Shown here piece by piece: positions 1-64,000 of a stretch of 64,000 nt of DNA. The notes beneath the pieces are model-generated. The model was not told the DNA's origin and did no database searches. It saw nothing but the letters and a program-made list of their open reading frames with translations. The translations under genes were made by a program, and so were the position numbers. Location: the NCBI GenBank assembly GCA_016795505.1, contig JAEUHH010000014.1, forward strand, positions 62,001 through 126,000, read 5' to 3'. Each line of letters opens with the position of its first letter. Within the stretch, counting starts at the first letter, position 1. The stretch comes from Verrucomicrobiales bacterium (GTDB taxonomy: Bacteria; Verrucomicrobiota; Verrucomicrobiia; Verrucomicrobiales; DEV007).

Positions 1-1
1 C

Positions 2-1246
2 CCGCTGGAGATCCCGGTGGCCAAGGGTCAGGATCCCGACGATGAGAATATCGTCATCGAGGCGGAGACGAGCGATCACGGCAAATTCTGTGCTCTGGCG
101 TTCAAGCTGTGGTCCGACAAATTCGTCGGCAAGCTGGTCTTCATCCGCGTCTACTCCGGCACCATTTCGAAGGGTGATACGGTGGTGAACCCCCGCACCC
201 GCAAGCGTGAGCGCGTGGGTCGCCTGATCCAGATTCAGTCCAACGAACACAAGGACATCGAGACCTGCTACGCCGGTGACATCGCCGCCATGGTGGGGGT
301 GAAGAACGTCAAGACGGGCGACACGTTGCACGCCGAAGACTTCGACATCATGCTGGAGCCGCCGGCGTTCCCCGAGCCGGTCATCTCGATGGCGGTCGAG
401 CCGAAGACCAAGGCCGACCAGGAGCGCATGGCCAATGCCCTCCAGCGCCTCGCTGAGGAAGATCCGACTTTCGTGGTCAGCACCGACGAAGAGACGGGCC
501 AGACGATCATCGCAGGCATGGGCGAGTTGCACCTGGAGATCATTCAGGACCGCATGAAGCGGGAGTTCAACGTGCTCACCGACGCCGGCAAGCCGCAGAT
601 CGCCTATCGCGAGACGATCACGCAGGGGGCCGATGGCGAATTCAAGCTCGTGAAGCAGACGGGTGGTCGCGGTCAATATGGCCACGTCGTCCTGAAGGTC
701 ACGCCCAATGAGCGCGGCAAGGGGCTGACGATCGAAAACAAGGTCGTTGGCGGCACGATTCCCAAGGAATACATCAATCCCTGTATCGCCGGTATCACCG
801 AAGCCATGAACAATGGTGTCATTGCTGGCTATCCGGTCGTCGATGTCCATGTCGATCTGCTCGACGGTTCCTTCCACGAAGTGGACTCCAGCGAGCACGC
901 CTTCAAAATGGCGGCCATTCTGGCCACCAAGGAGGGCTTCAAAAAGGCCAAGTGCATCCTGCTGGAGCCGATCATGGCAGTCGAAGTGGCCACTCCCGAC
1001 GATTACCAGGGAGACATCATCGGCGACTTGAACCGCCGCCGTGGCCGCATCGGCCAAATTGACACCAAGAACGGCCTCAGCATTGTGAAATCCGAGGTGC
1101 CGCTCTCCGAAATGTTCGGCTACTCCACCGACATGCGCAGCCTTTCCAGCGGCCGCGCCAGCTACTCCATGGAGCCATCCCACTTTGAGCAGGTGCCCAA
1201 CAACATCGTCGAGAGCATCGTCGAACAGCGGGGCGGCAAGAAGTAA
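2..1246 (+). CDS. fusA: Elongation factor G, 3' part (truncated by window edge)
   Basis: Translational GTPase that moves tRNA and mRNA through the ribosome. Only about 414 C-terminal residues are present; the frame is open to the left edge (PLEIPVAKGQ...), so the GTP-binding domain lies outside the window. The visible part covers domain II (FCALAFKLWSDKFVGKLVF, then VYSG), domain III (SMAVEPKTKADQERM), domain IV with the tip sequence TGGRGQYGHV, and domain V (LEPIMAVEVATPDDYQGD). It ends 42 bp before rpsJ. No tuf gene lies between them, so the str-type operon runs straight into the S10 operon. Identity is certain. Confidence 0.97.
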   Translation, partial: PLEIPVAKGQDPDDENIVIEAETSDHGKFCALAFKLWSDKFVGKLVFIRVYSGTISKGDTVVNPRTRKRERVGRLIQIQSNEHKDIETCYAGDIAAMVGVKNVKTGDTLHAEDFDIMLEPPAFPEPVISMAVEPKTKADQERMANALQRLAEEDPTFVVSTDEETGQTIIAGMGELHLEIIQDRMKREFNVLTDAGKPQIAYRETITQGADGEFKLVKQTGGRGQYGHVVLKVTPNERGKGLTIENKVVGGTIPKEYINPCIAGITEAMNNGVIAGYPVVDVHVDLLDGSFHEVDSSEHAFKMAAILATKEGFKKAKCILLEPIMAVEVATPDDYQGDIIGDLNRRRGRIGQIDTKNGLSIVKSEVPLSEMFGYSTDMRSLSSGRASYSMEPSHFEQVPNNIVESIVEQRGGKK

Positions 1247-1288
1247 TCATCCCAGAGCACTTTCAACGAATCACCGAGGCGCATCACC

Positions 1289-1597
1289 ATGCACAGCACC
1301 AGCATCAGAATCCGGCTGCGGGCCTACGACTATCGGCTTCTCGACAAGTCGACGCAGGACATCGTGGAAACCGCCAAGCGCACTGGCGCCAAAGTGGCGG
1401 GTCCCATCCCGCTGCCGACCCGCATCGAAAAATTCAGCGTGAACCGCTCGCCCCACGTCAACAAGAAGTCGGCCGAGCAGTTCGAAATCCGCACCCACAA
1501 GCGGTTGCTCGACATCGTCGATCCCACCGCGCACACCGTCGATGAGCTGAAGAAGCTCAACCTGCCGGCGGGTGTGGACATCACCATCAAGATCTAA
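1289..1597 (+). CDS. rpsJ: Ribosomal protein S10
   Basis: 102-residue small-subunit protein, normal family length, also known in other bacteria as the antitermination partner NusE. Conserved stretches are IRIRLRAYD near the N-terminus, [20 protein letters not shown] in the middle and RTHKRLLDI. The ATG at 1289 gives the standard N-terminus; no strong Shine-Dalgarno sequence is visible, as for many genes in this cluster. First gene of the S10 block, followed by rplC after 68 bp. Confidence 0.97.
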
Positions 1598-1665
1598 TTA
1601 ACAGCGACGGGAACAAACCTTATCGCTACGGACCCTTTTACTGACCTCCACTGAGGATTTCGGCC

Positions 1666-2304
1666 ATGAGCATCGGATTGATTGGCAAGAAAATTGGCAT
1701 GACCCGGATTTTCACCGACAAAGGCGAGTCGATCGCCGTGACGGTGATTGATGTCAGCGACAACGTCATTCTGCAGAAAAAGACGCAGGAGAAGGACGGC
1801 TACACCGCGGTTCAGGTGGGATACGACGACCAGAAAGAGTCGCGGATGAACCAGCCGCTGGGTGGTCATTTCAAGGCCAACGGTTCCGGCCCGAAGCGTG
1901 TCGTCCGTGAGTTCCGCCTCGACAGCGATGATCAACTGCCGGAAGGCGCCCATCCCGGAGTCGACCTATTTGAGGAAGGCCAGTGGATCGACGTGATCGG
2001 CACCTCGAAGGGCAAGGGCTTCCAGGGCACCATGGTCCGCCATAATTTCAAAGGCCAGCGCCAGACCCACGGCTCCATGATGCACCGCCGAACCGGCGCC
2101 ATCGGCTGCCGCTCCACCCCCGGTCGCGTGTGGCCCGGACAGAAAATGCCAGGCCAACTCGGTAATGACCGCCGCACCGTGCAGAATCTGAAGGTTGTGA
2201 AAAAGCGGCCCGAGGACAATGTGATCCTCGTCAGCGGCGCGGTGCCGGGCGCGAAGGGTGGATACGTCATCATCCGCCCGTCCAAGAAGAAAACCGGCAA
2301 GTGA
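1666..2304 (+). CDS. rplC: Ribosomal protein L3
   Basis: 212-residue large-subunit assembly protein. The N-terminus MSIGLIGKKIGMTRIF is diagnostic, and the loop reaching the peptidyl-transferase centre is seen as GAIGCRSTPGRVWPGQKMPG, with the glutamine that PrmB methylates in other bacteria in the MPGQLG segment. A GAGGA sequence lies about 10 bp before the ATG. Sits between rpsJ and rplD as in the classical S10 operon. Confidence 0.97.
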   Translation: MSIGLIGKKIGMTRIFTDKGESIAVTVIDVSDNVILQKKTQEKDGYTAVQVGYDDQKESRMNQPLGGHFKANGSGPKRVVREFRLDSDDQLPEGAHPGVDLFEEGQWIDVIGTSKGKGFQGTMVRHNFKGQRQTHGSMMHRRTGAIGCRSTPGRVWPGQKMPGQLGNDRRTVQNLKVVKKRPEDNVILVSGAVPGAKGGYVIIRPSKKKTGK

Positions 2305-2373
2305 TATCCGCCCAACCCGCGCGCTCCCGAGCCACCACCCTGAAACCGAGGCAATTTTACCTTTTCCAAGATC

Positions 2374-2991
2374 ATGGCTGCTAAAGCACTTACCCTGGAC
2401 GAAGCCAAACAGGCGAATTTCGCTGTCGTCGAAGACGATGGACGCGGCAATCAGGCCGTCCATGATGTCGTCGTCGCGATGCACGCCAATCGGCGCTCCG
2501 GCACCGCGAATTCCAAGACCCGCGGCGAGGTCAACATCACCGGCAAAAAGCCCTGGCGTCAGAAAGGCACCGGCCGCGCCCGTGCCGGCGGCAATGCCTC
2601 TCCGATTTGGGAGGGTGGCGGTGTCGTTTTCGGTCCTCGTCCCCGGGATTACTCCAAGAAGGTCAACAAAGGCACCCGTCGTCTCGCCTTCGCCAAGGCG
2701 CTGAGCGAGCGGATCAAGGAAGGGGATGTGCTGGTGGTGGATTCCTTCTCGATCACCGATGGCAAGACCCGGTCTTTCGCCAAAGAGATTTCCGGTCTCA
2801 CCGACGCCAAAAAGGTCATCGTCGTCGGCAATAAGTTCGACGAAACCACCAAGCGGGCTGCCCGCAACTATGCCTCCGCCCTGCTGATGAGCGCCGCGGA
2901 ACTGAACACCGAGCACGTCCTGTATTTCGGCAAGATCGTCGTCGTCAAAGACGCCCTCGCCACCCTGGCCGGCCGCACTGGCGCCAACTGA
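2374..2991 (+). CDS. rplD: Ribosomal protein L4
   Basis: 205-residue large-subunit protein lining the peptide exit tunnel. The tunnel loop is recognisable: RRSGTANSKTRGEVNITGKK, then PWRQKGTGRARAG and GPRPRDYSKKVNK. Start ATG 2374 has no obvious Shine-Dalgarno. In enterobacteria L4 autoregulates the S10 operon; no matching leader structure is visible here. Followed by rplW after 39 bp. Confidence 0.97.
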   Translation: MAAKALTLDEAKQANFAVVEDDGRGNQAVHDVVVAMHANRRSGTANSKTRGEVNITGKKPWRQKGTGRARAGGNASPIWEGGGVVFGPRPRDYSKKVNKGTRRLAFAKALSERIKEGDVLVVDSFSITDGKTRSFAKEISGLTDAKKVIVVGNKFDETTKRAARNYASALLMSAAELNTEHVLYFGKIVVVKDALATLAGRTGAN

Positions 2992-3030
2992 TCTCACCGT
3001 CGCCCCAACCAACCGACACCGAACAGTCCC

Positions 3031-3315
3031 ATGAAAGACATTTTCCAGGTCATCGACACCATCCAGTTGAGCGAAAAGGCGACCCTCCTCACCGAGAAGA
3101 ACAACGAGTACGTCTTCAAAGTGAACCGCCGTGCCAACAAGCTGGAGATCAAGCAGGCGGTCGAGAAACTTTTCGGCAAGAAGGTGGCCGACGTCCGCAC
3201 GGCCAACTACGATGGCAAGAAGAAGCGCGAGCGTCGCGCCGACTTCGGCCGCACCGCCCATTGGAAGAAGGCCTTTGTCAAACTCGCCGAGGGTGAGTCC
3301 ATCGAGATCGTCTGA
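3031..3315 (+). CDS. rplW: Ribosomal protein L23
   Basis: 94-residue protein at the tunnel exit, which in other bacteria is the docking site for trigger factor and SRP. The signature LLTEKNNEYVFKVNRRANK with IKQAVEKLFGKKV is typical; length is normal. Located between rplD and rplB. Confidence 0.96.
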   Translation: MKDIFQVIDTIQLSEKATLLTEKNNEYVFKVNRRANKLEIKQAVEKLFGKKVADVRTANYDGKKKRERRADFGRTAHWKKAFVKLAEGESIEIV

Positions 3316-3378
3316 TCCCGCCCCAGCCTGATGCCTTCCCGGTAACCCAAACAGAAACCGACCCAACCCTTTCGAGCC

Positions 3379-4224
3379 ATGCCGCTGAAACAATACAAGC
3401 CGATCACTCCGTCGAATCGCTACAAATTGCTGCCCGACTTTGCGGAGATCACCAAGGACTCGCCGGAAAAGAGCCTCACCGTCGCGCTGAAGAAGTCCGG
3501 CGGCCGCAACAACAACGGCCGGATCACCTGCCGGCACCGCGGGGGTGGTCACAAGCGGAAATACCGTCTCATCGACTTCAAGCGCACCCGTCGCGACGAG
3601 GCCGCGAAGGTCATCGCCATCGAGTACGATCCGAACCGCACCGCCCGCATCGCGCTCATCGAGTACGGCGACGGCCAGAAGAGCTACATCATCGCCCCCC
3701 GCGGTCTCGAAGTCGGAGCCGAGGTGGTCGCTGGTGAAAAGGCGCCGATCAAGCCCGGCAATGCCCTCCCGCTGTCCAAGGTTCCGACCGGTTCCGTCAT
3801 CCACAACGTCGAACTGATCCCCGGCCGCGGCGGCAAGGTCGCCCGGAGCGCCGGCCAGAGCTGCATCCTTTCCAACCGCGAAGGCGACTACGCGCTGATC
3901 AAGATGCCCTCCGGCGAGATCCGGAAAATCAATGTGCAGTGCTACGCCACCATCGGCGTGGTGGGCAACTCCGACCACATGAACGTTTCCAGCGCCAAGG
4001 CCGGCCGCACCCGCTGGCTCGGCGTGCGCCCGACCGTGCGCGGCATGTGTATGAACCCGGTCGACCACCCGAACGGCGGTGGTGAGGGCAAGTCCAAGTC
4101 CGGTGGTGGTCGCCAGCACCTGAAGAGCCCCTGGGGCCACGCGAAGGGCCAGAAGACCCGCCAGAAGTTCAAGTCCACCAACAAGTTCATCGTGCAGCGC
4201 CGCAACGCCAAGAAGCGTGGCTGA
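3379..4224 (+). CDS. rplB: Ribosomal protein L2
   Basis: 281-residue large-subunit protein near the peptidyl-transferase centre. Contains [21 protein letters not shown] near residue 40 and the C-terminal block [20 protein letters not shown] with the conserved histidine important for activity in other bacteria. Normal length; ATG 3379 chosen because the frame upstream has no better start. Followed by rpsS after 57 bp. Confidence 0.97.
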
Positions 4225-4281
4225 TCAGGCCCGATGATGCCCGCCCTTTTCCCCACACTCTCACCAACCCGCTGACACGCC

Positions 4282-4560
4282 ATGGGACGCTCCCTGAAAA
4301 AAGGACCTTACGTCGAGCAGAAGCTGCTGCTGAAGATCGACCGCCAGAACGAGGCACCGCATAAGAAGCCGATCAAGACCTGGTCGCGCCGCTCGATGAT
4401 CACGCCCGATTTCGTCGGCCACACCTTCCTCGTACATAACGGCAAGGATTTCATCTCTGTCTTCGTCACGGAAAACATGGTCGGCCACAAGCTGGGCGAG
4501 TTTTCCCCGACCCGTAAGTTCGCCGGCCACAGCGGCCACAACCCGAAGATCAAGGGCTGA
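4282..4560 (+). CDS. rpsS: Ribosomal protein S19
   Basis: 92-residue protein of the small-subunit head. [11 protein letters not shown] at the N-terminus, [14 protein letters not shown] in the middle and [15 protein letters not shown] at the C-terminus identify it. In most bacteria rplV follows directly; here about 980 bp with an unrelated secreted-protein gene separate them. Confidence 0.97.
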
Positions 4561-4589
4561 TAGCCCCTCCCGGCTCGATTTGCTGTTTC

Positions 4590-4633
4590 CGATCCAACCC
4601 TGTTGCTTCGCCGATATGACCCTGTTTGATCGC
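4590..4633 (-). repeat. Two tandem copies of the 22-bp palindromic repeat
   Basis: Read on the minus strand, two adjoining 22-bp units (4633-4612 and 4611-4590) contain GATCAAACAGGGTCATATC and GAAGCAACAGGGTTGGATC. They match the unit found at 52117-52182 and elsewhere in this window, with the invariant core ACAGGGT. They lie in the leader of the coiled-coil gene, 46 bp before its preferred ATG at 4679; another in-frame ATG (4616) falls inside the repeat. Confidence 0.75.
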
Positions 4634-4678
4634 ATCACCCCTGGCTTCCCGGCCGTCTCCGCGTCTCGCGGTGGCGCG

Positions 4679-5455
4679 ATGGGGCGTTTGGGTGCGGTCG
4701 TGATGGCGGTGGTGATCTACTTGGGGGTTTCCGTGGGTCAGGAAGCGACTCCTTCCGCGATTGAGGCGGCAGAGCTGAAGACCGCCCTCGAGGTCGCCCG
4801 CAAGCAATTGGCTGAAACGGAAGCGTCTCTCGCCAAGTCCGAAGAGGCCAAAATCGCCCTGCAGGGCACCGTGGCCGAAGCCAACCGGGTCGCCGGCGAA
4901 GTGCGCGCCCAGTATGAGGAATTGCTGCTCCGCATGGCCTCTCTGGGTGTCGATCTGGTGAAGCCTGACCCGAAGAGCCTAGAGCAGCGCCTGCTCGCCG
5001 CCGTTCGCGACCGCGATGTCGCCGAGCGCCACAAGCAGGACCTCGCGCGGCACTTGGCCCAGCTCAGCGAAGCCTCCGTCGCCTATCTGCAAACCACCGT
5101 TTCCCCCCAGCCCGAGGCTCAGGCCGCTCTGGAGCGGGAGTTGACCGCCGCCAGCCAGGCGCTCAGCGCCGCCACGTTGGCGGATGCCTCCACGACCGCC
5201 ACTGCCCGGCGCCTCGATGATGGCCGGGTGGTCAGCATCGACTCCGAGATCGGACTGGTGGTGGTGAATGTCGGCCGCCAGAGCGGTGTTCGTGTCGGCA
5301 TGCCGCTGAATGTTTCCCGTGAAGAAAAGCCGGTGGGCACGGCCTTGGTGGTGGATGTCCGCGACTCGATCGCCGGCGCCCTGCTTCAGGATGTCGTAAC
5401 CGACCAGGAAGTGAAGGTCGGCGACCGCATCAAGCCCCGTCCCGATGCGCTTTGA
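4679..5455 (+). CDS. Secreted coiled-coil protein with FlgT-C-like beta domain, inserted in the ribosomal operon
   Basis: About 258 residues from ATG 4679. A hydrophobic segment near the N-terminus (LGAVVMAVVIYLGVSV) looks like a signal peptide. Residues about 30-130 are alanine-, glutamate- and lysine-rich with heptad character and probably form a coiled coil. The C-terminal 70 residues, from GRVVSIDSEIGLVVVNVG through GVRVGMPLNVSREEKPVG to KVGDRIKP, resemble the small beta-barrel seen at the C-terminus of flagellar FlgT and in many PVC exported proteins (recalled, not searched). In-frame starts at TTG 4580 and ATG 4616 were not chosen because they begin in or before the 22-bp repeats. It sits between rpsS and rplV with no ribosomal motif. 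Function unknown. Confidence 0.8.
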   Translation: MGRLGAVVMAVVIYLGVSVGQEATPSAIEAAELKTALEVARKQLAETEASLAKSEEAKIALQGTVAEANRVAGEVRAQYEELLLRMASLGVDLVKPDPKSLEQRLLAAVRDRDVAERHKQDLARHLAQLSEASVAYLQTTVSPQPEAQAALERELTAASQALSAATLADASTTATARRLDDGRVVSIDSEIGLVVVNVGRQSGVRVGMPLNVSREEKPVGTALVVDVRDSIAGALLQDVVTDQEVKVGDRIKPRPDAL

Positions 5456-5540
5456 TCAATGACTTCCGGCTTTTCCCGAAACCGCTTAACGATCTATCCC
5501 TTCATTTTTCCCTCAGAACCCGCAGCCTGACCTCAAGACC

Positions 5541-6029
5541 ATGGACGTGATTTCGACCTACAAGTATGCCCGCATTTCGGCCCGCAAGGCCCGTGACGTG
5601 GCCCGGGAAATCCAAGGATTGCCGGTGTCCGCCGCGCTGGACATCCTGACGTTCACCCCGAGGAAGGCCGCGCACCTCATCGGCAAGACGGTGAAAGCCG
5701 CCATGGCCGACGCGGAAAACAATTTTGAACTTTCCGTCGAGAGTCTCGTTGTCAAAGAGGCATCGATCGGCGAAGGTCCGACCTTCAAGCGGTTCCAGCC
5801 GCGGGCTCGCGGTTCGGCGGGTGCGATTCGCAAGCGCACCAGTCACATTCGGATCGTGTTGACCGATGGTGTCGACTCCGGTGGCAAGAAGGAGTCGGTC
5901 GTCGAAGCCGAGGAGGTCTCCCCCGAGGAAGAGGCTCCCAAAAAGCCGGCGGCCGCCAAGAAGAAAGCCACTGCCAAGAAGAAGGCGACCGCCAAGAAGA
6001 AAACTGCCGCCAAGGCTTCGGCCGAGTGA
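5541..6029 (+). CDS. rplV: Ribosomal protein L22 with lysine-rich C-terminal tail
   Basis: 162-residue large-subunit protein; the first 110 residues are the standard fold (YARISARKARDVAREIQG; SLVVKEASIGEGPTFKRFQP; RTSHIRIVL), with the beta-hairpin that lines the exit tunnel. The rest is an extension: an acidic linker (VVEAEEVSPEEEAPKK) and three repeats of AKKKATAKKK type reminiscent of histone H1-like tails. The tail repeats at DNA level between about 5950 and 6020. Such tails are known on some PVC and actinobacterial ribosomal proteins; the role here is unknown. Confidence 0.96.
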   Translation: MDVISTYKYARISARKARDVAREIQGLPVSAALDILTFTPRKAAHLIGKTVKAAMADAENNFELSVESLVVKEASIGEGPTFKRFQPRARGSAGAIRKRTSHIRIVLTDGVDSGGKKESVVEAEEVSPEEEAPKKPAAAKKKATAKKKATAKKKTAAKASAE

Positions 6030-6082
6030 TCCCGACATTCCGCACAGGAACCAATCGAAAGTAATTCAACGACACACGCATC

Positions 6083-6799
6083 ATGGGTCAGAAAGTTCAT
6101 CCCACCGGCTTCCGTCTCGCGGTCAACAAAGACTGGCGCTCGAAATGGTATGCCCCCGAAGGCGATTTCGCCGATCAGTTGCACAGCGATCTGGCGATCC
6201 GCGCCTATCTGCGCGAAAAGCTGCAGATGGCTGCCATCTCCAAGGTCGTCATCGAGCGCGCATGGAACAGTGTCCGGGTGACCCTGCACACCTCGCGTCC
6301 TGGTCTGGTGATCGGTCGCAAGGGATCGGAGATCGAGCGGATGACCAATGACATCTCGCAGCGTTGCGGCGGGGCTCAGGTCAAAATCGACATTTTCGAA
6401 ATCAAGCAGCCCGAACTGGATGCCCAGTTGATCGCGGAGAATGTCGCGGTCCAGCTCGAGCGCCGCATTTCCTTCCGCCGCGCCATGAAGCGGGCGGTCC
6501 AGACCGCGATCGACTTCGGTGCCGACGGCGTCCGGATCCGTTGTGCCGGTCGTCTGGGTGGTGCGGATATCGCCCGCTCTGAAGAATATCGCGAGGGCAA
6601 GGTGCCGTTGCAGACCCTGCGCGTTCCGATCGACTTTGGCTTTGCCGAAGCCCGCACCACGTGGGGCATCATCGGCGTGAAATGCTGGATCAACCGACCC
6701 GAGGACGCCGGCCAGGGAAGTGGCCAGCAGCGTGGCGGTGGCCAGCGCCGCGGCGGTCGCGGTGAGGGTGGTGGCGGTGGCCGTCGCCGTTCCTCGTGA
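6083..6799 (+). CDS. rpsC: Ribosomal protein S3 with Arg/Gly-rich tail
   Basis: 238-residue small-subunit protein near the mRNA entry channel. MGQKVHPTGFRLAVNKDW at the N-terminus, the KH-domain loop VIGRKGSEIERM near residue 75 and CAGRLGGADIARSE in the C-terminal domain identify it. The final 28 residues are a low-complexity Gly/Arg/Gln tail (GGGQRRGGRGEGGGGGRRR) not present in E. coli S3. Lies between rplV and rplP as usual. Confidence 0.96.
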   Translation: MGQKVHPTGFRLAVNKDWRSKWYAPEGDFADQLHSDLAIRAYLREKLQMAAISKVVIERAWNSVRVTLHTSRPGLVIGRKGSEIERMTNDISQRCGGAQVKIDIFEIKQPELDAQLIAENVAVQLERRISFRRAMKRAVQTAIDFGADGVRIRCAGRLGGADIARSEEYREGKVPLQTLRVPIDFGFAEARTTWGIIGVKCWINRPEDAGQGSGQQRGGGQRRGGRGEGGGGGRRRSS

Positions 6800-6870
6800 G
6801 AATCCGGTAACCTGCGCCCGTCGAGACCCTAAGATCGAAACCATCAACTGACTGAGAAGGAGATTTTGCC

Positions 6871-7290
6871 ATGCCCTTGATGCCCAAACGAGTCAAGTTT
6901 CGCAAAGCCCACCGCGGGAGCCGCGCCGGGAATGCGAAGCGTGGAACCAAGGTGAGCTACGGAGAGTTCGGCCTGCAGACCCTGGAGCGGGGCTGGATCA
7001 CGAACCGCCAGATCGAAGCCTGCCGTGTGGCCATCAACCGCCACCTGAAAAGAAAGGGCAAAGTCTGGATCCGTATCTTCCCCCACAAGCCGGTCACGGC
7101 CCGTCCGCCGGAAACCCGAATGGGTAAGGGCAAGGGCGCTCCGGAATTCTGGGTCGCCGTGGTCCGTCCCGGTACGATGCTGTTCGAAGTGGCCGGCGTC
7201 TCCGAGACGGCCGCCAAGGACGCCATGCGCCGTGCCGCCGCCAAGTTGGGCCTGCGTTGCCGTTTCGTCATCCGCGACAGTCACCAGTGA
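6871..7290 (+). CDS. rplP: Ribosomal protein L16
   Basis: 139-residue protein of the tRNA-binding face of the large subunit. [16 protein letters not shown] at the start and [20 protein letters not shown] near the end are typical. An AAGGAG at 6857-6862, 8 bp before ATG 6871, is one of the clearest Shine-Dalgarno sequences in the cluster and supports the start. Confidence 0.97.
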
Positions 7291-7343
7291 TTTGCACCCT
7301 GTTTCCGTTTTATCTCCATTTGACCCACAGCCCGAGCTGATCC

Positions 7344-7538
7344 ATGAAAATCAAGGAACTTCGCGAAATGAGCGTTGAGGAACTGGCGGCCCGCCGTCGC
7401 GACCTCAAGGAAGAGATGTTGAATCTCCGCGTCCAGCAGCAGAGCGGCCAACTGGAAAACCCGGCCCGCATCCGTCAGGTGCGCCGGGAAGTGGCCCGCA
7501 TCGAGACGGTGATGACGACCAAGCGTGTCGCGGCCTGA
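7344..7538 (+). CDS. rpmC: Ribosomal protein L29
   Basis: 64-residue large-subunit protein of normal length: MKIKELREMSVEELAARR at the N-terminus and LNLRVQQQSGQLENPARI in the middle. Preceded by rplP (53 bp) and followed by rpsQ (71 bp), the canonical order. Confidence 0.95.
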   Translation: MKIKELREMSVEELAARRRDLKEEMLNLRVQQQSGQLENPARIRQVRREVARIETVMTTKRVAA

Positions 7539-7609
7539 GCCCGATACCTGGCCCGAACCGGCGATCCGGCAGAGATTTTCCGACAGCAAGCATTTGAATT
7601 TTTGAAAAG

Positions 7610-7891
7610 ATGAGCGATACACCGACCCCAACCGAGGAATCAACCGAACGCGGTCTGCGCAAGACCCGGATCGGCGTGGTGGTTTCCGACAAGATGGCCA
7701 AGACGATCGTCGTCGAGGTGATGCGCCGCGTGCCGCATCCCCGCTTCAGCAAGATCGTGAAGCTGACCAAGAAGCTTTACGTCCACGACGAAAACGGCGA
7801 GGCCAAGATCGGCGACAAGGTGATGGTGATGGAGACCCGGCCGATGAGCAAACTGAAGCGCTGGCGTCTCCTGAAGGTGCTGGCCCACTGA
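7610..7891 (+). CDS. rpsQ: Ribosomal protein S17
   Basis: 93-residue small-subunit protein with an OB fold. The core begins at [32 protein letters not shown] and [24 protein letters not shown] follow. About 12 extra N-terminal residues, rich in Thr and Glu, precede the family core. ATG 7610 lacks a clear Shine-Dalgarno. Confidence 0.96.
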
Positions 7892-7963
7892 TGGTGGACC
7901 GGTGTCCGATGGCAGGCAGTATCGCAGACTCTGTAACGTAGTAACTTTTTCCCCAGACGAATC

Positions 7964-8329
7964 ATGATCCAGATGGAGAGCCAGGTTCAGGTGGCCGACA
8001 ATACCGGCGCCCGTGTCGCCAAGATGATCGGTGTGATCGGCAAGCGCACACGTACCGCCAGCATTGGCGATATCATCACCGCCCACATCCGCGAGTCGAT
8101 CCCGACCGCCAACGTGAAGAAGGGCGATGTGGTGCGCGCCGTGGTGGTGCGGACGGCCGCTCCGATTCGCCGGGAGGACGGCTCGGTGCTGCGGTTCGAC
8201 CGCAATGCCATCGTCATCATCGACAAGGACAAGAATCCCCGCGGCACCCGTATCTTCGGGCCCGTTGCCCGTGAATTGCGGGAAAAGAACTTCATGAAGA
8301 TCGTGTCACTCGCACCGGAGGTGTTGTAA
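7964..8329 (+). CDS. rplN: Ribosomal protein L14
   Basis: 121-residue large-subunit protein. [37 protein letters not shown] and [20 protein letters not shown] are diagnostic. Only 7 bp separate its stop from the rplX start, so these two are probably translationally coupled. Confidence 0.97.
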
Positions 8330-8336
8330 TCGCGCC

Positions 8337-8579
8337 ATGGCCAATCGAATCAAGACCCACGTCAAGAAGAACGACGAAGTGATCGTGATCTCGGGGAACC
8401 ACAAGGGTTCCACCGGGCGCGTCCTTCAGGTGTTCCCCGAAAAGCAGCAGGTGATCGTCGAAGGCGTGCGCCTGATCAAGAAGCACTCGAAGCGCTCGCA
8501 GGATCGTCCTGATGGCGGCATCATCGAGCGCGAGGGCCCCATCCATATCTCGAACGTCAAGCTCGTCTCGAACGGCTGA
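8337..8579 (+). CDS. rplX: Ribosomal protein L24
   Basis: 80-residue assembly-initiator protein with a KOW motif ([20 protein letters not shown]). Slightly short at the C-terminus compared with the roughly 100-residue E. coli protein, ending [11 protein letters not shown]. Starts 7 bp after rplN. Confidence 0.95.
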
Positions 8580-8641
8580 TCCCAGCCGGACCGGGAAAGA
8601 ACTCCGTCCATTTCACACCCCACTCACAGGAAGGCAAAGCC

Positions 8642-9259
8642 ATGGAACCTACCATGCTCAGAAGATACAAGGAATCGGTCGTCCCCGCGCTGAAGGCGAA
8701 ATACCAGTACGGGAACGTCCATCAGGTCCCGCGCATCCAGAAAGTGGTGCTCAACAGCTGCTTCGGCAAAGCTGAGGACCGCAAGTCGGCTGCGGAGATC
8801 GTGATGGAAGACCTGGCCACGATCACCGGCCAACGGCCCATCCAGACGGTGTCGAAGAAGGCGATCTCGAATTTCAAGCTCCGGGCGAATGAAGCCATCG
8901 GTGCCCGCGTGACCCTGCGCGGTCGCAACATGTGGGAATTCCTCGATCGGTTCATCAACGTCGCCATCCCGACCATCCGCGACTTCCGCGGTGTCCCTTA
9001 CAAGAGCTTTGACGGACGGGGTAATTACACGATCGGCATCTCCGATCACTCGATCTTCCCCGAAATCGAACTCGACAAGGTGCGTCGCACGGTCGGCTTC
9101 GACATCACCGTGGTGACCTCGGCCCAGACCGATGCCGAGGCCCGCGAACTGCTCGTGCAACTGGGCATGCCCTTCCGCAAGGGCGGCGGTGGCGGCCAAA
9201 GCACCGGCGGGGGGGCATCCGCAACCAGCGAAGGCCAGGATGCGGCCGAAGCGGCCTGA
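8642..9259 (+). CDS. rplE: Ribosomal protein L5 with Gly-rich tail
   Basis: 205-residue central-protuberance protein that contacts 5S rRNA. Typical segments are VPRIQKVVLNSCFGKA, ITGQRPIQTVSKKAI and FKLRANEAIGARVTLRG, and DFRGVPYKSFDGRGNYTIGI. After the normal end near MPFRK there are about 27 extra residues rich in Gly, Ser, Ala and Glu. An AGGAAGG lies about 10 bp before the ATG. The next gene is rpsH; rpsN (S14), normally between them, is absent. Confidence 0.96.
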   Translation: MEPTMLRRYKESVVPALKAKYQYGNVHQVPRIQKVVLNSCFGKAEDRKSAAEIVMEDLATITGQRPIQTVSKKAISNFKLRANEAIGARVTLRGRNMWEFLDRFINVAIPTIRDFRGVPYKSFDGRGNYTIGISDHSIFPEIELDKVRRTVGFDITVVTSAQTDAEARELLVQLGMPFRKGGGGGQSTGGGASATSEGQDAAEAA

Positions 9260-9318
9260 GCAAAATCCAGTCGCCGTTCCTTTCACATCATTTCAATCAA
9301 ACCGACCAGGATATAGCC

Positions 9319-9717
9319 ATGGCAGTCACCAGTGACCCGATCGCGGACTTTTTGATCCGCTTCAAAAACGCGGCCCGAGCCGAGAAAGAGGAGTTTTTGG
9401 CTCCTCACTCCCAAGTGAAGGAGGAGATTGCCCGCATCCTCAAGGAGGAAGGCTATCTGTGGTCCTACGAAGTGGTCCGCGAAGGCACCCACGCTCAGAT
9501 CAAGGCCAAGCCGAAGTATCTTGACCGCACGCCGGCTCTGACCGATGTGAAGCGGGTCAGCCGTCCCGGTCTGCGCCAGTATGTCGGTGCCACGGAGATC
9601 CCGCGCGTCCTCGGGGGCATGGGCATCGCCATTGTTTCCACTTCCAAAGGTCTGATGACTGGGCACAAGGCTCGCCGCGAAAATTTGGGCGGCGAGTTGA
9701 TGGCTCTGGTCTGGTAA
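9319..9717 (+). CDS. rpsH: Ribosomal protein S8
   Basis: 132-residue 16S rRNA-binding protein; regulator of the spc operon in enterobacteria. MAVTSDPIADFLIRFKNA at the N-terminus and the C-terminal VSTSKGLMTGHKARREN with GGELMALVW are diagnostic. Directly follows rplE. Confidence 0.96.
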   Translation: MAVTSDPIADFLIRFKNAARAEKEEFLAPHSQVKEEIARILKEEGYLWSYEVVREGTHAQIKAKPKYLDRTPALTDVKRVSRPGLRQYVGATEIPRVLGGMGIAIVSTSKGLMTGHKARRENLGGELMALVW

Positions 9718-9784
9718 GGGTGATCCCGACAGGTCGCCCGTTCATCCCCGTATCCCACCAACGAACTTCAGGAGGTTTAGCATC

Positions 9785-10324
9785 ATGTCTCGTATCGGCA
9801 GAAAATCGATCGGCATCCCCGACAAGGTCACCATCAGCGTCGACGACGCTTCCGTGGTGCATGTCGAGGGCCCCAAAGGCAAGCTCCAATGGCAATTGCC
9901 TCAGGGCATTTCCGTCAGCCAGGAGAGCGGCGTTCTTTCGGTGAGCCGCAGCAGCGAAGACCGCCGCGTGCGCACGCTTCATGGCACCGCGCGGGCGCTG
10001 ATCGCCAACATGGTGGAAGGCGTGAGCAAGGGCTTCGTCCGCGAGCTTGAGATCCTCGGCGTCGGCTTCCGTGCTGCGGTGAAGGGCGACATCCTCGACC
10101 TCAGTCTGGGCTATTCCCATCCGCTGGAGCACCCCATCCCGGCCGATCTCAAGGTTGCCGTGGAAGAAAACACCAAGATCAAGATCGAGGGCATCGACAA
10201 GCAGAAGGTGGGTCAATTCGCCGCCGATGTGAGAGCCTACTACCCGCCGGAGCCGTACAAGGGCAAGGGTGTTCGATACAAAGGTGAACAGATCCGCCGC
10301 AAGGAAGGCAAGAGCGTCAAGTAA
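9785..10324 (+). CDS. rplF: Ribosomal protein L6
   Basis: 179-residue large-subunit protein with two similar domains. [19 protein letters not shown] at the N-terminus and [19 protein letters not shown] near the C-terminus are typical. A perfect AGGAGG at 9770-9775 precedes the ATG by 9 bp and fixes the start. Confidence 0.97.
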
Positions 10325-10368
10325 TCAGCGGAAACCACCGTCACCGATCCCCAATTTTACTCACTGTC

Positions 10369-10728
10369 ATGAGCAGCAAGATCAATCGCAAAGTGGCCCG
10401 GGCGAAGGTCCACCGCCGCATCCGCAAGCGGATCACCGGCTCGGCCGAACGTCCCCGTCTGGCCGTTCACTTCTCCAACCAGAACGTCTACGCCCAGATC
10501 ATCGACGACGAGGCCGGCAAGACGCTGGTATCGGCCTCGACCAAGGAGAAGGGCAGCTCGCTCTCCGGTGCCAATGCGGAGACCGCTTCGAAGGTTGGCA
10601 AACTGATCGCCGAGCGCGCCCAGACCGCCAAGATTTCGGGGGTCGTCTTCGACCGGGGCGGTTATTTCTATCATGGCAAGGTCAAGGCGCTCGCCGACGC
10701 GGCGCGCGAGGCGGGACTCCAATTCTGA
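10369..10728 (+). CDS. rplR: Ribosomal protein L18
   Basis: 119-residue 5S rRNA-binding protein: [40 protein letters not shown] and the C-terminal [20 protein letters not shown]. Followed by rpsE after 19 bp. Confidence 0.96.
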
Positions 10729-10747
10729 AGCATTTCTTTTCACGCGA

Positions 10748-11434
10748 ATGAGCGACGAACTACTCAACGACGAAACCTCCGGCGCCGGCCTCGATGGCGA
10801 AACGGCCGGCCTGGACACCGAGGTGATTGCCGCCGGCGATATCCTCGCGGATTTGGAAACCGCGGCGGTGGAAGGAGCGGATGTTCCGTTCAAGTCCCGC
10901 AAGCTTCGGGAAGCCGAGCGCCTGTTGGGTGAGAACCGCGAGTCCGGTGATGGCCCCGAGTTGCATGAGAAGGTCGTGCACATCAACCGATGCGCCAAGG
11001 TCGTGAAGGGCGGACGTCGTTTCAGCTTCAGTGCCCTCGTGGTCTGTGGTGACAAGCGCGGCCGCGTGGGATACGGCTTCGGAAAGGCCAATGAAGTGTC
11101 CGACTGCATTCGCAAAGCCAGCGATGCCTCCCGCCGCGAACTGATGGAGATCAAGATGGATGGCGGTAGCATTCCCCATGAAGTCATCGGTGAATTCGGT
11201 GGCGGTCGGGTGCTGCTCCGCCCTGCGTCGCCCGGCACCGGCATCATCGCCGGTGGTGGCGTGCGCGCCGTGGTTGAAGCCGCCGGCATTCAGGATGTGC
11301 TGGCCAAATCGCTCGGATCGAAGAATCCGTTCAACGTGGTGAAAGCCACTCTCGACGCCCTTCAGCAGCTGCGCACCCGCGAGCAGATCTACTCGGCCCG
11401 TGGCAAGCGCACCCGCGACAAAGCGGCCCTCTGA
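10748..11434 (+). CDS. rpsE: Ribosomal protein S5 with acidic N-terminal extension
   Basis: 228 residues from ATG 10748; the open frame extends further left into rplR, but MSDELLNDE at 10748 is the first sensible start after the rplR stop. The S5 core begins near residue 72 ([20 protein letters not shown]) and continues with [17 protein letters not shown] and [20 protein letters not shown]. The preceding 70 residues are an acidic, Gly/Ala/Leu-rich extension absent from E. coli S5. rpmD (L30), which usually follows, is missing; rplO is next. Confidence 0.95.
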
Positions 11435-11481
11435 TTTCTTTCCTCTTTCTTTTTCACTCACCTCAAGCCCGATTTACGACG

Positions 11482-11940
11482 ATGCGACTGCACGATCTCA
11501 AACCCAATCCCGGAGCCAAGCACCGCCGGAAACGGCTGGGCTGTGGCGAAAGTTCCGGTCATGGCAAGACGTCCGGAAAGGGCCACAAGGGCCAGAAAGC
11601 CCGCGCGGGAGCTGCGATTCGCCCCGGTTTCGAAGGTGGCCAGATGCCCATCGCCCGTCGGTTGCCCAAGAAGGGCTTCAGCAATGCCAAGTTCCGCACC
11701 AATTACGCGATCGTGAACCTCTCCTCGCTGGAGAAGAAGTTCGACGACGGCGCCGTGGTCAACGAAGAGTCTCTCCGCGCCGCCGGCCTGGTCCAGGGTG
11801 CGTGGGACGGCGTGAAGGTCCTCGGATCCGGAGATCTCACCAAGAAGCTCACAGTCAGCGTGGACAGGGTCAGCGAGTCGGCCCGTGCCAAGATCGAAGG
11901 AGCCGGCGGCTCCGTCTCGGGCGGGGAAGCGGCGGCGTGA
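11482..11940 (+). CDS. rplO: Ribosomal protein L15
   Basis: 152-residue late-assembly large-subunit protein. MRLHDLKPNPGAKHRRKRLG, then GHGKTSGKGHKGQKARAG and FEGGQMPIARRLPKKGF are diagnostic. The C-terminal 20 residues are Gly/Ala rich. Followed by secY after 79 bp. Confidence 0.96.
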   Translation: MRLHDLKPNPGAKHRRKRLGCGESSGHGKTSGKGHKGQKARAGAAIRPGFEGGQMPIARRLPKKGFSNAKFRTNYAIVNLSSLEKKFDDGAVVNEESLRAAGLVQGAWDGVKVLGSGDLTKKLTVSVDRVSESARAKIEGAGGSVSGGEAAA

Positions 11941-12019
11941 TTGGACCGCGCGACTGCCGATTTCCGTTCCCCGGCAAGAGCCAGGTCCCTCTCAAAGCCT
12001 CCGTTTCGTTTCCCCTCTC

Positions 12020-13522
12020 ATGATCTCCGCTTTCGCCAATTCCCTGAAGATCCCGGAGCTTCGGCAACGGATCATTTTCACTCTGCTGGTGATCGTCATC
12101 GTTCGCCTCGGGGCGAACATCCCTCTGCCGGGCATCGATGTCAGCGTCCGCGAGGGCATCCTGCTGGAAATGCAGAATCAGGCCGGCGGCAGCAAAGGCT
12201 TTGCCGCCGTCATGGCACTGATGAACGTCTTCAGCGGTGGCGGCTTGCAGAACAGCGCCCTTTTTGCGCTCGGTGTGATGCCCTACATCAGCGCGTCGAT
12301 CATGATCCAGTTGCTCACGGCCGTGGTGCCGAAACTGGGCCGGCTGGCGCGTGAGGAAGGGGGGCGGCAGAAGATCAACATGTTCACCCGCTACGTCACC
12401 ATCGTCCTGTGTATCTTCCAGGGCTTCGTGGTGGCGCAGTCCCTGATCAACATCAAGGCAAACCCATTCCTCGGGCAGTTCGCTCAGACGACCACGGCTC
12501 CTCTGGTGCCGGATCCCGGTTTGTCCTTCATCATCACGACGGTGTTGATCGTGACCGCCGGGACCATGTTCCTGATGTGGCTGGGCGACCAGATCACTGA
12601 GCGTGGGATCGGCAACGGGGTGTCCGTGATCATCACGGTAAACATCATTTTCGCCCTTCCCGGTGCCTTGGTGCAGCTCTATCGCACCTATGTGGCCGGC
12701 GCGGCGGGAGATCCGCTGAAACCCCTCATCCTGGTCATTCTGTTCCTCTTCCTTTTCCTGGTGATCGCCGCTGTCATCGCCATCACCCAGGCGCAGCGCC
12801 GGGTGAGCATCCACTACGCCAAGCGGGTGGTCGGTCGCAAAATGTATGGCGGCCAGACCCAGTACATGCCGCTGAAGGTCAATTACGCCGGCGTCATGCC
12901 GATCATCTTCGCCAATGCGATCATGATCTTCCCGGCTCAGATCCTTAGTTATATGTTCCCGACTTCCAGTTGGGCGCTGAAAGTTTCCGAGGCCCTTGGC
13001 GGGAGCAATTGGATTCATTATACGATCACGGGGCTGATGATTTTCTTCTTCAGCTACTTTTGGGTGGCGACCATGTTCCAGCCGAACCAGATCGCCGACG
13101 ATCTCAAGAAAAATGGCGGGTACATCCCCGGCGTGCGTCCCGGCAAGCCCACGGCCGAGTTCCTTGATTTCACCATGAGCCGCCTGACTTTCGCGGGCGC
13201 GATTTTCCTCACGCTCGTAGCCGTTTTGCCCGGCATCCTGTCTGCGTGGCTGGGAGTCCCGGCGATTCCCGCCCAGCTTTTCGGCGGCACCAGTCTCCTC
13301 ATCATGGTCGGTGTCGTGCTGGACATCATGCGCCAGGTCGAGACGCATCTCATTCAGCGTCACTATGATGGTTTCCTCCGGAAGGGCCGCATCCGCGGTC
13401 GATTCGATCGCCCCGGTGGCAAGGGTGCGGTGGCGAGCAGCTCCACGATCATCTGGCTGTTTGTGATCGCGGCGATCTTCATCATCTTCGGCGTCACCGC
13501 TTTCCTCGTCTCTCAGGGCTGA
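12020..13522 (+). CDS. secY: Protein translocase subunit SecY
   Basis: 500 residues from ATG 12020; the frame is open further left into rplO, but MISAFANSLKIPELRQRIIF is the family N-terminus. Forms the channel of the Sec translocon. The plug region GGGLQNSALFALGVMPYISA, many transmembrane helices, and the cytoplasmic loop YAKRVVGRKMYGGQTQYMPL that contacts ribosome and SecA are visible. About 60 residues longer than E. coli SecY, partly from a periplasmic insertion near residue 235. adk does not follow; map comes next after 222 bp. Confidence 0.96.
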   Translation: MISAFANSLKIPELRQRIIFTLLVIVIVRLGANIPLPGIDVSVREGILLEMQNQAGGSKGFAAVMALMNVFSGGGLQNSALFALGVMPYISASIMIQLLTAVVPKLGRLAREEGGRQKINMFTRYVTIVLCIFQGFVVAQSLINIKANPFLGQFAQTTTAPLVPDPGLSFIITTVLIVTAGTMFLMWLGDQITERGIGNGVSVIITVNIIFALPGALVQLYRTYVAGAAGDPLKPLILVILFLFLFLVIAAVIAITQAQRRVSIHYAKRVVGRKMYGGQTQYMPLKVNYAGVMPIIFANAIMIFPAQILSYMFPTSSWALKVSEALGGSNWIHYTITGLMIFFFSYFWVATMFQPNQIADDLKKNGGYIPGVRPGKPTAEFLDFTMSRLTFAGAIFLTLVAVLPGILSAWLGVPAIPAQLFGGTSLLIMVGVVLDIMRQVETHLIQRHYDGFLRKGRIRGRFDRPGGKGAVASSSTIIWLFVIAAIFIIFGVTAFLVSQG

Positions 13523-13744
13523 TCTCGGGAGAAGCCAGCTGGGATGCCGGCCTCCTTGTTCTGTTCCGGGTGGCGGGCATTACCAAGCTCGCTGGGCTGG
13601 TCGGAGAGGGCGGGGAAACCTGATCGGAACCAACTTCATAATCGACCGTCTCATCCGCGAACTTCCACCCGCCCGGCGGGACGGGTCCAATGCCTCACTC
13701 CTCGGCGCCGCCCGGCGACAATGTTTTTCCGCAGACTGCTCGAA

Positions 13745-14572
13745 ATGGCCAAAAAGAAAAATCGCATCCACTACCGCAGAGGCGGCGAGGTGGATGCCAT
13801 GCGCCATGCCGGAGAGCTCGCTGCGGAGATCCTCCGAGAGACGGCCGTTTTGGTGAAGCCGGGCGTTTCCACGGCCGAGATTGATGCCGCCGCCGCAGAA
13901 TTGATGGCGAAGAAGGGCTGTCGTTCCGCCTTTTTGGGCTATCGGAAATTTCCCGGGCAGATTTGCATTTCCGTGAACGAAGAGGTCGTCCATGGCATCG
14001 GCCATCCTTCAAAAATGATTCGGGAGCAGGACCTCGTGAAGATCGACATCGGCATCCTGACTCGCGACGGCTGGGTCGGAGACAATGCCATGACGGTGTG
14101 CGCCGGCACGCCGAGTCGCGAGGCGCTGCGCCTTATGTACGCGACCGAGGAGTCGCTCGACGAAGCCATTGCCCTCGCCCTCCCCGGCAACCGGCTCGCC
14201 GACCTGTGTGCCTCGGTGGAAAACTGCGTCCGTCGCTACGGATACACGGTGGTTCGGGAAATGGTGGGCCACGGCGTGGGCCGACATCTGCACGAAGAGC
14301 CGCAAGTCCCCAACTATTGGGATCGGTCCACCATGGGGCCGGGGCCGAAGTTGGCGCCGGGTATGATCCTCGCCATCGAACCGATGATCAATGCCGGAAC
14401 CAGCGAAATCGAAATCCTGGCCGACAAATGGACCGTGGTGACCAAGGATCGGGCGCTTTCGGCCCACTATGAACACACCGTGCTCATCACCGAGGGCGAA
14501 CCCGAAATCTTGACGCCCCGGAAACGGCTGGTGGACAAGGCTTCCCTGGATCCGCAGTCCTTGCCGGGCTGA
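13745..14572 (+). CDS. map: Methionine aminopeptidase type I
   Basis: 275 residues from ATG 13745 (MAKKKNRIHYRRGGEVDAMR); ATG 13721, eight codons upstream, is the alternative. Removes the initiator methionine of new proteins. All five metal ligands of the family are visible: Asp in VKIDIGIL and in VGDNAMTV, His in VGHGVGRHLHEEP, Glu in ILAIEPMIN and Glu in HYEHTVLI. Lies between secY and rpmJ, as in many bacteria, but without adk and infA beside it. Confidence 0.95.
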   Translation: MAKKKNRIHYRRGGEVDAMRHAGELAAEILRETAVLVKPGVSTAEIDAAAAELMAKKGCRSAFLGYRKFPGQICISVNEEVVHGIGHPSKMIREQDLVKIDIGILTRDGWVGDNAMTVCAGTPSREALRLMYATEESLDEAIALALPGNRLADLCASVENCVRRYGYTVVREMVGHGVGRHLHEEPQVPNYWDRSTMGPGPKLAPGMILAIEPMINAGTSEIEILADKWTVVTKDRALSAHYEHTVLITEGEPEILTPRKRLVDKASLDPQSLPG

Positions 14573-14815
14573 TTTCGAAATAACTGCGAGAAATTTTTGA
14601 AAACAGAAAAACGACCCGAAACCAACCCTGGAAAAGTTTGAGATTTCGTCAATCCCGCCTTGCCAGCAAAGAAACTTGTGATACAGATTCCGTCCTTCCG
14701 GCCCCTGGGCCGCTTTTCGGGTTCTGAAGCCGATCGGGGGCATCGCAAGTTCGCCCTGGGAGCTCTGGCTCCAACCCTCTCTTCAATTCCCTTACACGAA
14801 CGCACCTATTTTGTC

Positions 14816-14929
14816 ATGAAAGTCAGACCATCCGTGAAGCGGCTCTGCGGCGAATGCCGAATCATTCGGCGTGAAGGCGTCCTGCGCATCATCTGCAAAA
14901 ACCCGCGCCACAAACAGCGCCAGGGCTGA
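14816..14929 (+). CDS. rpmJ: Ribosomal protein L36
   Basis: 37-residue zinc-binding protein starting at ATG 14816 ([19 protein letters not shown]). The zinc ligands are Cys11, Cys14, Cys27 and His32, so this is the zinc-containing form. The open frame extends left but has no family similarity there. Infrequently annotated because it is short, but its position before rpsM is canonical. Confidence 0.95.
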
Positions 14930-14983
14930 TTTTTCTGAGAGATCGCCCGGACCGGCAACCGAATTTCCAACTATCCCACTACC

Positions 14984-15358
14984 ATGGCCAGACTGCTCGG
15001 AGTCGAAATTCCCAACGAGAAGCGCATTGAGGCTTCCCTTCCCTACATCTACGGCATCGGTCCTTCGACCACCAAGAAGATCCTGGAAGAAGCCGGTATC
15101 GATCCTGATATCCGAACGGGCGAGCTGAGCGACGATCAGTTGGCCCGCATTGCCCACGCGGTGTCGAACAGCGGCCTGCTCATCGAGGGCGATCTTCGCC
15201 GGGAGATTCAGAGCCACCTGAAGCGCCTGACTTCCATCAACTGCTATCGTGGTATCCGCCATCGCCGCAATCTGCCGGTGCGCGGACAGCGCACTTCCAC
15301 CAATGCCCGCACCCGCAAGGGCAAGCGCAAGACCGTCGGGGTGTCGCGCAGCAAGTGA
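14984..15358 (+). CDS. rpsM: Ribosomal protein S13
   Basis: 124-residue small-subunit head protein. [39 protein letters not shown] and the C-terminal [20 protein letters not shown] are diagnostic. Normal length. Confidence 0.97.
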
Positions 15359-15432
15359 TCCCTCCGGCGCGCCCCATTGCCGGATCCTCCGGTTGGCGCC
15401 CCTAGCCCCATTTTCAACGAAAGACCGAATCC

Positions 15433-15960
15433 ATGGCTGACGAGACCGAGAATACGAACCAGGAGGCGGCGGCCCCGGTGGCTGCGGCTCCCGTTGTCGA
15501 GGAAAAGAAACCCGAGATCAGGAAGGAGCGCACCGCCGAAGACATCTTCCTCGAGCTCGAGGGTGGCGACGCGGCTGAGAAGCCGAAGCTCCTCAAGGCC
15601 AAGGGCAGCAAGAATGTCCACGTCGGCGTGGTGCATGTCAGTGCGACTTTCAACAATACCATCGTGTCCGTGTGCGACATGAACGGCAACGTAATCGGCT
15701 GGTCCAGCGCCGGCAAGATGGGTTTCCGCGGTTCCCGCAAAAGCACCGCTTACGCCGCCCAGTTGGTCTCCCAGGATGCCTGCCGCCAGGCCATGAGCCA
15801 CGGTCTTCGTCAGGCCGAAGTGCGGGTGAAGGGTCCCGGAGCCGGTCGCGAGTCCGCTGTGCGGGCCGTGCAGGCGCTCGGTATCGATGTGACCCGCGTG
15901 GCTGATGTCACCCCCATGCCCCACAACGGCTGCCGTCCGAAGAAGGCCCGCCGCGTGTGA
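15433..15960 (+). CDS. rpsK: Ribosomal protein S11 with N-terminal extension
   Basis: 175-residue platform protein; the family core starts near residue 58 (SKNVHVGVVHVSATFNNTIV) and ends with PMPHNGCRPKKARRV. The first 55 residues are an Ala/Glu/Pro/Lys-rich extension (MADETENTNQEAAAPVAAAP and following) absent from E. coli S11. Similar in character to the acidic extension of S5 in this cluster. Confidence 0.96.
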   Translation: MADETENTNQEAAAPVAAAPVVEEKKPEIRKERTAEDIFLELEGGDAAEKPKLLKAKGSKNVHVGVVHVSATFNNTIVSVCDMNGNVIGWSSAGKMGFRGSRKSTAYAAQLVSQDACRQAMSHGLRQAEVRVKGPGAGRESAVRAVQALGIDVTRVADVTPMPHNGCRPKKARRV

Positions 15961-16010
15961 TCCGGCAAATCCGACCCATTCTCTTTTAAACTGCGAACGC
16001 ATTTTCCGTC

Positions 16011-16622
16011 ATGGCCAGATACACAGGACCCACCGACAAGATCAGCCGCCGCTTTGGAGTGCCGTTGTTCGGCTCTTCCAAGGCTCTTGAGCGCCGCGCC
16101 TATCCTCCCGGACAGCACGGGGTGCGCAGCGGTCGCCGCAAGCAGTCGGACTACGCGGTGGCGCTCGGCGAAAAGCAGAAGCTCCGCATGCAGTATGGCC
16201 TGTTGGAGAAGCAGTTCCGCCGCTACTACGAGGAAGCCGCCCGCCGCCGAGGCATCACGGGTGACATCCTGCTGCAACTGCTTGAGTTGCGACTGGACAA
16301 TGTCTGCTACCGTCTCGGACTGGGTAATACCCGCCGCGCCGCGCGCCAGTTTGTCAACCACGGTCACATTTTCGTCAATGGCCGCCGCGTGGACGTGCCG
16401 TCCTACCAATGCAAGCCGGGCGACGTGATCAAGGTCGCCGAAGGCACTCGCTCCCAGCAGCTCGCCCTCCGGCTTGTCGATCTCACCCAGGCCCGCCCGG
16501 TGCTCGACTGGCTGACCATGGATCGCGAAAAGCTCTCCGGCACCGTCGTCCGCGTGCCCGAGCGCGAAGAGATCGACCCGATCGTCAATGTGCAGCAGGT
16601 CGTCGAGCTTTACTCTCGCTGA
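16011..16622 (+). CDS. rpsD: Ribosomal protein S4 (zinc-free form)
   Basis: 203-residue primary 16S rRNA-binding protein. MARYTGPTDKISRRFGVPLF lacks the Cys cluster of zinc-type S4; the S4 domain LELRLDNVCYRLGLGNTRRA and VNHGHIFVNGRRVDVPSY are clear. Last ribosomal gene of the cluster: two hairpins follow, and rpoA and rplQ, normally next, are absent. Confidence 0.97.
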   Translation: MARYTGPTDKISRRFGVPLFGSSKALERRAYPPGQHGVRSGRRKQSDYAVALGEKQKLRMQYGLLEKQFRRYYEEAARRRGITGDILLQLLELRLDNVCYRLGLGNTRRAARQFVNHGHIFVNGRRVDVPSYQCKPGDVIKVAEGTRSQQLALRLVDLTQARPVLDWLTMDREKLSGTVVRVPEREEIDPIVNVQQVVELYSR

Positions 16623-16634
16623 CCGAGACGCCCC

Positions 16635-16652
16635 GCCGGGAGGTTTCCCGGC
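16635..16652 (+). terminator. First hairpin after rpsD
   Basis: GCCGGGA at 16635-16641 pairs perfectly with TCCCGGC at 16646-16652 around a 4-base loop, followed by TTTCTCTC. Located 13 bp after the rpsD stop. The downstream T tract is imperfect, so it may be a weak terminator or an RNA-stabilising 3' end. Confidence 0.5.
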
Positions 16653-16668
16653 TTTCTCTCGAAAACAG

Positions 16669-16698
16669 GGCCGGTCTCGTCACGAGCCGGCCTTTTTT
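16669..16698 (+). terminator. Rho-independent terminator ending the ribosomal cluster
   Basis: GGCCGG-T-CTCG at 16669-16679 pairs with CGAGCCGGCC ending at 16692 (one bulged T), directly followed by six Ts (16693-16698). Classical intrinsic terminator, 17 bp after the first hairpin; marks the end of the long ribosomal transcript. Confidence 0.85.
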
Positions 16699-16851
16699 CG
16701 TCACTTTCCGAACGAGGAGGACAAAGGATGGGGAGCGCCGGTTGCGAGGCCGGCTTTCCATCCCGGAAACCCCCAAAATCCGCTGGATTTCGGCCGAAAA
16801 TCGAGGATTTTTGGCCTTTTTGCCCCGCTTACCATCAGCCAATCCCCTTAA

Positions 16852-17760
16852 ATGACCCGATTCAACTTTCTCTCCCCGATGTCGTGCCTGATGGCCGTGA
16901 TCGCTGTGGCGTCAGGCGCCCTTGGCGATGCGCACGGTCAGGACACTGTGGCAACCAGCGCGCGCCAGATGCTCGATAAGTACAAGGCCACTCTGGTGGT
17001 CGTCACTGTCGAGGGCCGGCTCACCACCACCACTGATGGCGCCCCCCTGCCCGATCAACAGCAGCAACGTCGCACTCTGGGGGTGTCCATCCGCCCGTCG
17101 GGACTCATTGTGATTTCAAATTCCGCCGTTGATCCCGCCGTCGGCCTCGCCGGCCAGAAGGCGCGGCTCGATGACAAGGTCGTGACCATCCAGTCCGCCA
17201 AAACCGTCTTTGAGAAAGTGGAGATCAGCTACGGCGATTCCACCGTGTTGCCCGGCACTGTCGTGGGGCAGGATGTTGATTCCGACACCGCTTTTGTCCT
17301 GCCGGATCAGGAAGCGGCGAAGAAAGTGGGCAAAGTCTTCGAATACGTCGATCTGGCCAATTCCGCCCAGTCCGAGCCGGCTGACGAGGTCGTGGGGCTG
17401 TCCCGTTCCTCCTCGGCCTATGCCTACATGCCCACCGTCATTGTGGGCCGCGTGACTGGTGTCTTCAATGGCGATCGGCGCTACTTCGTCACCACTGCCG
17501 GTACGGCTCAGGGCATTCCGGTTTTCGCCATCGACGGCAAGGTGGTCGGCATCACTCTGGAGCGGATCATCGACAACAAGCGCACCAATATCCTCGGCAC
17601 CCTGGCGGCACAGTCCATCAGCGTGCTGGCCGATCTCGCGCTCGATCGTTCCGGCGGTGGAGCGGCGGCTCCGGCAGCGACCGGTGCCGCGCCCGCTGCC
17701 CCCACCCAGGCCGCAGAGCCCGCGACGCCAGCTCCCGCCACGAAGAGCGGTGCAAACTGA
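16852..17760 (+). CDS. Exported trypsin-fold (HtrA/S1-like) protein lacking catalytic His and Ser
   Basis: 302 residues with an N-terminal signal peptide (hydrophobic stretch to about residue 28). The layout follows HtrA-type proteases: LGVSIRPSGLIVISNSAVDP stands where active enzymes have the G-x-I-x-x-x-G-x-I-x-T-N-x-H-V motif, but Ser replaces the catalytic His; DVDSDTAFVL keeps the Asp region; GTAQGIPVFAIDGKVVGI stands where active enzymes have GNSGGP. So two of three catalytic residues appear lost. The tail is Ala/Pro rich with no PDZ domain. Probably a non-catalytic scaffold or binding protein. It overlaps the next gene by 11 bp if that gene starts at GTG 17750. Confidence 0.75.
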   Translation: MTRFNFLSPMSCLMAVIAVASGALGDAHGQDTVATSARQMLDKYKATLVVVTVEGRLTTTTDGAPLPDQQQQRRTLGVSIRPSGLIVISNSAVDPAVGLAGQKARLDDKVVTIQSAKTVFEKVEISYGDSTVLPGTVVGQDVDSDTAFVLPDQEAAKKVGKVFEYVDLANSAQSEPADEVVGLSRSSSAYAYMPTVIVGRVTGVFNGDRRYFVTTAGTAQGIPVFAIDGKVVGITLERIIDNKRTNILGTLAAQSISVLADLALDRSGGGAAAPAATGAAPAAPTQAAEPATPAPATKSGAN

Positions 17761-18721
17761 TCGCCAGCCGGCTCGGCACCGGTTTTCGGTCCGTCGCCTG
17801 TTGATGGCGGCGGTGATTGCCGTGGTCTTCCTCGCGGGTGCGGGCACGCCGGTGCGAGCCGATGAATTTGCCTTCGCCGATGGCGAGCGCATCGTGTTGA
17901 TCGGCAATACCCTGGCCGACCGGATGCAGCATTTCGGCTGGCTCGAGGCGCGCCTCCAGCTTGCCCAGCCCGGTCGGCAACTGACCCAGCGCAATATGGG
18001 CTGGAGTGCCGACGAGGTCGGGCTCATGCCCCGGCCGCTGGAGTTTGGCTCGCTGGAGAGCCATCTCGCCCGCCAAAAGGCGGACACCATCCTGCTGTGC
18101 TTCGGAGCCAACGAGTCCTTTGCCGGGGCCGCCGGACTGGACCGGTTCAAGACCGATCTCGCCGCCCTCGTCCGCCGGCTTCAGGCCGAAAAGTTCAATG
18201 GAAAGACCGCGCCGCGTCTCGTGCTGGTTTCCCCGATCGCCCACGAACAGCTCGGAAAGCCCTGGCCCGATGCCGCGCCGCGCAATGTCGAGCTGGAGCG
18301 TTACACTGCCGCGATGCGCGACAGCGCCGCCGCCTTGGGCATCGCCTTCATCGACCTGTTTCACCCCACCCGCACCCTGATGGCCGAAAATCCGAGGGAG
18401 CCGATGACCATCAATGGCATGCACCTCACCGAGGCCGGCTACCGAGCCGTCACTGAGATCCTTGCCCTCGGCTTGGGCATCAGCGACCCGTTGCCTTCCG
18501 ATGCCGCCGGCCTCGACAAGTTGCGCGGGCTCATCGTTGAGAAAAACCGCCAGTTCATGCTCCGCTGGCGGCCTGTGAACGCCGAGTACGTCTTCGGCCG
18601 GCGCAAGGAACCCTTCGGCGTGCTCTCCTTTCCGCCGGAGATGGAACTACTTGACCGCCAGATCGCCGATCTCGACAAACAGATCTGGGCAGCCGCCAGC
18701 ACCCTTTCGAAGAAGCCATGA
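17750..18721 (+). CDS. Exported SGNH/GDSL-like hydrolase with altered first block
   Basis: About 323 residues from GTG 17750. That start gives a signal peptide with a basic n-region (SVRRLLMAAVIAVVFLAGAG); the ATG at 17804 would lack it. SGNH blocks: block I reads IVLIGNTLADR, with Asn-Thr in place of Asp-Ser, so the usual nucleophile position is changed; block III is LLCFGANESF; block V is NGMHLTEAGYR, keeping the His. The same GNTLA variant is, from memory, common in PVC proteins of this group, so activity is uncertain. The stop overlaps the start of the next gene (ATGA at 18718), indicating translational coupling. Confidence 0.75.
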   Translation: MQTDRQPARHRFSVRRLLMAAVIAVVFLAGAGTPVRADEFAFADGERIVLIGNTLADRMQHFGWLEARLQLAQPGRQLTQRNMGWSADEVGLMPRPLEFGSLESHLARQKADTILLCFGANESFAGAAGLDRFKTDLAALVRRLQAEKFNGKTAPRLVLVSPIAHEQLGKPWPDAAPRNVELERYTAAMRDSAAALGIAFIDLFHPTRTLMAENPREPMTINGMHLTEAGYRAVTEILALGLGISDPLPSDAAGLDKLRGLIVEKNRQFMLRWRPVNAEYVFGRRKEPFGVLSFPPEMELLDRQIADLDKQIWAAASTLSKKP

Positions 18722-21537
18722 ATGTCCGCCGCCACCTGCGTGCCGCCGTCGCGGTTTCCGTGGTGACCCTGTTGGGTCTCCGATCAGACAGGGTCTGGTC
18801 GACCGACCTCGTCGGCGGTGAGGCGCCGAAGATGCGGACGCCGGAGGAATCCCTCGCCGCCTTCACCATGGCCGAGGGCTACGAGATTTCCCTCTACGCC
18901 TCCGAACTCACTGCGCCGTTGCACAGCCCGTGCGCCATGACGTTCGACAGCCTGGGGCGGCTCTGGGTCACCTGCATCCCCAGCCAGCCCCACGCGAAGC
19001 CGGACAAGGCGCCCACCGACTCCATCGTCGTTCTCGAAGATGCCGATCGCGACGGCGTCGCCGAGAAATCCACCGTTTTCTACGACCAACTCTACCTGCC
19101 CATGGGCCTGGAGGTCGCCGACGGGGGCCGCACCGTCTATGTCTGCGACGAGCCCAACCTGCTGAAGCTCACCGACACCGACGGAGACCTGAAGGCCGAC
19201 AAAAAGGAGATCATGCTCCACGGCTTCGGCACCGAGGACAATCACCACTACATCTCCGGCTTCCAGTGGGGGCCCGATGGCCGCCTGTTCTTTGGGCAGG
19301 GGCTGTTCCTCAATACCCAGGTCGAGACGCCCTTCGGTCCGGTGCGGGCGCATGAGGGTGCGGTGTTCCGTCTCGATCCGCGCAACCACCGGCTCGAGGT
19401 CTTTGGCGACTTCGGCTGGTCGAATGTCTGGGGCGTTGTCTTCGACGACTGGGGCCAGGGGCTCGTCGCCGATGCCTCGCCGGGGCTGAATTACTACCTC
19501 AGCCACACCACCGCCCGCTACGATTACCCCAAGCCGAAGAAGTACGAAAACCCCATTGCCGTGCGTGGCGGGTACTCCTTCACCCCCAGTGGCCGGCGGC
19601 CGTCCTGCGGCAATGAGCTGATCTCCGGCGCCCATTTCCCCGAGGAGGTGCGCGGCTGGTACATCACCAATCAGATGAAAGGCTGGCACGGGCTGCGCTG
19701 GTACCGTCTCCGGCAGGAGGGCAGCGGCTATGCCTCCGATCAGCCCCGCGGCGAGGAGGAGTTGCTCACCTCGACCGACACCATCTTCCGCCCCGTCGCC
19801 CAGCGCATCGGGCCGGATGGCGCGCTCTACCTGCTCGATTACTACAACCCCATCGTCGGCCACACCACCTACAACTTCCGCGATCCCCGCCACATCAAGA
19901 CCTACGGCCGCGTCTGGCGCATCACGGCCAAGGGCCGGCCGTTGGCCTGGCAGCCGCCCATCCTCGGCGAACCGGTGGACAAGTTGCTCGGCATCCTGAA
20001 AGACCGCGTCAACCACCGCTGGCGCTACCTCGCCCGCCGCGAACTGCAGGAGCGTCCAGCCGAGACCGTGTTGCCCGCCCTGGAGGCCTGGATTGCCGCC
20101 ACCCAGGATGAGTGGGAACTCACCGAGGCGCTGTGGATCTGCCAGGGGCACGACCATTTTCATTTCGATCTGCTGAAGCGCCTGCTCGGGGCGAAAAGCC
20201 ACGATGCCCGCACCGCCGCCGTGCGGGTGCTGCGCTACTGGCAGGAGCAGATGCCCGCCGACGAGGCGATCGCTCTGCTCGACCGCGCCGTCCAGGACGA
20301 CAGCCAGCGTGTCCGGCTGGAGGCGGTGGTCGCGGCCGGCTTCCACGCCGATCCCGTCGCCGGCATGACGGTGGCGGCCCGGGCGTTGGAGAAAGAAATG
20401 GACCCCGGCTTCGAACTGGCCACCCGCGAGACCCTCACCTGGCTGACGAAGCGCGTCAGCCCCGCCCCTGCGGCGGTGGATCGCTTCCTCCTGCCCCATC
20501 TCGAGGATGACGTGCTGCTGACCAAAGGCACCGACCCCTTTGTCAGCCGCGAGCGCCTGCGCCGCGCCAGCCTGGCCCCCGAGCGCCATCGCGAGGCCCT
20601 CGCCGCGCTCGGGCAGCCCGACGGTCGTGGTGCGCTCGATGAATTGCTCCACCAGATCGGCTCGCCCGCCGATCGCGACGAGCCGACTCTCGCCGTGCTC
20701 AATGCCCGGCTGCTCGACTGGCCCGAGGCCGAGTGGGCAGACCGCGCCGAGGCCCTCACGGCCGCCGCTTCATCGGCAAATGCCCAGGTCGCCGCCCATG
20801 CCGGTGCCGTCCGGATGCGGCTCGGACAGGCCGACGCCCCGGCCGCCGAGGCCCCGGTGGCGAAAAAGCTCGCCTTCCTCGGAGCCGCCCGGCTCGCCGG
20901 TCGCGGACGCGTCCCGGCCACCCTCGAGCCCGCCATCGTCGCCCTTGCCGAGCCCAGCCAGCCCGTGGCGGTGCGGATGGCCGCTGTCGAGGCCCTGCCG
21001 TTGTTCCCCGACCACGATGCCGACGCCCTCGGCCGGCTCGCTGCCATTGCCGAGGCCCATGCCGCCGATGCCGACCTCCAGCTCAGCTTTGCCGCCCTCG
21101 AGGCGATGAAACGCGTGCCCGCCGCCTCCTGGCCGCCCCAGTATGCCAACAAAGTGCTGAACCGCGTGCGCATCGCCGCCACGCCCGACCTGAAGTTCGA
21201 CATCAAGGAATTCACCGTCAAAGCCGGCAGCGCCATCGAGCTGACCTTCTACAATCCCGACAACATGTACCACAATCTCGTGCTGGTACAAGCCGGCACC
21301 CTGGAGCGCGTCGGCCTCGCCGCCGACATCATGGCCGGGCAGCCCGACGGCCTCGCCAAACACTACGTGCCCGACGATCCTGGTGTCCTCCAGTGGACCC
21401 CCCAGCTCACCATCGGTGGCGCCCGCACCCATGTGCTGCGCTTTTACGCCCCCGCCGAGCCCGGCGAGTATCCCTACATCTGCACCTTTCCCGGCCACTG
21501 GCGCGCCATGCGTGGCGTGATGAAAGTCGAGCCCTGA
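18718..21537 (+). CDS. Exported propeller/HEAT protein with C-terminal blue-copper domain
   Basis: 939 residues. After a signal-peptide-like N-terminus (RAAVAVSVVTLLGL) comes the PVC-type dehydrogenase-like propeller (residues about 45-415: EGYEISLYASELTAPLHSP, PMGLEVADGGRTVYVCDEP, GPDGALYLLDYYNPIVGHTT), then HEAT-like helical repeats (about 420-810), then a plastocyanin/azurin-like domain. The type 1 copper ligands appear as His in NMYHNLVLV, Cys and His in YICTFPGHW, and Met in RGVMKV. Where related proteins carry cytochrome c, this one carries copper. A 22-bp repeat unit lies inside the signal-peptide coding region. Likely a periplasmic oxidoreductase or electron carrier; substrate unknown. 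Confidence 0.85.
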   Translation: MNVRRHLRAAVAVSVVTLLGLRSDRVWSTDLVGGEAPKMRTPEESLAAFTMAEGYEISLYASELTAPLHSPCAMTFDSLGRLWVTCIPSQPHAKPDKAPTDSIVVLEDADRDGVAEKSTVFYDQLYLPMGLEVADGGRTVYVCDEPNLLKLTDTDGDLKADKKEIMLHGFGTEDNHHYISGFQWGPDGRLFFGQGLFLNTQVETPFGPVRAHEGAVFRLDPRNHRLEVFGDFGWSNVWGVVFDDWGQGLVADASPGLNYYLSHTTARYDYPKPKKYENPIAVRGGYSFTPSGRRPSCGNELISGAHFPEEVRGWYITNQMKGWHGLRWYRLRQEGSGYASDQPRGEEELLTSTDTIFRPVAQRIGPDGALYLLDYYNPIVGHTTYNFRDPRHIKTYGRVWRITAKGRPLAWQPPILGEPVDKLLGILKDRVNHRWRYLARRELQERPAETVLPALEAWIAATQDEWELTEALWICQGHDHFHFDLLKRLLGAKSHDARTAAVRVLRYWQEQMPADEAIALLDRAVQDDSQRVRLEAVVAAGFHADPVAGMTVAARALEKEMDPGFELATRETLTWLTKRVSPAPAAVDRFLLPHLEDDVLLTKGTDPFVSRERLRRASLAPERHREALAALGQPDGRGALDELLHQIGSPADRDEPTLAVLNARLLDWPEAEWADRAEALTAAASSANAQVAAHAGAVRMRLGQADAPAAEAPVAKKLAFLGAARLAGRGRVPATLEPAIVALAEPSQPVAVRMAAVEALPLFPDHDADALGRLAAIAEAHAADADLQLSFAALEAMKRVPAASWPPQYANKVLNRVRIAATPDLKFDIKEFTVKAGSAIELTFYNPDNMYHNLVLVQAGTLERVGLAADIMAGQPDGLAKHYVPDDPGVLQWTPQLTIGGARTHVLRFYAPAEPGEYPYICTFPGHWRAMRGVMKVEP
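18779..18800 (+). repeat. 22-bp palindromic repeat unit inside a coding region
   Basis: One nearly ideal copy of the dispersed unit: GATCAGACAGGGTCTGGTC at 18782-18800, whose arms GATCAGAC and GTCTGGTC pair with one G-T wobble. The preceding 22 bp also contain GACCCTGTTGGGTC (18765-18778), a partly matching inverted copy. Lies 61-82 bp into the copper-domain protein gene, over codons for LRSDRVW, just after the signal-peptide hydrophobic core. Confidence 0.65.
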
Positions 21538-21598
21538 GACCTTGCACCCCGACGCGGCGCGGGCGCGGATGGCACGTCCCATGCTCCCAGACAGGGGC

Positions 21599-22180
21599 AT
21601 GATCGAGACAGTCATCGACCGATTCCCCGTCCGCACCGCCCTCACCGACGGCACCCCGTGCACCATCCGTCCCCTGGAGCGAGGGGACGAGACCGCCTTC
21701 CGAGAGTTCCACGCCGTCATTCCCGACCGCGAGCAGCTCTACATCAAAAGCCGCATCCAGGACGGCAGCCTCTTCCGTGAATGGATGGCCGACGCCTCCC
21801 GCCTGGAGCACCTGCCCCTCGTCGCCCACGTCGATGGCCGCCTCGCCGCCACCGGGTCCCTGCATCAGCGTGCCGGCGGGTGGAAACGCCACATCGGCAA
21901 AGTCCACTTCCTCACCCATCCCGACTACCGCGGCCTCGGCATCATCGACCGCCTGCTCGACGAGATCGTCGAACTCGCCCGGCACAGCGGCCTCACCCGC
22001 CTCGAGTCCGAGCTCAATGGCGAGCGGACCTCCGCCATCCAGTCCATGGCCGCCGCCGGCTTCCGCGAGTTGGTGCGCCTGCCCGACTACATCCAGGACA
22101 TGCGGGCCCAGTTCCACGACTACGTGCTGATGGGGATGGACCTCATCGCCTCCTACGAGAATCTCGGGGCGGGGGATTGA
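21599..22180 (+). CDS. GNAT-family N-acetyltransferase
   Basis: 193 residues from ATG 21599; ATG 21569 and 21581 in the same frame are alternatives. The acetyl-CoA-binding motif A is THPDYRGLGIIDRLLDEIVE (R-x-x-G-x-G/A form), preceded by strands VHFL and AHVDGRLAATGSL. Substrate unknown. The region around the start, GACAGGGGCATGATCGAGAC, is loosely like the 22-bp repeat with one insertion. Its end overlaps by 38 bp the tail of a convergent small membrane-protein gene. Confidence 0.8.
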   Translation: MIETVIDRFPVRTALTDGTPCTIRPLERGDETAFREFHAVIPDREQLYIKSRIQDGSLFREWMADASRLEHLPLVAHVDGRLAATGSLHQRAGGWKRHIGKVHFLTHPDYRGLGIIDRLLDEIVELARHSGLTRLESELNGERTSAIQSMAAAGFRELVRLPDYIQDMRAQFHDYVLMGMDLIASYENLGAGD

Positions 22181-22442
22181 TCGCGGGTTTGGGGGGATCG
22201 CCCACGCCCATTTCTTGCGTCCTTTGCTCGCGCAACTCTTTGATGGTGCCTCGAAGAGCAATCAGGTAGTAAATTGGAAGAGCTAACCCAGTGGACGCAA
22301 ACACCATTACATCACGCCACTCAGAGACGAAGCCGATATACACAAAGCCTGCTGCTTGGAGAGCGATTAAAAGCCAAAATTTTGGCCCCGTGCCGACGGC
22401 GTTCTCGGCCCAATACACGGGCGCATTGAATACTGTTTTCAT
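22143..22442 (-). CDS. Small membrane protein, two transmembrane segments
   Basis: 99 residues starting ATG at 22442 (minus). Two hydrophobic segments, FWLLIALQAAGFVYIGFVS (about 22-40) and VMVFASTGLALPIYYLIAL (about 46-64), are followed by a charged, Pro/Arg-rich tail. The 22200-22440 stretch is less GC-rich than its neighbours, with little codon bias, suggesting acquisition or relaxed selection. Tail overlaps the acetyltransferase gene. No family recognised; could be a false ORF, but paired TM helices argue for a real protein. Confidence 0.6.
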   Translation of the reverse strand: MKTVFNAPVYWAENAVGTGPKFWLLIALQAAGFVYIGFVSEWRDVMVFASTGLALPIYYLIALRGTIKELREQRTQEMGVGDPPKPAINPPPRDSRRRR

Positions 22443-22699
22443 AGCTGAACCGTTGAGTATGTGATCCGGTAAAATAGGGACGTAGGCCGCCCGGCGCCCC
22501 TCTTGTTGATCCCGGCCTTCGGTCCTACCTCACCGGGTTTCTCAGGGTATTGCGCACTTTAAACCAGCGTAGAGACAGATTGGCAGCGCGGTATCTCATT
22601 GCAAGCCGCGAGTTTGACTTCAGGATTCGGATGTATTCGCGTCCAGTGGAGATACCTTGGCTTGCCTTGCCTACCTGCCCGCCCCGCGCCCACCCTGCC

Positions 22700-24124
22700 G
22701 TGCCAACTCCCTCCCATCACCACACCCGTCGCCAATGGCTGGCGCGCACCGGCGCGCTGGGTGCCGGGTGGACCCTGTCCGGCTGCGACCGGTCGGCGGC
22801 GGTCGCCACCCTGCGGCGCGAGCTGGCCCATGCCCCCGGACCGCCCGACAATCCCCTGAAAGGCTTCGTGCCCTTCACCGGCGATCGTGGCGACACCTTT
22901 CCCCATTCCCTCGAGTGGGCCTATTTCCCGCTCAATGCCCTGATGACCGGCCCCGGACGCTTCGATTTCGACCGCGTCTTCAATTCCACCATCGCCGACA
23001 TCGCCGGGCGGGGGAACCAGGCCGCCGTGCGCATCTATCTCGACTATCCCCAGCGGCCCAGCGGCGTGCCCCGGTTCCTGATCGATAACGGGCTGCGCCT
23101 CACCCCCTACCGCGAGCACGGCGGCGGGCACAGCCCCGATTACGCGAATGACGAACTCGTCCAGGCCCTCGTCGACTTCATCGGCGCCTTTGGCGAGCGC
23201 TACGATGGCGATCCCCGCATTGGCTACCTGACCCTCGGCCTCCTCGGCCACTGGGGCGAGTGGCACACCTGGCCGCGCGACGAGTTCATGGCTCCCGAGG
23301 CCCTGCGCCGCCGCGTGCTGGAGGCCTATGCCGCCGCATTCACCCGCACCCCCCTGCTGATGCGCTATCCCGTGCCCGATGCCATGGACTGGCCTGTCGG
23401 CCTGCACGACGACTCCTTCGCCCACAGCACAATCGGCGATTCGCCTTGGGAGCTCATGCCCCGCATCCGGGCCGCCCGGGCCGAGGATCTGTGGAAAACC
23501 CGGCCCATCGGTGGCGAAGTCCGCCCCGAAGTCCAGCCCCACCTGTGGAAAGACCCCGCCGACCGGCCTGCCGACCTGCAGTGGCAGGACTTTGCCGAAT
23601 GCGTGCGCCAGACCCGCGCCTCGTGGATGATCTGCGACCACCTCTTTCACACCCGCCGTCCCGCGCCCGAGTATGACCGCGCCCTTGCCGCCGCCCGCAG
23701 CCTCGGCTACGACCTGCACGTGCCCGCCGTCGAGCTGCCCCCGCGCCTCGTGCCCGGGCAGGAGGCCGTCCTGACCGTGGAGTGGGAAAACCGGGGCGTC
23801 GCCCCCCTCTACGCCCCCTGGGAGGTCGATGTCGTGCTCGCCGACGCCGCCGTCTCCCCCGGCGGCCACCGCGAGCTGGCCCGTGCCGCCTTGGACGGGA
23901 CCCTCGATGCCGTGCTGCCCGGCGAGCCTGCCCAGCGATGGACCGGGCGCCTCACCGTCCCCGCTGGCGCCCTCCCGGCCGGTGGCGTGACCCTGACCCT
24001 GCTGCCCCGCCGCGCCTTTGCCGGAGCCAAGCCTCTGCGCTGCGCCAACGCCGCCACCCGGCCCGCCGATGGCAGCCTGCCCCTCGCGCTCTATGCCGAC
24101 GGGCAGTTGACGGATCGCGGGTGA
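22700..24124 (+). CDS. DUF4832-like lipoprotein, glycosidase-like
   Basis: About 474 residues from GTG 22700. That start yields a signal with twin Arg (HTRRQWLARTGALGAG) and lipobox LSGC followed by DRS; the frame is open further left (22550) but the extra residues do not look coding. The body begins NPLKGFVPF...HSLEWAYFPL, typical of the DUF4832 family, which has a TIM-barrel-like catalytic region; GLLGHWGEWHTWPRDE near residue 190 holds acidic and aromatic residues expected of a sugar-binding cleft. A beta-sandwich C-terminal domain follows (EAVLTVEWENRGVAPLYAPW). Family recalled from memory; exact substrate unknown, polysaccharide likely. Confidence 0.75.
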   Translation: MPTPSHHHTRRQWLARTGALGAGWTLSGCDRSAAVATLRRELAHAPGPPDNPLKGFVPFTGDRGDTFPHSLEWAYFPLNALMTGPGRFDFDRVFNSTIADIAGRGNQAAVRIYLDYPQRPSGVPRFLIDNGLRLTPYREHGGGHSPDYANDELVQALVDFIGAFGERYDGDPRIGYLTLGLLGHWGEWHTWPRDEFMAPEALRRRVLEAYAAAFTRTPLLMRYPVPDAMDWPVGLHDDSFAHSTIGDSPWELMPRIRAARAEDLWKTRPIGGEVRPEVQPHLWKDPADRPADLQWQDFAECVRQTRASWMICDHLFHTRRPAPEYDRALAAARSLGYDLHVPAVELPPRLVPGQEAVLTVEWENRGVAPLYAPWEVDVVLADAAVSPGGHRELARAALDGTLDAVLPGEPAQRWTGRLTVPAGALPAGGVTLTLLPRRAFAGAKPLRCANAATRPADGSLPLALYADGQLTDRG

Positions 24125-24282
24125 TCTTTCATCCACCAGGCCGGTCATGCGCCCCGCCCGGCGCGCCGGGCGAGCGGATCATTGAAAACGCCCGCCCCCG
24201 GTGGTATTCCCTTTTCCGTCGGCGACCCGGTCGGCTCCTGCCGGGCAGCGCCGTCATTCCGCACCGCCACCCCCACCAGAGT

Positions 24283-25731
24283 ATGAACCGGCTCATCTTG
24301 GCTTGCTCCCTCCTCACCAGTCTCGTCTTCGCGCTCCCCCTCCGGGCGCAGACCTTCACCAATGGGCAGGACGCCATCGGCGTCATCGGGCAGCGCGATT
24401 TCCTGTCCATCCTGCCCTCAAACCTGTCCAACCGGCTCAATGCCCCGCGCGGCGTCGCCTACGATGCCGTCTACGGCAAGATCTACATCGCCGACAGCGC
24501 CAACCACCGCGTGCTTCGCTACCCCGTCCAGGCGCTCCTGCAGCCCGGCACCATGCCCGAGTGCGTCCTCGGCCAGGCGAATTTCACCGATGCCCTGGCC
24601 AATCAGGGACTCGCCGCTCCCACTGCCCGGACCCTGAACTTCCCCCGCAGCGTCCTCGTCGATTCCGAGGGCCGCCTCTGGGTCGCCGACGGGAACAACA
24701 ACCGCATCCTCCGGTTCGACAACGCCGCCTTTCTCGGAAACGACGCGCCGGCCAGCGCCGTGCTGGGGCAGGGCAGCTTTACCACCGCCACGGCCAGTGT
24801 ATCGGCGACGACCCTGAATGGCCCTCACGGACTCTGCATCGATGCCAACGATGCCCTCTGGGTCGCGGATCGCTTCAACAACCGCGTGCTCCGTTACAAC
24901 GCCGTTTCCAGTAAGGCCAACGGGGCGGCTGCCGACCTCGTCATTGGTCAGACAAACTTCACCAATGGCGCCATCGGTGTCGCAGCGAACCGGCTCAGTA
25001 GTCCCGTAGGCATCTGCCTCGATGCGGCCGGCAATCTCTGGGTCGCCGATAGCGACAATAACCGCGTCCTGCGATTCGATGGCGCCACCGGCATGACCAC
25101 CCACGGCGCTGCCGCCAGCCTCGTTCTCGGCCAGCCGGACTTCACCTCCAATGGTGTCAACCGCGGGGGGACGCGGGCGGCCAATACCCTGAGCCTGTGT
25201 CTCGGGGTCTTCGTCGATGCCGCCGGGAGCCTGTGGGTGGCCGATTCCTTTAATCGCCGCGTGCTCCGCTATTCCAGTGCCTCGACCCTGACCAATGGTG
25301 CCGCTGCCGATCTCGTGCTCGGGCAGGAAAACTTCATCGACAACGACCTCACCGCGCGAGCCGACCGGACCCAGACCCCCATCCACATCACCTCAGGGCC
25401 CGATGGCAGCCTGCTGGTCACCGATTTCTCCTACCACCGCGTCCTCCGCTTCGGCCCCATCAATGTCGCGCCCACCATCACTCTGACCGGTCCCGCCACC
25501 CGCACCACCACCCAGTCGACCATCGCCCTGCGGGGCACGGCCACCGACCCCGGCGGCGCCGTCGCCTCCATCCGCGCCACTGTGAACAACCGGCCCACCC
25601 ACGTCTCGGGCACCGGCTTCTGGTCCCTGCGCGTCCTCCTCAGAAAGGGCGTCAATGTCATCAAGCTGCGCAGCGTCGATCACTTCGGCCTGTCGTCCGG
25701 TGTCGTCACCGTCACCGTCATCCGGCGGTAG
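24283..25731 (+). CDS. Exported NHL-repeat propeller with Ig-like C-terminal domain
   Basis: 482 residues from ATG 24283 with a clear signal peptide (MNRLILACSLLTSLVFALPL, cleavage near LRAQ). At least five repeats of about 60 residues carry the NHL pattern: a LGQ...F motif, then P-x-G-x-x-x-D, then LWVADxxNNRVLRF (for example LWVADGNNNRILRFD and LWVADSDNNRVLRFD). The last 85 residues form an Ig-like beta domain (TITLTGPATRTTTQSTIALR). Probably a secreted or surface binding protein. The gene ends 4 bp before the left 46-bp direct repeat of the AT-rich island. Confidence 0.85.
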   Translation: MNRLILACSLLTSLVFALPLRAQTFTNGQDAIGVIGQRDFLSILPSNLSNRLNAPRGVAYDAVYGKIYIADSANHRVLRYPVQALLQPGTMPECVLGQANFTDALANQGLAAPTARTLNFPRSVLVDSEGRLWVADGNNNRILRFDNAAFLGNDAPASAVLGQGSFTTATASVSATTLNGPHGLCIDANDALWVADRFNNRVLRYNAVSSKANGAAADLVIGQTNFTNGAIGVAANRLSSPVGICLDAAGNLWVADSDNNRVLRFDGATGMTTHGAAASLVLGQPDFTSNGVNRGGTRAANTLSLCLGVFVDAAGSLWVADSFNRRVLRYSSASTLTNGAAADLVLGQENFIDNDLTARADRTQTPIHITSGPDGSLLVTDFSYHRVLRFGPINVAPTITLTGPATRTTTQSTIALRGTATDPGGAVASIRATVNNRPTHVSGTGFWSLRVLLRKGVNVIKLRSVDHFGLSSGVVTVTVIRR

Positions 25732-25734
25732 GGC

Positions 25735-25780
25735 CCTCCCCTACACCAGCGCCGCCAGCAGCTCATTGACCTTGTCGATC
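25735..25780. repeat. Left 46-bp direct repeat flanking the AT-rich island
   Basis: Begins CCTCCCCTACACCAGCGCCG and is identical over 46 bp to 27816-27861. On the minus strand it encodes the last codons and stop of the collagen-like gene, so this copy is a detached duplicate of that gene's 3' end. Sequence on the right becomes AT-rich immediately after position 25780. Confidence 0.9.
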
Positions 25781-25920
25781 TCTTCCTTCCCAAATTGCAC
25801 TCAAAATCCACGAAGTCTTTTCAATGTTGCTCTCCCTTTGACGAACCGAGTTCCTTCGGGAAGCCTTCGAAAACCCACCCGTGGCTTCTATTAATATCGT
25901 GAACCCTAATCAGCACCAAA

Positions 25921-27180
25921 ATGAAATCGAACGCACCGAGTAACTTTTTGCTTCAACATCGTTGTCGAAACCTCTGGAATGCCGTTGTTATTCAATTTTG
26001 GAAGCTGAACCGATTAATATTGCCGAAACTGAAAAGTTTTAACCTAAATGAGTGCCTTTTAGGTATCGCGCTTCTGGGGCTTTATAGTTGTTCAGAACCC
26101 GAAAAGTTGGAAAGGCATCAGGGTGAGAAAAGCGAAATTAAAACGAAATCTATAGATTCTTCAATCAATCTTGATCCGAATCTCGAAAGGAAAGAAGATG
26201 CAAATTCCGATGAAATTGTAAATCAATTTGTGAACAGTGCGATTAAAAGGGACTTTGGGGCGCTTATCGCGATGGATCAGGAATTCGTCAAATCTGTTTC
26301 AGAATCAGTCCCAATGCTGCCGAAATCACTTCAAAAAGAGAAGTTTGACTCAATGCTTAATGAGCGGGTGGTAGCCCTTGAGGGGATTCAAAATCAAAAC
26401 GATCTAGGCAATAGCGTTTTGGGGCTGTTCTTTGAGGGTGTAAAATGGGAGGTGATTGAGAAAAGAGGTGATGTTTGGAATTCCACACCGGTTACTACAT
26501 ACTTCGTCAAGGTCGTGTACCCGGATCCAAAGCGGTCTCCAGTTGTGGGAGTTGGGAGGACAGTAATGGGCGAAGACTATGCTAAGCTTATTTCATTTGC
26601 TTCGCCACAAATGGGACTTTTAAAAAGCGCAATTTGTGAATTGACGTTCACGAATTCGAACACGGTGAAAATTTTGGTAAAAAACAGAATCGTTCCGGCT
26701 GGTTTGGAATATTGGAAGGAGCCAGTGATTTTAAGCACGAGGGTTGAATTTAGTGAGTATTCGAATCTGGGAAAGTTTGATTTGAAATTTTGGGTAAGTG
26801 TGCTAAATCTAAAAGATTTTCGGGAGTCTTCAATTGTTCTAAAGGGAAGCGGAGGAGATTGGACGGGAAAATTATTGATTGCTAGGAGCATTCTGGGTGA
26901 GAATCCAAACATTTTAGAGTGTAGAATTCAATACGCTACACAGCGTTACGGTAAATGGCCGATTCAATCCCTACCAGATGAGGTCCTAATTAATATAAAT
27001 TCAGATGACGGCTCTGATTCTGTGAGGTTTAAGTTGAAGGAAAACTTAAAGTTAACGCAACAAGGAAGTCCGATTGCCATGAATTTCTGCTCCGAATTCC
27101 GAGTTTATCAAAGACAGGCTCCTTCGGTTTTCTTCACATTGTCATGGCATGCCCGAGATTTTAATTACTTTTCGCCTTGA
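25921..27180 (+). CDS. Putative lipoprotein of unknown function in the AT-rich island
   Basis: 419 residues from ATG 25921. A hydrophobic stretch CLLGIALLGLYSC ends in a lipobox-like cysteine near residue 57, so the true start may be an internal TTG near 26020 giving a shorter signal. The mature part starts with a charged linker, followed by a helical region (DEIVNQFVNSAIKRDFGALI) like small NTF2-like or DUF-type folds, then beta-rich sequence. No catalytic motif recognised. Base composition is far from that of the neighbours, implying recent transfer. Confidence 0.75.
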   Translation: MKSNAPSNFLLQHRCRNLWNAVVIQFWKLNRLILPKLKSFNLNECLLGIALLGLYSCSEPEKLERHQGEKSEIKTKSIDSSINLDPNLERKEDANSDEIVNQFVNSAIKRDFGALIAMDQEFVKSVSESVPMLPKSLQKEKFDSMLNERVVALEGIQNQNDLGNSVLGLFFEGVKWEVIEKRGDVWNSTPVTTYFVKVVYPDPKRSPVVGVGRTVMGEDYAKLISFASPQMGLLKSAICELTFTNSNTVKILVKNRIVPAGLEYWKEPVILSTRVEFSEYSNLGKFDLKFWVSVLNLKDFRESSIVLKGSGGDWTGKLLIARSILGENPNILECRIQYATQRYGKWPIQSLPDEVLININSDDGSDSVRFKLKENLKLTQQGSPIAMNFCSEFRVYQRQAPSVFFTLSWHARDFNYFSP

Positions 27181-27259
27181 GTTGTTAAGCGAAAGAGGGG
27201 GTGAACACTTGTTGTCACGGCTTTAGGTTCCAATAGAAAAACGGTAACTATTAAATATC

Positions 27260-27685
27260 ATGAAAACGTTTCTCAAATTTCGACGAAATTCGCGCAGGGT
27301 AGTAGGTGTGCCTCGCATTAAAGTTCCAAGTTTAGGTATTGTATTAGTATTGTTTTTTCAGGGGGTGGTCTTTTCGTCCGAGTTTATCTGGATCGACTTT
27401 TTAGATGTGATTGCGGCAAAGGATACTCTGATGATCAAGATCAGTAGGCGTGGGTCAAATTTGGCTATGAAGGTGACACTGGGGCATGGCCTTTCGGCGC
27501 GGACTATAGGAATTGTTTATGATGAGCCTGTAGAAGGTGTTAATGTTGAAAAGCTTAATGTTGCAATCGAGCAGCTAATAAAGAATTTAAATGAGTCCGA
27601 TGTAGTGAAGCTATCGCTAAAAGATTTTTCTAGTGAGATTGGTCTGAGACCTCTTGAATTAGTTCGGCCTGATACCTTGGAATGA
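27260..27685 (+). CDS. Small exported protein of unknown function in the AT-rich island
   Basis: 141 residues with a basic N-terminus (KFRRNSRRVVGVPRIK) and a hydrophobic core SLGIVLVLFFQGVVFSSEF, a signal peptide or membrane anchor. The remainder, about 100 residues, alternates strands and a helix (NVEKLNVAIEQLIKNLNESD) and is unrecognised. Starts 79 bp after the lipoprotein gene in the same direction, so the two may be cotranscribed. AT-rich like its partner. Confidence 0.7.
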   Translation: MKTFLKFRRNSRRVVGVPRIKVPSLGIVLVLFFQGVVFSSEFIWIDFLDVIAAKDTLMIKISRRGSNLAMKVTLGHGLSARTIGIVYDEPVEGVNVEKLNVAIEQLIKNLNESDVVKLSLKDFSSEIGLRPLELVRPDTLE

Positions 27686-27815
27686 TTTTTTTCGGCTTTT
27701 CGAAAATCGTCCAGTTGGATATAATCCGATTTCCTAAATAGGAGTTGTGTAGAGTGGATTCTAGTGTTTCGAGAGTTCCAATTGTTGGTGTTGAATTTGG
27801 AGTTTCCGGTTTATT

Positions 27816-27861
27816 CCTCCCCTACACCAGCGCCGCCAGCAGCTCATTGACCTTGTCGATC
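27816..27861. repeat. Right 46-bp direct repeat flanking the AT-rich island
   Basis: Identical to 25735-25780. It contains the stop codon (minus-strand TAG at 27824-27822) and last codons (ending in AALV) of the collagen-like gene, which continues intact to the right. Confidence 0.9.
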
Positions 27862-28331
27862 ACGCCCTGCACCTCGCTCTGGCTGGGCGGATCGCTGGCG
27901 GCGTAGGGGATCGGCGCGACGGAGACCGGACGACGGGCCGCCGTGTCGAGCGCGGCGGCCAACTGCGCCAGACTCACCTCGCCGGGCGGTCCTTGCGGCC
28001 CCTCGGGGCCGGCGGGGCCCGTCTGACCGGGATCTCCCGCCGGACCGGCCGGGCCGGGCGGTCCCATCGGCCCCGAGCCGCCGGGAGGACCTTCCGGACC
28101 GGTCGCACCGGTCGGTCCGAGCCCGCCGGGCTCCCCGCGGGGGATCTGGAACGTGAAATGCAGCGTCTGACCCGTCAGCGTGACCGATGCCTGGGCCGCC
28201 TGTCCGGGATCGAGCGTGGTCACGCCGTCCACCTGGGCAGCGAGGAGCGCTTGCGATCGCTTTTGCGGTCCCGACGGAGGCGTCCGAAAGGCTTGTGGAC
28301 GCCTTTGCAGGCACGACGGAGGCGCCATCAA
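27822..28331 (-). CDS. Collagen-like Gly-X-Y repeat protein, possibly 5'-frameshifted
   Basis: 169 residues if started at ATG 28331. The centre is a collagen-like run of Gly-X-Y triplets ([20 protein letters not shown] and onwards, about 23 triplets), preceded by a beta segment [18 protein letters not shown] and followed by a helical tail ([17 protein letters not shown]). The first 33 residues ([20 protein letters not shown]...) look unlike a natural N-terminus, whereas another minus frame from ATG 28545 to about 28250 encodes 14-residue heptad-like repeats; a single frameshift near 28230-28262 would join both. Surface or appendage protein likely. Its last 14 codons and stop are duplicated at 25741-25780. 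Confidence 0.65.
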
Positions 28332-28545
28332 GCGCTTCGGACCGTTTTTCCGTGACTGCTTTTCGGTCTCCGAGGCGGCTAACCTGCCAGATCGCGACTG
28401 GGGTGGGGGCCGGGGACAATGCTATCCGAGTCCGGGAGGTTTTCGGGTCGGGGAGAGTTGCCGCTGGCGAGGTTGAGAGGATGGTCAGGCTCCCCGCGAG
28501 CGTCGTGCCCCGTTGGGGCTTTCGCGGAGAGCGGTTAGTCGGCAT
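28250..28545 (-). other. Open frame likely representing the displaced 5' part of the collagen-like gene
   Basis: From ATG 28545 the frame reads MPTNRSPRKPQRGTTLAGSL, a beta-like segment ([20 protein letters not shown]) and 14-residue helical repeats ending AKAIAS near 28255, then degenerates into Arg/Gly-rich sequence in the collagen region, where the coding frame is the other one. The conserved repeat pattern supports coding in this frame. It may be the true N-terminus separated by a frameshift mutation or sequencing indel. Confidence 0.4.
28261..28344. repeat. Two tandem 42-bp repeats in the collagen-like locus
   Basis: Units 28261-28302 and 28303-28344 share TTTGC(A/G)G near the start and the block CGACGGAGGCG at the same offset. 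In the minus frame opening at 28545 they encode 14-residue repeats, [14 protein letters not shown] and [14 protein letters not shown], and a more diverged third ([14 protein letters not shown]) follows in 28345-28386, keeping Leu at position 4 and Lys at 13. Confidence 0.6.
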
Positions 28546-28633
28546 CCCATCAGATTTGTGCCGGGCTGGCGAGAAAAAGTACGGCTTTGGGAAAGCTTCC
28601 TTCCGGCCAGAGTCAGCCCGTCTGACCGGTGGG

Positions 28634-28699
28634 ACAGGGATGTCGTCCGGTCTCCAATGAGACTCTGTCCGATCGCCGATGGTACCCTGTCTGATCGGC
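28634..28699 (-). repeat. Tandem 22-bp palindromic repeats (two clear, one degenerate)
   Basis: On the minus strand the units are 28699-28678 (GATCAGACAGGGTACCATC after GCC), 28677-28656 (GATCGGACAGAGTCTCATT after GGC) and a decayed 28655-28634. They lie in the intergenic space 89 bp before ATG 28545 of the collagen-like locus and 175 bp before the divergent secreted-protein gene at 28875. Confidence 0.7.
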
Positions 28700-28874
28700 A
28701 AAGAGTGGCGTCTATAGGGGCTTCCCTAAGCGGCTCGCTTCTCTGGATTGGCGGGCTGTCGAGAGGGGCGAATTTCCTTCATCGCGCGCTTACAAAAAAT
28801 TTGACGGTCGCCCCCAATTTTCACAATATGCGTCCACGACAACCTGCGTTGTCGCTGAACCGAACCGAAAATCC

Positions 28875-29654
28875 ATGAAAAAGTACCACGCTTGGTTAAC
28901 CACCCTGGCCCTGCTGGCCCTCTCCGTCCCCGCCGAAGCCCAGAACCCCGAGGACATCCTCGTCTATAAATTCGCCCGAAGTCGGGTCTGGCAGCAATAC
29001 CAGGCGGTGCCGGATGCCACTGGAAACTACAGGGGCCGCAACGTGCTCGCCGGCGTCTCGGCAGACAACAGCTTCTGGGTCATCGACCGGGCAAACCAGA
29101 AAATCGCCGAGATCCGCTACTACGTGCAGTATGTGGACGATGTGAAGCAGAAGCTCTACGATACCTATGAATACACTTTCACGGATTTGGGGATCGACCC
29201 GGCCGCCTACAGCGACAATGCCAGCGGCAATGATGACCAGTTCATGGATGTGATGACGGTGCCTACCCCGGTCGCCGTGGTGAAAAATCTGTCCTTCCGC
29301 AATAGCTGGACTGACGATGACTCCACGCCTGATGAAAGATGGGAATTCGGAGAGGTGTGGGACTTGGTCGGCAAGACGGCTCCGGTGCCCTTGGTCAAGG
29401 GCGGTGTGCCGCTGCCGAATGTCGCCCGGCTGCTGACAGGTTTCTTTCAGGGCATCGAAAAGTACGAGGGCACCACCTACGACTATTATCGCAACCGGAA
29501 TGACGCGGGCGCACAATCCGCCTTGTTGGATGTGGTCCTGACGCTCCGGGCCCGGACTGTCTCGGTCAACAACCAGACACCGAACACGATGCTCAACGGG
29601 GTGGCGGCGGCTGTCGCCCTGGTCGAGGCGCTCGGCTATGACTACGAGGACTGA
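28875..29654 (+). CDS. Secreted protein of unknown function
   Basis: 259 residues with a clean signal peptide (MKKYHAWLTTLALLALSVPA, cleavage after AEA). The mature part is rich in Asp, Tyr and aromatic residues with alternating strands (ILVYKFARSRVWQQYQAV; IRYYVQYVDDVKQKLYDTYE). The last 23 residues (MLNGVAAAVALVEALGYDYE) resemble the end of the next gene product (VENGVARMISLLKRVGYQEV). No enzyme motif recognised. Forms a likely pair with the gene 74 bp downstream. Confidence 0.75.
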   Translation: MKKYHAWLTTLALLALSVPAEAQNPEDILVYKFARSRVWQQYQAVPDATGNYRGRNVLAGVSADNSFWVIDRANQKIAEIRYYVQYVDDVKQKLYDTYEYTFTDLGIDPAAYSDNASGNDDQFMDVMTVPTPVAVVKNLSFRNSWTDDDSTPDERWEFGEVWDLVGKTAPVPLVKGGVPLPNVARLLTGFFQGIEKYEGTTYDYYRNRNDAGAQSALLDVVLTLRARTVSVNNQTPNTMLNGVAAAVALVEALGYDYED

Positions 29655-29728
29655 TCGGGCCATCCTGCCCGGCATACCCACGACTCATCTTTTCACCTTT
29701 TTTCACTCGAACCGCTTTTTCATCTCTT

Positions 29729-30928
29729 ATGAAATCGATCTCTTTCACGCTTTCCCTCGGCCTGGCCGCCGCTCTGATGCTGGCGGGCCTGGTCTCCACG
29801 CTGGCGGCTCCGCCGGCGAATGACAACTTCGCCAACGCCACGCCCATTACGGGTCTCTCGGGCTCCACGACGGGCTCGAATCTCGAAGCCACGCTGGAAG
29901 TGGACGAGCCAGAGCCGTCTTTCCCAAGCAACACGGGGACGTCCGTGTGGTGGGCTTGGACGGCGCCGCAGAGCGGTGTGTTCGTCTTCGACACGCTCGG
30001 CAGCGGTCCGGACAAGAATGCAGAGGACTTCGACCATGTGTTGACGATCTACACCGGGACGACGCTGACGGATCTGGAGGAGATCGGTTCGGAGGAGGTC
30101 TCGATTCCCGTCGTTGCGGTGGCGGGCCAGACCTACTTCCTCTCAGTCAGGGGGCAGGACCTCGGCAGTGGCCCGGATGAGGGCGACATCATGATCAACT
30201 GGGCGCCGCTGCCGCCGGGTGAGATCTCGGTCTTCAAGGAGACCTACACCAGTGTGGACTACTCGCACGGGGTCGATGAAGACTCGCCCCAGGTGCCGAC
30301 CACGTCGACCAGTGTCACGCCCTCCATCAGTTTTGTGGTCTATGACTCGACGAATGGACGGGTGGGCTGGATTAATACCTGGACGGAGAAGGTGGGTCGC
30401 AGGACGCAGGGGTATTTCACTCACTGGGGGGTCAACAATGTGTTCAGCTTTGATGTGGTCCCCGGCCGGGTGGCGGGCACGCAGCACTGGCTGTCGTCGT
30501 TTGTCTCCAGCAGGGCCAACCAGACGCCGGCTGCGGGCGTGTTCCTCGGCGAGGGGGAGTTGCAGGGGGATGCCTATCACCTGGCGGGTCTGGCGACGCC
30601 CCTGGTGCTCGGCCGGGCGCCGAACACGGTGACGATCACGGTGCCGCGGTTGTTGTCTGGCCGCAGCCTCTGGTCCACCCACACGCTCCTGGAGGAAGGG
30701 ATTTTTGACGAGGACACGCAGAACTTCACCCCGAATGGTTTCCTGACCCGGAAATTCTACCGCTCGAACGGCAGCATCCTCCAACAACTGGATCTGGCCA
30801 CCACGGCGGCGGCGATGCTGTCGGACTTCACCACGGACGGGATCACCTACCCGAAGGCGACGGTGGAGAATGGTGTCGCCCGGATGATTTCGCTGCTGAA
30901 GCGGGTCGGCTATCAGGAGGTCAACTGA
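29729..30928 (+). CDS. Secreted protein with N-terminal pre-peptidase-like beta domain
   Basis: 399 residues with a signal peptide ending at LAAPP. Residues about 30-165 follow the pre-peptidase C-terminal-like pattern seen in many verrucomicrobial exported proteins: ANDNFANATPITGLSGSTTG, SVWWAWTAPQSGVFVFDTLG and HVLTIYTGTTLTDLEEIG. The rest is beta-rich and unrecognised (VVYDSTNGRVGWINTWTEKV). The C-terminal helix is shared with the preceding gene product, suggesting related folds or a common partner. Confidence 0.75.
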   Translation: MKSISFTLSLGLAAALMLAGLVSTLAAPPANDNFANATPITGLSGSTTGSNLEATLEVDEPEPSFPSNTGTSVWWAWTAPQSGVFVFDTLGSGPDKNAEDFDHVLTIYTGTTLTDLEEIGSEEVSIPVVAVAGQTYFLSVRGQDLGSGPDEGDIMINWAPLPPGEISVFKETYTSVDYSHGVDEDSPQVPTTSTSVTPSISFVVYDSTNGRVGWINTWTEKVGRRTQGYFTHWGVNNVFSFDVVPGRVAGTQHWLSSFVSSRANQTPAAGVFLGEGELQGDAYHLAGLATPLVLGRAPNTVTITVPRLLSGRSLWSTHTLLEEGIFDEDTQNFTPNGFLTRKFYRSNGSILQQLDLATTAAAMLSDFTTDGITYPKATVENGVARMISLLKRVGYQEVN

Positions 30929-30992
30929 GAAGTCCGTTTTGGCTCCGGAAGGAGTTCTCTTTGTCAATTTGACCCTTGTTGCATTGGAGTTC

Positions 30993-31039
30993 CTGGGCAG
31001 TCGGGGCTTTCCGTGAAAGGAGGGGCCCCGGCTGCCCAG
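30993..31039 (+). terminator. Long hairpin between two secreted-protein genes
   Basis: CTGGGCAGTCGGGGC at 30993-31007 pairs with GCCCCGGCTGCCCAG at 31025-31039 (15 bp, one G-U pair), and the loop holds a second small stem CTTTC/GAAAG. It follows the gene ending at 30928 and precedes the HEAT lipoprotein at 31077. There is no T tract, so it is either a Rho-independent-like 3' end without U run or a leader structure of the next gene. Confidence 0.45.
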
Positions 31040-31076
31040 TCTCTATGAGGTGAGCGATTCTCTTTTTCCGATCATC

Positions 31077-32117
31077 ATGGCTATTTCGCGCTTTTTCCGT
31101 CTCTCCGGGTGCACTCCTGCGGGTCTGGTGCGGGCGTTGCTGCTGCTCGGCGGCTGTCTGTCGCTGGTGTCGTGCGGGGACAAGGCCGGGGACGAGTCGG
31201 CGGCCGAGGCGAAGAAGTCGCTGACGCTGGACGAACGGCGCAGCCAGGCGGAGCAGGACGCGGCGGATGAGGCGGATGAGGCGGATGAGGCGGGGCGTCA
31301 CCGCCGTCCGCGCGGGGGCCCGCCGGGCCGGGAGATCGCGCGGTTCCGGCGGGGGAAGTATGTGGACATCCAGGCGCTGGGGCCGGGGAAGGGCGCGGCG
31401 GCGGGCCGGGTGCTGGTCAGCGGGGACACGGCGCTGGACTCGCGGATGTCGGAGCTGATCGCCAAGGCGGGTCCGCAACTGTCGAAGCAGGAGGGGCTGG
31501 CGCTGATCGCCGAAGCCAGCGAGATCCCGTCGGACAAGCTGCCGACGCTGGTGGACCGGCTGCTGTCCCATGCCGATCCCGAGGTGCGGGGCCGGGCGCT
31601 GGCGGCGCTGGAAGGGGTCGATCACCCCGGGGTGCTGCCGGTGGTGGGCCGGGCGCTGGGCGACGGGGATGTGGATGTGCGGCTGATGGGGGTGGAACTG
31701 CTGAGGTATGCCTCGGGTGACGAGGCGGAGGGGCTGCTGACGCGCGGGCTGTCCGATGCGGATGCGAATGTGCGGCAGCTCTCGCTGCATGTGGGGACGG
31801 ACTATCCGCCGGCCGGTCGGGACCGGGTGGTGAAGTCGGCGGCGGAATCGGCGCATGCGGATGTGGTGGCGGCGGCGCTGATCGCGATGGAGGCGGATCC
31901 GAACAAGACGAACGTGCCCTACTTCATCCGGGCGATGAACCACAGCAACGCGGATGTGAGCGAGCAGGCGCGGGATGCGCTGGCGCTGACGTTTCACGAG
32001 ATCTTCGAGTCACCGGCACAGGCAGAGGCCTGGTGGGCGGCGAATCAGCATCGCTACTCGCCGAATCTGGTGCTGGATGTGCTGGCGGACGAGGTGCCGA
32101 AGACGGGGGCGAAGTGA
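31077..32117 (+). CDS. HEAT-repeat lipoprotein
   Basis: 346 residues from ATG 31077; GTG 31050 is a possible earlier start. Signal with lipobox (RALLLLGGCLSLVSC, modified Cys near residue 36). A linker contains the DEADEADEA microrepeat, encoded by three copies of a 9-bp unit near 31265-31290. From about residue 115, helical HEAT-like repeats dominate (SHADPEVRGRALAALEGVDH; GDGDVDVRLMGVELLRYASG; SDADANVRQLSLHVG). Probably an outer-membrane-anchored scaffold. Convergent with leuA, 21 bp apart. Confidence 0.8.
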   Translation: MAISRFFRLSGCTPAGLVRALLLLGGCLSLVSCGDKAGDESAAEAKKSLTLDERRSQAEQDAADEADEADEAGRHRRPRGGPPGREIARFRRGKYVDIQALGPGKGAAAGRVLVSGDTALDSRMSELIAKAGPQLSKQEGLALIAEASEIPSDKLPTLVDRLLSHADPEVRGRALAALEGVDHPGVLPVVGRALGDGDVDVRLMGVELLRYASGDEAEGLLTRGLSDADANVRQLSLHVGTDYPPAGRDRVVKSAAESAHADVVAAALIAMEADPNKTNVPYFIRAMNHSNADVSEQARDALALTFHEIFESPAQAEAWWAANQHRYSPNLVLDVLADEVPKTGAK

Positions 32118-32138
32118 GCGTAATGGGGCCCGGCGACG

Positions 32139-33842
32139 TCACGGCCGGGCGAGATTCCAAGCGCTGACGAGGGCTTTGAGGCCGGCCATCTCGATGCTGG
32201 GATCGACGCCGCAGCCCCAGATGAGGCGGCGGTCGGTCTCGGGACCGGTCTGGAGCTGGACGTAGGCGGCGGAGTCGGCATCGGACCCGCCGCGCACGGC
32301 GTGGGAGCGATAGTCGGTGACGGAGAAGTCTTTGAGGCCGGCTGTCTCGAGGGCGTGGACGAAGGCGTTGATGGGGCCGTTGCCGGAGCCGCTGATGACG
32401 CGCTCGGTGCCGTCGACGGCGATGGTGGCGCGGCAGGCGACTTCGCCGCGGGCGCCGGAGTGGTGGTCGAGCTCGTAGTCGACGAGGGCGAGGGGGGCCT
32501 GGAGATTCACGAAGTCGCGGAAGAAGAAGTCGCGCACTTCGTCGGGCGACAACTCGCGGCCGAGGGCATCGGCGAGCTGATAGATGCGGCTGCCGACCTG
32601 GGGGTGCATGGTCTTGGGCAGGTCGAAGCCGTGCTCGCGGTCGAGGACGTAGGCGACGCCGCCTTTGCCGCTCTGGCTGTTGATGCGGATGATGGCTTCG
32701 TAGCTGCGCCCGATATCCTGGGGATCGATGGTGAGGTAGGGGACGCCCCAGGGGACGATGGTGCCGGGGTCGGCGGCGGCGGTGTCGCGGGCGCGGCGGT
32801 CGAAGCCTTTTTTGATGGCGTCCTGGTGGCTACCGGAAAAGGCGGTGAAGACGAGCTCGCCGGCGTAGGGCTGGCGGTCGGGCACGGTCATGCGGGTGGT
32901 GCGCTCGTAAACGGAGCGGATGGTGGGCAGGTCGGAGAAGTCGAGGCCGGTGGGGATGCCGTGGCTGTTAAGGTTGAGGGCGACGACGACGATGTCGAGA
33001 TTGCCGGTGCGCTCGCCGTTGCCGAAGAGGGTGCCCTCGACGCGGTCGGCGCCGGCGAGGAGGCCGAGCTCGGTGGCGGCGATGCCGGTGCCGCGGTCGT
33101 TGTGGGTGTGGAGGCTGATCTGGACGGTCTCGCGCTGGGAGATGTGGCGGCTGAACCACTCGATCTGGTCGGCGTGGACGTTCGGCATGGCCCACTCGAC
33201 GGTGGCGGGGAGGTTGAGGATGATGGGGCGCGCGGCGGTGGGGCCCCACTCGGCTTTGACGGCTTCGCAGACTTCGAGGGCGTAGTCCAGCTCGGTATCG
33301 GAAAAGCTCTCAGGGGAATACTGGAAGCGCACGTCGGTGCCGGGGACGGTATTGACGAGGGAGCGGACGAGGCGGGTGCCATCGACGGCGATCTGTTTGA
33401 TGGATTCGCGGGTGGCGTCGCCGAAGGTGACGCGCCGCTGGAGGGGGGAGGTGGAATTGTAAAGGTGGACGATGGCGTGGTGGACGCCGGCGAGGCTCTC
33501 GAAGGTGCGGCGGATGAGGTGCTCGCGGGCTTGGACGAGGACCTGGACGGTGACGTCGTCGGGGATGCGGTCCTGCTCGACGAGGGTGCGGAGGAAGGTG
33601 AACTCGGTGTCGGAGGCGGAGGGGAAGCCGACTTCGATCTGTTTGAAGCCGATGCGGACGAGGAGGTCGAAGAGTTCGAGCTTTTCCTCGACGCTCATGG
33701 GGACGGGGAGGGCCTGATTGCCGTCGCGCAGGTCGACGCTGCACCAGATGGGGGTCTGGGTGAGCGTGCGTCCGGGCCACTGGCGGTCCGGGAGGTCGAC
33801 CGGGGGGAAGGGTCGGTATTTGCGGATGGATTCAGGTTTCAT
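32139..33842 (-). CDS. leuA: 2-isopropylmalate synthase (long type)
   Basis: 567 residues. Condenses acetyl-CoA with 2-oxoisovalerate, the first step of leucine synthesis. The N-terminal catalytic TIM barrel has WCSVDLRDGNQAL and the metal site HTHNDRGTG near residue 245, plus LFGNGERTGN; the C-terminal allosteric domain (about 430-560) would bind leucine. This is the longer LeuA subtype (yeast and actinobacterial LEU4-like) rather than the 515-residue proteobacterial form. Downstream of ispH on the same strand after a 252-bp purine-rich gap without visible leader attenuator. Confidence 0.93.
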   Translation of the reverse strand: MKPESIRKYRPFPPVDLPDRQWPGRTLTQTPIWCSVDLRDGNQALPVPMSVEEKLELFDLLVRIGFKQIEVGFPSASDTEFTFLRTLVEQDRIPDDVTVQVLVQAREHLIRRTFESLAGVHHAIVHLYNSTSPLQRRVTFGDATRESIKQIAVDGTRLVRSLVNTVPGTDVRFQYSPESFSDTELDYALEVCEAVKAEWGPTAARPIILNLPATVEWAMPNVHADQIEWFSRHISQRETVQISLHTHNDRGTGIAATELGLLAGADRVEGTLFGNGERTGNLDIVVVALNLNSHGIPTGLDFSDLPTIRSVYERTTRMTVPDRQPYAGELVFTAFSGSHQDAIKKGFDRRARDTAAADPGTIVPWGVPYLTIDPQDIGRSYEAIIRINSQSGKGGVAYVLDREHGFDLPKTMHPQVGSRIYQLADALGRELSPDEVRDFFFRDFVNLQAPLALVDYELDHHSGARGEVACRATIAVDGTERVISGSGNGPINAFVHALETAGLKDFSVTDYRSHAVRGGSDADSAAYVQLQTGPETDRRLIWGCGVDPSIEMAGLKALVSAWNLARP

Positions 33843-34094
33843 AAAGGGGAGGGGGAGGGGTAAAAGGGATCTGTGGTCGGGACGGGGGTACAGTCCTCCC
33901 CACTGCGGGGCGGGGGACGGTGGCTGGGAAGGGGAGACTCACTGGGCGCGGCGGCCCAGCAGCGCCAGCTCGGGGAGGAGCGGGTGGGGAAGGGTGGGGG
34001 CGCTGTCGGTGGGGAGTCTCATGGTGCCAACGGGCGTGAGCGGGGAAGAAACGTATCGCCGGATGGGGGCTTGTCGAGCCGCTTTTGTCCGGGC

Positions 34095-35336
34095 TCAGGC
34101 GGCCTCGATGTCGGCGCGGCTGATGCCGCGGAGGGCGAAGACTTTGAGGATGGTGTCCTCGATGAGGTTGGCGGGGCAGGAGGCGCCGGCGGTGATGCCG
34201 ACGGTGACGGGGCCGTCGCCGAGCAGGGCGGGGGAGTAGCTGGCCCGCTCGGTGCGGCTGTGGAGGTCGAAGTGGACGATCTGCTCGAGGGACTGGAGGC
34301 AGGAGGCGTCGCGGATGAAGAAGGTGGGCAGTTCTTTCTCTCCGATCTCGACGAGGTGGGAGGTGTTGGAGCTGTTGTAGCCGCCGACGACGAGGAGGAG
34401 GTCCATTTTTTCGCGGAGCAGGTCGAAGAGGGCGTCCTGACGCTCCTGGGTGGCGCCGCAGATGGTGTCAAAGACCTGGAAGTGGCTGTCGGAGCCGTCG
34501 CGGTCGAGGATGGCCTGGCGGATGCGGCGCTGGATCTCCTCGGTCTCGGACTTGAGCATGGTGGTCTGGTTGGCGACGCCGATCTTGACTAGGTGGTGGT
34601 CGGGATCGAAGCCGTCGGAGTGGGCGCCGGCGAAACGCTGGAGGAATGTCTGGCGATCGCCGCCGTGGCGGATGTAGTCGCAGACGAAGTCGGTGTCGGC
34701 GAGGGTGAGGACGATGAGGTAATGGCCGGAGCCGTCGTCGCCGAGGGCGCGTGAGGCGGTGGCGCGGGTCTCCTCGTGGTCGGCTTTGCCGTGAATGAGG
34801 GAGGTGACGCCGCTCTTGGCATAGGTGCGCACGCGGCGCCAGACTTTCATCACATCGCCACAGGTGGTGTCGACGATGCGGCAGCCCTGGGACTCGATCT
34901 TGTCCATGAAGGTGAGGGGGGCGCCGAAGGCGGGCACGATGACGACGTCGTCGGGGGTGAGGGCGTCGTATTCATCGTTCATCTGCCGCCAGGGGAGGGA
35001 GACGATGCGCATCTCGATGAGCTGGCGGTTGACCTCGGGGTTGTGGATGATCTCGCCGATGAGGAAGATGCGGCTCTCGGGGAAGACGCGCCGGGAGGCG
35101 TAGGCGAGGTCGATGGCGCGCTCGACGCCGTAGCAGAAGCCGAATTGTTTGGCGAGGCGGACGGTGGTGTGGCCGACGCGGATGGCGCCGCCGCGGGCGC
35201 GGATCTTTTCGACGATGTGGCTGCGGTAGTGCTCCTCGACTTCGGCCTGGACGCGCTCCATGACCTCGGGGGTGCGTACGTTGACGCGGCGGGGGGGCGC
35301 GGCGGGGCTGGTCGGGCTGGGGGGCGTGGTCTGCAT
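34095..35336 (-). CDS. ispH: 4-hydroxy-3-methylbut-2-enyl diphosphate reductase (long plant/cyanobacterial-type)
   Basis: 413 residues from ATG 35336. Last enzyme of the MEP isoprenoid pathway; its iron-sulfur cluster is held by Cys68 (QFGFCYGVERA), Cys159 (VDTTCGDV) and Cys293 (FDTICGAT). The glutamate-containing motif TAGASCPANLIED near the end is present. At over 400 residues with an N-terminal extension (RTPEVMERVQAEVEEHYRSH) it belongs to the long IspH class of cyanobacteria and plastids, rather than the 316-residue E. coli class. An upstream in-frame start at 35375 is less likely. Confidence 0.92.
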   Translation of the reverse strand: MQTTPPSPTSPAAPPRRVNVRTPEVMERVQAEVEEHYRSHIVEKIRARGGAIRVGHTTVRLAKQFGFCYGVERAIDLAYASRRVFPESRIFLIGEIIHNPEVNRQLIEMRIVSLPWRQMNDEYDALTPDDVVIVPAFGAPLTFMDKIESQGCRIVDTTCGDVMKVWRRVRTYAKSGVTSLIHGKADHEETRATASRALGDDGSGHYLIVLTLADTDFVCDYIRHGGDRQTFLQRFAGAHSDGFDPDHHLVKIGVANQTTMLKSETEEIQRRIRQAILDRDGSDSHFQVFDTICGATQERQDALFDLLREKMDLLLVVGGYNSSNTSHLVEIGEKELPTFFIRDASCLQSLEQIVHFDLHSRTERASYSPALLGDGPVTVGITAGASCPANLIEDTILKVFALRGISRADIEAA

Positions 35337-35405
35337 GGGACGGGGAAGATGGCCGATGGGGCGGGGTCTGTCCAACCGGGGCTGGGTGTCGGGAGGCGGG
35401 AGAGG

Positions 35406-36059
35406 TCAGCGGTGCAGACTTTTGCCCATCAGGTCGGCGAAGGCGGCATCGGTGATGAGGTAGGCGGCCGGCGGGTCGGGATCGGCGTAGTCGGTGGGCC
35501 GGGCGAGCCCGCGACCCAGGGTGGCATCCTCGGGCTGGCTGCGGGCGATGGAGATGCGGGCGCCGTGGGGGACGATGGCGAAAAAGCGGGGGGCGACATT
35601 TTGATGAAGCCGCAGGCAGCCATGGGTGCGTGGAGTGGGCCAGACGGACCCGGCGTGGAAGCCGTAGCCGGGATGAAATTCCACCCACCAGGGCATGGGA
35701 TAGCCGACGTAGCGGCTGCCGCGGGGAGTGTCGACGCGCTTGCCGGAGCGGATGTCACCGCCGCGGACATGGAAGCCGTAGGTGTTCGAGCGCTTGCGGG
35801 CTTCCTTGCGGAAGACGCGGAACTGTCCGGTGGGAGTCTCGCTGCCGGCTTTGCCGATGGCAACGGGCGTGACAAGCAGGGGTCGGTTGCCCTCGAGCAC
35901 GTAGGCGGCGCGATGGGTGAGACTGACTTTCACATGGACGCGGCTGGGATCCGTCGGGGTGGCGGCGGTGGACTGAAAGTCGACGGGCTGGGGCCTGGTG
36001 GCGCAACTGGACAAGCCGAAAGCGGCGCAGAGCAGGGCGGTGCGGAGGCAGGCGGACAT
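35406..36059 (-). CDS. L,D-transpeptidase lipoprotein, YkuD family
   Basis: 217 residues from ATG 36059. Signal with lipobox (LLCAAFGLSSC, Cys19). The YkuD catalytic signature is complete: His135 in GFHAGSV, then His146-Gly-Cys148-Leu-Arg150 in THGCLR. Such enzymes form 3-3 cross-links in peptidoglycan or attach proteins to it, acting in the periplasm. Ends 69 bp before ispH on the same strand and is divergent from the C39-like gene. Confidence 0.9.
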   Translation of the reverse strand: MSACLRTALLCAAFGLSSCATRPQPVDFQSTAATPTDPSRVHVKVSLTHRAAYVLEGNRPLLVTPVAIGKAGSETPTGQFRVFRKEARKRSNTYGFHVRGGDIRSGKRVDTPRGSRYVGYPMPWWVEFHPGYGFHAGSVWPTPRTHGCLRLHQNVAPRFFAIVPHGARISIARSQPEDATLGRGLARPTDYADPDPPAAYLITDAAFADLMGKSLHR

Positions 36060-36181
36060 GGCGTGAGTCGGGGTGAAGACGGAGTGGCTCAGACTACCGC
36101 AAGTTGAGCGGGCGGGGCGCGGAAAATTCGGGGTGGGGGAGCCAGGGCGGAAAAAAATTGATTTTTCGCCGATTTTAATTG

Positions 36182-36294
36182 TTGACATCTCTTTACCTTC
36201 TGTCATCCTCGCGTCAGTTACTTTCTCGGTAACTGTCTGTTTGTGTTTCGTGTTTCGGAATTACCCAGCCCCCCGGGGCTGGGTAATTTTTTTG
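36182..36294 (+). ncRNA. Candidate small RNA or leader with terminator
   Basis: A TTGACA at 36182-36187 is followed by a perfect 7-bp hairpin (CAGTTAC 36215-36221, GTAACTG 36229-36235), a U/G-rich linker and a very strong intrinsic terminator. No open frame of note lies in this segment, and no plus-strand gene upstream needs the terminator. The -10 region is poor (ATCCTC), so the promoter is uncertain. Could be a free small RNA or an attenuated leader for the C39-like gene. Confidence 0.4.
36260..36294 (+). terminator. Strong Rho-independent terminator upstream of C39-like gene
   Basis: ATTACCCAGCCCC at 36260-36272 pairs perfectly with GGGGCTGGGTAAT at 36275-36287, followed by a run of Ts (36287-36293). 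The nearest upstream gene is on the other strand, so the terminated transcript must begin in the 200-bp divergent intergenic region. Confidence 0.8.
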
Positions 36295-36334
36295 GACTTT
36301 GGCCGGGGAATCGGGCATGGGTGGCGGAGTGATC

Positions 36335-37015
36335 ATGCGACCGAGAGAGGCAGACATTCCCCCGGGCCGGCGGCCGATGGCCGTGGCGGTCATTCTCCTG
36401 CTGGCTGGGGCCCTGGCGATGCCGGCGTGCGTCACGACGCCGAAGGCCACGGAGGACCGTTCGTTTCAAAAGCGGTATCAGGGATTCCAATACTGCTCGG
36501 TGGATGCGGTGCGGCAGTCGAACCAGCTTTCATGCGGCGCGGCGGCGCTGACGGCGGTATTGAACTACTGGAAGGACGAGGCGAAGCCGGCTTTTGTCGA
36601 AAAGGACCTGGTGGCCCGCTATCCGGCACGGTCGGAGCGGGGTTATCCGATCCTGCAACTCCGGGAGATGGCGATTCAGGAGGGGTTCGCCGCCTTCGCG
36701 CTGACGATGGACAGCGACCCCTGGTCGCAGCTCAGTCAGCAGATCGACAATGGGCGGCCGGTGATCTGTGCGGTGCAGTTGCCCCGCGGCCGTTATTTCG
36801 GCAAGTCGATCCCGCTGGTGGAGACGCTCGACCGGCGTGCGGTGATGACGACCGGCAACGAGTGGCTGTCGCACTACGTCGTGGCGATCGGCCGGACGAA
36901 TGACGAGGTGCTGCTGATGGATCCGAAGTATGGCATTGTCCGGATCGGGCGGGATTCCTTCCTCCATTTCTGGCGATTGGAGAAATACGCCTCGGTGGTG
37001 TGCTCGTCGATGTGA
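36335..37015 (+). CDS. C39-like papain-fold lipoprotein
   Basis: 226 residues from ATG 36335 (ATG 36317 possible). Signal with lipobox LAMPAC (Cys32). The C39-like cysteine peptidase pattern is present: Gln/Cys in NQLSCGAAALTAVLNYW (Cys67), His180 in WLSHYVVAIG and Asp196 in MDPKYG. C39 enzymes cut double-glycine leader peptides, but free-standing lipoproteins of this type often have other or unknown roles. A terminator lies 41 bp upstream, so expression may depend on read-through or an internal promoter. Confidence 0.8.
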   Translation: MRPREADIPPGRRPMAVAVILLLAGALAMPACVTTPKATEDRSFQKRYQGFQYCSVDAVRQSNQLSCGAAALTAVLNYWKDEAKPAFVEKDLVARYPARSERGYPILQLREMAIQEGFAAFALTMDSDPWSQLSQQIDNGRPVICAVQLPRGRYFGKSIPLVETLDRRAVMTTGNEWLSHYVVAIGRTNDEVLLMDPKYGIVRIGRDSFLHFWRLEKYASVVCSSM

Positions 37016-37034
37016 GGTGGCAGCGACCCGGCTC

Positions 37035-38600
37035 TCACGGGTTGGCTGCGGGAATGGCATTGAGGGTGTAGTAGGCGACCGGATGGAGCAGCGGCACGGC
37101 GTCTCCGGCAGACCAGACACCCTCGGCATTCAATTCGTGACAGTAGCCGGGCCGGAGGCCCTCGCAGACGAGATCCACCGAAAGGCCATCGTCCGAAGGC
37201 GTGGCGGAGACGATGCGCACCTCGCGGGTGTCCACTTCCTCGCTGCCGTAGGTGCTGTGATATTTCCAGCAGTAGCTCGTCATGGCATAGGAATAGGGAT
37301 TGGCGGCGGTGTCGCCTTTGGCCGGCCGGGTGAAGGTGAGGCGGAAGCCATCGGGCCGGGCTTCCATTTTCTGGATCTCAAAGGGGACGGTGCCGGTAAA
37401 AACGAGGCGCTGCAGGCCGTAGCTGCGGGTGCCGAGGGAATTCCAGCCCCGGTTCGACTGGCCGACGGCGAGCGAGCCATCGGGGAGGAAGCCGAGGCTG
37501 ACCACGCCGCACTGGAGGCCCTTGCGGAAGTGAAAGCAGGCACCCTGGTAGTCGCCATTCACCTTTTCGAGGAACACGCGGGTGACGAAGGACTCGGTGA
37601 ACTCGCCGATGAAGAACTGGTTTTCGAAGGGGCCGAACCGTCCGGCGGTGCGGTCGCAGATCAGCGCGGTGGCGCTCATTCCGATCTTTCCATAGGGAAA
37701 CCACACGGCGGGCGGCCGGTAGCCGGGCACGCGTGAGATCGCCTCTGCGGTGGTGATGTCTTTCGGTAGATCGCCGGGATGTTTCACGGGCGACTCGGGG
37801 CGACCGGCATCGCGCAGGGCTTCGGCGTGTCCGTGGAAGACGCCCTCCCGGAGATGGAGCAGGGGACAGGTGCCCCACCAGTTCCCCTGCTGGTCGGTGG
37901 CAAAGATGTCGCCGAGGTGATTGGCCGCGACGCCATGGGGCGAGCGCAGGCCAGCGCTCATGGGGCGCAGGGGGCCGCCGTCGGCGGGCTTCATCAGGGA
38001 CCAACCCCGCCAGCGGAAGTCGGTGGCATGCGGCCCGGCGACGTCCTGACCGGCACCCATGGATTGGTTGAGGGTCAGCCAGAGGTTCCCCTCGCCATCG
38101 AAGGCCGGGCCATAGGCATATTCGTGGTAGTTCCCGGTGACGCCCCAGCCTTTGGCCGCCGTGAGATAGGCGTCGGCTTCGCCATCTCCGTCGGCATCCT
38201 CGATACGGGTGATCTCGCTGCGCTGGGCGGTGTAGAGGGCATCGGCATGCCAGGTCAGGCCGATCGGCTCGTGGAGGCCGGAGGCAAAGCGCATCCAGCG
38301 GTAGGCGTCGGGATCGTTGGATTCGGTGAGGGGATTCTCGAGTATCCAGATTTCTCCCTTTCGGATGGCGAGGGCGAGCCGCCCATCGGGCAGGGTGGCG
38401 GCGCCGGTGGCTTCCAGTTTTAGCGAGTCGGGCAGGGGATAGGTGACGAGCCGGTAATAGCGGGATTCGTCGTGCGGGTCCGGTTCGGCCTCGGTGGACC
38501 CGTCCTGAGCCCAGAGAAGCGCCGGCAAGAGTGTGGCAAGGAGCGACAAAACGGATCTGCGCCCGATCGTCGTCTTGCGGAAAGTGGCATTTTCTCGCAT
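37035..38600 (-). CDS. Exported PVC-type propeller dehydrogenase-like protein
   Basis: 521 residues from ATG 38600; ATG 38615 is an alternative. The N-terminus IGRRSVLSLLATLLPALLWA is a signal peptide with twin arginines, possibly Tat-dependent. The body is a beta-propeller related to PQQ-type sugar dehydrogenases and the PVC proteins at 18.7, 48.2 and 59.8 kb: ATLPDGRLALAIRKGEIWIL, EDADGDGEADAYLTAAKGWG, SAGLRSPHGVAANHLGDIFA, FGPFENQFFIGEFTESFVTR. No cytochrome or HEAT section. Cofactor and substrate unknown. Confidence 0.8.
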   Translation of the reverse strand: MRENATFRKTTIGRRSVLSLLATLLPALLWAQDGSTEAEPDPHDESRYYRLVTYPLPDSLKLEATGAATLPDGRLALAIRKGEIWILENPLTESNDPDAYRWMRFASGLHEPIGLTWHADALYTAQRSEITRIEDADGDGEADAYLTAAKGWGVTGNYHEYAYGPAFDGEGNLWLTLNQSMGAGQDVAGPHATDFRWRGWSLMKPADGGPLRPMSAGLRSPHGVAANHLGDIFATDQQGNWWGTCPLLHLREGVFHGHAEALRDAGRPESPVKHPGDLPKDITTAEAISRVPGYRPPAVWFPYGKIGMSATALICDRTAGRFGPFENQFFIGEFTESFVTRVFLEKVNGDYQGACFHFRKGLQCGVVSLGFLPDGSLAVGQSNRGWNSLGTRSYGLQRLVFTGTVPFEIQKMEARPDGFRLTFTRPAKGDTAANPYSYAMTSYCWKYHSTYGSEEVDTREVRIVSATPSDDGLSVDLVCEGLRPGYCHELNAEGVWSAGDAVPLLHPVAYYTLNAIPAANP

Positions 38601-38687
38601 CAAGTGGGAAAGCATCGTCACGCGGGAAGGATACGGCATTCCCGCCGAATGCGAACTCCGACATCCGCCACTTTTACCCCGCTACCG

Positions 38688-41048
38688 ATGAGTGTTCCGT
38701 CAGCCGAAATCGATCCCTATGTGTGGGCCACTCCCCATGAGGCAGACCTTGACTTGTGGCACCGGCATTTGGCGGACTTCGTGCCTCCGGACGCCTTCGA
38801 CGCGCATGCCCATCTCTGGCGGGTAGCCGATCTGGGCACGCCCACGCCGGCCCTCGCAGGTCACGGCCCCGCAGTGGTGACCCGTGCGGTCTACGATGAG
38901 AGACTGTCCCTGTGGATGCCGGGGCGGTGTCCGACGGGTGGGCTCTTTTTTCCGTTTCCCACCCGCCAGCTCGATGTGGAAGGCGCCAACCGCCATCTCG
39001 CCGATGAAATGCGCGGCGATCCGGGGTCGCGGGTACTCATGATCGCGACCCCCCGGCAGGACCCGGCGGCGGTGGAGCGGCAGTTGGACGAGGACGGCTT
39101 TGTCGGCTTCAAGGTTTACCATTTGTTCGCCGATCGGACGGATACGCTGTTCGCCACCACGGATGAGTTCATCCCCGAATGGGCCTGGGAACTGGCCGAC
39201 CAGCGGGGCCTGGCGATCATGCTGCACATGGTGCTGCCACGGGCGGTGGCCGAGCCGGAAAACCAGCGCTACATCCGCGAGCATTGCACCCGGTATCCAG
39301 GTGCCCGCCTGATCCTGGCGCATGCGGCGCGGGGCTTCTGCGGTCGTCACACGGTCGAGGGGATCGGCTCGTTGCGCGGGTTGGATAATGTGTATTTTGA
39401 TACGTCGGCCGTGTGCGAGGCCTCGGCCTTCGAGGCGATCCTGGACGTGTTCGGTCCGACGCGGCTCTTTTTCGGCGCGGATTTCTGCGTCACGGAGATG
39501 CGGAGTCGCTGCGTGAATCTCGCGGATGGCTTCCTCTGGCTCGATGAGATTCGCTCGGACTACTCTAGATCGCGTTTTGCCCGTCCCACTCTGCTGGGAC
39601 TGGAATCGCTGCTCGCTCTCAAGGAAGCGTGCTGGAACCGGCATCTCGATGCGACAGATGTGGAGGAGATTTTCTGTCTCGGTGCCAGACGACTGTTGGG
39701 GCTGCCTTTGCCACGTCCCGTGCCCGATGTGCAGGCGGCCTACCGGGAGGCGCGGGCCATTATTCCGGGGGGGACGCAATTACTCAGCAAGCGGCCGGAG
39801 ATGTTCGCTCCCGATCAATGGCCGGCTTACTATCGCGAAGCCCGCGGCTGCGAGGTGATCGACCTCGAGGGCCGCCGCTATATCGACATGAGCCTCGGCG
39901 GCATCCTGTCCACCATCCTGGGCTATGCCGATCCGGATGTGAATGCCGCCGTGATCCGGCGCGTCTCGCTGGGGTCGATGGCGACGCTCCAGACGCATGA
40001 CGAGGTGGAGTTGGCTCACTTGCTGACGCGAATCCATCCCTGGGCCGGTCAGGTGCGTTTTACGCGGGCCGGCGGCGAGTCGATGGCGGTGGCGGTACGA
40101 ATTGCGCGGGCATTCACCGGTCGCGACAAGGTGGCCATTTGCGGCTACCACGGCTGGCACGACTGGTATCTGGCTGCCAATCTGGCTGCTCCCGGGGCCG
40201 GTGATGGAGCCGACCGTCTCGTGGGGCATTTGCTGCCGGGCCTGGAGCCGTCGGGCGTGCCGTCTGGCTTGGCGGGGGATGCGTTGACCTTCCGTTACAA
40301 CCGGCTCGACGAGCTGGATGCCATCCTGGCGCAGCACGGCTCCGAACTGGCCGCCATCGTCATGGAGCCCACCCGCCAAACCGATCCCGAGCCCGGATTT
40401 CTCGAAGGCGTTCGCGAACGCTGCGACCGGATCGGGGCGCGGCTGATTTTTGACGAAATCTCGATCGGCTGGCGTCTGTGCCTCGGGGGGGCGCACCTGA
40501 AGTTCGGCGTCACGCCCGATCTGGCGGTATTTGCCAAGGCGTTGGGCAACGGCTTTCCCATCGGCGCGGTACTGGGGAATCGCGAGACGATGCAGGCGGC
40601 CCAGGGCTCCTTCATTTCGAGCACTTTCTGGACCGAGGGTGTCGGTCCCGCCGCCGCGCTGGCTTGCGTGAAGAAGCAGATGTCGCTCGATGTGCCCGCC
40701 CATCTCGCCCGCATCGGCAGCCTCGTGATCGCAGGTTGGCAGGAACTGGGCCGGCGGCAAGGGGTGCCGGTAAAGACCCCGGGGCGGCCGGAAATGACGC
40801 TGCTGGCCTTCGATCATCCCGAGGCGGCCGCGCTGACGACGCTGATGACGGCCCGGATGCTCCGGCGTGGGTTTCTGGCCGGCGGGGCCTTCAATCCCAT
40901 GCTAGCCCACGAGCCGCGCCATGTGGAGGCTTATCTGGCGGCGTTGGACGAGGTGTTTGCCGAGATGGCCGTGGCGATTCGCGAGGGCGACATCGCCGGA
41001 CGGATTGGCGGACCGGTCAAGCACACTGGATTTGCCCGTCTGACCTGA
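38688..41048 (+). CDS. Bifunctional amidohydrolase / class III aminotransferase fusion
   Basis: 786 residues from ATG 38688. Residues about 20-340 form an amidohydrolase-2 TIM barrel: His40-Ala-His42 in FDAHAHLW, GFVGFKVYHLF, RLILAHAARGF and FFGADFC. Residues about 350-786 form a PLP-dependent class III aminotransferase like glutamate-1-semialdehyde aminomutase: AIIPGGTQLLSKRPEMFAPD, TRAGGESMAVAVRIARAF, GYHGWHDWYLA, Asp589 in LIFDEISIGWRL and the PLP lysine Lys617 in FAKALGNGFPIGAVLG. Both halves keep their key residues. The frame is unbroken, so this is one polypeptide; substrate unknown. Divergent from the propeller gene (87 bp). Confidence 0.85.
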   Translation: MSVPSAEIDPYVWATPHEADLDLWHRHLADFVPPDAFDAHAHLWRVADLGTPTPALAGHGPAVVTRAVYDERLSLWMPGRCPTGGLFFPFPTRQLDVEGANRHLADEMRGDPGSRVLMIATPRQDPAAVERQLDEDGFVGFKVYHLFADRTDTLFATTDEFIPEWAWELADQRGLAIMLHMVLPRAVAEPENQRYIREHCTRYPGARLILAHAARGFCGRHTVEGIGSLRGLDNVYFDTSAVCEASAFEAILDVFGPTRLFFGADFCVTEMRSRCVNLADGFLWLDEIRSDYSRSRFARPTLLGLESLLALKEACWNRHLDATDVEEIFCLGARRLLGLPLPRPVPDVQAAYREARAIIPGGTQLLSKRPEMFAPDQWPAYYREARGCEVIDLEGRRYIDMSLGGILSTILGYADPDVNAAVIRRVSLGSMATLQTHDEVELAHLLTRIHPWAGQVRFTRAGGESMAVAVRIARAFTGRDKVAICGYHGWHDWYLAANLAAPGAGDGADRLVGHLLPGLEPSGVPSGLAGDALTFRYNRLDELDAILAQHGSELAAIVMEPTRQTDPEPGFLEGVRERCDRIGARLIFDEISIGWRLCLGGAHLKFGVTPDLAVFAKALGNGFPIGAVLGNRETMQAAQGSFISSTFWTEGVGPAAALACVKKQMSLDVPAHLARIGSLVIAGWQELGRRQGVPVKTPGRPEMTLLAFDHPEAAALTTLMTARMLRRGFLAGGAFNPMLAHEPRHVEAYLAALDEVFAEMAVAIREGDIAGRIGGPVKHTGFARLT

Positions 41049-41054
41049 GTCGCC

Positions 41055-42221
41055 TCAGTCCCGTCTGCCGGCGTATCGCTCCAAGGCCCACGTCTTGAAG
41101 GCAGTCTGGGCTTTGGCGCCCTCGCCGGGGAATCCACCGGTTTGCTGCACCATCCAGACCAGTGCGAGGCCCGGTTCGGGGCGGATTTCCATGCCCGTCG
41201 CGTGAGCGCCGCCGTGGCCGAAATGCTCCGGCTCCACTTTGAACCCCAGTCCGTAGCTGTCCTTCACGGCCGTCGGCGTCTGGCGGCGGGTCAGCTCGTT
41301 CCATGCCGACTCGCTGATGAGGCGTTTTCCATTCAGTTCTCCGCGGCGGAGCATCATCCGGCAGAAAAGGGCGGTGTCGCCTGCGGTGGAAAAGAGGCCG
41401 CCCGCCGGCATCGGGAAGCGCTTTGACCGTTCATCCAGGGGATAAAGGAGTTGGGAAATCGGAGTCTCGACCAAGCCGTCCTTGGCTTCGTTGGGGCGGT
41501 AGGATTTTGCCAGCCGTTCCAATTGCACGCCAGAGGGCCAGAAGGTGGTGTCCTTCATGCCCAGCGGGTCAAACAGCCGTTGCTGCATGAATGTCTCGTA
41601 GGGCAGATCCGAAACCACCTCCAGCACCCTCGCCGCGGTGTTGATGCCGGCGTTCGAATAGCGATAGGCCGTCCCTGGCTCGGTGAGCAGGGGTGTTACG
41701 GCATAGCTGCGCACGGCAGCCGCGAGAGGCAGGCCGTCGAGCGTGGGAACTTCGATGGGAGACTGGAACGGCATGCCGGCCACGTGGCACAGGGTGTCCC
41801 GGATGGTCACCGGTCTGGCGGGCTTTTTCAGGACCACTCGATCCGGGGTTTCCTCGGCGATCAGCATCTGGCCGCGGAATTCGGGGAGGTATTTGTGGAC
41901 CGGATCGTCGAGCGAGATCTTTCCCTCGTCGACGAGCATCATTACCGCCACGGCGGTCATCGGCTTGCTCTGGGAGGCGATCCAGAACAGCGAGTCCGTC
42001 GTCATCGGTCTATCGTTGGCGAGATCGGCGAAGCCGGCAGCCTCCACGGTGAGCACGCCATCGCGGTCCGCCACCAGAGCCACGGCTCCGGCCAGTTCGC
42101 CCCGGTCGACGAATGGCTGGATTGTTTCGACGAGAGCGCCGGTCCGGGAGGCTTGGGCGATCAAATTGGAGGTGCATAGCGCGATCGCCAGCAGGGAGAT
42201 GGGCAGAATTCGGATGTTCAT
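41055..42221 (-). CDS. Exported serine hydrolase, beta-lactamase (class C/S12) family
   Basis: 388 residues with a signal peptide (LPISLLAIALCTSNLIAQA). The catalytic Ser83-Gln-Ser-Lys86 (ASQSKPMTA), Tyr188-Ser-Asn190 (YRYSNAG) and the third motif HGGAHATG are all present. Proteins of this family include D-aminopeptidases, esterases and penicillin-binding proteins, so beta-lactam resistance should not be assumed. Lies 16 bp downstream of the YafK-like gene on the same strand, suggesting a two-gene unit acting on the cell wall. Confidence 0.88.
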   Translation of the reverse strand: MNIRILPISLLAIALCTSNLIAQASRTGALVETIQPFVDRGELAGAVALVADRDGVLTVEAAGFADLANDRPMTTDSLFWIASQSKPMTAVAVMMLVDEGKISLDDPVHKYLPEFRGQMLIAEETPDRVVLKKPARPVTIRDTLCHVAGMPFQSPIEVPTLDGLPLAAAVRSYAVTPLLTEPGTAYRYSNAGINTAARVLEVVSDLPYETFMQQRLFDPLGMKDTTFWPSGVQLERLAKSYRPNEAKDGLVETPISQLLYPLDERSKRFPMPAGGLFSTAGDTALFCRMMLRRGELNGKRLISESAWNELTRRQTPTAVKDSYGLGFKVEPEHFGHGGAHATGMEIRPEPGLALVWMVQQTGGFPGEGAKAQTAFKTWALERYAGRRD

Positions 42222-42237
42222 GAAACGTCAGGGGAGT

Positions 42238-43218
42238 TCAGTGAAAGCGGTATTTGCCCTCGGCGACGGTCACGTTTGGCGGTCGTTTGAGGAACTCAAA
42301 GTAGTCGTAGCCTTCCTTCAGGTTGGCCCAGAAATCGAACCATTTGGCATCCGTTTTCAGGGAGTCCATCCGCTCGTCGCTCATCCGGAATGGGAAAGAG
42401 TGAACCCGGAAAAACGCCTGCCCTCCCTGCAGGGCGGCGGCGGCGAGGGTGTAAATTTCCTCAATCGCCGGATCGGTCATGGCAAAGCAGCCGATCGAGA
42501 CGCAATTGCCGTGGACCATCAGATAGCTGCCGGTGCGGCCGTGGTGGCGGTCGTAGTCGTTGGGAAACCCGAGGTCGAAGGCGAGGTGATACTGGCTCTC
42601 CGGATTCATGCGGCGGGGAGGCACGAAGTAAAATCCCTCGGGTGCCTGACCGTCACCTTCCTTGAGCTTCGGTCCCAGTTCGCCCGACCACTTGCAGATG
42701 GGCCAGGACTTGAAGAGCACGTATTCGGCGCCCGGCTCCGGTTCCATCCATAGCTCCAGTTCGTTCGATTCCTTGAAGATCCGGACGAACACCGGCAGGC
42801 CGGCACGCAATCCCTTTGCTGACAGCTCTTTTTCCAATGGTGGCATCACCCGCTGGGCGGCGTCGCGGGATCGTTCGGACTCGATCCGTCCGGAGCCGTC
42901 TGGAACTGCCGGATCTCCCGAAGTCGAAAACAGATCGCGGATAAAGCCCACCGCTTTCTCGGCGGCCGATGGTGCTGCGGGGCTGTCGGTCATTTCCGGC
43001 CCTGTCACGGTTTCGATCAAGCCGGACAGGTCGTCGCCGGGTCGCCGGTCCGGCGAAACGGGCTCGGATACCGGAGCGCTGTCCTCCAGCACGGCCCCGG
43101 TGGCGGGAGTCGGGGACGCCGAGCGGTCATGCTGGTGGATCCAGTCATTCACCAGCCAGGGCAGGGCCGCCGCGAGGCCCAGCACGGCTATCCAGGCGAT
43201 CCATTGCAACACTCTCAC
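42238..43218 (-). CDS. L,D-transpeptidase of the YafK type, membrane-anchored
   Basis: 326 residues. An N-terminal transmembrane anchor (WIAWIAVLGLAAALPWLV) is followed by a Pro/Ser/Asp-rich linker to about residue 100. The YafK-type catalytic domain (about 120-310) carries PEGFYFVPPRRMNPESQYHL and the active-site segment SYLMVHGNCVSIGCFAMTD with the nucleophilic Cys. E. coli relatives cleave or form peptidoglycan-lipoprotein links. Probably cotranscribed with the beta-lactamase-family gene. Confidence 0.88.
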   Translation of the reverse strand: MRVLQWIAWIAVLGLAAALPWLVNDWIHQHDRSASPTPATGAVLEDSAPVSEPVSPDRRPGDDLSGLIETVTGPEMTDSPAAPSAAEKAVGFIRDLFSTSGDPAVPDGSGRIESERSRDAAQRVMPPLEKELSAKGLRAGLPVFVRIFKESNELELWMEPEPGAEYVLFKSWPICKWSGELGPKLKEGDGQAPEGFYFVPPRRMNPESQYHLAFDLGFPNDYDRHHGRTGSYLMVHGNCVSIGCFAMTDPAIEEIYTLAAAALQGGQAFFRVHSFPFRMSDERMDSLKTDAKWFDFWANLKEGYDYFEFLKRPPNVTVAEGKYRFH

Positions 43219-43328
43219 GGCGGAAACGATCTCTACGGGGTGACGACCCGGTTCGAATCACACCTTGCCACGATTTCCTCCCGATCGCCGTTGAAATTCT
43301 GGGGAAACATCGGCAGACTGCTGCCCCT

Positions 43329-44210
43329 ATGTCGCTTTCCCCTGATTTTCTCGCTCCCGCCATCGGTATCATCGGCGGCTCCGGACTCTACGAGATCGAT
43401 GGATTTGAGCATGGCGAGGAGATCCGCGTGGAGACGCCCTTCGGTCCGCCCTCGGATGCCATCATGACCGGCAGTTTCGCGGGTCGCCGGGTCTGTTTCC
43501 TGCCCCGGCATGGTCGGGGACACCGGATCCTGCCGACGGAATTGAATCACCGCGCCAACATCTGGGCGCTCCGTTCGCTGGGCGTACGCTGGATTGTGGC
43601 AGTCACGGCGGTGGGGTCCTTGCGGGAGGAGTATCGTCCCCGCGACATCCTGTTGCCCGACCAATTCTTCGACCGGACCAGCCGACGGACGGAGCACACC
43701 TTTTTCGGCCGGGGCATCGTCGCCCACGTGGCTTTTGGCGACCCCATTTCCATCGGGCTCCGCGCCCTGCTCGCCGAGGCTGCCGGGGAGCTCGGTCTTC
43801 CCTGTCACAATGGCGGCACCTATGTGAACATGGACGGTCCGGCCTTTTCCACCCGCGCCGAATCGGAAACCAACCGCCGCCTCGGTTTCGATGTGATCGG
43901 AATGACCAATCTCCCCGAGGCCAAGCTGGCCCGGGAGGCGGAGATCGCGCTCGCCACGCTCGCGATGATCACCGACTACGACTGCTGGAAAGTGGAGGAG
44001 GAAGCCGTCACCGCCCACGCCGTCATTGAGCACGTGCAAGCCAATGCCGTCACCGCGAAGCGCGTGCTTGCCCAGGTCATTCCCACCATTCCCGCTGTGG
44101 CCGACTGGCCGGAGCACCGTGCTCTCGACAGCGCCCTGTTCACCGACCGGTCGATCTGGCCCGAGGACACCATCGAGCGATTGCGCCCCCTGTTGGATCG
44201 GTTTCTCTAA
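43329..44210 (+). CDS. mtnP: S-methyl-5'-thioadenosine phosphorylase
   Basis: 293 residues from ATG 43329. Cleaves methylthioadenosine to adenine and methylthioribose-1-phosphate in methionine salvage. IGIIGGSGLYEIDGF, FLPRHGRGHRILPTELNHRA, VTAVGSLREEYRPRDILLPD and the nucleoside-site GGTYVNMDGPAFSTRAES with GMTNLPEAKLAREAE are typical of the trimeric MTAP family. The open frame extends left but without similarity. Followed by a terminator. Confidence 0.93.
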   Translation: MSLSPDFLAPAIGIIGGSGLYEIDGFEHGEEIRVETPFGPPSDAIMTGSFAGRRVCFLPRHGRGHRILPTELNHRANIWALRSLGVRWIVAVTAVGSLREEYRPRDILLPDQFFDRTSRRTEHTFFGRGIVAHVAFGDPISIGLRALLAEAAGELGLPCHNGGTYVNMDGPAFSTRAESETNRRLGFDVIGMTNLPEAKLAREAEIALATLAMITDYDCWKVEEEAVTAHAVIEHVQANAVTAKRVLAQVIPTIPAVADWPEHRALDSALFTDRSIWPEDTIERLRPLLDRFL

Positions 44211-44227
44211 AAAATCCGTTCTGCTCG

Positions 44228-44249
44228 AATCGCGACTTGCGATTTTTTT
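44228..44249 (+). terminator. Intrinsic terminator after mtnP
   Basis: AATCGC (44228-44233) pairs with GCGATT (44239-44244) around a 5-base loop, running directly into seven Ts (44243-44249). Short stem but strong T tract; 17 bp after the mtnP stop. Confidence 0.6.
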
Positions 44250-44340
44250 AAATTTTCTTAAGTTTTCCGATTCCTGCTCTGACTGGAGGCGGCCCTCGCC
44301 CCTCCGCCCCCTCCTCTCTCACCTGCCCTGCCTGCTGACT

Positions 44341-45180
44341 ATGCCCCTCCCGTACCTGCGTCTTGCCCTGGTGTCCCTGTTGGGTGTCTCCACCCTGATT
44401 TTTGCGACCGGCTGCCGCACCCCGGAGGAGGCGGCGCTGAAAAAGCGGAAGGGCATCTTTCAAATGGGCAAGCGCGGTGAGCAGAATCAGCCTGGCGGTC
44501 CCCAGGGGCCTGGTGCGGCTGGTCCGGGATGGAATCCCGATGCGAACATCAGCGGCGGCGGTGTCGGTCGCCAGAATTCCTACTCCCGCGTGCCGACCAG
44601 CCAGCCCTACATTGCGATGACGTTCGACGACGGCCCTCACCCGTCGCTCACGCCCCGGCTGCTCGACATCCTGAAGCAGCGGAACATCAAGGCCACCTTT
44701 TTCGTTCTCGGCTCCAATGTGCGCCGCTACCCCCACATCGTGCGGCGCATGATCGCCGAGGGTCATGAAGTGGCCAATCACACCGATTCCCACGCCTATC
44801 TCACCAAAATTTCGCCCGATGCGATCCGCCGCGAGTTGTCCGTGACCCATCAGGCCATCGTCAGTGCCTGCGGCGTGCCGCCCCGGGTGATGCGTCCTCC
44901 CTACGGAGCCATCACCGCCGATCAAAAGGCTTGGATCAAATCCGAGTTCGGCTACCCCTCCATCATGTGGTCGGTCGACCCGGAGGACTGGAAGCGCCCC
45001 GGTGTCAGCGTCGTCACCAGCCGGCTCGTCAACGGAGCCGCGCCCGGCGGCATCCTCCTCGCCCACGACATCCATCCCCCCACGATCGAGGCCATGCCGG
45101 CCACCTTCGATCGACTCCTGGCGAAGGGATTCCGGTTCATCACCGTCTCCCAGCTCATTTCGCTGGAAGGGCAAGGCTGA
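44341..45180 (+). CDS. Polysaccharide deacetylase (NodB domain) lipoprotein
   Basis: 279 residues from ATG 44341. Lipobox STLIFATGC (Cys25), Gly/Pro/Asn-rich linker, then a full NodB domain: TFDDGPH (Asp96, Asp97), the metal His147 and His151 in HEVANHTDSH, RPPYGAITADQ, SVDPEDWKRPG and LAHDIHPP. Removes acetyl groups from peptidoglycan or a surface polysaccharide at the cell envelope. Exact polymer unknown. Confidence 0.9.
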   Translation: MPLPYLRLALVSLLGVSTLIFATGCRTPEEAALKKRKGIFQMGKRGEQNQPGGPQGPGAAGPGWNPDANISGGGVGRQNSYSRVPTSQPYIAMTFDDGPHPSLTPRLLDILKQRNIKATFFVLGSNVRRYPHIVRRMIAEGHEVANHTDSHAYLTKISPDAIRRELSVTHQAIVSACGVPPRVMRPPYGAITADQKAWIKSEFGYPSIMWSVDPEDWKRPGVSVVTSRLVNGAAPGGILLAHDIHPPTIEAMPATFDRLLAKGFRFITVSQLISLEGQG

Positions 45181-45301
45181 TCAAGCCTCCGGTTTTTTCC
45201 GGAATGGTCGGGGCGTTGGTCCATCCCCGGACTTGCCCCGGCTGAGGTCCCCGTTTACAGGGTTCCCTGGCCGAATCGCCGGATCGTGGAACCGGATACG
45301 A

Positions 45302-45330
45302 CGATTTCGATAGAAATCGCGTCCGGACGC
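45302..45330. promoter_or_regulatory. Two abutting palindromes before the dynamin-like gene
   Basis: CGATTTC-GATA-GAAATCG at 45302-45319 abuts the perfect 12-bp palindrome GCGTCCGGACGC at 45319-45330. The dynamin-like gene starts at 45353, 22 bp downstream, so these could be operators or a leader stem-loop. No direct evidence of function. Confidence 0.35.
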
Positions 45331-45352
45331 GTTACAGCATTGGCCCGTGACC

Positions 45353-47149
45353 ATGTTGGGGCAAAACTATTTCAATACCCGGTCAAAGCTCGGCTCGGCG
45401 GTTTACGCCCTGTGCAAGCTCGGGGAGCAGTGCGGGGTGAATCCCGCCCGTCTCAGCGTGCTTCAGAACCTCATGGCGAGCCTGAAGGACCCCTTCCTCT
45501 TCGTCGTTGTCGGGGAGGTCAATGCGGGCAAGTCCACCATGCTGAACGCCTTGTTCGGCAGTGACTTCTGCTCGTCTGGCGTGCTCCCCACCACGGACCG
45601 GATCAATGTCTTCAAACATGGCAAAGAGGCTCATGAATTCGAGGTCTCCGACACGCTCATGGAGATTTATCGGCCCGATGAGTTCCTGAAGGACTTCAAC
45701 ATCGTCGACACGCCCGGCACCAACTCCATCGAATCCGGCCACCAGCGCATCACGGAGCAATTCCTGCCGATGGCCGATCTGGTGCTCTTTGTCTTTTCCG
45801 TCACCAATCCCTGGGGCGCCTCTGCCTGGGATCTGCTCGACCGCATCCACCACCAGTGGAAAAAGAAGATCGTCTTTGTGCTCCAACAATGCGATCTGCG
45901 CACCGACGAGGAGGTCACCGCCATCCTCGATCACCTGCGCAAAACCGCCGCGCACCGCTTCGGCCAGTATTTTCCGACGTTTGCCATTTCCGCCCGCCAG
46001 GCGTTCCTCGCCAAGACGAGCGGGCTGCAAAACGAGGATTTCTGGCGGCAGAGCCGCTTTGCCACCATCGAGCAGTTCATCTCCGATGTCGTCGAGTCGT
46101 CCGAGGTGAGGCTCACCAAATTGATCAATGCCTGGCGGGGCGCCTGCTACGTGCTGGGCGAGATCAAGGACAAGCTCGCCACCGCCAGCGAGATCATCCG
46201 TGCCGACAACGAGCTGCTCAGCGGTCTGGAGCATGCCGCCCAGTATCAGGAAAAGCGCACCCAGGGGAAATTCGAGCCGCTTTTCGAGGCCTTCGACAAA
46301 AGCTACATGGCCGCCGGCCTCCAGGCCGAGCCGCTGCTCGAGTCCCGCTTTCGTCTGCTCTCGTCCCTGATGCCGCCGGCTAGAACCGTCGCGGAGATGG
46401 AGGGGCTCATCGTCGCCACCACCATGAAAGCCGTCCGGCGGAACATCGCCGACGCCGCCGCAGCGGTGGAGGACGACGTGAACATGCTCTGGGAGCGTAT
46501 CGCCGAGGAAATGCAGGAGCATTTCAACCTCCAGCTCAGTGTCGGCGAGACCGGGCTGCCTGACTGGAGCGCCGCCCGGCAAAAAATCGCCTCCGATGTC
46601 GAGAACCGCACTCAGGAGGGGCTGAAACATCTCCGCCTCGTCGAGGATATCGGTGGCGCCCTCGCGCGCAGGACCCGCTGGCTCTGGGGTTGCCTCGCCA
46701 CGGCGGCGATCAGCGGTCTGATCGGCGGCGTGCTCGCTTATTTCCAAGTCGCCCCGGCCCAATTCGTTCTCCTCGGCATTTCGGTGCTCGCCATCCTGTT
46801 GCTGGCCATCATCGGCACCCGCAGCATCACCCGGATCCGTCGCCAGTTCACCGATCGACTGGAGGCCCGCCGGGAAAACCTCCAACTCGCCCAGCGCGAG
46901 GCCTTCCGCGAGGGAGTCAGCGATTTTTACCGCCAGTTCGTCCAGATGTTCGAGCCGCTTCGTGCCGTCTGTCAGGAACACCGCGAAAAATACGAGCCGC
47001 AGCTCAATTCCATCGCCAGTTTGGAGAAGACGTTGACCGAACTGGAGCTGATCCTGCGCCCCGTCGAGCACGCCCTCAACGAGAGGATGCGCCAGCACAG
47101 TGCCGCCGCCGGCGCGGCCAATGTCGCAGCGGCTCCGCCCAAGGCCTGA
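45353..47149 (+). CDS. Bacterial dynamin-like GTPase
   Basis: 598 residues from ATG 45353 (GTG 45347 possible). P-loop GEVNAGKS at residues 54-61, switch-II DTPGTNS at 119-125 and a QQCD variant of the NKxD motif near 168. A long helical middle region precedes two adjacent transmembrane segments at about 442-485 (WLWGCLATAAISGLIGGVLA; FVLLGISVLAILLLAII) and a coiled C-terminal stretch. Such proteins tubulate or fuse membranes in other bacteria, usually by pairing. No second dynamin gene adjoins it here. Confidence 0.88.
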   Translation: MLGQNYFNTRSKLGSAVYALCKLGEQCGVNPARLSVLQNLMASLKDPFLFVVVGEVNAGKSTMLNALFGSDFCSSGVLPTTDRINVFKHGKEAHEFEVSDTLMEIYRPDEFLKDFNIVDTPGTNSIESGHQRITEQFLPMADLVLFVFSVTNPWGASAWDLLDRIHHQWKKKIVFVLQQCDLRTDEEVTAILDHLRKTAAHRFGQYFPTFAISARQAFLAKTSGLQNEDFWRQSRFATIEQFISDVVESSEVRLTKLINAWRGACYVLGEIKDKLATASEIIRADNELLSGLEHAAQYQEKRTQGKFEPLFEAFDKSYMAAGLQAEPLLESRFRLLSSLMPPARTVAEMEGLIVATTMKAVRRNIADAAAAVEDDVNMLWERIAEEMQEHFNLQLSVGETGLPDWSAARQKIASDVENRTQEGLKHLRLVEDIGGALARRTRWLWGCLATAAISGLIGGVLAYFQVAPAQFVLLGISVLAILLLAIIGTRSITRIRRQFTDRLEARRENLQLAQREAFREGVSDFYRQFVQMFEPLRAVCQEHREKYEPQLNSIASLEKTLTELELILRPVEHALNERMRQHSAAAGAANVAAAPPKA

Positions 47150-47168
47150 CCTGGAGAGTCGGCTGCCG

Positions 47169-47549
47169 TCACGACCGACTCTCGAGCCCCACCTGGGTGC
47201 CTTCCTCCCAGCGCAGGCCCCATTCTTTCATCGCTGCCAGCACCGGCTTCAACGCCCGGCCCTTCTCCGTCAGCTCATAAGCCAGACGCTTGCCGCCTTC
47301 CACCGGCACTTGGGAAACGATCCCGCTCTCAAGGAGGCGCGTTAGACGGTCGCTGAGGATGTTGGTCGGGATACCCTCGGGAGACGCGGCAAAGTCCTTG
47401 AACCGGCTCCTGCCCAGTAGCAGGTCGCGGATCACCAGCAGCGTCCAGCGGTCTCCGAACAGGTCCAGTGCGCAGGCTACGGGACACGGAGAGCGCCGCG
47501 CAGGCGTCTCAGGCGCAGTCGGCTGGGTGGCGTCGGCTTTCCGGGGCAT
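47169..47549 (-). CDS. HxlR-family winged-helix transcriptional regulator
   Basis: 126 residues. The HxlR signature is clear: CPVACALDLFGDRWTLLVIR with the single conserved Cys of redox- or electrophile-sensing members, FKDFAASPEGIPTNILSDRL and YELTEKGRALKPVL. The recognition helix lies near residues 62-72. Divergent from the DinB-like gene across an 80-bp space that holds a perfect palindrome, so it probably controls both. Confidence 0.9.
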   Translation of the reverse strand: MPRKADATQPTAPETPARRSPCPVACALDLFGDRWTLLVIRDLLLGRSRFKDFAASPEGIPTNILSDRLTRLLESGIVSQVPVEGGKRLAYELTEKGRALKPVLAAMKEWGLRWEEGTQVGLESRS

Positions 47550-47593
47550 GGGGACCGGTCAGGGAAAATCACTTTCAATTCAAAAGCTTTTTT

Positions 47594-47610
47594 ACTTGCA
47601 TTTTGCAAGT
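47594..47610. promoter_or_regulatory. Palindromic operator between hxlR-like and DinB-like genes
   Basis: ACTTGCATTTTGCAAGT is a perfect 7-bp inverted repeat with a 3-bp centre, inside an AT-rich spacer and 20 bp before the DinB-like start. Symmetry and place fit a site for the HxlR-type dimer encoded to the left. Confidence 0.65.
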
Positions 47611-47629
47611 CAAATGAGAGCGTTCTCTC

Positions 47630-48217
47630 ATGCAAGAAGCGACAGAACCCCCACTCGATGCCCCCGGAGCCGGTTTGCCGGGTCCTGAACTGTTCATTGC
47701 CCGGCAGTTGTTCGCCTGGAAGCGCTTGGTGGGCTCTCGCGAGGGATTCTCGCGGCGATTCGAAGCCGAACGGCGCGCCATTCGGGAGCGGGTCGACTCT
47801 CTGCACGAGGCGGACCGCGGGCGCCGCATTCTGATTCCGAGATTGCGCGGTCTTGAGGACAGCAGCCGTTACTGGTCGGTCTGGATGACCCTCGACCACC
47901 TGCGGATCACAAATCAGGCCTTTGCCTCCGTCATCGGGAGCCTTGCCGCGGGGCAAATGCCTCCGGGCAAGGCCGACACTGCCGCTGTAAAGCCGTCTCC
48001 CGCGGCCGATGCCGGGAGCGAAGCCGCCTTTGAGGCCTCCTGCGAGCAACTCGTTGCCACCGTGGCCGGGATCGCCAGCCTGGAGACGTCACTGCGCTTT
48101 CCGCATCCCTGGTTCGGGCCTCTCACGGCTGCCGGATGGCACGCTCTGTCTGCGACCCATCTCGGGATTCACCGGGCCCAGATCGCGGCGATCGCGGAGC
48201 GGCTGGCCAGATCCTGA
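47630..48217 (+). CDS. DinB-like four-helix protein
   Basis: 195 residues. Two segments match the DinB-like superfamily layout with His ligands: GLEDSSRYWSVWMTLDHLRI near residue 80 and ATHLGIHRAQIAAIAERL near the end. Family members are metal-binding enzymes, often thiol-dependent transferases for detoxification; this fits a gene divergent from an HxlR regulator. Substrate unknown. An Ala/Pro-rich insertion follows residue 110. Confidence 0.7.
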   Translation: MQEATEPPLDAPGAGLPGPELFIARQLFAWKRLVGSREGFSRRFEAERRAIRERVDSLHEADRGRRILIPRLRGLEDSSRYWSVWMTLDHLRITNQAFASVIGSLAAGQMPPGKADTAAVKPSPAADAGSEAAFEASCEQLVATVAGIASLETSLRFPHPWFGPLTAAGWHALSATHLGIHRAQIAAIAERLARS

Positions 48218-48251
48218 CCAAGCCGCTACTCCGCATCCCGCCCGGAGGGCA

Positions 48252-51200
48252 TCATTTGCCGTAAAGTTTGTCGTTCGGATCGCCTGCCGACATCAGGTAG
48301 GCCATCAGATCGCGCAGTTCATCGCCGTTCAGCAGGTTGATCAGGCCGGGCGGCATCTGCGAGACGGGCACCCGCTCGATCTTCGCCACGTCGGACTGCT
48401 TCAGACGGGCCGGCTCGCCCTTCGGATCGGGCGGATAGACCTCCAGCGACTCATCGCGCTCGACCACCAGGCCGGTGTGGACCGCGCCGGCCTTGGTCGT
48501 CACCATCGAGGAGCCATATTGATCGCTGATCACCTTGCTCGGCTCGATGATCGACTCCAGCACATAGGCCACGTCGAACTTGTTCCGGATGCTCGTCACG
48601 TCCGGTCCGATGTCGCCGCCGAATCCGCCAAAACGGTGACAGGCCGCACAGCCGATCGCGTGGAAGAGGCTGCGGCCATTCTCAAAGCTCGCTTGGCGGA
48701 ATTTCCCCCCATTCGCATGCTGTGAAGCCGTCGCCACTGTCCACACCTGGCCCGGTCCCTTCGGCGGAGTGATGGCAAAATCGGGCACCGCCTGGTAGCT
48801 GACCCCGGTCACGTCCTTCAGCGCGGCGACCTGGTCGTTCGGCGCGTGCGAGAGCGCCTCGTCGCGCGTGTTCGCCAGGAATCCGCCGTAGCTCGCCCCG
48901 CCGGGGTGCTTCGCGGCCGCGTTGAGGAAGGTGAAGTAGCGGCGCCGCTGCTCGAGCGTCCAGCCGGACTTCTGATTGCGCAGGGCAAAAGCCAGCGCGA
49001 TGCCCCGGAGCGGCGGGTAATTTTCCAGCATCGCCCCGATGGTGCGGCCGTAGCCGGCGTTGCGCGTGATCAGCTCGGCCCAGTCCGGAATCTCGGTTTT
49101 GCCCGGATTTTCGATCAGGGTCAGCGCCTTCTCGATCACCGACGGGGCCTCCAGTGAGACCAGCAGGTTCGTCAGCTCGGTGTTGGCATCCGCCGACTGG
49201 GACGGCATCAGCGCGTCGAGTTTCGCCACGACCTGGGCGCGCTCATCGCCCTCGGGCTTGCCGAGGCGGATGAAGGTTAGTTGCCACGCCCGCAGCCAGC
49301 CCAGCAGTTGCGGCTCAGTCAGAGAGGCGGCATCCATCTCCAGCAAAGCCGCCGTCAGCTTGGCCCGGTGCGCTTCGGGATCGCCCTTGCGCGCCAGTGC
49401 CACCGCTCCGGTGATGCGGGTCTGCGGATCGCCAGCCGTCAGCACCCGGTCCGCCCATTGGTCAACCGGTTGCGACTCGACCGCGATGCGCGCCGCGTGA
49501 CGCAGGAAGCGATCCACGCTCGTCAGATGCGGCCACGCCTGCTCGATCGCCGCGGAGTTGGTCTTGCCGTGAAAAGCTTCCAACGCCTTCCGAGCCGCGC
49601 GGGCCTCGACCACCGCCTTTGGCTCGGCGATGGCTTCATCCTTGGCCAGATCGCCGGCATAGGTCACCCGGTAGAGTGCGCTCTGGGTGTTGCGGCCGCC
49701 GATGGTGAAATACAGCGCCCCGTCCTTGCCCACGATCGCATCCGTCACCGGCAGCGGGGCACCGTAGACGAAAGGCTCGCTCTTTCCGGTATAGCCCGCG
49801 CCCTCGGCCTGGAGGTGGATCGCGTAGATCGTGCCGAAGGTCCAGTCCAGCGCGTAGATCGCGTCCTGGTACTTCCGCGGAAATTTCGCGCCGATCCCCG
49901 ACGCCACGCCTGTCGGCGAGCCCGGGCCGATGTCCACCACCGGCGGCAGACTGTCCTCGTAGTAGGCCGGCCATTTGCCCGAGCCGCTCCGCCAGCCGTA
50001 GTCGGCACCGCTGACGACATGATTGATCCGGGTGGGGCGGTACCACGGCGTGCCCATGTCCCACTCCATGTCGGCATCGTAGGTGAACAGGTCACCGTGC
50101 CGATTCAAAGCCAGGTCATACTGGTTGCGGAAGCCGATGCAGTAAATCTCCTGCTTCCCCGTCTTCGGGTCGTAGCGCGTCACCCAGCCGCCCGGCGCCA
50201 GCCGGCCCCGCGCATGGCCGCGGGCGTCCCACATCCGGGGCAGCAGCAGATCCTCCTGCCAGGTCGGCACCCGCGAGCCCGAGAGCGCCTCCGCGGGCGG
50301 CAGATCGGTGTGGTTGCCGGAGTTCACGTAGAGACCGGCGCCATCCTCCGTCAGGATGACGGCGTGATTGCCATGCTCGCCGCCGCCCGTGGCGCTGGGG
50401 ATTTCTTCCGCCCGGTCGAGCTTCCCATCACCGTCGCCATCGGTCACGCGGTGCAGTTTGCCGCCATTCTTGTGAAACCACAGGGCGTCGAAGGCCCACA
50501 CCAGCCCCTGTGCCGCTGACAGGGCCACCGGCATTTTTTCCACCGCAACCTTCGGTCCCCCGCCGCTCTCGCTGACTTCGATGCGGTAAAGTCCCTTGTC
50601 GCCCTGGTCGCTGGCCAGCAGGCGGCCCTGCGGGTCCGTCGTCAGCGCCACCCACGAACCCTGTTCGTCCTTCGGCACGGTGTAGAGCAGCTCCACGCGG
50701 AAGCCTTTCGCCACCGAGATGTCGGCTGGCTCCAACGGTGAGGCCTTGCCGCCGCCGCCATCGCCCGGGCCGTTCAGCCCGGCGATGCCCCACGGGCCGA
50801 CGCCGAATTTCCCCATCGGCTTGAGCGAAATTTTCCAGCTCGAGTCATCGAAAGCCGCCGTCTTCCAGCCTTCGGCCTCACTCAGTGACAGCCGCCAGTC
50901 CGTATCGCTCAGGATCGTCGTTTTCTTCCCGTCCGCGCCTTCGATCTCCAGTTTCAGGACCATCGCCGCCGAGCCGCCCCGGTTGCGGGCCTTGGCGGCG
51001 ATCACGTTCCGGCCCGGCTTGAGCAATGTCGCCGCATCGGTCCGCAGCACCGGATCGCCCCAGTCCGGAGCCCTCCCGGCGTTCTGGCCATTGATCCATA
51101 GCTCCAGCTCGTTGTCGCAGGTGGCATAAAGCCGGGCCGCCTGAGCCGCGCCGGCAACATCGAACGTCTTCCGCAGATAAATCCACTCGTCGTCCACCTT

Positions 51201-52037
51201 GTCGGCCCGCCAGATCCACGTCGGCAGCGGCTCGGCCTTGACCCAGTCATACTTCGCCGCCCCCGATGCTGCCGGAGCCGCCGCCGCCGCCTTCTTGGCT
51301 GCCGCCGCGCCGCTGGCGATGGTCTCCTGCAGCGTCTTTTCCGCGTCCGTGCCGGACAGCTTCTTCAACTCGATGTTCTTGAATTCCACCCGCATCGGAG
51401 GACCGGCGTGCAATTGCAGGCCGATCACGCCCGACTTCAGCGCCTCGGGGTGGGCGTCGGTGATGTCCACCGTCGTCACCCCGTTGATCTGATGGATGAG
51501 CCGGTTGCCCACCGCCACGACCCGCAGCTTGTTCCACTCCCAATCCTTCAATTCCGTCTCGTCGCCGACTTCGCCGACCACCTTCACCGTGCCGTCGGCG
51601 GCCACTTCCACTCGCTGGCCCCGCTGGGCGATGATGCCGCGCTTGCCGAGTTTTTCCCCGTAAAGCATGCCGAAATACTTCGGCGCCGGGTGCAGGTCCG
51701 CCTGATAGCCCGCCAGCACGTGATTGGCCTCATCGACGATGCGGCTACGGTATTGCAGCCCCGAGTTATTGCCCTTGAAGCGCACCTCGCAGGTGATCTC
51801 GAAGTCCGCCACCTCGCCGCCCTGCCAGATGAGGAACGTGTTGCCCTTGGTTGGCTTTTCCGCCGTCGTCTCACCGACGATGGTCCCCTCCTGGACCGAC
51901 CAGAATTCCGGCAAGCCTTTCCAACCCGTCAGGTCTTTCCCATTGAAGAGAGATTCCTGACCGGAGGCTCCCAAGGCGAAGCCAAACGAGAGGGTGAGCG
52001 AAAGCGACAGCAGACGGGCGGGGGAGAATGAGCGCAT
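48252..52037 (-). CDS. Giant exported DUF1080-propeller-HEAT-cytochrome c protein
   Basis: 1261 residues from ATG 52037 with a signal peptide (LLSLSLTLSFGFALGASGQ). Order: DUF1080/3-keto-glycoside hydrolase-like beta domain (about 27-220, SLFNGKDLTGWKGLPEFWSV, NNSGLQYRSRI); jelly-roll-like section (about 250-390); PVC propeller (about 420-780, SVAKGFRVELLYTVPKDEQG, NGDG-type loops such as DGDGDGKLDRA); HEAT-like repeats (800-1090); cytochrome c with Cys1130-Ala-Ala-Cys1133-His1134 and Met in QMPPGLINLL. Probably oxidises or processes sugar derivatives in the periplasm and passes electrons to the haem. Three 22-bp repeats lie 80 bp before the start. Confidence 0.88.
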   Translation of the reverse strand: MRSFSPARLLSLSLTLSFGFALGASGQESLFNGKDLTGWKGLPEFWSVQEGTIVGETTAEKPTKGNTFLIWQGGEVADFEITCEVRFKGNNSGLQYRSRIVDEANHVLAGYQADLHPAPKYFGMLYGEKLGKRGIIAQRGQRVEVAADGTVKVVGEVGDETELKDWEWNKLRVVAVGNRLIHQINGVTTVDITDAHPEALKSGVIGLQLHAGPPMRVEFKNIELKKLSGTDAEKTLQETIASGAAAAKKAAAAAPAASGAAKYDWVKAEPLPTWIWRADKVDDEWIYLRKTFDVAGAAQAARLYATCDNELELWINGQNAGRAPDWGDPVLRTDAATLLKPGRNVIAAKARNRGGSAAMVLKLEIEGADGKKTTILSDTDWRLSLSEAEGWKTAAFDDSSWKISLKPMGKFGVGPWGIAGLNGPGDGGGGKASPLEPADISVAKGFRVELLYTVPKDEQGSWVALTTDPQGRLLASDQGDKGLYRIEVSESGGGPKVAVEKMPVALSAAQGLVWAFDALWFHKNGGKLHRVTDGDGDGKLDRAEEIPSATGGGEHGNHAVILTEDGAGLYVNSGNHTDLPPAEALSGSRVPTWQEDLLLPRMWDARGHARGRLAPGGWVTRYDPKTGKQEIYCIGFRNQYDLALNRHGDLFTYDADMEWDMGTPWYRPTRINHVVSGADYGWRSGSGKWPAYYEDSLPPVVDIGPGSPTGVASGIGAKFPRKYQDAIYALDWTFGTIYAIHLQAEGAGYTGKSEPFVYGAPLPVTDAIVGKDGALYFTIGGRNTQSALYRVTYAGDLAKDEAIAEPKAVVEARAARKALEAFHGKTNSAAIEQAWPHLTSVDRFLRHAARIAVESQPVDQWADRVLTAGDPQTRITGAVALARKGDPEAHRAKLTAALLEMDAASLTEPQLLGWLRAWQLTFIRLGKPEGDERAQVVAKLDALMPSQSADANTELTNLLVSLEAPSVIEKALTLIENPGKTEIPDWAELITRNAGYGRTIGAMLENYPPLRGIALAFALRNQKSGWTLEQRRRYFTFLNAAAKHPGGASYGGFLANTRDEALSHAPNDQVAALKDVTGVSYQAVPDFAITPPKGPGQVWTVATASQHANGGKFRQASFENGRSLFHAIGCAACHRFGGFGGDIGPDVTSIRNKFDVAYVLESIIEPSKVISDQYGSSMVTTKAGAVHTGLVVERDESLEVYPPDPKGEPARLKQSDVAKIERVPVSQMPPGLINLLNGDELRDLMAYLMSAGDPNDKLYGK

Positions 52038-52702
52038 AAGGCCGCCGTTATGCCTCAGATCCGGCTCCGAGTCCATGGCGTATTGCCGCTCCATAAGGCA
52101 TTCCCCCCCGGTCCTCGCCGATCCGACAGGGTCTGATCGCCGATCGAACAGGGTCTGATCGGAGAGGAAACAGGGTCTGATCACGCCCTGGCGAATGGTA
52201 ATTCGCGAGAGGAGTCCCAGCGTGCAGGGCCCTGCCGACAGCAACGGAAAATGGGGGAATGCCCACCCGGGTCGGCCAGCGCTGCGCCTCAGAGGTGGCG
52301 GCTGTCGCAATTTTAAGACGATCAGATGATTAAGATCTCTTAAAAAATCATGAAAATTCTAATTTTTATGGAATTTCACTTGTCGCAGTCATTAAATTCA
52401 ATACATTTGTCATAACTTCTACACCTCAATGGCAAGCCGATTCTATCCGACACGCAGGGTCGATGGGCGCGTGAGTGGGTCTCCAGACACTTGGTCGGAC
52501 CTGTGCGCTCTCGCTCAATTGCTGTGGTCTGGACGGCGGCTCCGATCGCGCCGTGCCAAAGCCCCTTCCACGCCGCCGCCCCCTTCGCCGCGCGAGGAGG
52601 AAGCCGGCCGCCGGGATGATTCCCCACGTCCCCAGGCATCGACCCCGGAATCTTGAAGCCAAACGCTGTCCCGTTTTCCACTGCCTCCATTAGTCCTGAT
52701 CC
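52038..52702. other. Divergent intergenic region before the exopolysaccharide cluster
   Basis: No convincing gene. It contains the three 22-bp repeats (52117-52182), then an AT-rich stretch (about 52315-52425, including AAAATTCTAATTTT, a small inverted repeat) that is the likely promoter area for the exopolysaccharide genes. A 75-codon frame at 52429-52656 is Arg/Pro/Ser-rich with no signal or motif and is probably not coding. Confidence 0.6.
52117..52182 (+). repeat. Three perfect-period 22-bp palindromic repeats
   Basis: Units 52117-52138, 52139-52160 and 52161-52182 all end in AACAGGGTCTGATC or GACAGGGTCTGATC. The cores are GATCCGACAGGGTCTGATC, GATCGAACAGGGTCTGATC and GAGGAAACAGGGTCTGATC: the right half is invariant, the left drifts. 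The ideal form is a palindrome, arms GATCAGAC and GTCTGATC around AGG. Lies 80 bp upstream of the DUF1080-propeller gene (minus) and about 520 bp upstream of the exopolysaccharide cluster. Confidence 0.9.
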
Positions 52703-54835
52703 ATGAATTCCCACTCCAGCTTGTCGGGCTCGTCGTCACCGTTCCCGGGGTATCCCACCCTCGATTTGGAGGCGATGGCGAAGGGATTGCTGCGCAAATC
52801 CTGGCTGATAGGTGCTGTGGTGGGTGCCTGCGTCGTGGTCACGGCCATCTACGTCACGTTCATCGCGAAAAAGCGCTACCAATCGACCGCAGTCATCTAC
52901 ATCGAGCAGGAGCAGGTGCTCAACGAGGCGATCCGCGGCGTGCGCAGCGATGACTACAGCAAGCTGGATTCGCTGAAATCGCTCGAGCAGAGCATCACCT
53001 CGGGCTCGGTGATTCTGCGGGTGGTGGAAAAGCATGGACTGCTCAAGCAGCCTGATTTCCTGAAACCCAAGAGCGGTGGCCGTCCCTACACCGAGGCCGA
53101 AGTCGTGGAGGCGGTCGCCAAACGGGTGAAAGCCACGCTGCGCCGCGGCACCCGGCTGATCGATGTCGAGGTGACCGACACCTCCCCGGCGCGCGCCCAG
53201 CAGCTTGCGCAGGCGTTTGTCGATGAGTTCGAGGCCCACATGATGGAGCAGAATCTGCAAAGCTCGCGCAAAGCCACCGCGATGCTGCAGGAGCAGGCAG
53301 AGGAGCAACTTGCCCGCGTGAACGTGGCCGAGGAGGCGCTGCAGAAATTCCGCGAAGACCATGCCGATGTGCCGATGGACGAAGGCGGCATCATCGAAAA
53401 GAAGCTGGCCGATCTCGACCGCCTGCTCAGCGAGGCGAAAAACGACCGACTCAAGCTCGAAGCCCAGGTGCAAAAGCTCGACGCCGCCGGCACCGAAGAT
53501 CCCGAGCGCATCCTGGAGATCGCGAACCCCGGGGATCAGGAAAGCATCGAGAAGCTGCTTTTCACCCGGAATACGAAGCGCGCCGAGATGGTGAAGATCC
53601 AGTCGCAGTATCAGCCTACCCATCCCGTCTATGTCTCGTTCATCGCCGAGCTGGAGGGGCTGGAAAAGGAGGTCGCCGAGACCGCCCGCCGGATGGGCGA
53701 GAGCGTGCGCAAGCGTCTGGAGACGGCGCGCGAGCACGAGACGACCCTCGCCGAGACGGTGAACGAGCAAAAGCGCGAGGTGCTCTCCGCCGACCGCACC
53801 CGCAAGGAGTTCCGCTCGCTGAAACAGGCGGTCGATGCCGCCTACCAAACCTATTATGCCCTACAGGCCCGCATCAACGAGACCAACGTGACCGAGGGAG
53901 TGAAGGAATCGCTCGTACGCATGCAGCAGGAGCCTCTGATGCCGGTCAAGCCGTCGTCGCCGAAGAAAACGCTCGCCGTGGGCCTGGCCGGTGTGCTGGG
54001 AATGTTCCTCGGCGTCGGCCTAGTCGTGGCGCTGCATTTGCTGGACCGCAGCCTGCGCACCCGCCGCCAGATCGAGCAGACGCTGGGGCTGCCGGTGTTG
54101 TCCGAGATCGCCGACGCTCCCGAAGCCGGCGACACCCTGCGGGATTCGCTGGTCGTCTTCTCGGAGCCGCATTCCCTCGCCGCGGAATCCTTCCGCTCGC
54201 TCCGCATGTCGCTGTCGACCCTGAGCCCGCGCAGCGTGCTGGTGACCAGTGCCATCTCGGGCGAGGGCAAGAGCTTCTGTGCCGCCAACCTGGCCCTGCT
54301 CCAGGCCCAGATGGGCTACCGGACCCTGCTGGTGGACGCCGACTTCCGTCGCCCCAGTCTGTCGGGTGCGCTGATGCACTGGCAGTCGCAGATGGACCCG
54401 AACACCACCGCCCTGGAGACCAAGAATGTGTGCCAGAAGACGCCGTTCCCGAATCTTTACCTCATTTCCTGTGCCCAATTTGCCCCCAACTCGTCCGAAG
54501 TGATGAGCGGGGAGCACTTCGCCACCATGCTCTGGGAGGCCTACCGGTCCTTTGACTGCGTCATCATCGACACCTCGCCGCTGGCGCTGGTGAGCGATGC
54601 TCTCAACTTTGCCCGTTATGCCGATGCCGTGGTGCTGGTCGCCCGCGCGGGCCGCACCCAGGCCGGAGATGCCCAGAAGGCGTGTCGCGAACTCCGCCAA
54701 CTCCGTGTGCCGCTGGCCGGCTGCATCCTCAACGGCGTCGTCGATTCGGAGCGCTCGAAGGCCTACTTCGAGACCTACCGGCCGGCGACCGCAGCCCGCC
54801 CGACCCTCGCTCTCGGCATGTCTCCGCGAAGCTGA
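52703..54835 (+). CDS. Polysaccharide co-polymerase / BY-type tyrosine kinase (Wzc-like)
   Basis: 710 residues. Wzz domain with transmembrane helices at about 33-55 and 424-447 bracketing a long periplasmic coiled coil. The cytoplasmic kinase has Walker A SGEGKS (Lys523), Walker A' VDADFRRPS (Asp545, Asp547) and Walker B VIIDTSP (Asp623). Only two Tyr (AYFETYRP) occur near the C-terminus, so the usual tyrosine cluster is minimal. Controls chain length and export of the exopolysaccharide. First gene of a four-gene unit with spacers of 20-27 bp. Confidence 0.92.
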   Translation: MNSHSSLSGSSSPFPGYPTLDLEAMAKGLLRKSWLIGAVVGACVVVTAIYVTFIAKKRYQSTAVIYIEQEQVLNEAIRGVRSDDYSKLDSLKSLEQSITSGSVILRVVEKHGLLKQPDFLKPKSGGRPYTEAEVVEAVAKRVKATLRRGTRLIDVEVTDTSPARAQQLAQAFVDEFEAHMMEQNLQSSRKATAMLQEQAEEQLARVNVAEEALQKFREDHADVPMDEGGIIEKKLADLDRLLSEAKNDRLKLEAQVQKLDAAGTEDPERILEIANPGDQESIEKLLFTRNTKRAEMVKIQSQYQPTHPVYVSFIAELEGLEKEVAETARRMGESVRKRLETAREHETTLAETVNEQKREVLSADRTRKEFRSLKQAVDAAYQTYYALQARINETNVTEGVKESLVRMQQEPLMPVKPSSPKKTLAVGLAGVLGMFLGVGLVVALHLLDRSLRTRRQIEQTLGLPVLSEIADAPEAGDTLRDSLVVFSEPHSLAAESFRSLRMSLSTLSPRSVLVTSAISGEGKSFCAANLALLQAQMGYRTLLVDADFRRPSLSGALMHWQSQMDPNTTALETKNVCQKTPFPNLYLISCAQFAPNSSEVMSGEHFATMLWEAYRSFDCVIIDTSPLALVSDALNFARYADAVVLVARAGRTQAGDAQKACRELRQLRVPLAGCILNGVVDSERSKAYFETYRPATAARPTLALGMSPRS

Positions 54836-54862
54836 AGCCAACTGTCCTCCCATTTTCCGATC

Positions 54863-56347
54863 ATGAGTCAGTCCTCCATCGCCATGAGCCACCCCCGGAC
54901 CGCTCCCGACTACATCCTGCCGCAGCAGGTAGAGCCGTCGAAGACCGTCTACAACAAGCTGGTCGCCTTCGCCTTCATCGGCGACGCCCTCGCAGCGTGG
55001 GCGGCTCTGGCGCTGGCCTACTGGGTGCGCTTCGAGACAGGGTTGGCCCGGGTGGGCGTGGTCGACCTCCAGTCCCAGGGCATCGCGGGCTATTTCGGCC
55101 ACTTCGTGGTCGGCGTGGCGCTGATGGTATTGCTGCTGACCAACTTCCGCTTTTACGACCGGCGCAATTTCCTGTCCTTTCACCGCACGCTCCGCATCAT
55201 TGGGCAGACCGCCGTGTTGTGGACGATGGCCTTCCTCACCCTGACGGTGATCCTCAGCTTCGAGCCCGAGATGAGCCGCATCTTCTGTGGGCTGAGCTTT
55301 CTGGCCATGATCACGGTGATGCCGATGTGGCGCTGGCTGCTGTGGAAGGCTGTCAGCCGCCCGCGCATTGCCAGCCGGCTGCGTCAGCGGGCCATCGTCA
55401 TCGGGTGGAGCGAGGAATTCGAAAAGGCCTACCGGCTGTTCCGTGACTCGCCCGACCGTCCCTTCGAGGTCTGCGGCTTCATCACCCCGCCGGGCGAGGC
55501 CCTGCCGCTGGAGCGCCATGCCGACCTGCGTGTCATCGGACGCTACGAGGATCTGCCCCTGCTGCTGCACCTCCAGATCTGCGACGTGGTGCTGGTGGCG
55601 AACATGAACAACCATACCAATGAGCTGATCCAACTGGCCGCCCTGTGCGAGAAGGAAATGGTCGAGTTCAAGCTCGTTCCGACGTGGTTCCGCGTACTGC
55701 TCAGCGGCCTGAATCTCGAGAGCGTGTCGGGCATGCCGGTGCTGGGCATCTCGAAGCTCCCGCTGCACTCCGCGGTGAATCAGTACCTCAAGCGGGCGCT
55801 CGATGTCGTCGGCGCGGTCGTCGGTCTGCTGCTCGCGGCACCCGTCATCGCCGCCTTTGGCACGCTGATCTATCTGGAAAGCCCGGGCCCGATCTTCTAC
55901 CGCCAGCGCCGCCTCGGTCTGGGTGGCAAGCTGTTCGACATGATCAAGCTGCGCAGCATGAAGCTGGATGCGGAAAAGGGCGGCAGCCCCGGCTGGACCG
56001 TGAAGGACGATCCCCGCTGCCTGCGGGTCGGGAAATTCATGCGCCGTTGGAACATCGACGAGATCCCCCAGTTCTGGAATGTCCTAAAGGGCGACATGAG
56101 TCTGGTGGGACCGCGTCCGGAGCGACCGGAACTGATCCAGAACTTCAAGGAGGTCATCCCCCACTACAATGCCCGTCACCACATCAAGCCCGGCATCACC
56201 GGCTGGGCCCAGGTGAATGGTCTCCGCGGTGACACCGATCTGACCGAGCGCATCCGCCACGATCTTCACTACATCGAGAACTGGAACCTCTTTCTCGACA
56301 TCCAAATCATGGTGCTGACATTCTTCAAACGGGAGAATGCCTGCTGA
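54863..56347 (+). CDS. Undecaprenyl-phosphate sugar phosphotransferase (WcaJ/WbaP-like)
   Basis: 494 residues. Four to five N-terminal transmembrane helices (about 25-165), a CoA-binding-like Rossmann domain (about 175-280: RAIVIGWSEEFEKAYRLF), a further helix near 310 and the catalytic domain: FYRQRRLGLGGKLFDMIKLR, RWNIDEIPQFWNVLKGDMSL, VGPRPERPE and GITGWAQVNGLRGDT. Transfers the first sugar phosphate to the lipid carrier at the inner membrane, starting the repeat unit. Confidence 0.93.
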   Translation: MSQSSIAMSHPRTAPDYILPQQVEPSKTVYNKLVAFAFIGDALAAWAALALAYWVRFETGLARVGVVDLQSQGIAGYFGHFVVGVALMVLLLTNFRFYDRRNFLSFHRTLRIIGQTAVLWTMAFLTLTVILSFEPEMSRIFCGLSFLAMITVMPMWRWLLWKAVSRPRIASRLRQRAIVIGWSEEFEKAYRLFRDSPDRPFEVCGFITPPGEALPLERHADLRVIGRYEDLPLLLHLQICDVVLVANMNNHTNELIQLAALCEKEMVEFKLVPTWFRVLLSGLNLESVSGMPVLGISKLPLHSAVNQYLKRALDVVGAVVGLLLAAPVIAAFGTLIYLESPGPIFYRQRRLGLGGKLFDMIKLRSMKLDAEKGGSPGWTVKDDPRCLRVGKFMRRWNIDEIPQFWNVLKGDMSLVGPRPERPELIQNFKEVIPHYNARHHIKPGITGWAQVNGLRGDTDLTERIRHDLHYIENWNLFLDIQIMVLTFFKRENAC

Positions 56348-56368
56348 CCGATTCCCACGTCCCGACCG

Positions 56369-57850
56369 ATGTCCGATCTGTCCGCCACGCTGGGAAGCCA
56401 GGCTGAAGTCGATGCGCCCGCCGATCCGTCGTTCGGCTTTCTGAGGGCGTGCTTCATCGCCTTTCTGTTCTCCTTTGCCTTCGACTATCGGGACCACAAC
56501 ATCCTGTTCGACTCGGAGAAGACGGGCGGATCGGCATTCCAGTTTGCCTTTCTCGGTCTGGCTCTGGCTTCGTCCGGTCTGGCCTTCCTGCGGGGTTGGC
56601 GATTTCTCCTCGTCCGGCCGGGCACCTGGATGGTGCTGCTGTGGGGCGGCTACATCGCCTTCATGATCACGGTGGCTCTGCTGCATGGGAATGATCCCGG
56701 GCGCATCTTCCGGCTCATCATCACGCCGCTGCTGGTGCTGCTCGGCCTGTCGGTCACCCAGATGGCAGCCTGTGCCGGGCTGCGTGCGGCCGAGGCGATG
56801 CGCTGGGTGCTCATTGTCGCCTGCATCAATGTGCTGTGGCGCTTCACCCACGGCCTGTTGTTCTCCGGACTGGCGATCGATGAGATCCGCATGGAGATCC
56901 TCAGCCCGGCGATGAATTTCCTTTTCGCCTGGGTCGGGGTGGCCCTGGTGCTGGGGAGGCGCTTTTCCCTCTGGATTGTCGCTGTGCTGGCGGTGCCGAT
57001 GATCCCCTCGGTCTTCAGCATCACCCGCAGCGTGTTCTTTCCCATCACTGCCTCGGCGCTGGGTTCCGTGGCCTGTCTGCTGCTGGGACTGGCCTGGCGG
57101 ATCTACGGTCCCTCGCATCCGATGAAAAAGCTCGGAGCCATCGCCGGTGTGGGCGCCGTGGCCGTGCTCGGTGTGGTGGTGATGGCGTTGGCGCAGCCGG
57201 TGGTCATCGAGCGCTGGGTGGACCGCATGTTTTACAATGGCGGTGCCGGCGCAGCGACCACGGAGGACCTCTCCGCCCTGATGCGCAAGGCCGAGGCCAA
57301 GTCCATGCTCGACATCCTGTCCAAGGAGCCGGCTTCCTTCGTCTATGGCCGCGGGCCAGGGGCATCCTACTACTGGGACGAAAGCTACTTCCCCGAACTG
57401 TTCATGGTCTATCCCGAGGATCGTCACCAGTTCGCCGAAGACATCTACACCGCAGGGCACAGCATCTGGACCTACACGCTCTTTTCCAGCGGCATCGTCG
57501 GCATTCTTGTCGTGCTGGGCACCTTCTTCGCCACCATGGGGCTCAGCCTCCGGGCCGCGTGGCGGAACTCCCAGACGGTCATGGGTCGCTGGGCCATGGA
57601 CGCCCACCTGCTCTTCCTGCCCTGCGTCTCGATGCTCTGTCTGCTCAGCGAGAGCATCACCCGCAATCCCTTCGACGAGCGCTTCACCGGCGTGTTGCTG
57701 GGCTTCATGATCGCGCTGCCGCAGTTCTTCTTCAACCGGGCTTACTATCTGGAGCACCGGGAGCAGGAGGCGGCCCTCGCGCCGCAGCTCATCCTCACCG
57801 AGGAGGATCTCCCGCAGCAGTGGCAGGGGGCCTTTCCCCGCACCGCCTGA
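56369..57850 (+). CDS. Polysaccharide polymerase / O-antigen ligase-like membrane protein
   Basis: 493 residues with about ten to twelve hydrophobic segments and a large loop near 300-360 (LMRKAEAKSMLDILSKEPAS, FVYGRGPGASYYWDES), the layout of Wzy/WaaL proteins. No residue-level motif can prove the role; the call rests on topology and position between the priming enzyme and the glycosyltransferase. The Tyr/Trp-rich loop would face the periplasm. Confidence 0.75.
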   Translation: MSDLSATLGSQAEVDAPADPSFGFLRACFIAFLFSFAFDYRDHNILFDSEKTGGSAFQFAFLGLALASSGLAFLRGWRFLLVRPGTWMVLLWGGYIAFMITVALLHGNDPGRIFRLIITPLLVLLGLSVTQMAACAGLRAAEAMRWVLIVACINVLWRFTHGLLFSGLAIDEIRMEILSPAMNFLFAWVGVALVLGRRFSLWIVAVLAVPMIPSVFSITRSVFFPITASALGSVACLLLGLAWRIYGPSHPMKKLGAIAGVGAVAVLGVVVMALAQPVVIERWVDRMFYNGGAGAATTEDLSALMRKAEAKSMLDILSKEPASFVYGRGPGASYYWDESYFPELFMVYPEDRHQFAEDIYTAGHSIWTYTLFSSGIVGILVVLGTFFATMGLSLRAAWRNSQTVMGRWAMDAHLLFLPCVSMLCLLSESITRNPFDERFTGVLLGFMIALPQFFFNRAYYLEHREQEAALAPQLILTEEDLPQQWQGAFPRTA

Positions 57851-57870
57851 TATCCGACTCCTTCGACGCC

Positions 57871-59178
57871 ATGTCCGCCCTTTCCATCCTCCTGCAAGCA
57901 GCATTCTGGGGCTCGATCCTCGCCCTGGCGCATTCGTATGTATTTTTCCCAAAGTTGCTGAAATGGCTCGCCCGTCATCGTCGGAACAATGAGCTGGTCC
58001 ACGAAGGCGCTCCCGGCAGCGGAGACTGGCCCTATCTGGTGGTCTACATGGCCGCCCACAATGAGGAGTCCGTCATCGGGGCGACGCTGGACAGCATTCT
58101 CGCCACCGACTATCCCGCCGACCGGATCGAGATCCTCATCGCCGCGGACAACTGCTCCGATCGAACCGTCGAGATCGTGTCCGGGTATCTCGGGCGGCAT
58201 CCGAACCTCCAGCTCCGCGTGTTGTCCGGTCGAAATGGCAAAGTCCGCGCCATCAACCTGCTCTGGGAGGAGCATCGGGAACGTCTTCGTGCCTTGGGCG
58301 ACCACGTGACGATCCTTTGCGACGCCAATGTGCGCTGGTCACCCCGACTGCCCGCCGAACTGGCCAAGCACTTCCGCAATCCCCGCATCGGAGTCGTGGC
58401 GTCGAATGTCCTCGACGGTCGCCGTCAGCACAATGGCATCGCTGACCAAGAGGAAGCTTACGTGAATCGCGAAAACACCATCAAGTTCCAGGAGGGAGTG
58501 CTCTGGGGCCGGATGATGGGCGCTTTTGGGGCCTGCTTCGCCCTGCGCGGCTCCCTCCTGTCGTCTCTGCCGGAAGGCACCATCTCCGACGACTTCGCGC
58601 ACACCCTGCGGGCATTCGATCAAGGCTACGATGCCATCGTCGAACCCGCAGCCGTCGCCTGGGAGGACGTGTCCGAGGACATTCAGGTGGAATTCAACCG
58701 GAAGAAGCGCATTTCCCTGGGTAACTTTCAAAATCTCCGGGATTACTGGCGCGTGCTACATGGCGGCGACAAGGCGCTCGCCACCGCCTTCGTTTTCTGG
58801 TCGCACAAGGGCATCCGGTGGTTCGGGCCGTTCCTCCTCGCCACCGCTTTTGTCACCAGTCTCGCGCTGGCGCCTTTTCATCCGATCTACGCTCTCGCGG
58901 CGGCCGGACAGTTTGGCCTGATCGGATTGGCGCTGGCCGATGGCTGGCTGGGACGCCTCGGTTTGCACCTCCGCATCCCGAGATTCGCGCGCTATTTTCT
59001 GTTGATGAATCTGGCCCTCGGCATCGGAGCCTGGCGTTTTCTCCGCGGGGACAAACCCGCTTTCTGGGAGCGCTCAAAGCGTGTCGTGGCCGATCACGCT
59101 CCGCCGACGCTGGGCGGAGGAAAGGCCGGGACTTCCGAGCCGGCTCGTCAGGCTGCCGAAGCTGAGCTGATTCGATGA
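57871..59178 (+). CDS. Membrane-bound family 2 glycosyltransferase
   Basis: 435 residues from ATG 57871. One N-terminal transmembrane helix, a GT-A domain (VVYMAAHNEESVIGATLDSI, LIAADNCSDRT, ILCDANVRWSP, TISDDFAHTLRA), then two or three C-terminal helices (WFGPFLLATAFVTSLALAPF and onward). The QxxRW motif of processive synthases is replaced by RKKRIS. Adds sugars to the lipid-linked unit. Last gene of the cluster; no flippase or outer-membrane exporter follows. Confidence 0.88.
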   Translation: MSALSILLQAAFWGSILALAHSYVFFPKLLKWLARHRRNNELVHEGAPGSGDWPYLVVYMAAHNEESVIGATLDSILATDYPADRIEILIAADNCSDRTVEIVSGYLGRHPNLQLRVLSGRNGKVRAINLLWEEHRERLRALGDHVTILCDANVRWSPRLPAELAKHFRNPRIGVVASNVLDGRRQHNGIADQEEAYVNRENTIKFQEGVLWGRMMGAFGACFALRGSLLSSLPEGTISDDFAHTLRAFDQGYDAIVEPAAVAWEDVSEDIQVEFNRKKRISLGNFQNLRDYWRVLHGGDKALATAFVFWSHKGIRWFGPFLLATAFVTSLALAPFHPIYALAAAGQFGLIGLALADGWLGRLGLHLRIPRFARYFLLMNLALGIGAWRFLRGDKPAFWERSKRVVADHAPPTLGGGKAGTSEPARQAAEAELIR

Positions 59179-59289
59179 CGGCCGCCCTGGTTCATCCGGC
59201 GAATCGTGTCGCGATGGCCGGGCTCATGGAGGAGCGTTTCGGATTGGTTGACGGACAGGGCGGACCCGCCATCGGGAGGAAGGCGTTTT

Positions 59290-59333
59290 GATGCAACAGG
59301 GTGGTCACTCCGATGCAACAGGGTTTCATCGGA
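59290..59333 (+). repeat. Two tandem 22-bp palindromic repeats
   Basis: Units 59290-59311 and 59312-59333 begin GATGCAACAGGGT. The second core, GATGCAACAGGGTTTCATC, is a near-perfect palindrome with changed arms (GATG/CATC instead of GATC/GATC), which keeps pairing. Lies 83 bp before the VOC-family gene. Confidence 0.75.
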
Positions 59334-59415
59334 ATTCATCCTGCCCTGATCCAGTTCGGGCGCAAACTGAATGGGAGGGTGACAGGCGCCGGACGCGGGT
59401 GCATCCTTTGATCTT

Positions 59416-59763
59416 ATGAAAGTCGAAAAAGTGAAATACGTCCTCTGGGCGGTGGACATGGACCGGGCGATCCGGTTCTACACAGAGTTGTTCGGGGGCA
59501 GCCTTTCCTTCCAGACCGACGTGTGGAGCGAAGTCGTCGTCGCCGGGGCCACCATCGGCCTGCATGCCGATGGCGAGGGCAAGCGCACTTGGACCGGCCT
59601 GAGCTTCCAACTCGACGACCTCCGCGAGGGCGTCGATCGTCTGCTCGAATGTGGTGGCGAGCTGGCCCGTCCCCTCGACGAGTCCGGCGAGGAGGAACTC
59701 CACCTCGCCATGTGCGTCGATCCCGAGGGGAACGAGTTCATGATGACGCAGAAGCGCGGGTGA
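59416..59763 (+). CDS. VOC-family (glyoxalase-like) protein
   Basis: 115 residues, one VOC module of two beta-alpha-beta-beta-beta units: KYVLWAVDMDRAIRFYTELF, VWSEVVVAGATIGLHADGEG, then LSFQLDDLREGVDRLLECGG and MCVDPEGNEFMMTQ. His (IGLHADG) and Glu (GNEFMM) are at the usual metal positions. Function in this organism unknown. Convergent with the giant cytochrome gene, 6 bp apart. Confidence 0.85.
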   Translation: MKVEKVKYVLWAVDMDRAIRFYTELFGGSLSFQTDVWSEVVVAGATIGLHADGEGKRTWTGLSFQLDDLREGVDRLLECGGELARPLDESGEEELHLAMCVDPEGNEFMMTQKRG

Positions 59764-59769
59764 GATGGC

Positions 59770-62700
59770 TCAGCCCTGCTTCAACCACGCGATCAAATCC
59801 GCCATTTCCTCGACCGTCACGGCGGCCTCGAGCCCTTCGGGCATGAGGGAGACACCGGTGGCCTGGAGGGTCGCGATCTGGTCGCGGGTGAGGGCGCGGG
59901 TCGTGGCGTCGGGCAGCTTGAAAGTGAGGCTCGCTCCGCTCTCGGAGGCAAGGAGGCCGAAGAGCTGGCTGCCGTCCTTCAGGGTCGCGGTGTAGGCGTG
60001 GAAGCCGGGCTGGATGTCGAGATTCGGGTCGAGGATGTTCGTCAGGATCTTCTCCGGCTCGTGGGCGGCGACGGTTTCGAGTCCGGGGCCGATCGCGAGG
60101 CCTTCCTGGCCACGCTGGTGGCAGGAGGCGCAGGCTTTCAGGTAGACGAGACGTCCTTTTGCGGGGTCTCCCTTCCGTGCGAGGGCGGGACGATAGCGGG
60201 CCACGACCTCGGCGCGGGCGGGAGACGTGGCCGTGTCGAAACGCTTCGCGGCGGCGGCTTTGAGGTCTTTGTCAGGATGATTGAGCAGGCGCATGCGGCG
60301 GCCCGCGTCGAAGTCGGCGGGCTTGAGCGGACCGGACTCCATCCCGGCGAGCAGCTCGCGGGTCCAGGCGGGGCGGTTGAGGAGGGTGTCGAGCGAGGTG
60401 CCGCGCTGGGCGGGTGAGAGACGCGGCCAGAGGGCGAGGAGCTTTGGCGGAAGTTTCGCGTCACCACTGGCCGCGAGGGTCTCGAGAATCGCGGGCCAGC
60501 CGGCGTCGTCGAGTCGGTTGGACAGGAGATCGGCGAGACGGGACAGGGTCGGATCGCGCATCGTACCCTGTTGGATCAGGAGCGAGGCGGCGGCGAGGCG
60601 GTCGGGGAGAGGCGCAGAGTCGTTGCCGAGCGCGGCCTCGGCCTCGGCGACGAGGCGGCCGGATTGCGCGAGGAGTTGGGTCAGGCGGTCGTCGCCTTCA
60701 CGTCCCATCGATCCGGCGTCTTTCCCGGAGGTGAGGAATTCGCGGTAGGTCTTCCATCGTTCGGGCGCGGGCGTCTTCTCGAAATCGAACGCGGGTGCGA
60801 GGAGGATGGCGAGGGCTTCGCGGTCCTTCGCGGCGAGAGCCATGGGGAGCAACTGCGACCGGGTCGCGGGCGTGGCCGAGGCGGCGAGGACACGCAGATG
60901 CGGCAGGGCCGAGCTGAGGGCGGCGGTGACGAGGAAGGGGGCTTCCGTGTCGTTCGCGAGGAGCGCGGCGAGGGCCTGGCCGGCCTCGGGCGAGTCCCAT
61001 TCCCCGAGGGTGAAGGCGAGCTGGAGCCGCACCTTGGCGTCGGGATCGTCGACGAGGGCGAGAGCTGCGGTGCGAATGTCAGGATCGGCGGACGACTCGG
61101 CGAGGCGCAGGGCATTTTCGCGAAGGCCGGGATGCGGATCGCGCAGCGCGGCGAGGAGGGCATCCTTCGCGCTGCCGGGTTCACCGAGGCCGTCGAGGGT
61201 GCAGAGGGCGTGGAGCCGGGCGAGGGGCTCGGGCGCGGAGAGGGCGGATGTCTTGAGTGCGCCGAGGGTCTCGGGTGTCTTGCCTCGCCAGAGGAGAATC
61301 TGCTGGGCCTTGTCGCGGATCCAGCCGTTGCCGGAGTGGAGTTGCGCGACGAGAGCGCTGGCGTCGAGGGAATCCAGGTCGGGGATCTTCGCGGGAACGG
61401 CGCCTTTCCGGTCGATGCGGTAGATCCGGCCCATGTCGTCGCCGAGGCGGTAGTGGGGGAGCAGCTCCTGCTTGCCTTCCTCGGGCAGCCACTGCGGGTG
61501 TTCGATCATGTAGCGGTACATGTCGGCGATCCAGAGCCCTCCATCGGGTCCGGTGCGGACCATGACGGGACGGCACCAGCGGTCCTCGCTCGCGAAGAAG
61601 TCGGGAGCCTTTTCCCCGCCGACCCGCTTCGCGGAAAAGGTGCTTTTGTCAGGGCTCAGGGAGAGCTGCTGGACGAGATTGTGGAAGGGTTCGCAGACGA
61701 AAGCCATCGTCTCGCTGCCGGAGAAGAGACGGGTGTCGCGGTAGATCATGCCGCCGCAGGCGGAGGTGTAGCGGCCGGCCTGCTGGAAGCTGTGGAAGCG
61801 TTTTTCGGGCGGGCTCGCGGCGAAGACGGGCGGGTTCGAGCCTCCGGGCAGTTGGACGCGTCCGTCGGGCGCGGCGAGGTGGGGATTGCGGCGCAGGTAG
61901 CGGTCGGGCAGGACGTAATGCCAGAGCGGATGCGAATTCTGGGTGCCGAACCAATGGCCCCAGTCGTCGCGGTTGCGTCCGAACTGGGTCGGGCCGCTCT
62001 CGGGCTCGACTTCGCCGGTGTCGGGTCGGAAACGGAAGTCGCGGCTGCCGACGGCGACTTCCTTTTTCGCCCGCGTCGATTTCACGACGGTGTCGGCACC
62101 GTGTTTGCCGTGATGACCTCCGGCGGCGACGTGGACCCAGTTGTCGAGTCCCCAGCGCAGGCCGTTGGCGCGGAGCTGCTGGTTGCCTTCGGTGAGCCCG
62201 GTGAGAAGCACCTCCCTTTTGTCGGCCTTGCCGTCGCCGTCGGTGTCTTCGAGGTAAAGGATGTCGGGAGCCGCGGTGACGATCGCACCCCCGCGCCAGG
62301 TGAGGATGCCGTTCGGGAAATTCAATCCCTCGGCGAAGAGCGTTTCATGATCGTAGGTGCCGTCACCATCGCGGTCCTCGAGCACGCGGACGCGGCCGCC
62401 GCTGGCGTCGGCGTTGTCGAGTCCGAGCGGGTAGTCGGCCATCTCCACGACCCAGAGACGGCCCCTCGCATCCCAGTCGAAGGCGACGGGATCGAGCACG
62501 AGCGGCTCGGCGGCGACGATCTTCGCTTCGAAGCCTTCAGGCAGGTGGAGGACCTTGAGGCTTTCCTCCGGCGAGCGCGGCTCGGAGTCAGGCTGGGGTT
62601 TGGGCGCGGTGCGTTCGGCGGCGGCGAAATGCGAGGCGATTTGGGCATCGGTGAGGGCGAACGGGTAGATCGCGACCTCGTCGAGTTTGCCTTCGAGGCC

Positions 62701-64000
62701 GAACATCCGGTCGCTGCGGCCGCCGAGGAAGAGATCCTTTGCCCCTTCGGGAAGGGTCCATTTCGCCTTGCCCTCGATCTCCTTTTTGCCGTCGAGCCAG
62801 ACGGTGAGTTTCTCCTCCTCCCGCACGAGCACGACGTGATGCCAGTCGCGGAAGGTGAGCCGGGTCTTCCCGGGAATCACTTCACCGACCTCGTTGCCGG
62901 TGTAGAAAAAGAGCCGTCCCGCCGGCACGTCGCTGTGATTGCCGCCGATGCCGAGGTGTTCGCCGAGCGCGGACGGATCGCCATCGAGACCGCGTGAGAA
63001 GAGATAGCCGGTGACGGCTCGGGCGTCGTCGGGGAGTCCGTTCCAGAACCACAGCTCGACGCTGTAGGTTTTCCCGAGACCGGGCATCGACGCGCGGAGC
63101 CGACCGACGGCGACATGGGCGGCGCGATTGATGTCGCCGGTGGTGAAGGGATTTTCCTTCTCCGGCTCGGCCGAGATGGCTCCGCCTTTTCTCTGCACAC
63201 CGGGAAGGCCGAGGGCGACGCCGTCCTCCCAGGTCGCGGTGGTTTTGCCGGTGGCCTCGCGCGGGGTCGGGCCGGTGAGATCGTTGAGCGGCCAACAGGC
63301 GATGGGTTGGTCTGTCAGGATGGCGCGGCGGTAGGGGCTGTCGCCATCGGTGAGGGCGCGGCGCGGTTTTCCGGCGACGGTTTCGAGCAAGGTCAGGACG
63401 CTCTCGACGATCTTCGGTTCGGCCGTTTCCTCGAGTCCGGCGGTGCGGGCGGGCCAGGTCGTGTAGCCGCCGAGTTGGTGCTGCTCGGGCGGGGGAATGT
63501 AGCCTTCGGCCCCGTTGGCGAGTTCGATGTTGAAGGTCGCGGGGAGCGGGCTCTGCAGTTTCAGCTTCAAGCCGGTGATCCCGTAGACCTCGTTCGGCAG
63601 GGCGGTGATACCGAGGTCGCCGAGGCGCAGGGCTTGGAGGATGAGTTCGGTCTTGGGATTGGCGTGAATCCATTCGGCCTGTTCGGCATAGACCTCCTCC
63701 TTGCTCTTCGGCACGGCGTCGCCACGGGCGGCGTTGATCGGCTTGGCCCAAGCAAGGCGTTCGGGCGAGGGCAGGCGGCGTCCGAGCTCCAGCTTTGCCT
63801 CGGCCATGGCGAGGGGCAGGTCGGCGTGGTGGACGATGGAGGCGCGGGCTTGGGTGGCGAGATCGGCGAGGCCTTTGGCGTATTTCGTTCGGGTGATGTC
63901 AGGATCTTTCGCGCGGCTGTAATCCATCCAGTGGAGATCGCCGCTCGTGCCCTGGGAAACGAGGCCGACGGCGCCGGATCCGGCCGCTTCCTCGAGAAAG
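59770..64000 (-). CDS. Giant ceramidase-like/LamG/propeller/HEAT/cytochrome c fusion (5'-truncated)
   Basis: Frame is open to the right window edge; about 1409 residues are visible and the ATG at 63927 is internal. The residues before it (SQGTSGDLHWMDYS) and those after (GITALPNEVYGITGL, NGAEGYIPPPEQHQLGGYTT) match the C-terminal half of neutral/alkaline ceramidase-like proteins. Next are a LamG-like lectin domain (AVGRLRASMPGLGKTYSVEL to LDEVAIYPFALTDAQIASHF), the PVC propeller (LPEGFEAKIVAAEPLVLDPV onward), HEAT-like repeats and a cytochrome c site CASCH near the C-terminus, with Met in SLMPEGLE. Exported enzyme feeding electrons to a haem is likely; substrate unknown. Confidence 0.88.
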   Translation of the reverse strand, partial: FLEEAAGSGAVGLVSQGTSGDLHWMDYSRAKDPDITRTKYAKGLADLATQARASIVHHADLPLAMAEAKLELGRRLPSPERLAWAKPINAARGDAVPKSKEEVYAEQAEWIHANPKTELILQALRLGDLGITALPNEVYGITGLKLKLQSPLPATFNIELANGAEGYIPPPEQHQLGGYTTWPARTAGLEETAEPKIVESVLTLLETVAGKPRRALTDGDSPYRRAILTDQPIACWPLNDLTGPTPREATGKTTATWEDGVALGLPGVQRKGGAISAEPEKENPFTTGDINRAAHVAVGRLRASMPGLGKTYSVELWFWNGLPDDARAVTGYLFSRGLDGDPSALGEHLGIGGNHSDVPAGRLFFYTGNEVGEVIPGKTRLTFRDWHHVVLVREEEKLTVWLDGKKEIEGKAKWTLPEGAKDLFLGGRSDRMFGLEGKLDEVAIYPFALTDAQIASHFAAAERTAPKPQPDSEPRSPEESLKVLHLPEGFEAKIVAAEPLVLDPVAFDWDARGRLWVVEMADYPLGLDNADASGGRVRVLEDRDGDGTYDHETLFAEGLNFPNGILTWRGGAIVTAAPDILYLEDTDGDGKADKREVLLTGLTEGNQQLRANGLRWGLDNWVHVAAGGHHGKHGADTVVKSTRAKKEVAVGSRDFRFRPDTGEVEPESGPTQFGRNRDDWGHWFGTQNSHPLWHYVLPDRYLRRNPHLAAPDGRVQLPGGSNPPVFAASPPEKRFHSFQQAGRYTSACGGMIYRDTRLFSGSETMAFVCEPFHNLVQQLSLSPDKSTFSAKRVGGEKAPDFFASEDRWCRPVMVRTGPDGGLWIADMYRYMIEHPQWLPEEGKQELLPHYRLGDDMGRIYRIDRKGAVPAKIPDLDSLDASALVAQLHSGNGWIRDKAQQILLWRGKTPETLGALKTSALSAPEPLARLHALCTLDGLGEPGSAKDALLAALRDPHPGLRENALRLAESSADPDIRTAALALVDDPDAKVRLQLAFTLGEWDSPEAGQALAALLANDTEAPFLVTAALSSALPHLRVLAASATPATRSQLLPMALAAKDREALAILLAPAFDFEKTPAPERWKTYREFLTSGKDAGSMGREGDDRLTQLLAQSGRLVAEAEAALGNDSAPLPDRLAAASLLIQQGTMRDPTLSRLADLLSNRLDDAGWPAILETLAASGDAKLPPKLLALWPRLSPAQRGTSLDTLLNRPAWTRELLAGMESGPLKPADFDAGRRMRLLNHPDKDLKAAAAKRFDTATSPARAEVVARYRPALARKGDPAKGRLVYLKACASCHQRGQEGLAIGPGLETVAAHEPEKILTNILDPNLDIQPGFHAYTATLKDGSQLFGLLASESGASLTFKLPDATTRALTRDQIATLQATGVSLMPEGLEAAVTVEEMADLIAWLKQG
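60534..60577 (-). repeat. Two tandem 22-bp repeat-like units inside a coding region
   Basis: On the minus strand, units 60577-60556 (core GATCCAACAGGGTACGATG) and 60555-60534 (core GATCCGACCCTGTCCCGTC, centre inverted to CCT) keep the 22-bp spacing. They encode IQQGTMRDPTLSRL within the HEAT region of the giant cytochrome protein without disrupting the frame. More diverged than the other loci, so chance is possible. Confidence 0.45.

Follow-up and report, generated by a model that had tools for sequence, protein, structure and literature searches.

An AT-rich insert of 2,035 bp (25781-27815, 41% GC), carrying two orphan genes and lying between perfect 46-bp direct repeats, is the only low-GC segment of the window, the 64,000-nucleotide stretch of DNA analyzed here (63% GC). 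The reading of this island as a real insertion of foreign DNA that duplicated the end of a resident gene is well supported. The island is unusual for its region and explainable by known processes; its sequence, together with other inserts of the same genome, points to ordinary homology-driven insertion rather than to a new kind of mobile element. We consider insertion-duplication by a single crossover to be the best explanation, with about an even chance of being correct.

An AT-rich insert flanked by a duplicated gene end

The two repeat copies occupy 25735-25780 and 27816-27861, with a spacing of 2,081 bp, and are perfectly identical, reproducing both the coordinates and the identity given in the original prediction. 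They form the only non-tandem direct repeat of this kind in the 64-kb window, where about 1e-16 such pairs would be expected by chance, and the similarity between their flanks stops at the 46-bp limits, with none further out. The sharp switch in base composition claimed for the inner repeat edges was also recovered, GC passing from ~0.67 to ~0.40 inside the repeats and to 0.74 outside. Furthermore, the GC3 of the two island genes is 0.41 and 0.39, compared with 0.78-0.91 in neighbouring genes. No second copy of the insert was found in the 2.24 Mb of its own genome that were surveyed.

The right copy comprises the last 12 codons of a collagen-like gene, its stop codon, and 6 bp, while the left copy begins 3 bp past the stop codon of an NHL-repeat gene and is a stranded duplicate of the same collagen-like 3′ end, as had been proposed in both cases. 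The two copies contain an identical stop codon, the gene has not gained a new C-terminal tip by fusion, and in the stranded left copy a TGA lies in frame a few codons upstream. The shared stop codon and this TGA led us to reject C-terminal displacement of the rhs type. Deletion of the 2,081 bp in silico leaves 9 bp between the stop codon of the NHL gene and that of the collagen-like gene. The predicted restoration of two convergent genes about 10 bp apart upon excision thus holds for the spacing, while the gene so restored may be a mere fragment, since the collagen-like open reading frame (ORF) is 5′-truncated relative to its paralogues. When the 46-bp sequence was searched for elsewhere, as the original prediction had suggested, only two copies were found in the 6.55-Mb genome, both at the island edges, and the genome contig collection gave no exact match, a search that diverged sites would escape.

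An assembly artefact appears very improbable. Such an error would have joined an AT-rich contaminant at a common 46 bp or resolved a 2,081-bp circle as an insert, and the assembly is indeed a draft of 120 contigs; however, two false junctions would be required, each at the very same 46 bp. Two contig-end pairs share exactly 141 bp, which suggests that the assembly was made at k=141. With overlaps of this length at contig ends, a 46-bp repeat should not create a branching point and is therefore an unlikely source of misassembly.

Two orphan genes as cargo

The island has a clear boundary and contains two intact orphan genes, unrelated to each other and both on the plus strand. Gene 1 (25921-27180, GC3 0.41) encodes 419 amino acids and gene 2 (27260-27685) encodes 141 amino acids. 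Neither protein could be assigned to a family in Pfam, NCBIfam, PHROGs, or PADLOC. No homologue of gene 1 was found in 388 genomes of the phylum, GTDB contigs, IMG/VR, phages, plasmids, or PDB sequences, and 75 genomes of the family yielded no relative, the one match at E=0.004 being weak; the weak matches to gene 1 were rejected as homologues, being either unrelated or too weak. Gene 2 likewise had no homologue in 387 genomes of the order, in phages, or in IMG/VR. Its matches were at chance level only (E>0.003), and those inspected were unrelated.

Signals for export were read by eye and are plausible in both proteins. Gene 2 has a probable signal peptide, and in gene 1 an in-frame TTG at 26020 may serve as an alternative start that would give a lipoprotein-like signal (MPKLKSFNLNECLLGIALLGLYSC). 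That both genes encode proteins exported to the envelope is a guess made from these sequences. The description of the cargo as two unknown exported proteins is thus sustained as to the lack of families and relatives, while its export part comes from signal sequences judged by eye. Structure predictions for the two proteins (pLDDT of 37 and 35) were too poor to use, and promoter and terminator signals were at chance level.

Flanking genes and the corresponding locus in relatives

The left neighbour of the island is an intact NHL-repeat gene (24283-25731, plus strand; PF01436, E 4e-36). On the right, the gene whose 3′ end was duplicated (27822-28331, minus strand) belongs to a tail-fibre/collagen repeat family and is 5′-truncated relative to its paralogues, to which it can be aligned only from about residue 31 onward. 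Six fuller paralogues in the genome share a conserved N-terminus, M[ASP][YF]DPxxP...QL..L..LI, which the collagen-like ORF lacks, and the target gene may accordingly be a fragment. Given the absence of this N-terminus, we make no claim that the insertion preserved a working gene. Another C-terminus of the collagen family without the family N-terminus was noted on contig C31 (L035, ~3407-3571), where it follows a short peptide repeated in tandem. The window also contains, at 28641-28703, an intergenic repeat of about 50-60 bp (..GTCTGATCGG..), for which BLAST gave over 20 genomic matches.

Related genomes were then searched for the empty site, as had been suggested, and none was found. The closest NHL orthologue (59%, genome G016) has another downstream neighbour, and no usable match to the island locus was obtained at the DNA level in the same genus. 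Because the NHL/collagen-like gene order is not kept in the closest genomes, the locus is not syntenic there and no empty site could be recovered; we therefore infer the mechanism from the locus itself and from its counterparts elsewhere in the genome.

Absence of mobile element hallmarks

The claim that no integrase is present proved correct. Neither an integrase nor a remnant of one was found in the island by ORF inspection or family searches, and none lies near it. The island likewise contained no transposase family and no Rfam match. Its terminal inverted repeats scored at chance (p=0.28), no recombinase-core dyad was scored in the 46-bp repeat, and arm-type repeats, sought as 9-mers around the reconstructed circular junction, were at chance level. 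A transposon or insertion sequence was rejected given the missing transposase, the lack of terminal inverted repeats above chance, and a duplication of 46 bp rather than a short one. The genome encodes at least four tyrosine recombinases, one of them on the island's own contig at a distance of ~123 kb and none adjoining the island, and these could act on it in trans.

Integrative elements are bounded by att repeats of 8-60 bp at gene 3′ ends, and CIMEs keep attL and attR while losing the integrase (PMC5704250). The 46-bp repeat falls within this range and includes a gene end (the last 12 codons and the stop), a position typical for CIME-like elements. A tyrosine-recombinase element could thus have entered the collagen-like 3′ end and left the 46 bp as attL and attR, its integrase having been lost or, as the recombinases of this genome would permit, supplied in trans. 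We regard this as possible but doubtful: the island has no integrase remnant, the repeat has neither a dyad core nor arm repeats, and the target, a lineage-specific gene truncated at its 5′ end, is not one of the conserved housekeeping genes. Moreover, the 46-mer is absent elsewhere, exact-match searches revealed no integrase-bearing relative using the same site, and the other bracketed inserts in the genome have no site in common. The strategy of site-specific elements implied by the original prediction is not well supported in view of the same observations, namely, the lack of a nearby recombinase, dyad core, arm repeats, or further copies of the 46-mer, the unrelated repeats of the other inserts, and the truncated state of the gene that excision would restore.

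Other bracketed inserts in the same genome

We surveyed 2.24 Mb (34% of the genome) for low-copy direct repeats lying on both sides of an insert, and found four more small accessory-module inserts flanked by copies of local sequence. These four loci were picked by inspection. Locus C52 (L107, 18092-19399) carries a VapC-type toxin and a NikA-like/DUF6290 ribbon-helix-helix partner between perfect repeats of 55 bp (68 bp at 98.5%), which reproduce, on either side of the insert, the terminal 55 bp of a Dabb gene with its stop codon. Locus C58 (L113, 7932-9228) holds a RelB/ParE-type pair within a repeat of 353 bp at 94% that takes in the 3′-terminal part of a DUF4838 gene as well as the trailer behind it. 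The two remaining loci lie in sulfatase genes, assigned by eye. C66 (L120, 965-2858) is bracketed by 49 bp of perfect repeat (62 bp at 94%) from a sulfatase start region and carries a Tle1-like gene (T6SS phospholipase family), a YgjP-like peptidase gene, and an antitoxin-like gene judged by eye to be ribbon-helix-helix-like. C63 (L039, 15623-18340) carries a DUF262-like gene, an assignment made by eye and without a match in NCBIfam, between repeats of 144 bp at 98% taken from the 5′ coding region of a sulfatase gene; this locus may involve two tandem sulfatase genes.

The repeats of the four loci have nothing in common: their sequences, their lengths (49 to 353 bp), and their positions relative to genes all differ. 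Such diversity speaks against a single att-site-specific system. At C58, 9 of the 13 differences between the copies fall at third codon positions, and 8 of the 12 changed codons are synonymous. Such mainly synonymous divergence would be expected of an imported copy that had diverged as a functional gene in another place, rather than of a duplication made on site.

The C58 copies also bear on long target duplication, in which foreign linear DNA would have entered through a staggered break or through template switching during replication, with fill-in duplicating the 46 bp. This course of events would need no donor homology and agrees with the perfect identity of the island repeats, the lack of any similarity past them, and the perfect cores at C52 (55 bp) and C66 (49 bp). 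It nevertheless seems unlikely, since in-place duplication does not predict a long imperfect repeat with mainly synonymous divergence such as that of C58. In addition, ordinary transposon target duplications are far shorter than the tens of base pairs seen here, and a Ku gene was looked for and not found, which makes end joining of the Ku type improbable.

The other bracketed loci may differ in their mechanism: at C52 the neighbouring gene of relatives has moved, and C63 may involve the tandem sulfatase genes mentioned above. The search for a clean C52 empty site failed because the hydrolase gene that follows Dabb in relatives sits on contig C28 in this genome. In its broadest form, the lineage would have a recurrent, integrase-free route that installs small accessory modules (toxin-antitoxin pairs, defence-like genes, and orphan exported proteins), copies 46-350 bp of the target, and leaves the gene whole when insertion occurs at a gene end, a joint reading that we hold to be quite improbable. 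If the five bracketed inserts do share a mechanism, paired local repeats would be a simple signature for integrase-free gene uptake, and the duplicated gene end would explain why such inserts are tolerated. The recurrence seen in the surveyed third of the genome is a more interesting lead than the island itself.

The survey also returned rhs-like loci and multi-copy intergenic repeats. The rhs-like loci (C9, C10, and C36; L067, L068, and L093) have AT-rich segments between duplicated core ends, and a palindromic relative of the intergenic repeat at 28641-28703 flanks a C52 repeat copy. Two long near-identical blocks lie ~2.6 kb apart at C93 (L146, 3624-6909). The 4,680-bp contig C46 (L103, 1-4680) has the same 50 bp at both ends, and 141 bp of its end recur at an end of C92.

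Proposed insertion-duplication and comparison with known systems

In the favoured mechanism of insertion-duplication, the AT-rich genes would have been acquired horizontally, without an integrase of their own, on a circular or circularised donor molecule carrying them beside a short copy of the collagen-like 3′ end. A single crossover with the chromosomal copy, either RecA-type or RecA-independent, would then leave the cargo between two copies of the common 46 bp. Such an event accounts for a direct repeat of host sequence that brackets cargo devoid of an element recombinase, and for a repeat length and target that vary between events (49 to 353 bp at the four other loci), assuming that these arose in the same way. 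Insertion-duplication is preferred, at roughly even confidence, because of these variable repeats, the divergence at C58, and the precedents in E. coli and at rhs loci described below. Several points weigh against it. With a lower limit reported at ~30 bp in E. coli (PMC2884548), a 46-bp stretch offers RecA little homology for efficient recombination, and the donor would have to possess GC-rich collagen-gene DNA already beside its AT-rich cargo. Neither a circle, nor an empty site, nor a donor with both cargo and gene end was found: no collection searched contained a cargo homologue, and the locus is not syntenic in relatives. The other bracketed loci, as noted, may have arisen in different ways.

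The island resembles CIMEs and decayed integrative and mobilizable elements (PMC5704250) in having a repeat of 8-60 bp that holds a gene 3′ end and in lacking an integrase, but it differs from them by the absence of an att-like core, arm sites, and a related element, and by its atypical target gene. With rhs tip displacement, for which circular intermediates have been proposed (PMC2935791), it shares a GC-rich gene whose duplicated ends enclose AT-rich cargo; unlike that system, both of its copies terminate at an identical stop codon, no tip is fused, and the cargo is no recognisable toxin-immunity pair. Homology-facilitated illegitimate recombination, proposed for type VI effector arrays (PMC5361080), similarly uses one-sided homology to anchor foreign DNA and leaves displaced 3′ ends in place, although it is usually coupled to a deletion (PMC3240628), whereas the island shows a clean duplication. 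Finally, incoming linear DNA in E. coli can circularise and integrate by a single crossover, an event that leaves 109-950 bp of the homologous locus in duplicate (PMC3240628). Those repeats are longer and come from an engineered system, while the island has 46 bp at a natural locus and a donor and circle that we infer; in both cases, cargo without an integrase lies within a direct repeat of the host locus whose length varies.

Follow-up and report, generated by a model that had tools for sequence, protein, structure and literature searches.

What a bacterium might gain by making a TIM-barrel amidohydrolase and a class III PLP enzyme as one protein is the question raised by a gene of a Verrucomicrobiales bacterium, located at positions 38688-41048 (forward strand) of the window, that is, of the whole stretch of 64,000 nucleotides analyzed here. 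The gene runs from an ATG to a TGA stop and encodes 786 residues, with no internal stops in the translation. A mechanical ORF call starts at a GTG at position 38472 and gives 858 amino acids; the ATG at 38688 is favored as the start because the alignment of close homologs begins at window residues 4-7. The original prediction of these two enzymes within a single 786-residue protein agrees with the translation and with Pfam, and the HxH metal site and lysine 617 that it pointed out were found as H40/H42 and K617. A full-length Pfam scan listed PF00202 only, PF04909 emerging once the N half was scanned alone. AlphaFold2 predicted two confident domains for the full protein (52 sequences; mean pLDDT 89.4, pTM 0.85), and the N half modeled alone (31 sequences) reached a pLDDT of 92.4 and a pTM of 0.91.

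The N half (residues 1-345; 38688..39722, forward strand, as for all features below) is assigned as an Amidohydro_2 TIM barrel, the barrel itself comprising approximately residues 34-340, on the basis of PF04909, the structural model, and the fold match to COG3618/COG2159-type amidohydrolases. Scanned alone, it passed the PF04909 cut-off over residues 38-339 (59.5 bits versus 26.4). Two-metal members of the amidohydrolase superfamily carry an HxH motif on strand 1, a lysine on strand 4, histidines on strands 5 and 6, and an aspartate on strand 8, and the model places H40, H42, K142, H180, H212, and D265 on the matching strands. The strand 1 motif H40-A-H42 (38805..38813) is present in all 37 fused and all 3 split sequences, whereas among the 8 stand-alone barrels H42 occurs in all and H40 in 7. 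K142 (39111..39113), at the end of strand 4 as defined by the model and presumed to bridge the metals, is likewise invariant (37/37 fused, 3/3 split, 8/8 stand-alone), as are the presumed metal ligands H180 (39225..39227) after strand 5 and H212 (39321..39323) after strand 6, and D265 (39480..39482) on strand 8, a presumed metal ligand or general base; over all barrel sequences, H42 and these four residues are found in 48/48 and H40 in 47/48. A strand 4 lysine suggests a two-metal site, unlike that of some lactonases of the COG3618-type group, and this counts against a lactonase. The best fold match to the barrel is the COG3618 amidohydrolase 4dlf (Z 22.3, rmsd 3.1, 253 aligned residues), which we take to be L-fucono-1,5-lactonase, an enzyme whose discovery paper is reportedly that of Hobbs from 2013. 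The group to which this nearest fold belongs, represented also by 4do7 and the PDC hydrolase LigI (4d8l), nevertheless differs from the fusion: sequence identity is 17%, the barrel scored 17.2 bits with the L-fucono-1,5-lactonase model NF052480, whose cut-off is 400, and COG3618 proteins have no PLP half. A single-sequence search with the N half gave no hit among solved structures.

The C half (residues 346-786; 39723..41045), in which the PLP enzyme domain extends over approximately residues 348-786, is a GSAM-like class III enzyme of fold-type I. It passed the cut-off of PF00202 (Aminotran_3) over residues 378-732 with 136.8 bits versus 30.5, and every PDB match listed for the full protein was to this half, the nearest being glutamate-1-semialdehyde aminomutases (5i92 GSAM, E 1.5e-46). 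Both the PLP pyridine-nitrogen aspartate motif D589-E590 (40452..40457) and the Schiff-base lysine K617 (40536..40538), the aligned counterpart of the lysine in GSAM 5i92, are kept in all 79 sequences compared (35/35 fused, 41/41 solo, and 3/3 split). HemL structures (5i92, 2gsa) share with the C half the same fold, the aligned lysine and DE pair, and approximately 30% identity; the fusion differs from them in its barrel, in other phosphate-site and substrate-loop residues, and in its gene context. The best NCBIfam match, both for the fused protein and for six solo aminotransferases scanned, was PRK06209 (NF004856), with 211.5 bits for the fusion and 242-277 bits for the six solo proteins, all under the cut-off of 486. 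Both domains belong to large known families over their Pfam cut-offs, and the fused architecture is uncharacterized, scoring below the cut-off of every named enzyme model tried. No paper describing a fused barrel-aminotransferase was recognized in the literature, screened mostly at the level of titles and the beginnings of abstracts, nor was a solved structure found; the earlier remark that no characterized enzyme with this architecture is known is in line with the literature and structure searches.

The fusion is widespread. A single match spanning both halves was detected in 17 of 95 related genomes (the window's own included), the relatives being 40-84% identical and free of stops; one match runs off a contig end (G015), two are broken by contig ends (G002 and G034), and in G082 both halves lie within one 803-aa frame. 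The scan of named genomes gave at least 80 loci, and among the matches listed both halves share one frame (>590 aa) in 36/80, while the C half stands alone in 41/80; two loci with no single frame assigned (L050 and L118) and one at a contig end (L058) were left out of these fused-ORF counts. The two samples overlap, as the same contigs occur in both (L040/G049, L042/G038, L068/G088, and L075/G082). Fused proteins are distributed over at least eight phyla, namely Verrucomicrobiota, Planctomycetota, Bacteroidota, Acidobacteriota, Armatimonadota, Hydrogenedentota, Spirochaetota, and Bacillota, mostly in metagenome bins, but also in the named strains Brevifollis gellanilyticus NBRC 108608, Chitinophaga alhagiae T22, and Membranihabitans marinus CZ-AZ5. 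Because open fusion frames recur across many independent assemblies, the join is not an artefact: a sequencing error near residue 345, which the original prediction had itself raised against the fusion, is excluded by the intact frames in relatives and named genomes. A plasmid or phage origin of the gene was also considered and rejected, with no records at ≥80% query cover in either collection. Phage matches to hemL were to ordinary GSAM.

Trees of the two halves tell different histories. The C-half tree has a group (SH-aLRT 99) made up of 35 fused, 7 solo, and 2 split sequences and separate from most solo proteins, the C half of the split pair in G400 being placed among the latter. Three Planctomycetota fusions (L051, L052, and L055) group in this tree with L045 near the window protein (96), whereas in the N-half tree their barrels fall with split and stand-alone barrels (98) and not with the window group. 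Constraining the barrels to the C-half grouping was rejected (AU p 6.8e-11), as was placing all fused barrels in one clade (p 1.5e-6) or the three Planctomycetota C halves with the split C halves (p 1.3e-5); the groups tested were picked after viewing quick-search trees, and the duplicate fused sequences L040, L042, and L068 were left out of the N tree and the tests. Such discordance in the Planctomycetota group indicates that the same two families were fused at least twice, or that the barrel was replaced, and either event implies selection for the pair.

The halves also exist as adjacent separate genes, as the original prediction had proposed to check. With an N-half profile at E 1e-25, the barrel was present in 52 of the 387 genomes of the phylum sample, mostly as stand-alone frames of 320-400 aa, and at 3 of 20 stand-alone barrel sites a C-half gene adjoins it (ORFs checked), the barrel preceding the aminotransferase in G255 and G284 and following it in G400. 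Two further adjacent pairs (G238 and G364) are indicated by coordinates, and at one of 41 solo loci, in a Solibacteraceae genome (L084), a barrel gene with 45% identity lies divergently beside the aminotransferase. In G105, a relative of the barrel overlaps by 4 bases another class III aminotransferase, approximately 27% identical to the window C half. The C-half family (E 1e-60) was found in 23/50 barrel-positive versus 3/80 barrel-negative genomes of the phylum sample; after removal of seven genomes with fused copies, the figures were 16/43 versus 3/80 (Fisher p 2.4e-6), a value to be taken only as a guide because the controls are unmatched to the positives in lineage and genome size. Taken with the repeated joining, the split adjacent pairs and co-occurrence support well a functional link between the halves. 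That they form a real, conserved, and functional pair is in our view practically certain, and it is very probable that both work in the same pathway.

Gene neighborhoods give an indication of which pathway this might be. A secreted propeller-like protein is often encoded upstream of the fusion in the closest relatives, with beta-helix, BNR, esterase, and other secreted genes nearby. Of the 110 operon mates listed for 34 loci of the fused clade, 101 were scanned, and these include SDR (10), HpcH_HpaI (7), BNR_2 (7), Amidohydro_2 (5), GFO_IDH_MocA (5), DHDPS (4), MFS (4), SSF (3), AKR (2), MR_MLE (2), and SusD (2) proteins, although any single neighbor family occurs in a minority of fused loci (SDR cluster 12/36, HpcH 8/36, among the matches listed). 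These context contrasts were drawn against the HpcH_HpaI count of the window's own genome (5 over the cut-off in 6.5 Mb) and the operon mates of solo loci. Ten fusion neighbors compared with NCBIfam were nearest to GarL/HpaI aldolases, 5-dehydro-4-deoxyglucarate dehydratase, DapA, gluconate 5-dehydrogenase/KduD, and the D-galactonate transporter, all below cut-off, and four of the ten gave no match at E 1e-20. In the window itself, the neighbors of the fusion are a DUF7133 protein encoded divergently and a convergent protein with a beta-lactamase fold, both apparently unrelated to it; an operon at this site is not supported, since the two genes point in other directions and do not accompany the fusion elsewhere. 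The partner cluster of this genome is located away from the fusion, on a separate contig (C69). The lack of catabolic genes alongside the fusion in its own genome counts against sugar-acid catabolism.

A different context surrounds the solo aminotransferases, which are 47-57% identical to the window C half and share its active-site columns. They lack the barrel, and one, on the Pseudosulfitobacter plasmid pSMR1-1, is instead fused to a cytidylyltransferase and lies between pseB-pseC and pseG-pseI. Of their 252 listed operon mates, the 104 lying within two places include CTP_transf_3 (19), GFO_IDH_MocA (13), AKR (12), NeuB (8), DegT (6), and Acetyltransf_3 (6) proteins. Among the matches listed, SpsF-like, NeuB-like, and DegT-like genes lie within six genes of 25, 17, and 23 of 41 solo loci, respectively, but of none of 36 fused loci. 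The solo members of the family therefore occur in the context of pseudaminic/legionaminic-type sugar biosynthesis, and the fused members in that of sugar-acid catabolism. A comparable arrangement is given in the available part of a description of a Legionella O-antigen locus, where PseG, a 'glutamate-1-semialdehyde aminomutase', and an acylneuraminate cytidylyltransferase are encoded in a row (PMC3694923). The 8-epipseudaminic acid enzymes EpaA/EpaB were set aside as relatives of the C half, the portion of the source text available not containing the word aminotransferase.

A role of the fusion in the catabolism of a sugar-like acid appears reasonably probable. Our working proposal, held at slightly below an even chance, is that it serves in the cytosol as a bifunctional enzyme in the catabolism of a sugar acid, probably an amino-sugar acid, joining a lactonase-like hydrolase to an amino-sugar-acid transaminase. 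A neighboring dehydrogenase would make a cyclic sugar-acid product, which the barrel, as a putative metal-assisted lactonase-like hydrolase, would open; the PLP half would act by transamination on that carbon skeleton, taking off or shifting an amino group, and an HpcH/HpaI or DHDPS-type aldolase may cleave the resulting 2-keto-3-deoxy acid to pyruvate and an aldehyde. The fusion would hold two consecutive or near-consecutive steps together, and channeling between them, along the lines of the original prediction's suggestion that the barrel could release a product passed to the aminotransferase, is possible but would not be required, because the halves also exist as separate proteins. Given the COG3618-like fold and the sugar-acid dehydrogenases and aldolases nearby, lactonase-like hydrolysis is the most economical guess for the barrel; since the PLP lysine and aspartate are kept and the loops are as in the nonulosonic solo enzymes, an amino or keto sugar acid is the probable substrate of the PLP half. 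A similar set of enzyme types, i.e., a dehydrogenase, an Amidohydro_2 lactonase, an enolase-type dehydratase, an SDR, and an aldolase, constitutes the non-phosphorylating L-fucose pathway (FucA, FucB lactonase, FucC, FucF, and FucH) in the available part of its description (PMC11199699), and like enzyme types are found around the fusion; that pathway, as far as this part of the source goes, has no aminotransferase step, and the gene sets of the fusion loci are variable and incomplete. The precise naming of the barrel as a lactonase and of the PLP half as a transaminase is offered with more reserve, as a possibility rather below even.

Other chemistries for either half have to be weighed against this proposal. 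The barrel of a bifunctional pathway enzyme could instead be a decarboxylase of the ACMSD, gamma-resorcylate, or 5-carboxyvanillate group, or it could hydrolyze a different kind of bond (N-acyl or lactam). The ACMSD, gamma-resorcylate, and isoorotate decarboxylases of COG2159 share the PF04909 fold with the barrel (Z 18-21). When folds were compared, decarboxylases took ranks 4-29 with Z 20-21 (up to 21.1), only approximately 1 Z unit under 4dlf, and gamma-resorcylate and ACMSD chains were matched in a profile search at E 0.003-0.35. They are, however, 13-16% identical to the barrel, lie in other neighborhoods, and lack a PLP half; the top fold matches are to COG3618, the sugar-acid neighbors suit lactone chemistry, and decarboxylases of the amidohydrolase superfamily are one-metal enzymes, whereas the strand 4 lysine and strand 6 histidine resemble those of two-metal hydrolases. 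We consider this assignment unlikely, albeit a serious competitor. Class III PLP enzymes include transaminases, aminomutases, and ammonia-lyases, and the C half might thus be an aminomutase like GSAM, to which its nearest solved relatives belong, or, like PbfA, an ammonia-lyase with a vicinal amino alcohol as substrate, as the (R)-1-hydroxy-2-aminoethylphosphonate ammonia-lyase model (NF049939) also matches it. Yet the latter gives 97.7 bits against a cut-off of 525 and the HemL model TIGR00713 183-185 bits against 527.3, and the family's own invariant GGE, YHGWHDWY, and SSxxWT motifs, common to fused and solo members, are unlike GSAM where comparable with 5i92. Such an activity is unlikely in our view, and a transaminase appears the better choice than either. 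The glutamate-1-semialdehyde aminomutase of the heme pathway, extended by an accessory domain, would also fit the GSAM structures, and in the window's own genome, 96.6% complete, no other hemL scored over the cut-off; with 183.2 of 527.3 bits, and with a separate hemL over the cut-off in 27 of 29 genomes, including those of the same genus (G001-G003) and the fusion carriers G001, G002, G009, G013, and G015, this identity was rejected as extremely improbable.

The pathway and the pairing itself may be read differently as well. The fusion could act in nonulosonic-acid metabolism of the pseudaminic/legionaminic type, as the catabolic counterpart of the solo biosynthetic aminotransferases. The identical active-site columns, the CTP_transf_3, Gfo/Idh, AKR, NeuB, DegT, and acetyltransferase genes beside the solo proteins, and the solo enzyme fused to a cytidylyltransferase are all consistent with this, as are the fused clusters with DHDPS/HpcH aldolases and BNR_2 proteins, sialidase-type propellers that are only putative sialidases. 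On the other hand, fused and solo members fall mostly into separate clades, and the aldolases on the fusion side are nearer to GarL/HpaI than to N-acetylneuraminate lyase, so that this narrower assignment of the substrate is, on balance, unlikely. The fusion could also be adventitious, joining unrelated activities by chance or carrying one vestigial half; the C-half family (E 1e-60) is missing from 27/50 barrel-positive genomes, which indicates that each half can live alone. The invariant active-site residues in both halves, the separate-gene adjacency in several arrangements, the repeated joining, and the co-occurrence make this very improbable. The reading that we prefer is still that of a sugar-acid catabolic enzyme with a lactonase-like barrel and a transaminase.

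The finding corrects an annotation trap, as current models call the PLP half a heme enzyme. Pseudaminic and legionaminic acids are surface sugars made by many bacteria, and a targeted literature search, judged by titles, found no paper on their degradation. The fusion may, as its signature enzyme, mark a widespread bacterial route, so far undescribed, that degrades nonulosonic-type or other amino-deoxy sugar acids, a suggestion that we regard as speculative and rather improbable. If it is true, a PLP family that builds such sugars together with a cytidylyltransferase would have taken a metal hydrolase as its new partner, on more than one occasion, for their breakdown. The recurrent hydrolase-aminotransferase pair, with its conserved sugar-acid neighbors and its cultured carriers, constitutes a concrete entry point to the pathway.

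In the genome carrying the fusion, a search of its own sequence returned no match to the glutamate-1-semialdehyde aminomutase (hemL) model TIGR00713 above its cut-off; the top score, 268.6 bits, came from a domain inside a 2035-aa frame on contig C111. A hemL gene scoring above the cut-off was found in 27 of the 29 genomes searched, and its absence here is probably an assembly gap. A class III aminotransferase domain in a very long frame lies at C111:714-1883, with similar places in relatives; such domains recur within frames of approximately 2000-3900 aa in many genomes of the family, and these frames look like multi-domain biosynthesis proteins.

The fusion is flanked on the minus strand by genes encoding a protein with a DUF7133/PVC-type heme-protein-like N-terminal domain (window 37035-38639) and a serine beta-lactamase-fold protein (41055-42221), neither of which is a conserved neighbor of the fusion. 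Nearby are a relative of DpaA/YafK-like L,D-transpeptidases (42238-43218, minus strand; 224 bits versus a cut-off of 365) and an S-methyl-5'-thioadenosine phosphorylase scoring above its model cut-off (43308-44207, plus strand). Genes of the secreted propeller, BNR, peptidase/esterase, and SGNH-like types form a cluster that adjoins the fusion in relatives; in this genome the cluster is separate from the fusion, on contig C69 (1-20000).

The aminotransferase family has a second, biosynthetic fusion partner, a CTP_transf_3 cytidylyltransferase, to which it is joined within a pseudaminic-acid cluster on plasmid pSMR1-1 (NZ_CP022416.1, locus 7263-9296). In genome G105 (contig C38, 4442-6900, minus strand), the gene of a barrel relative shares 4 bases with that of a class III aminotransferase of a different family (~27% identity to the fusion's aminotransferase); this overlap suggests that the barrel type partners more than one aminotransferase family.
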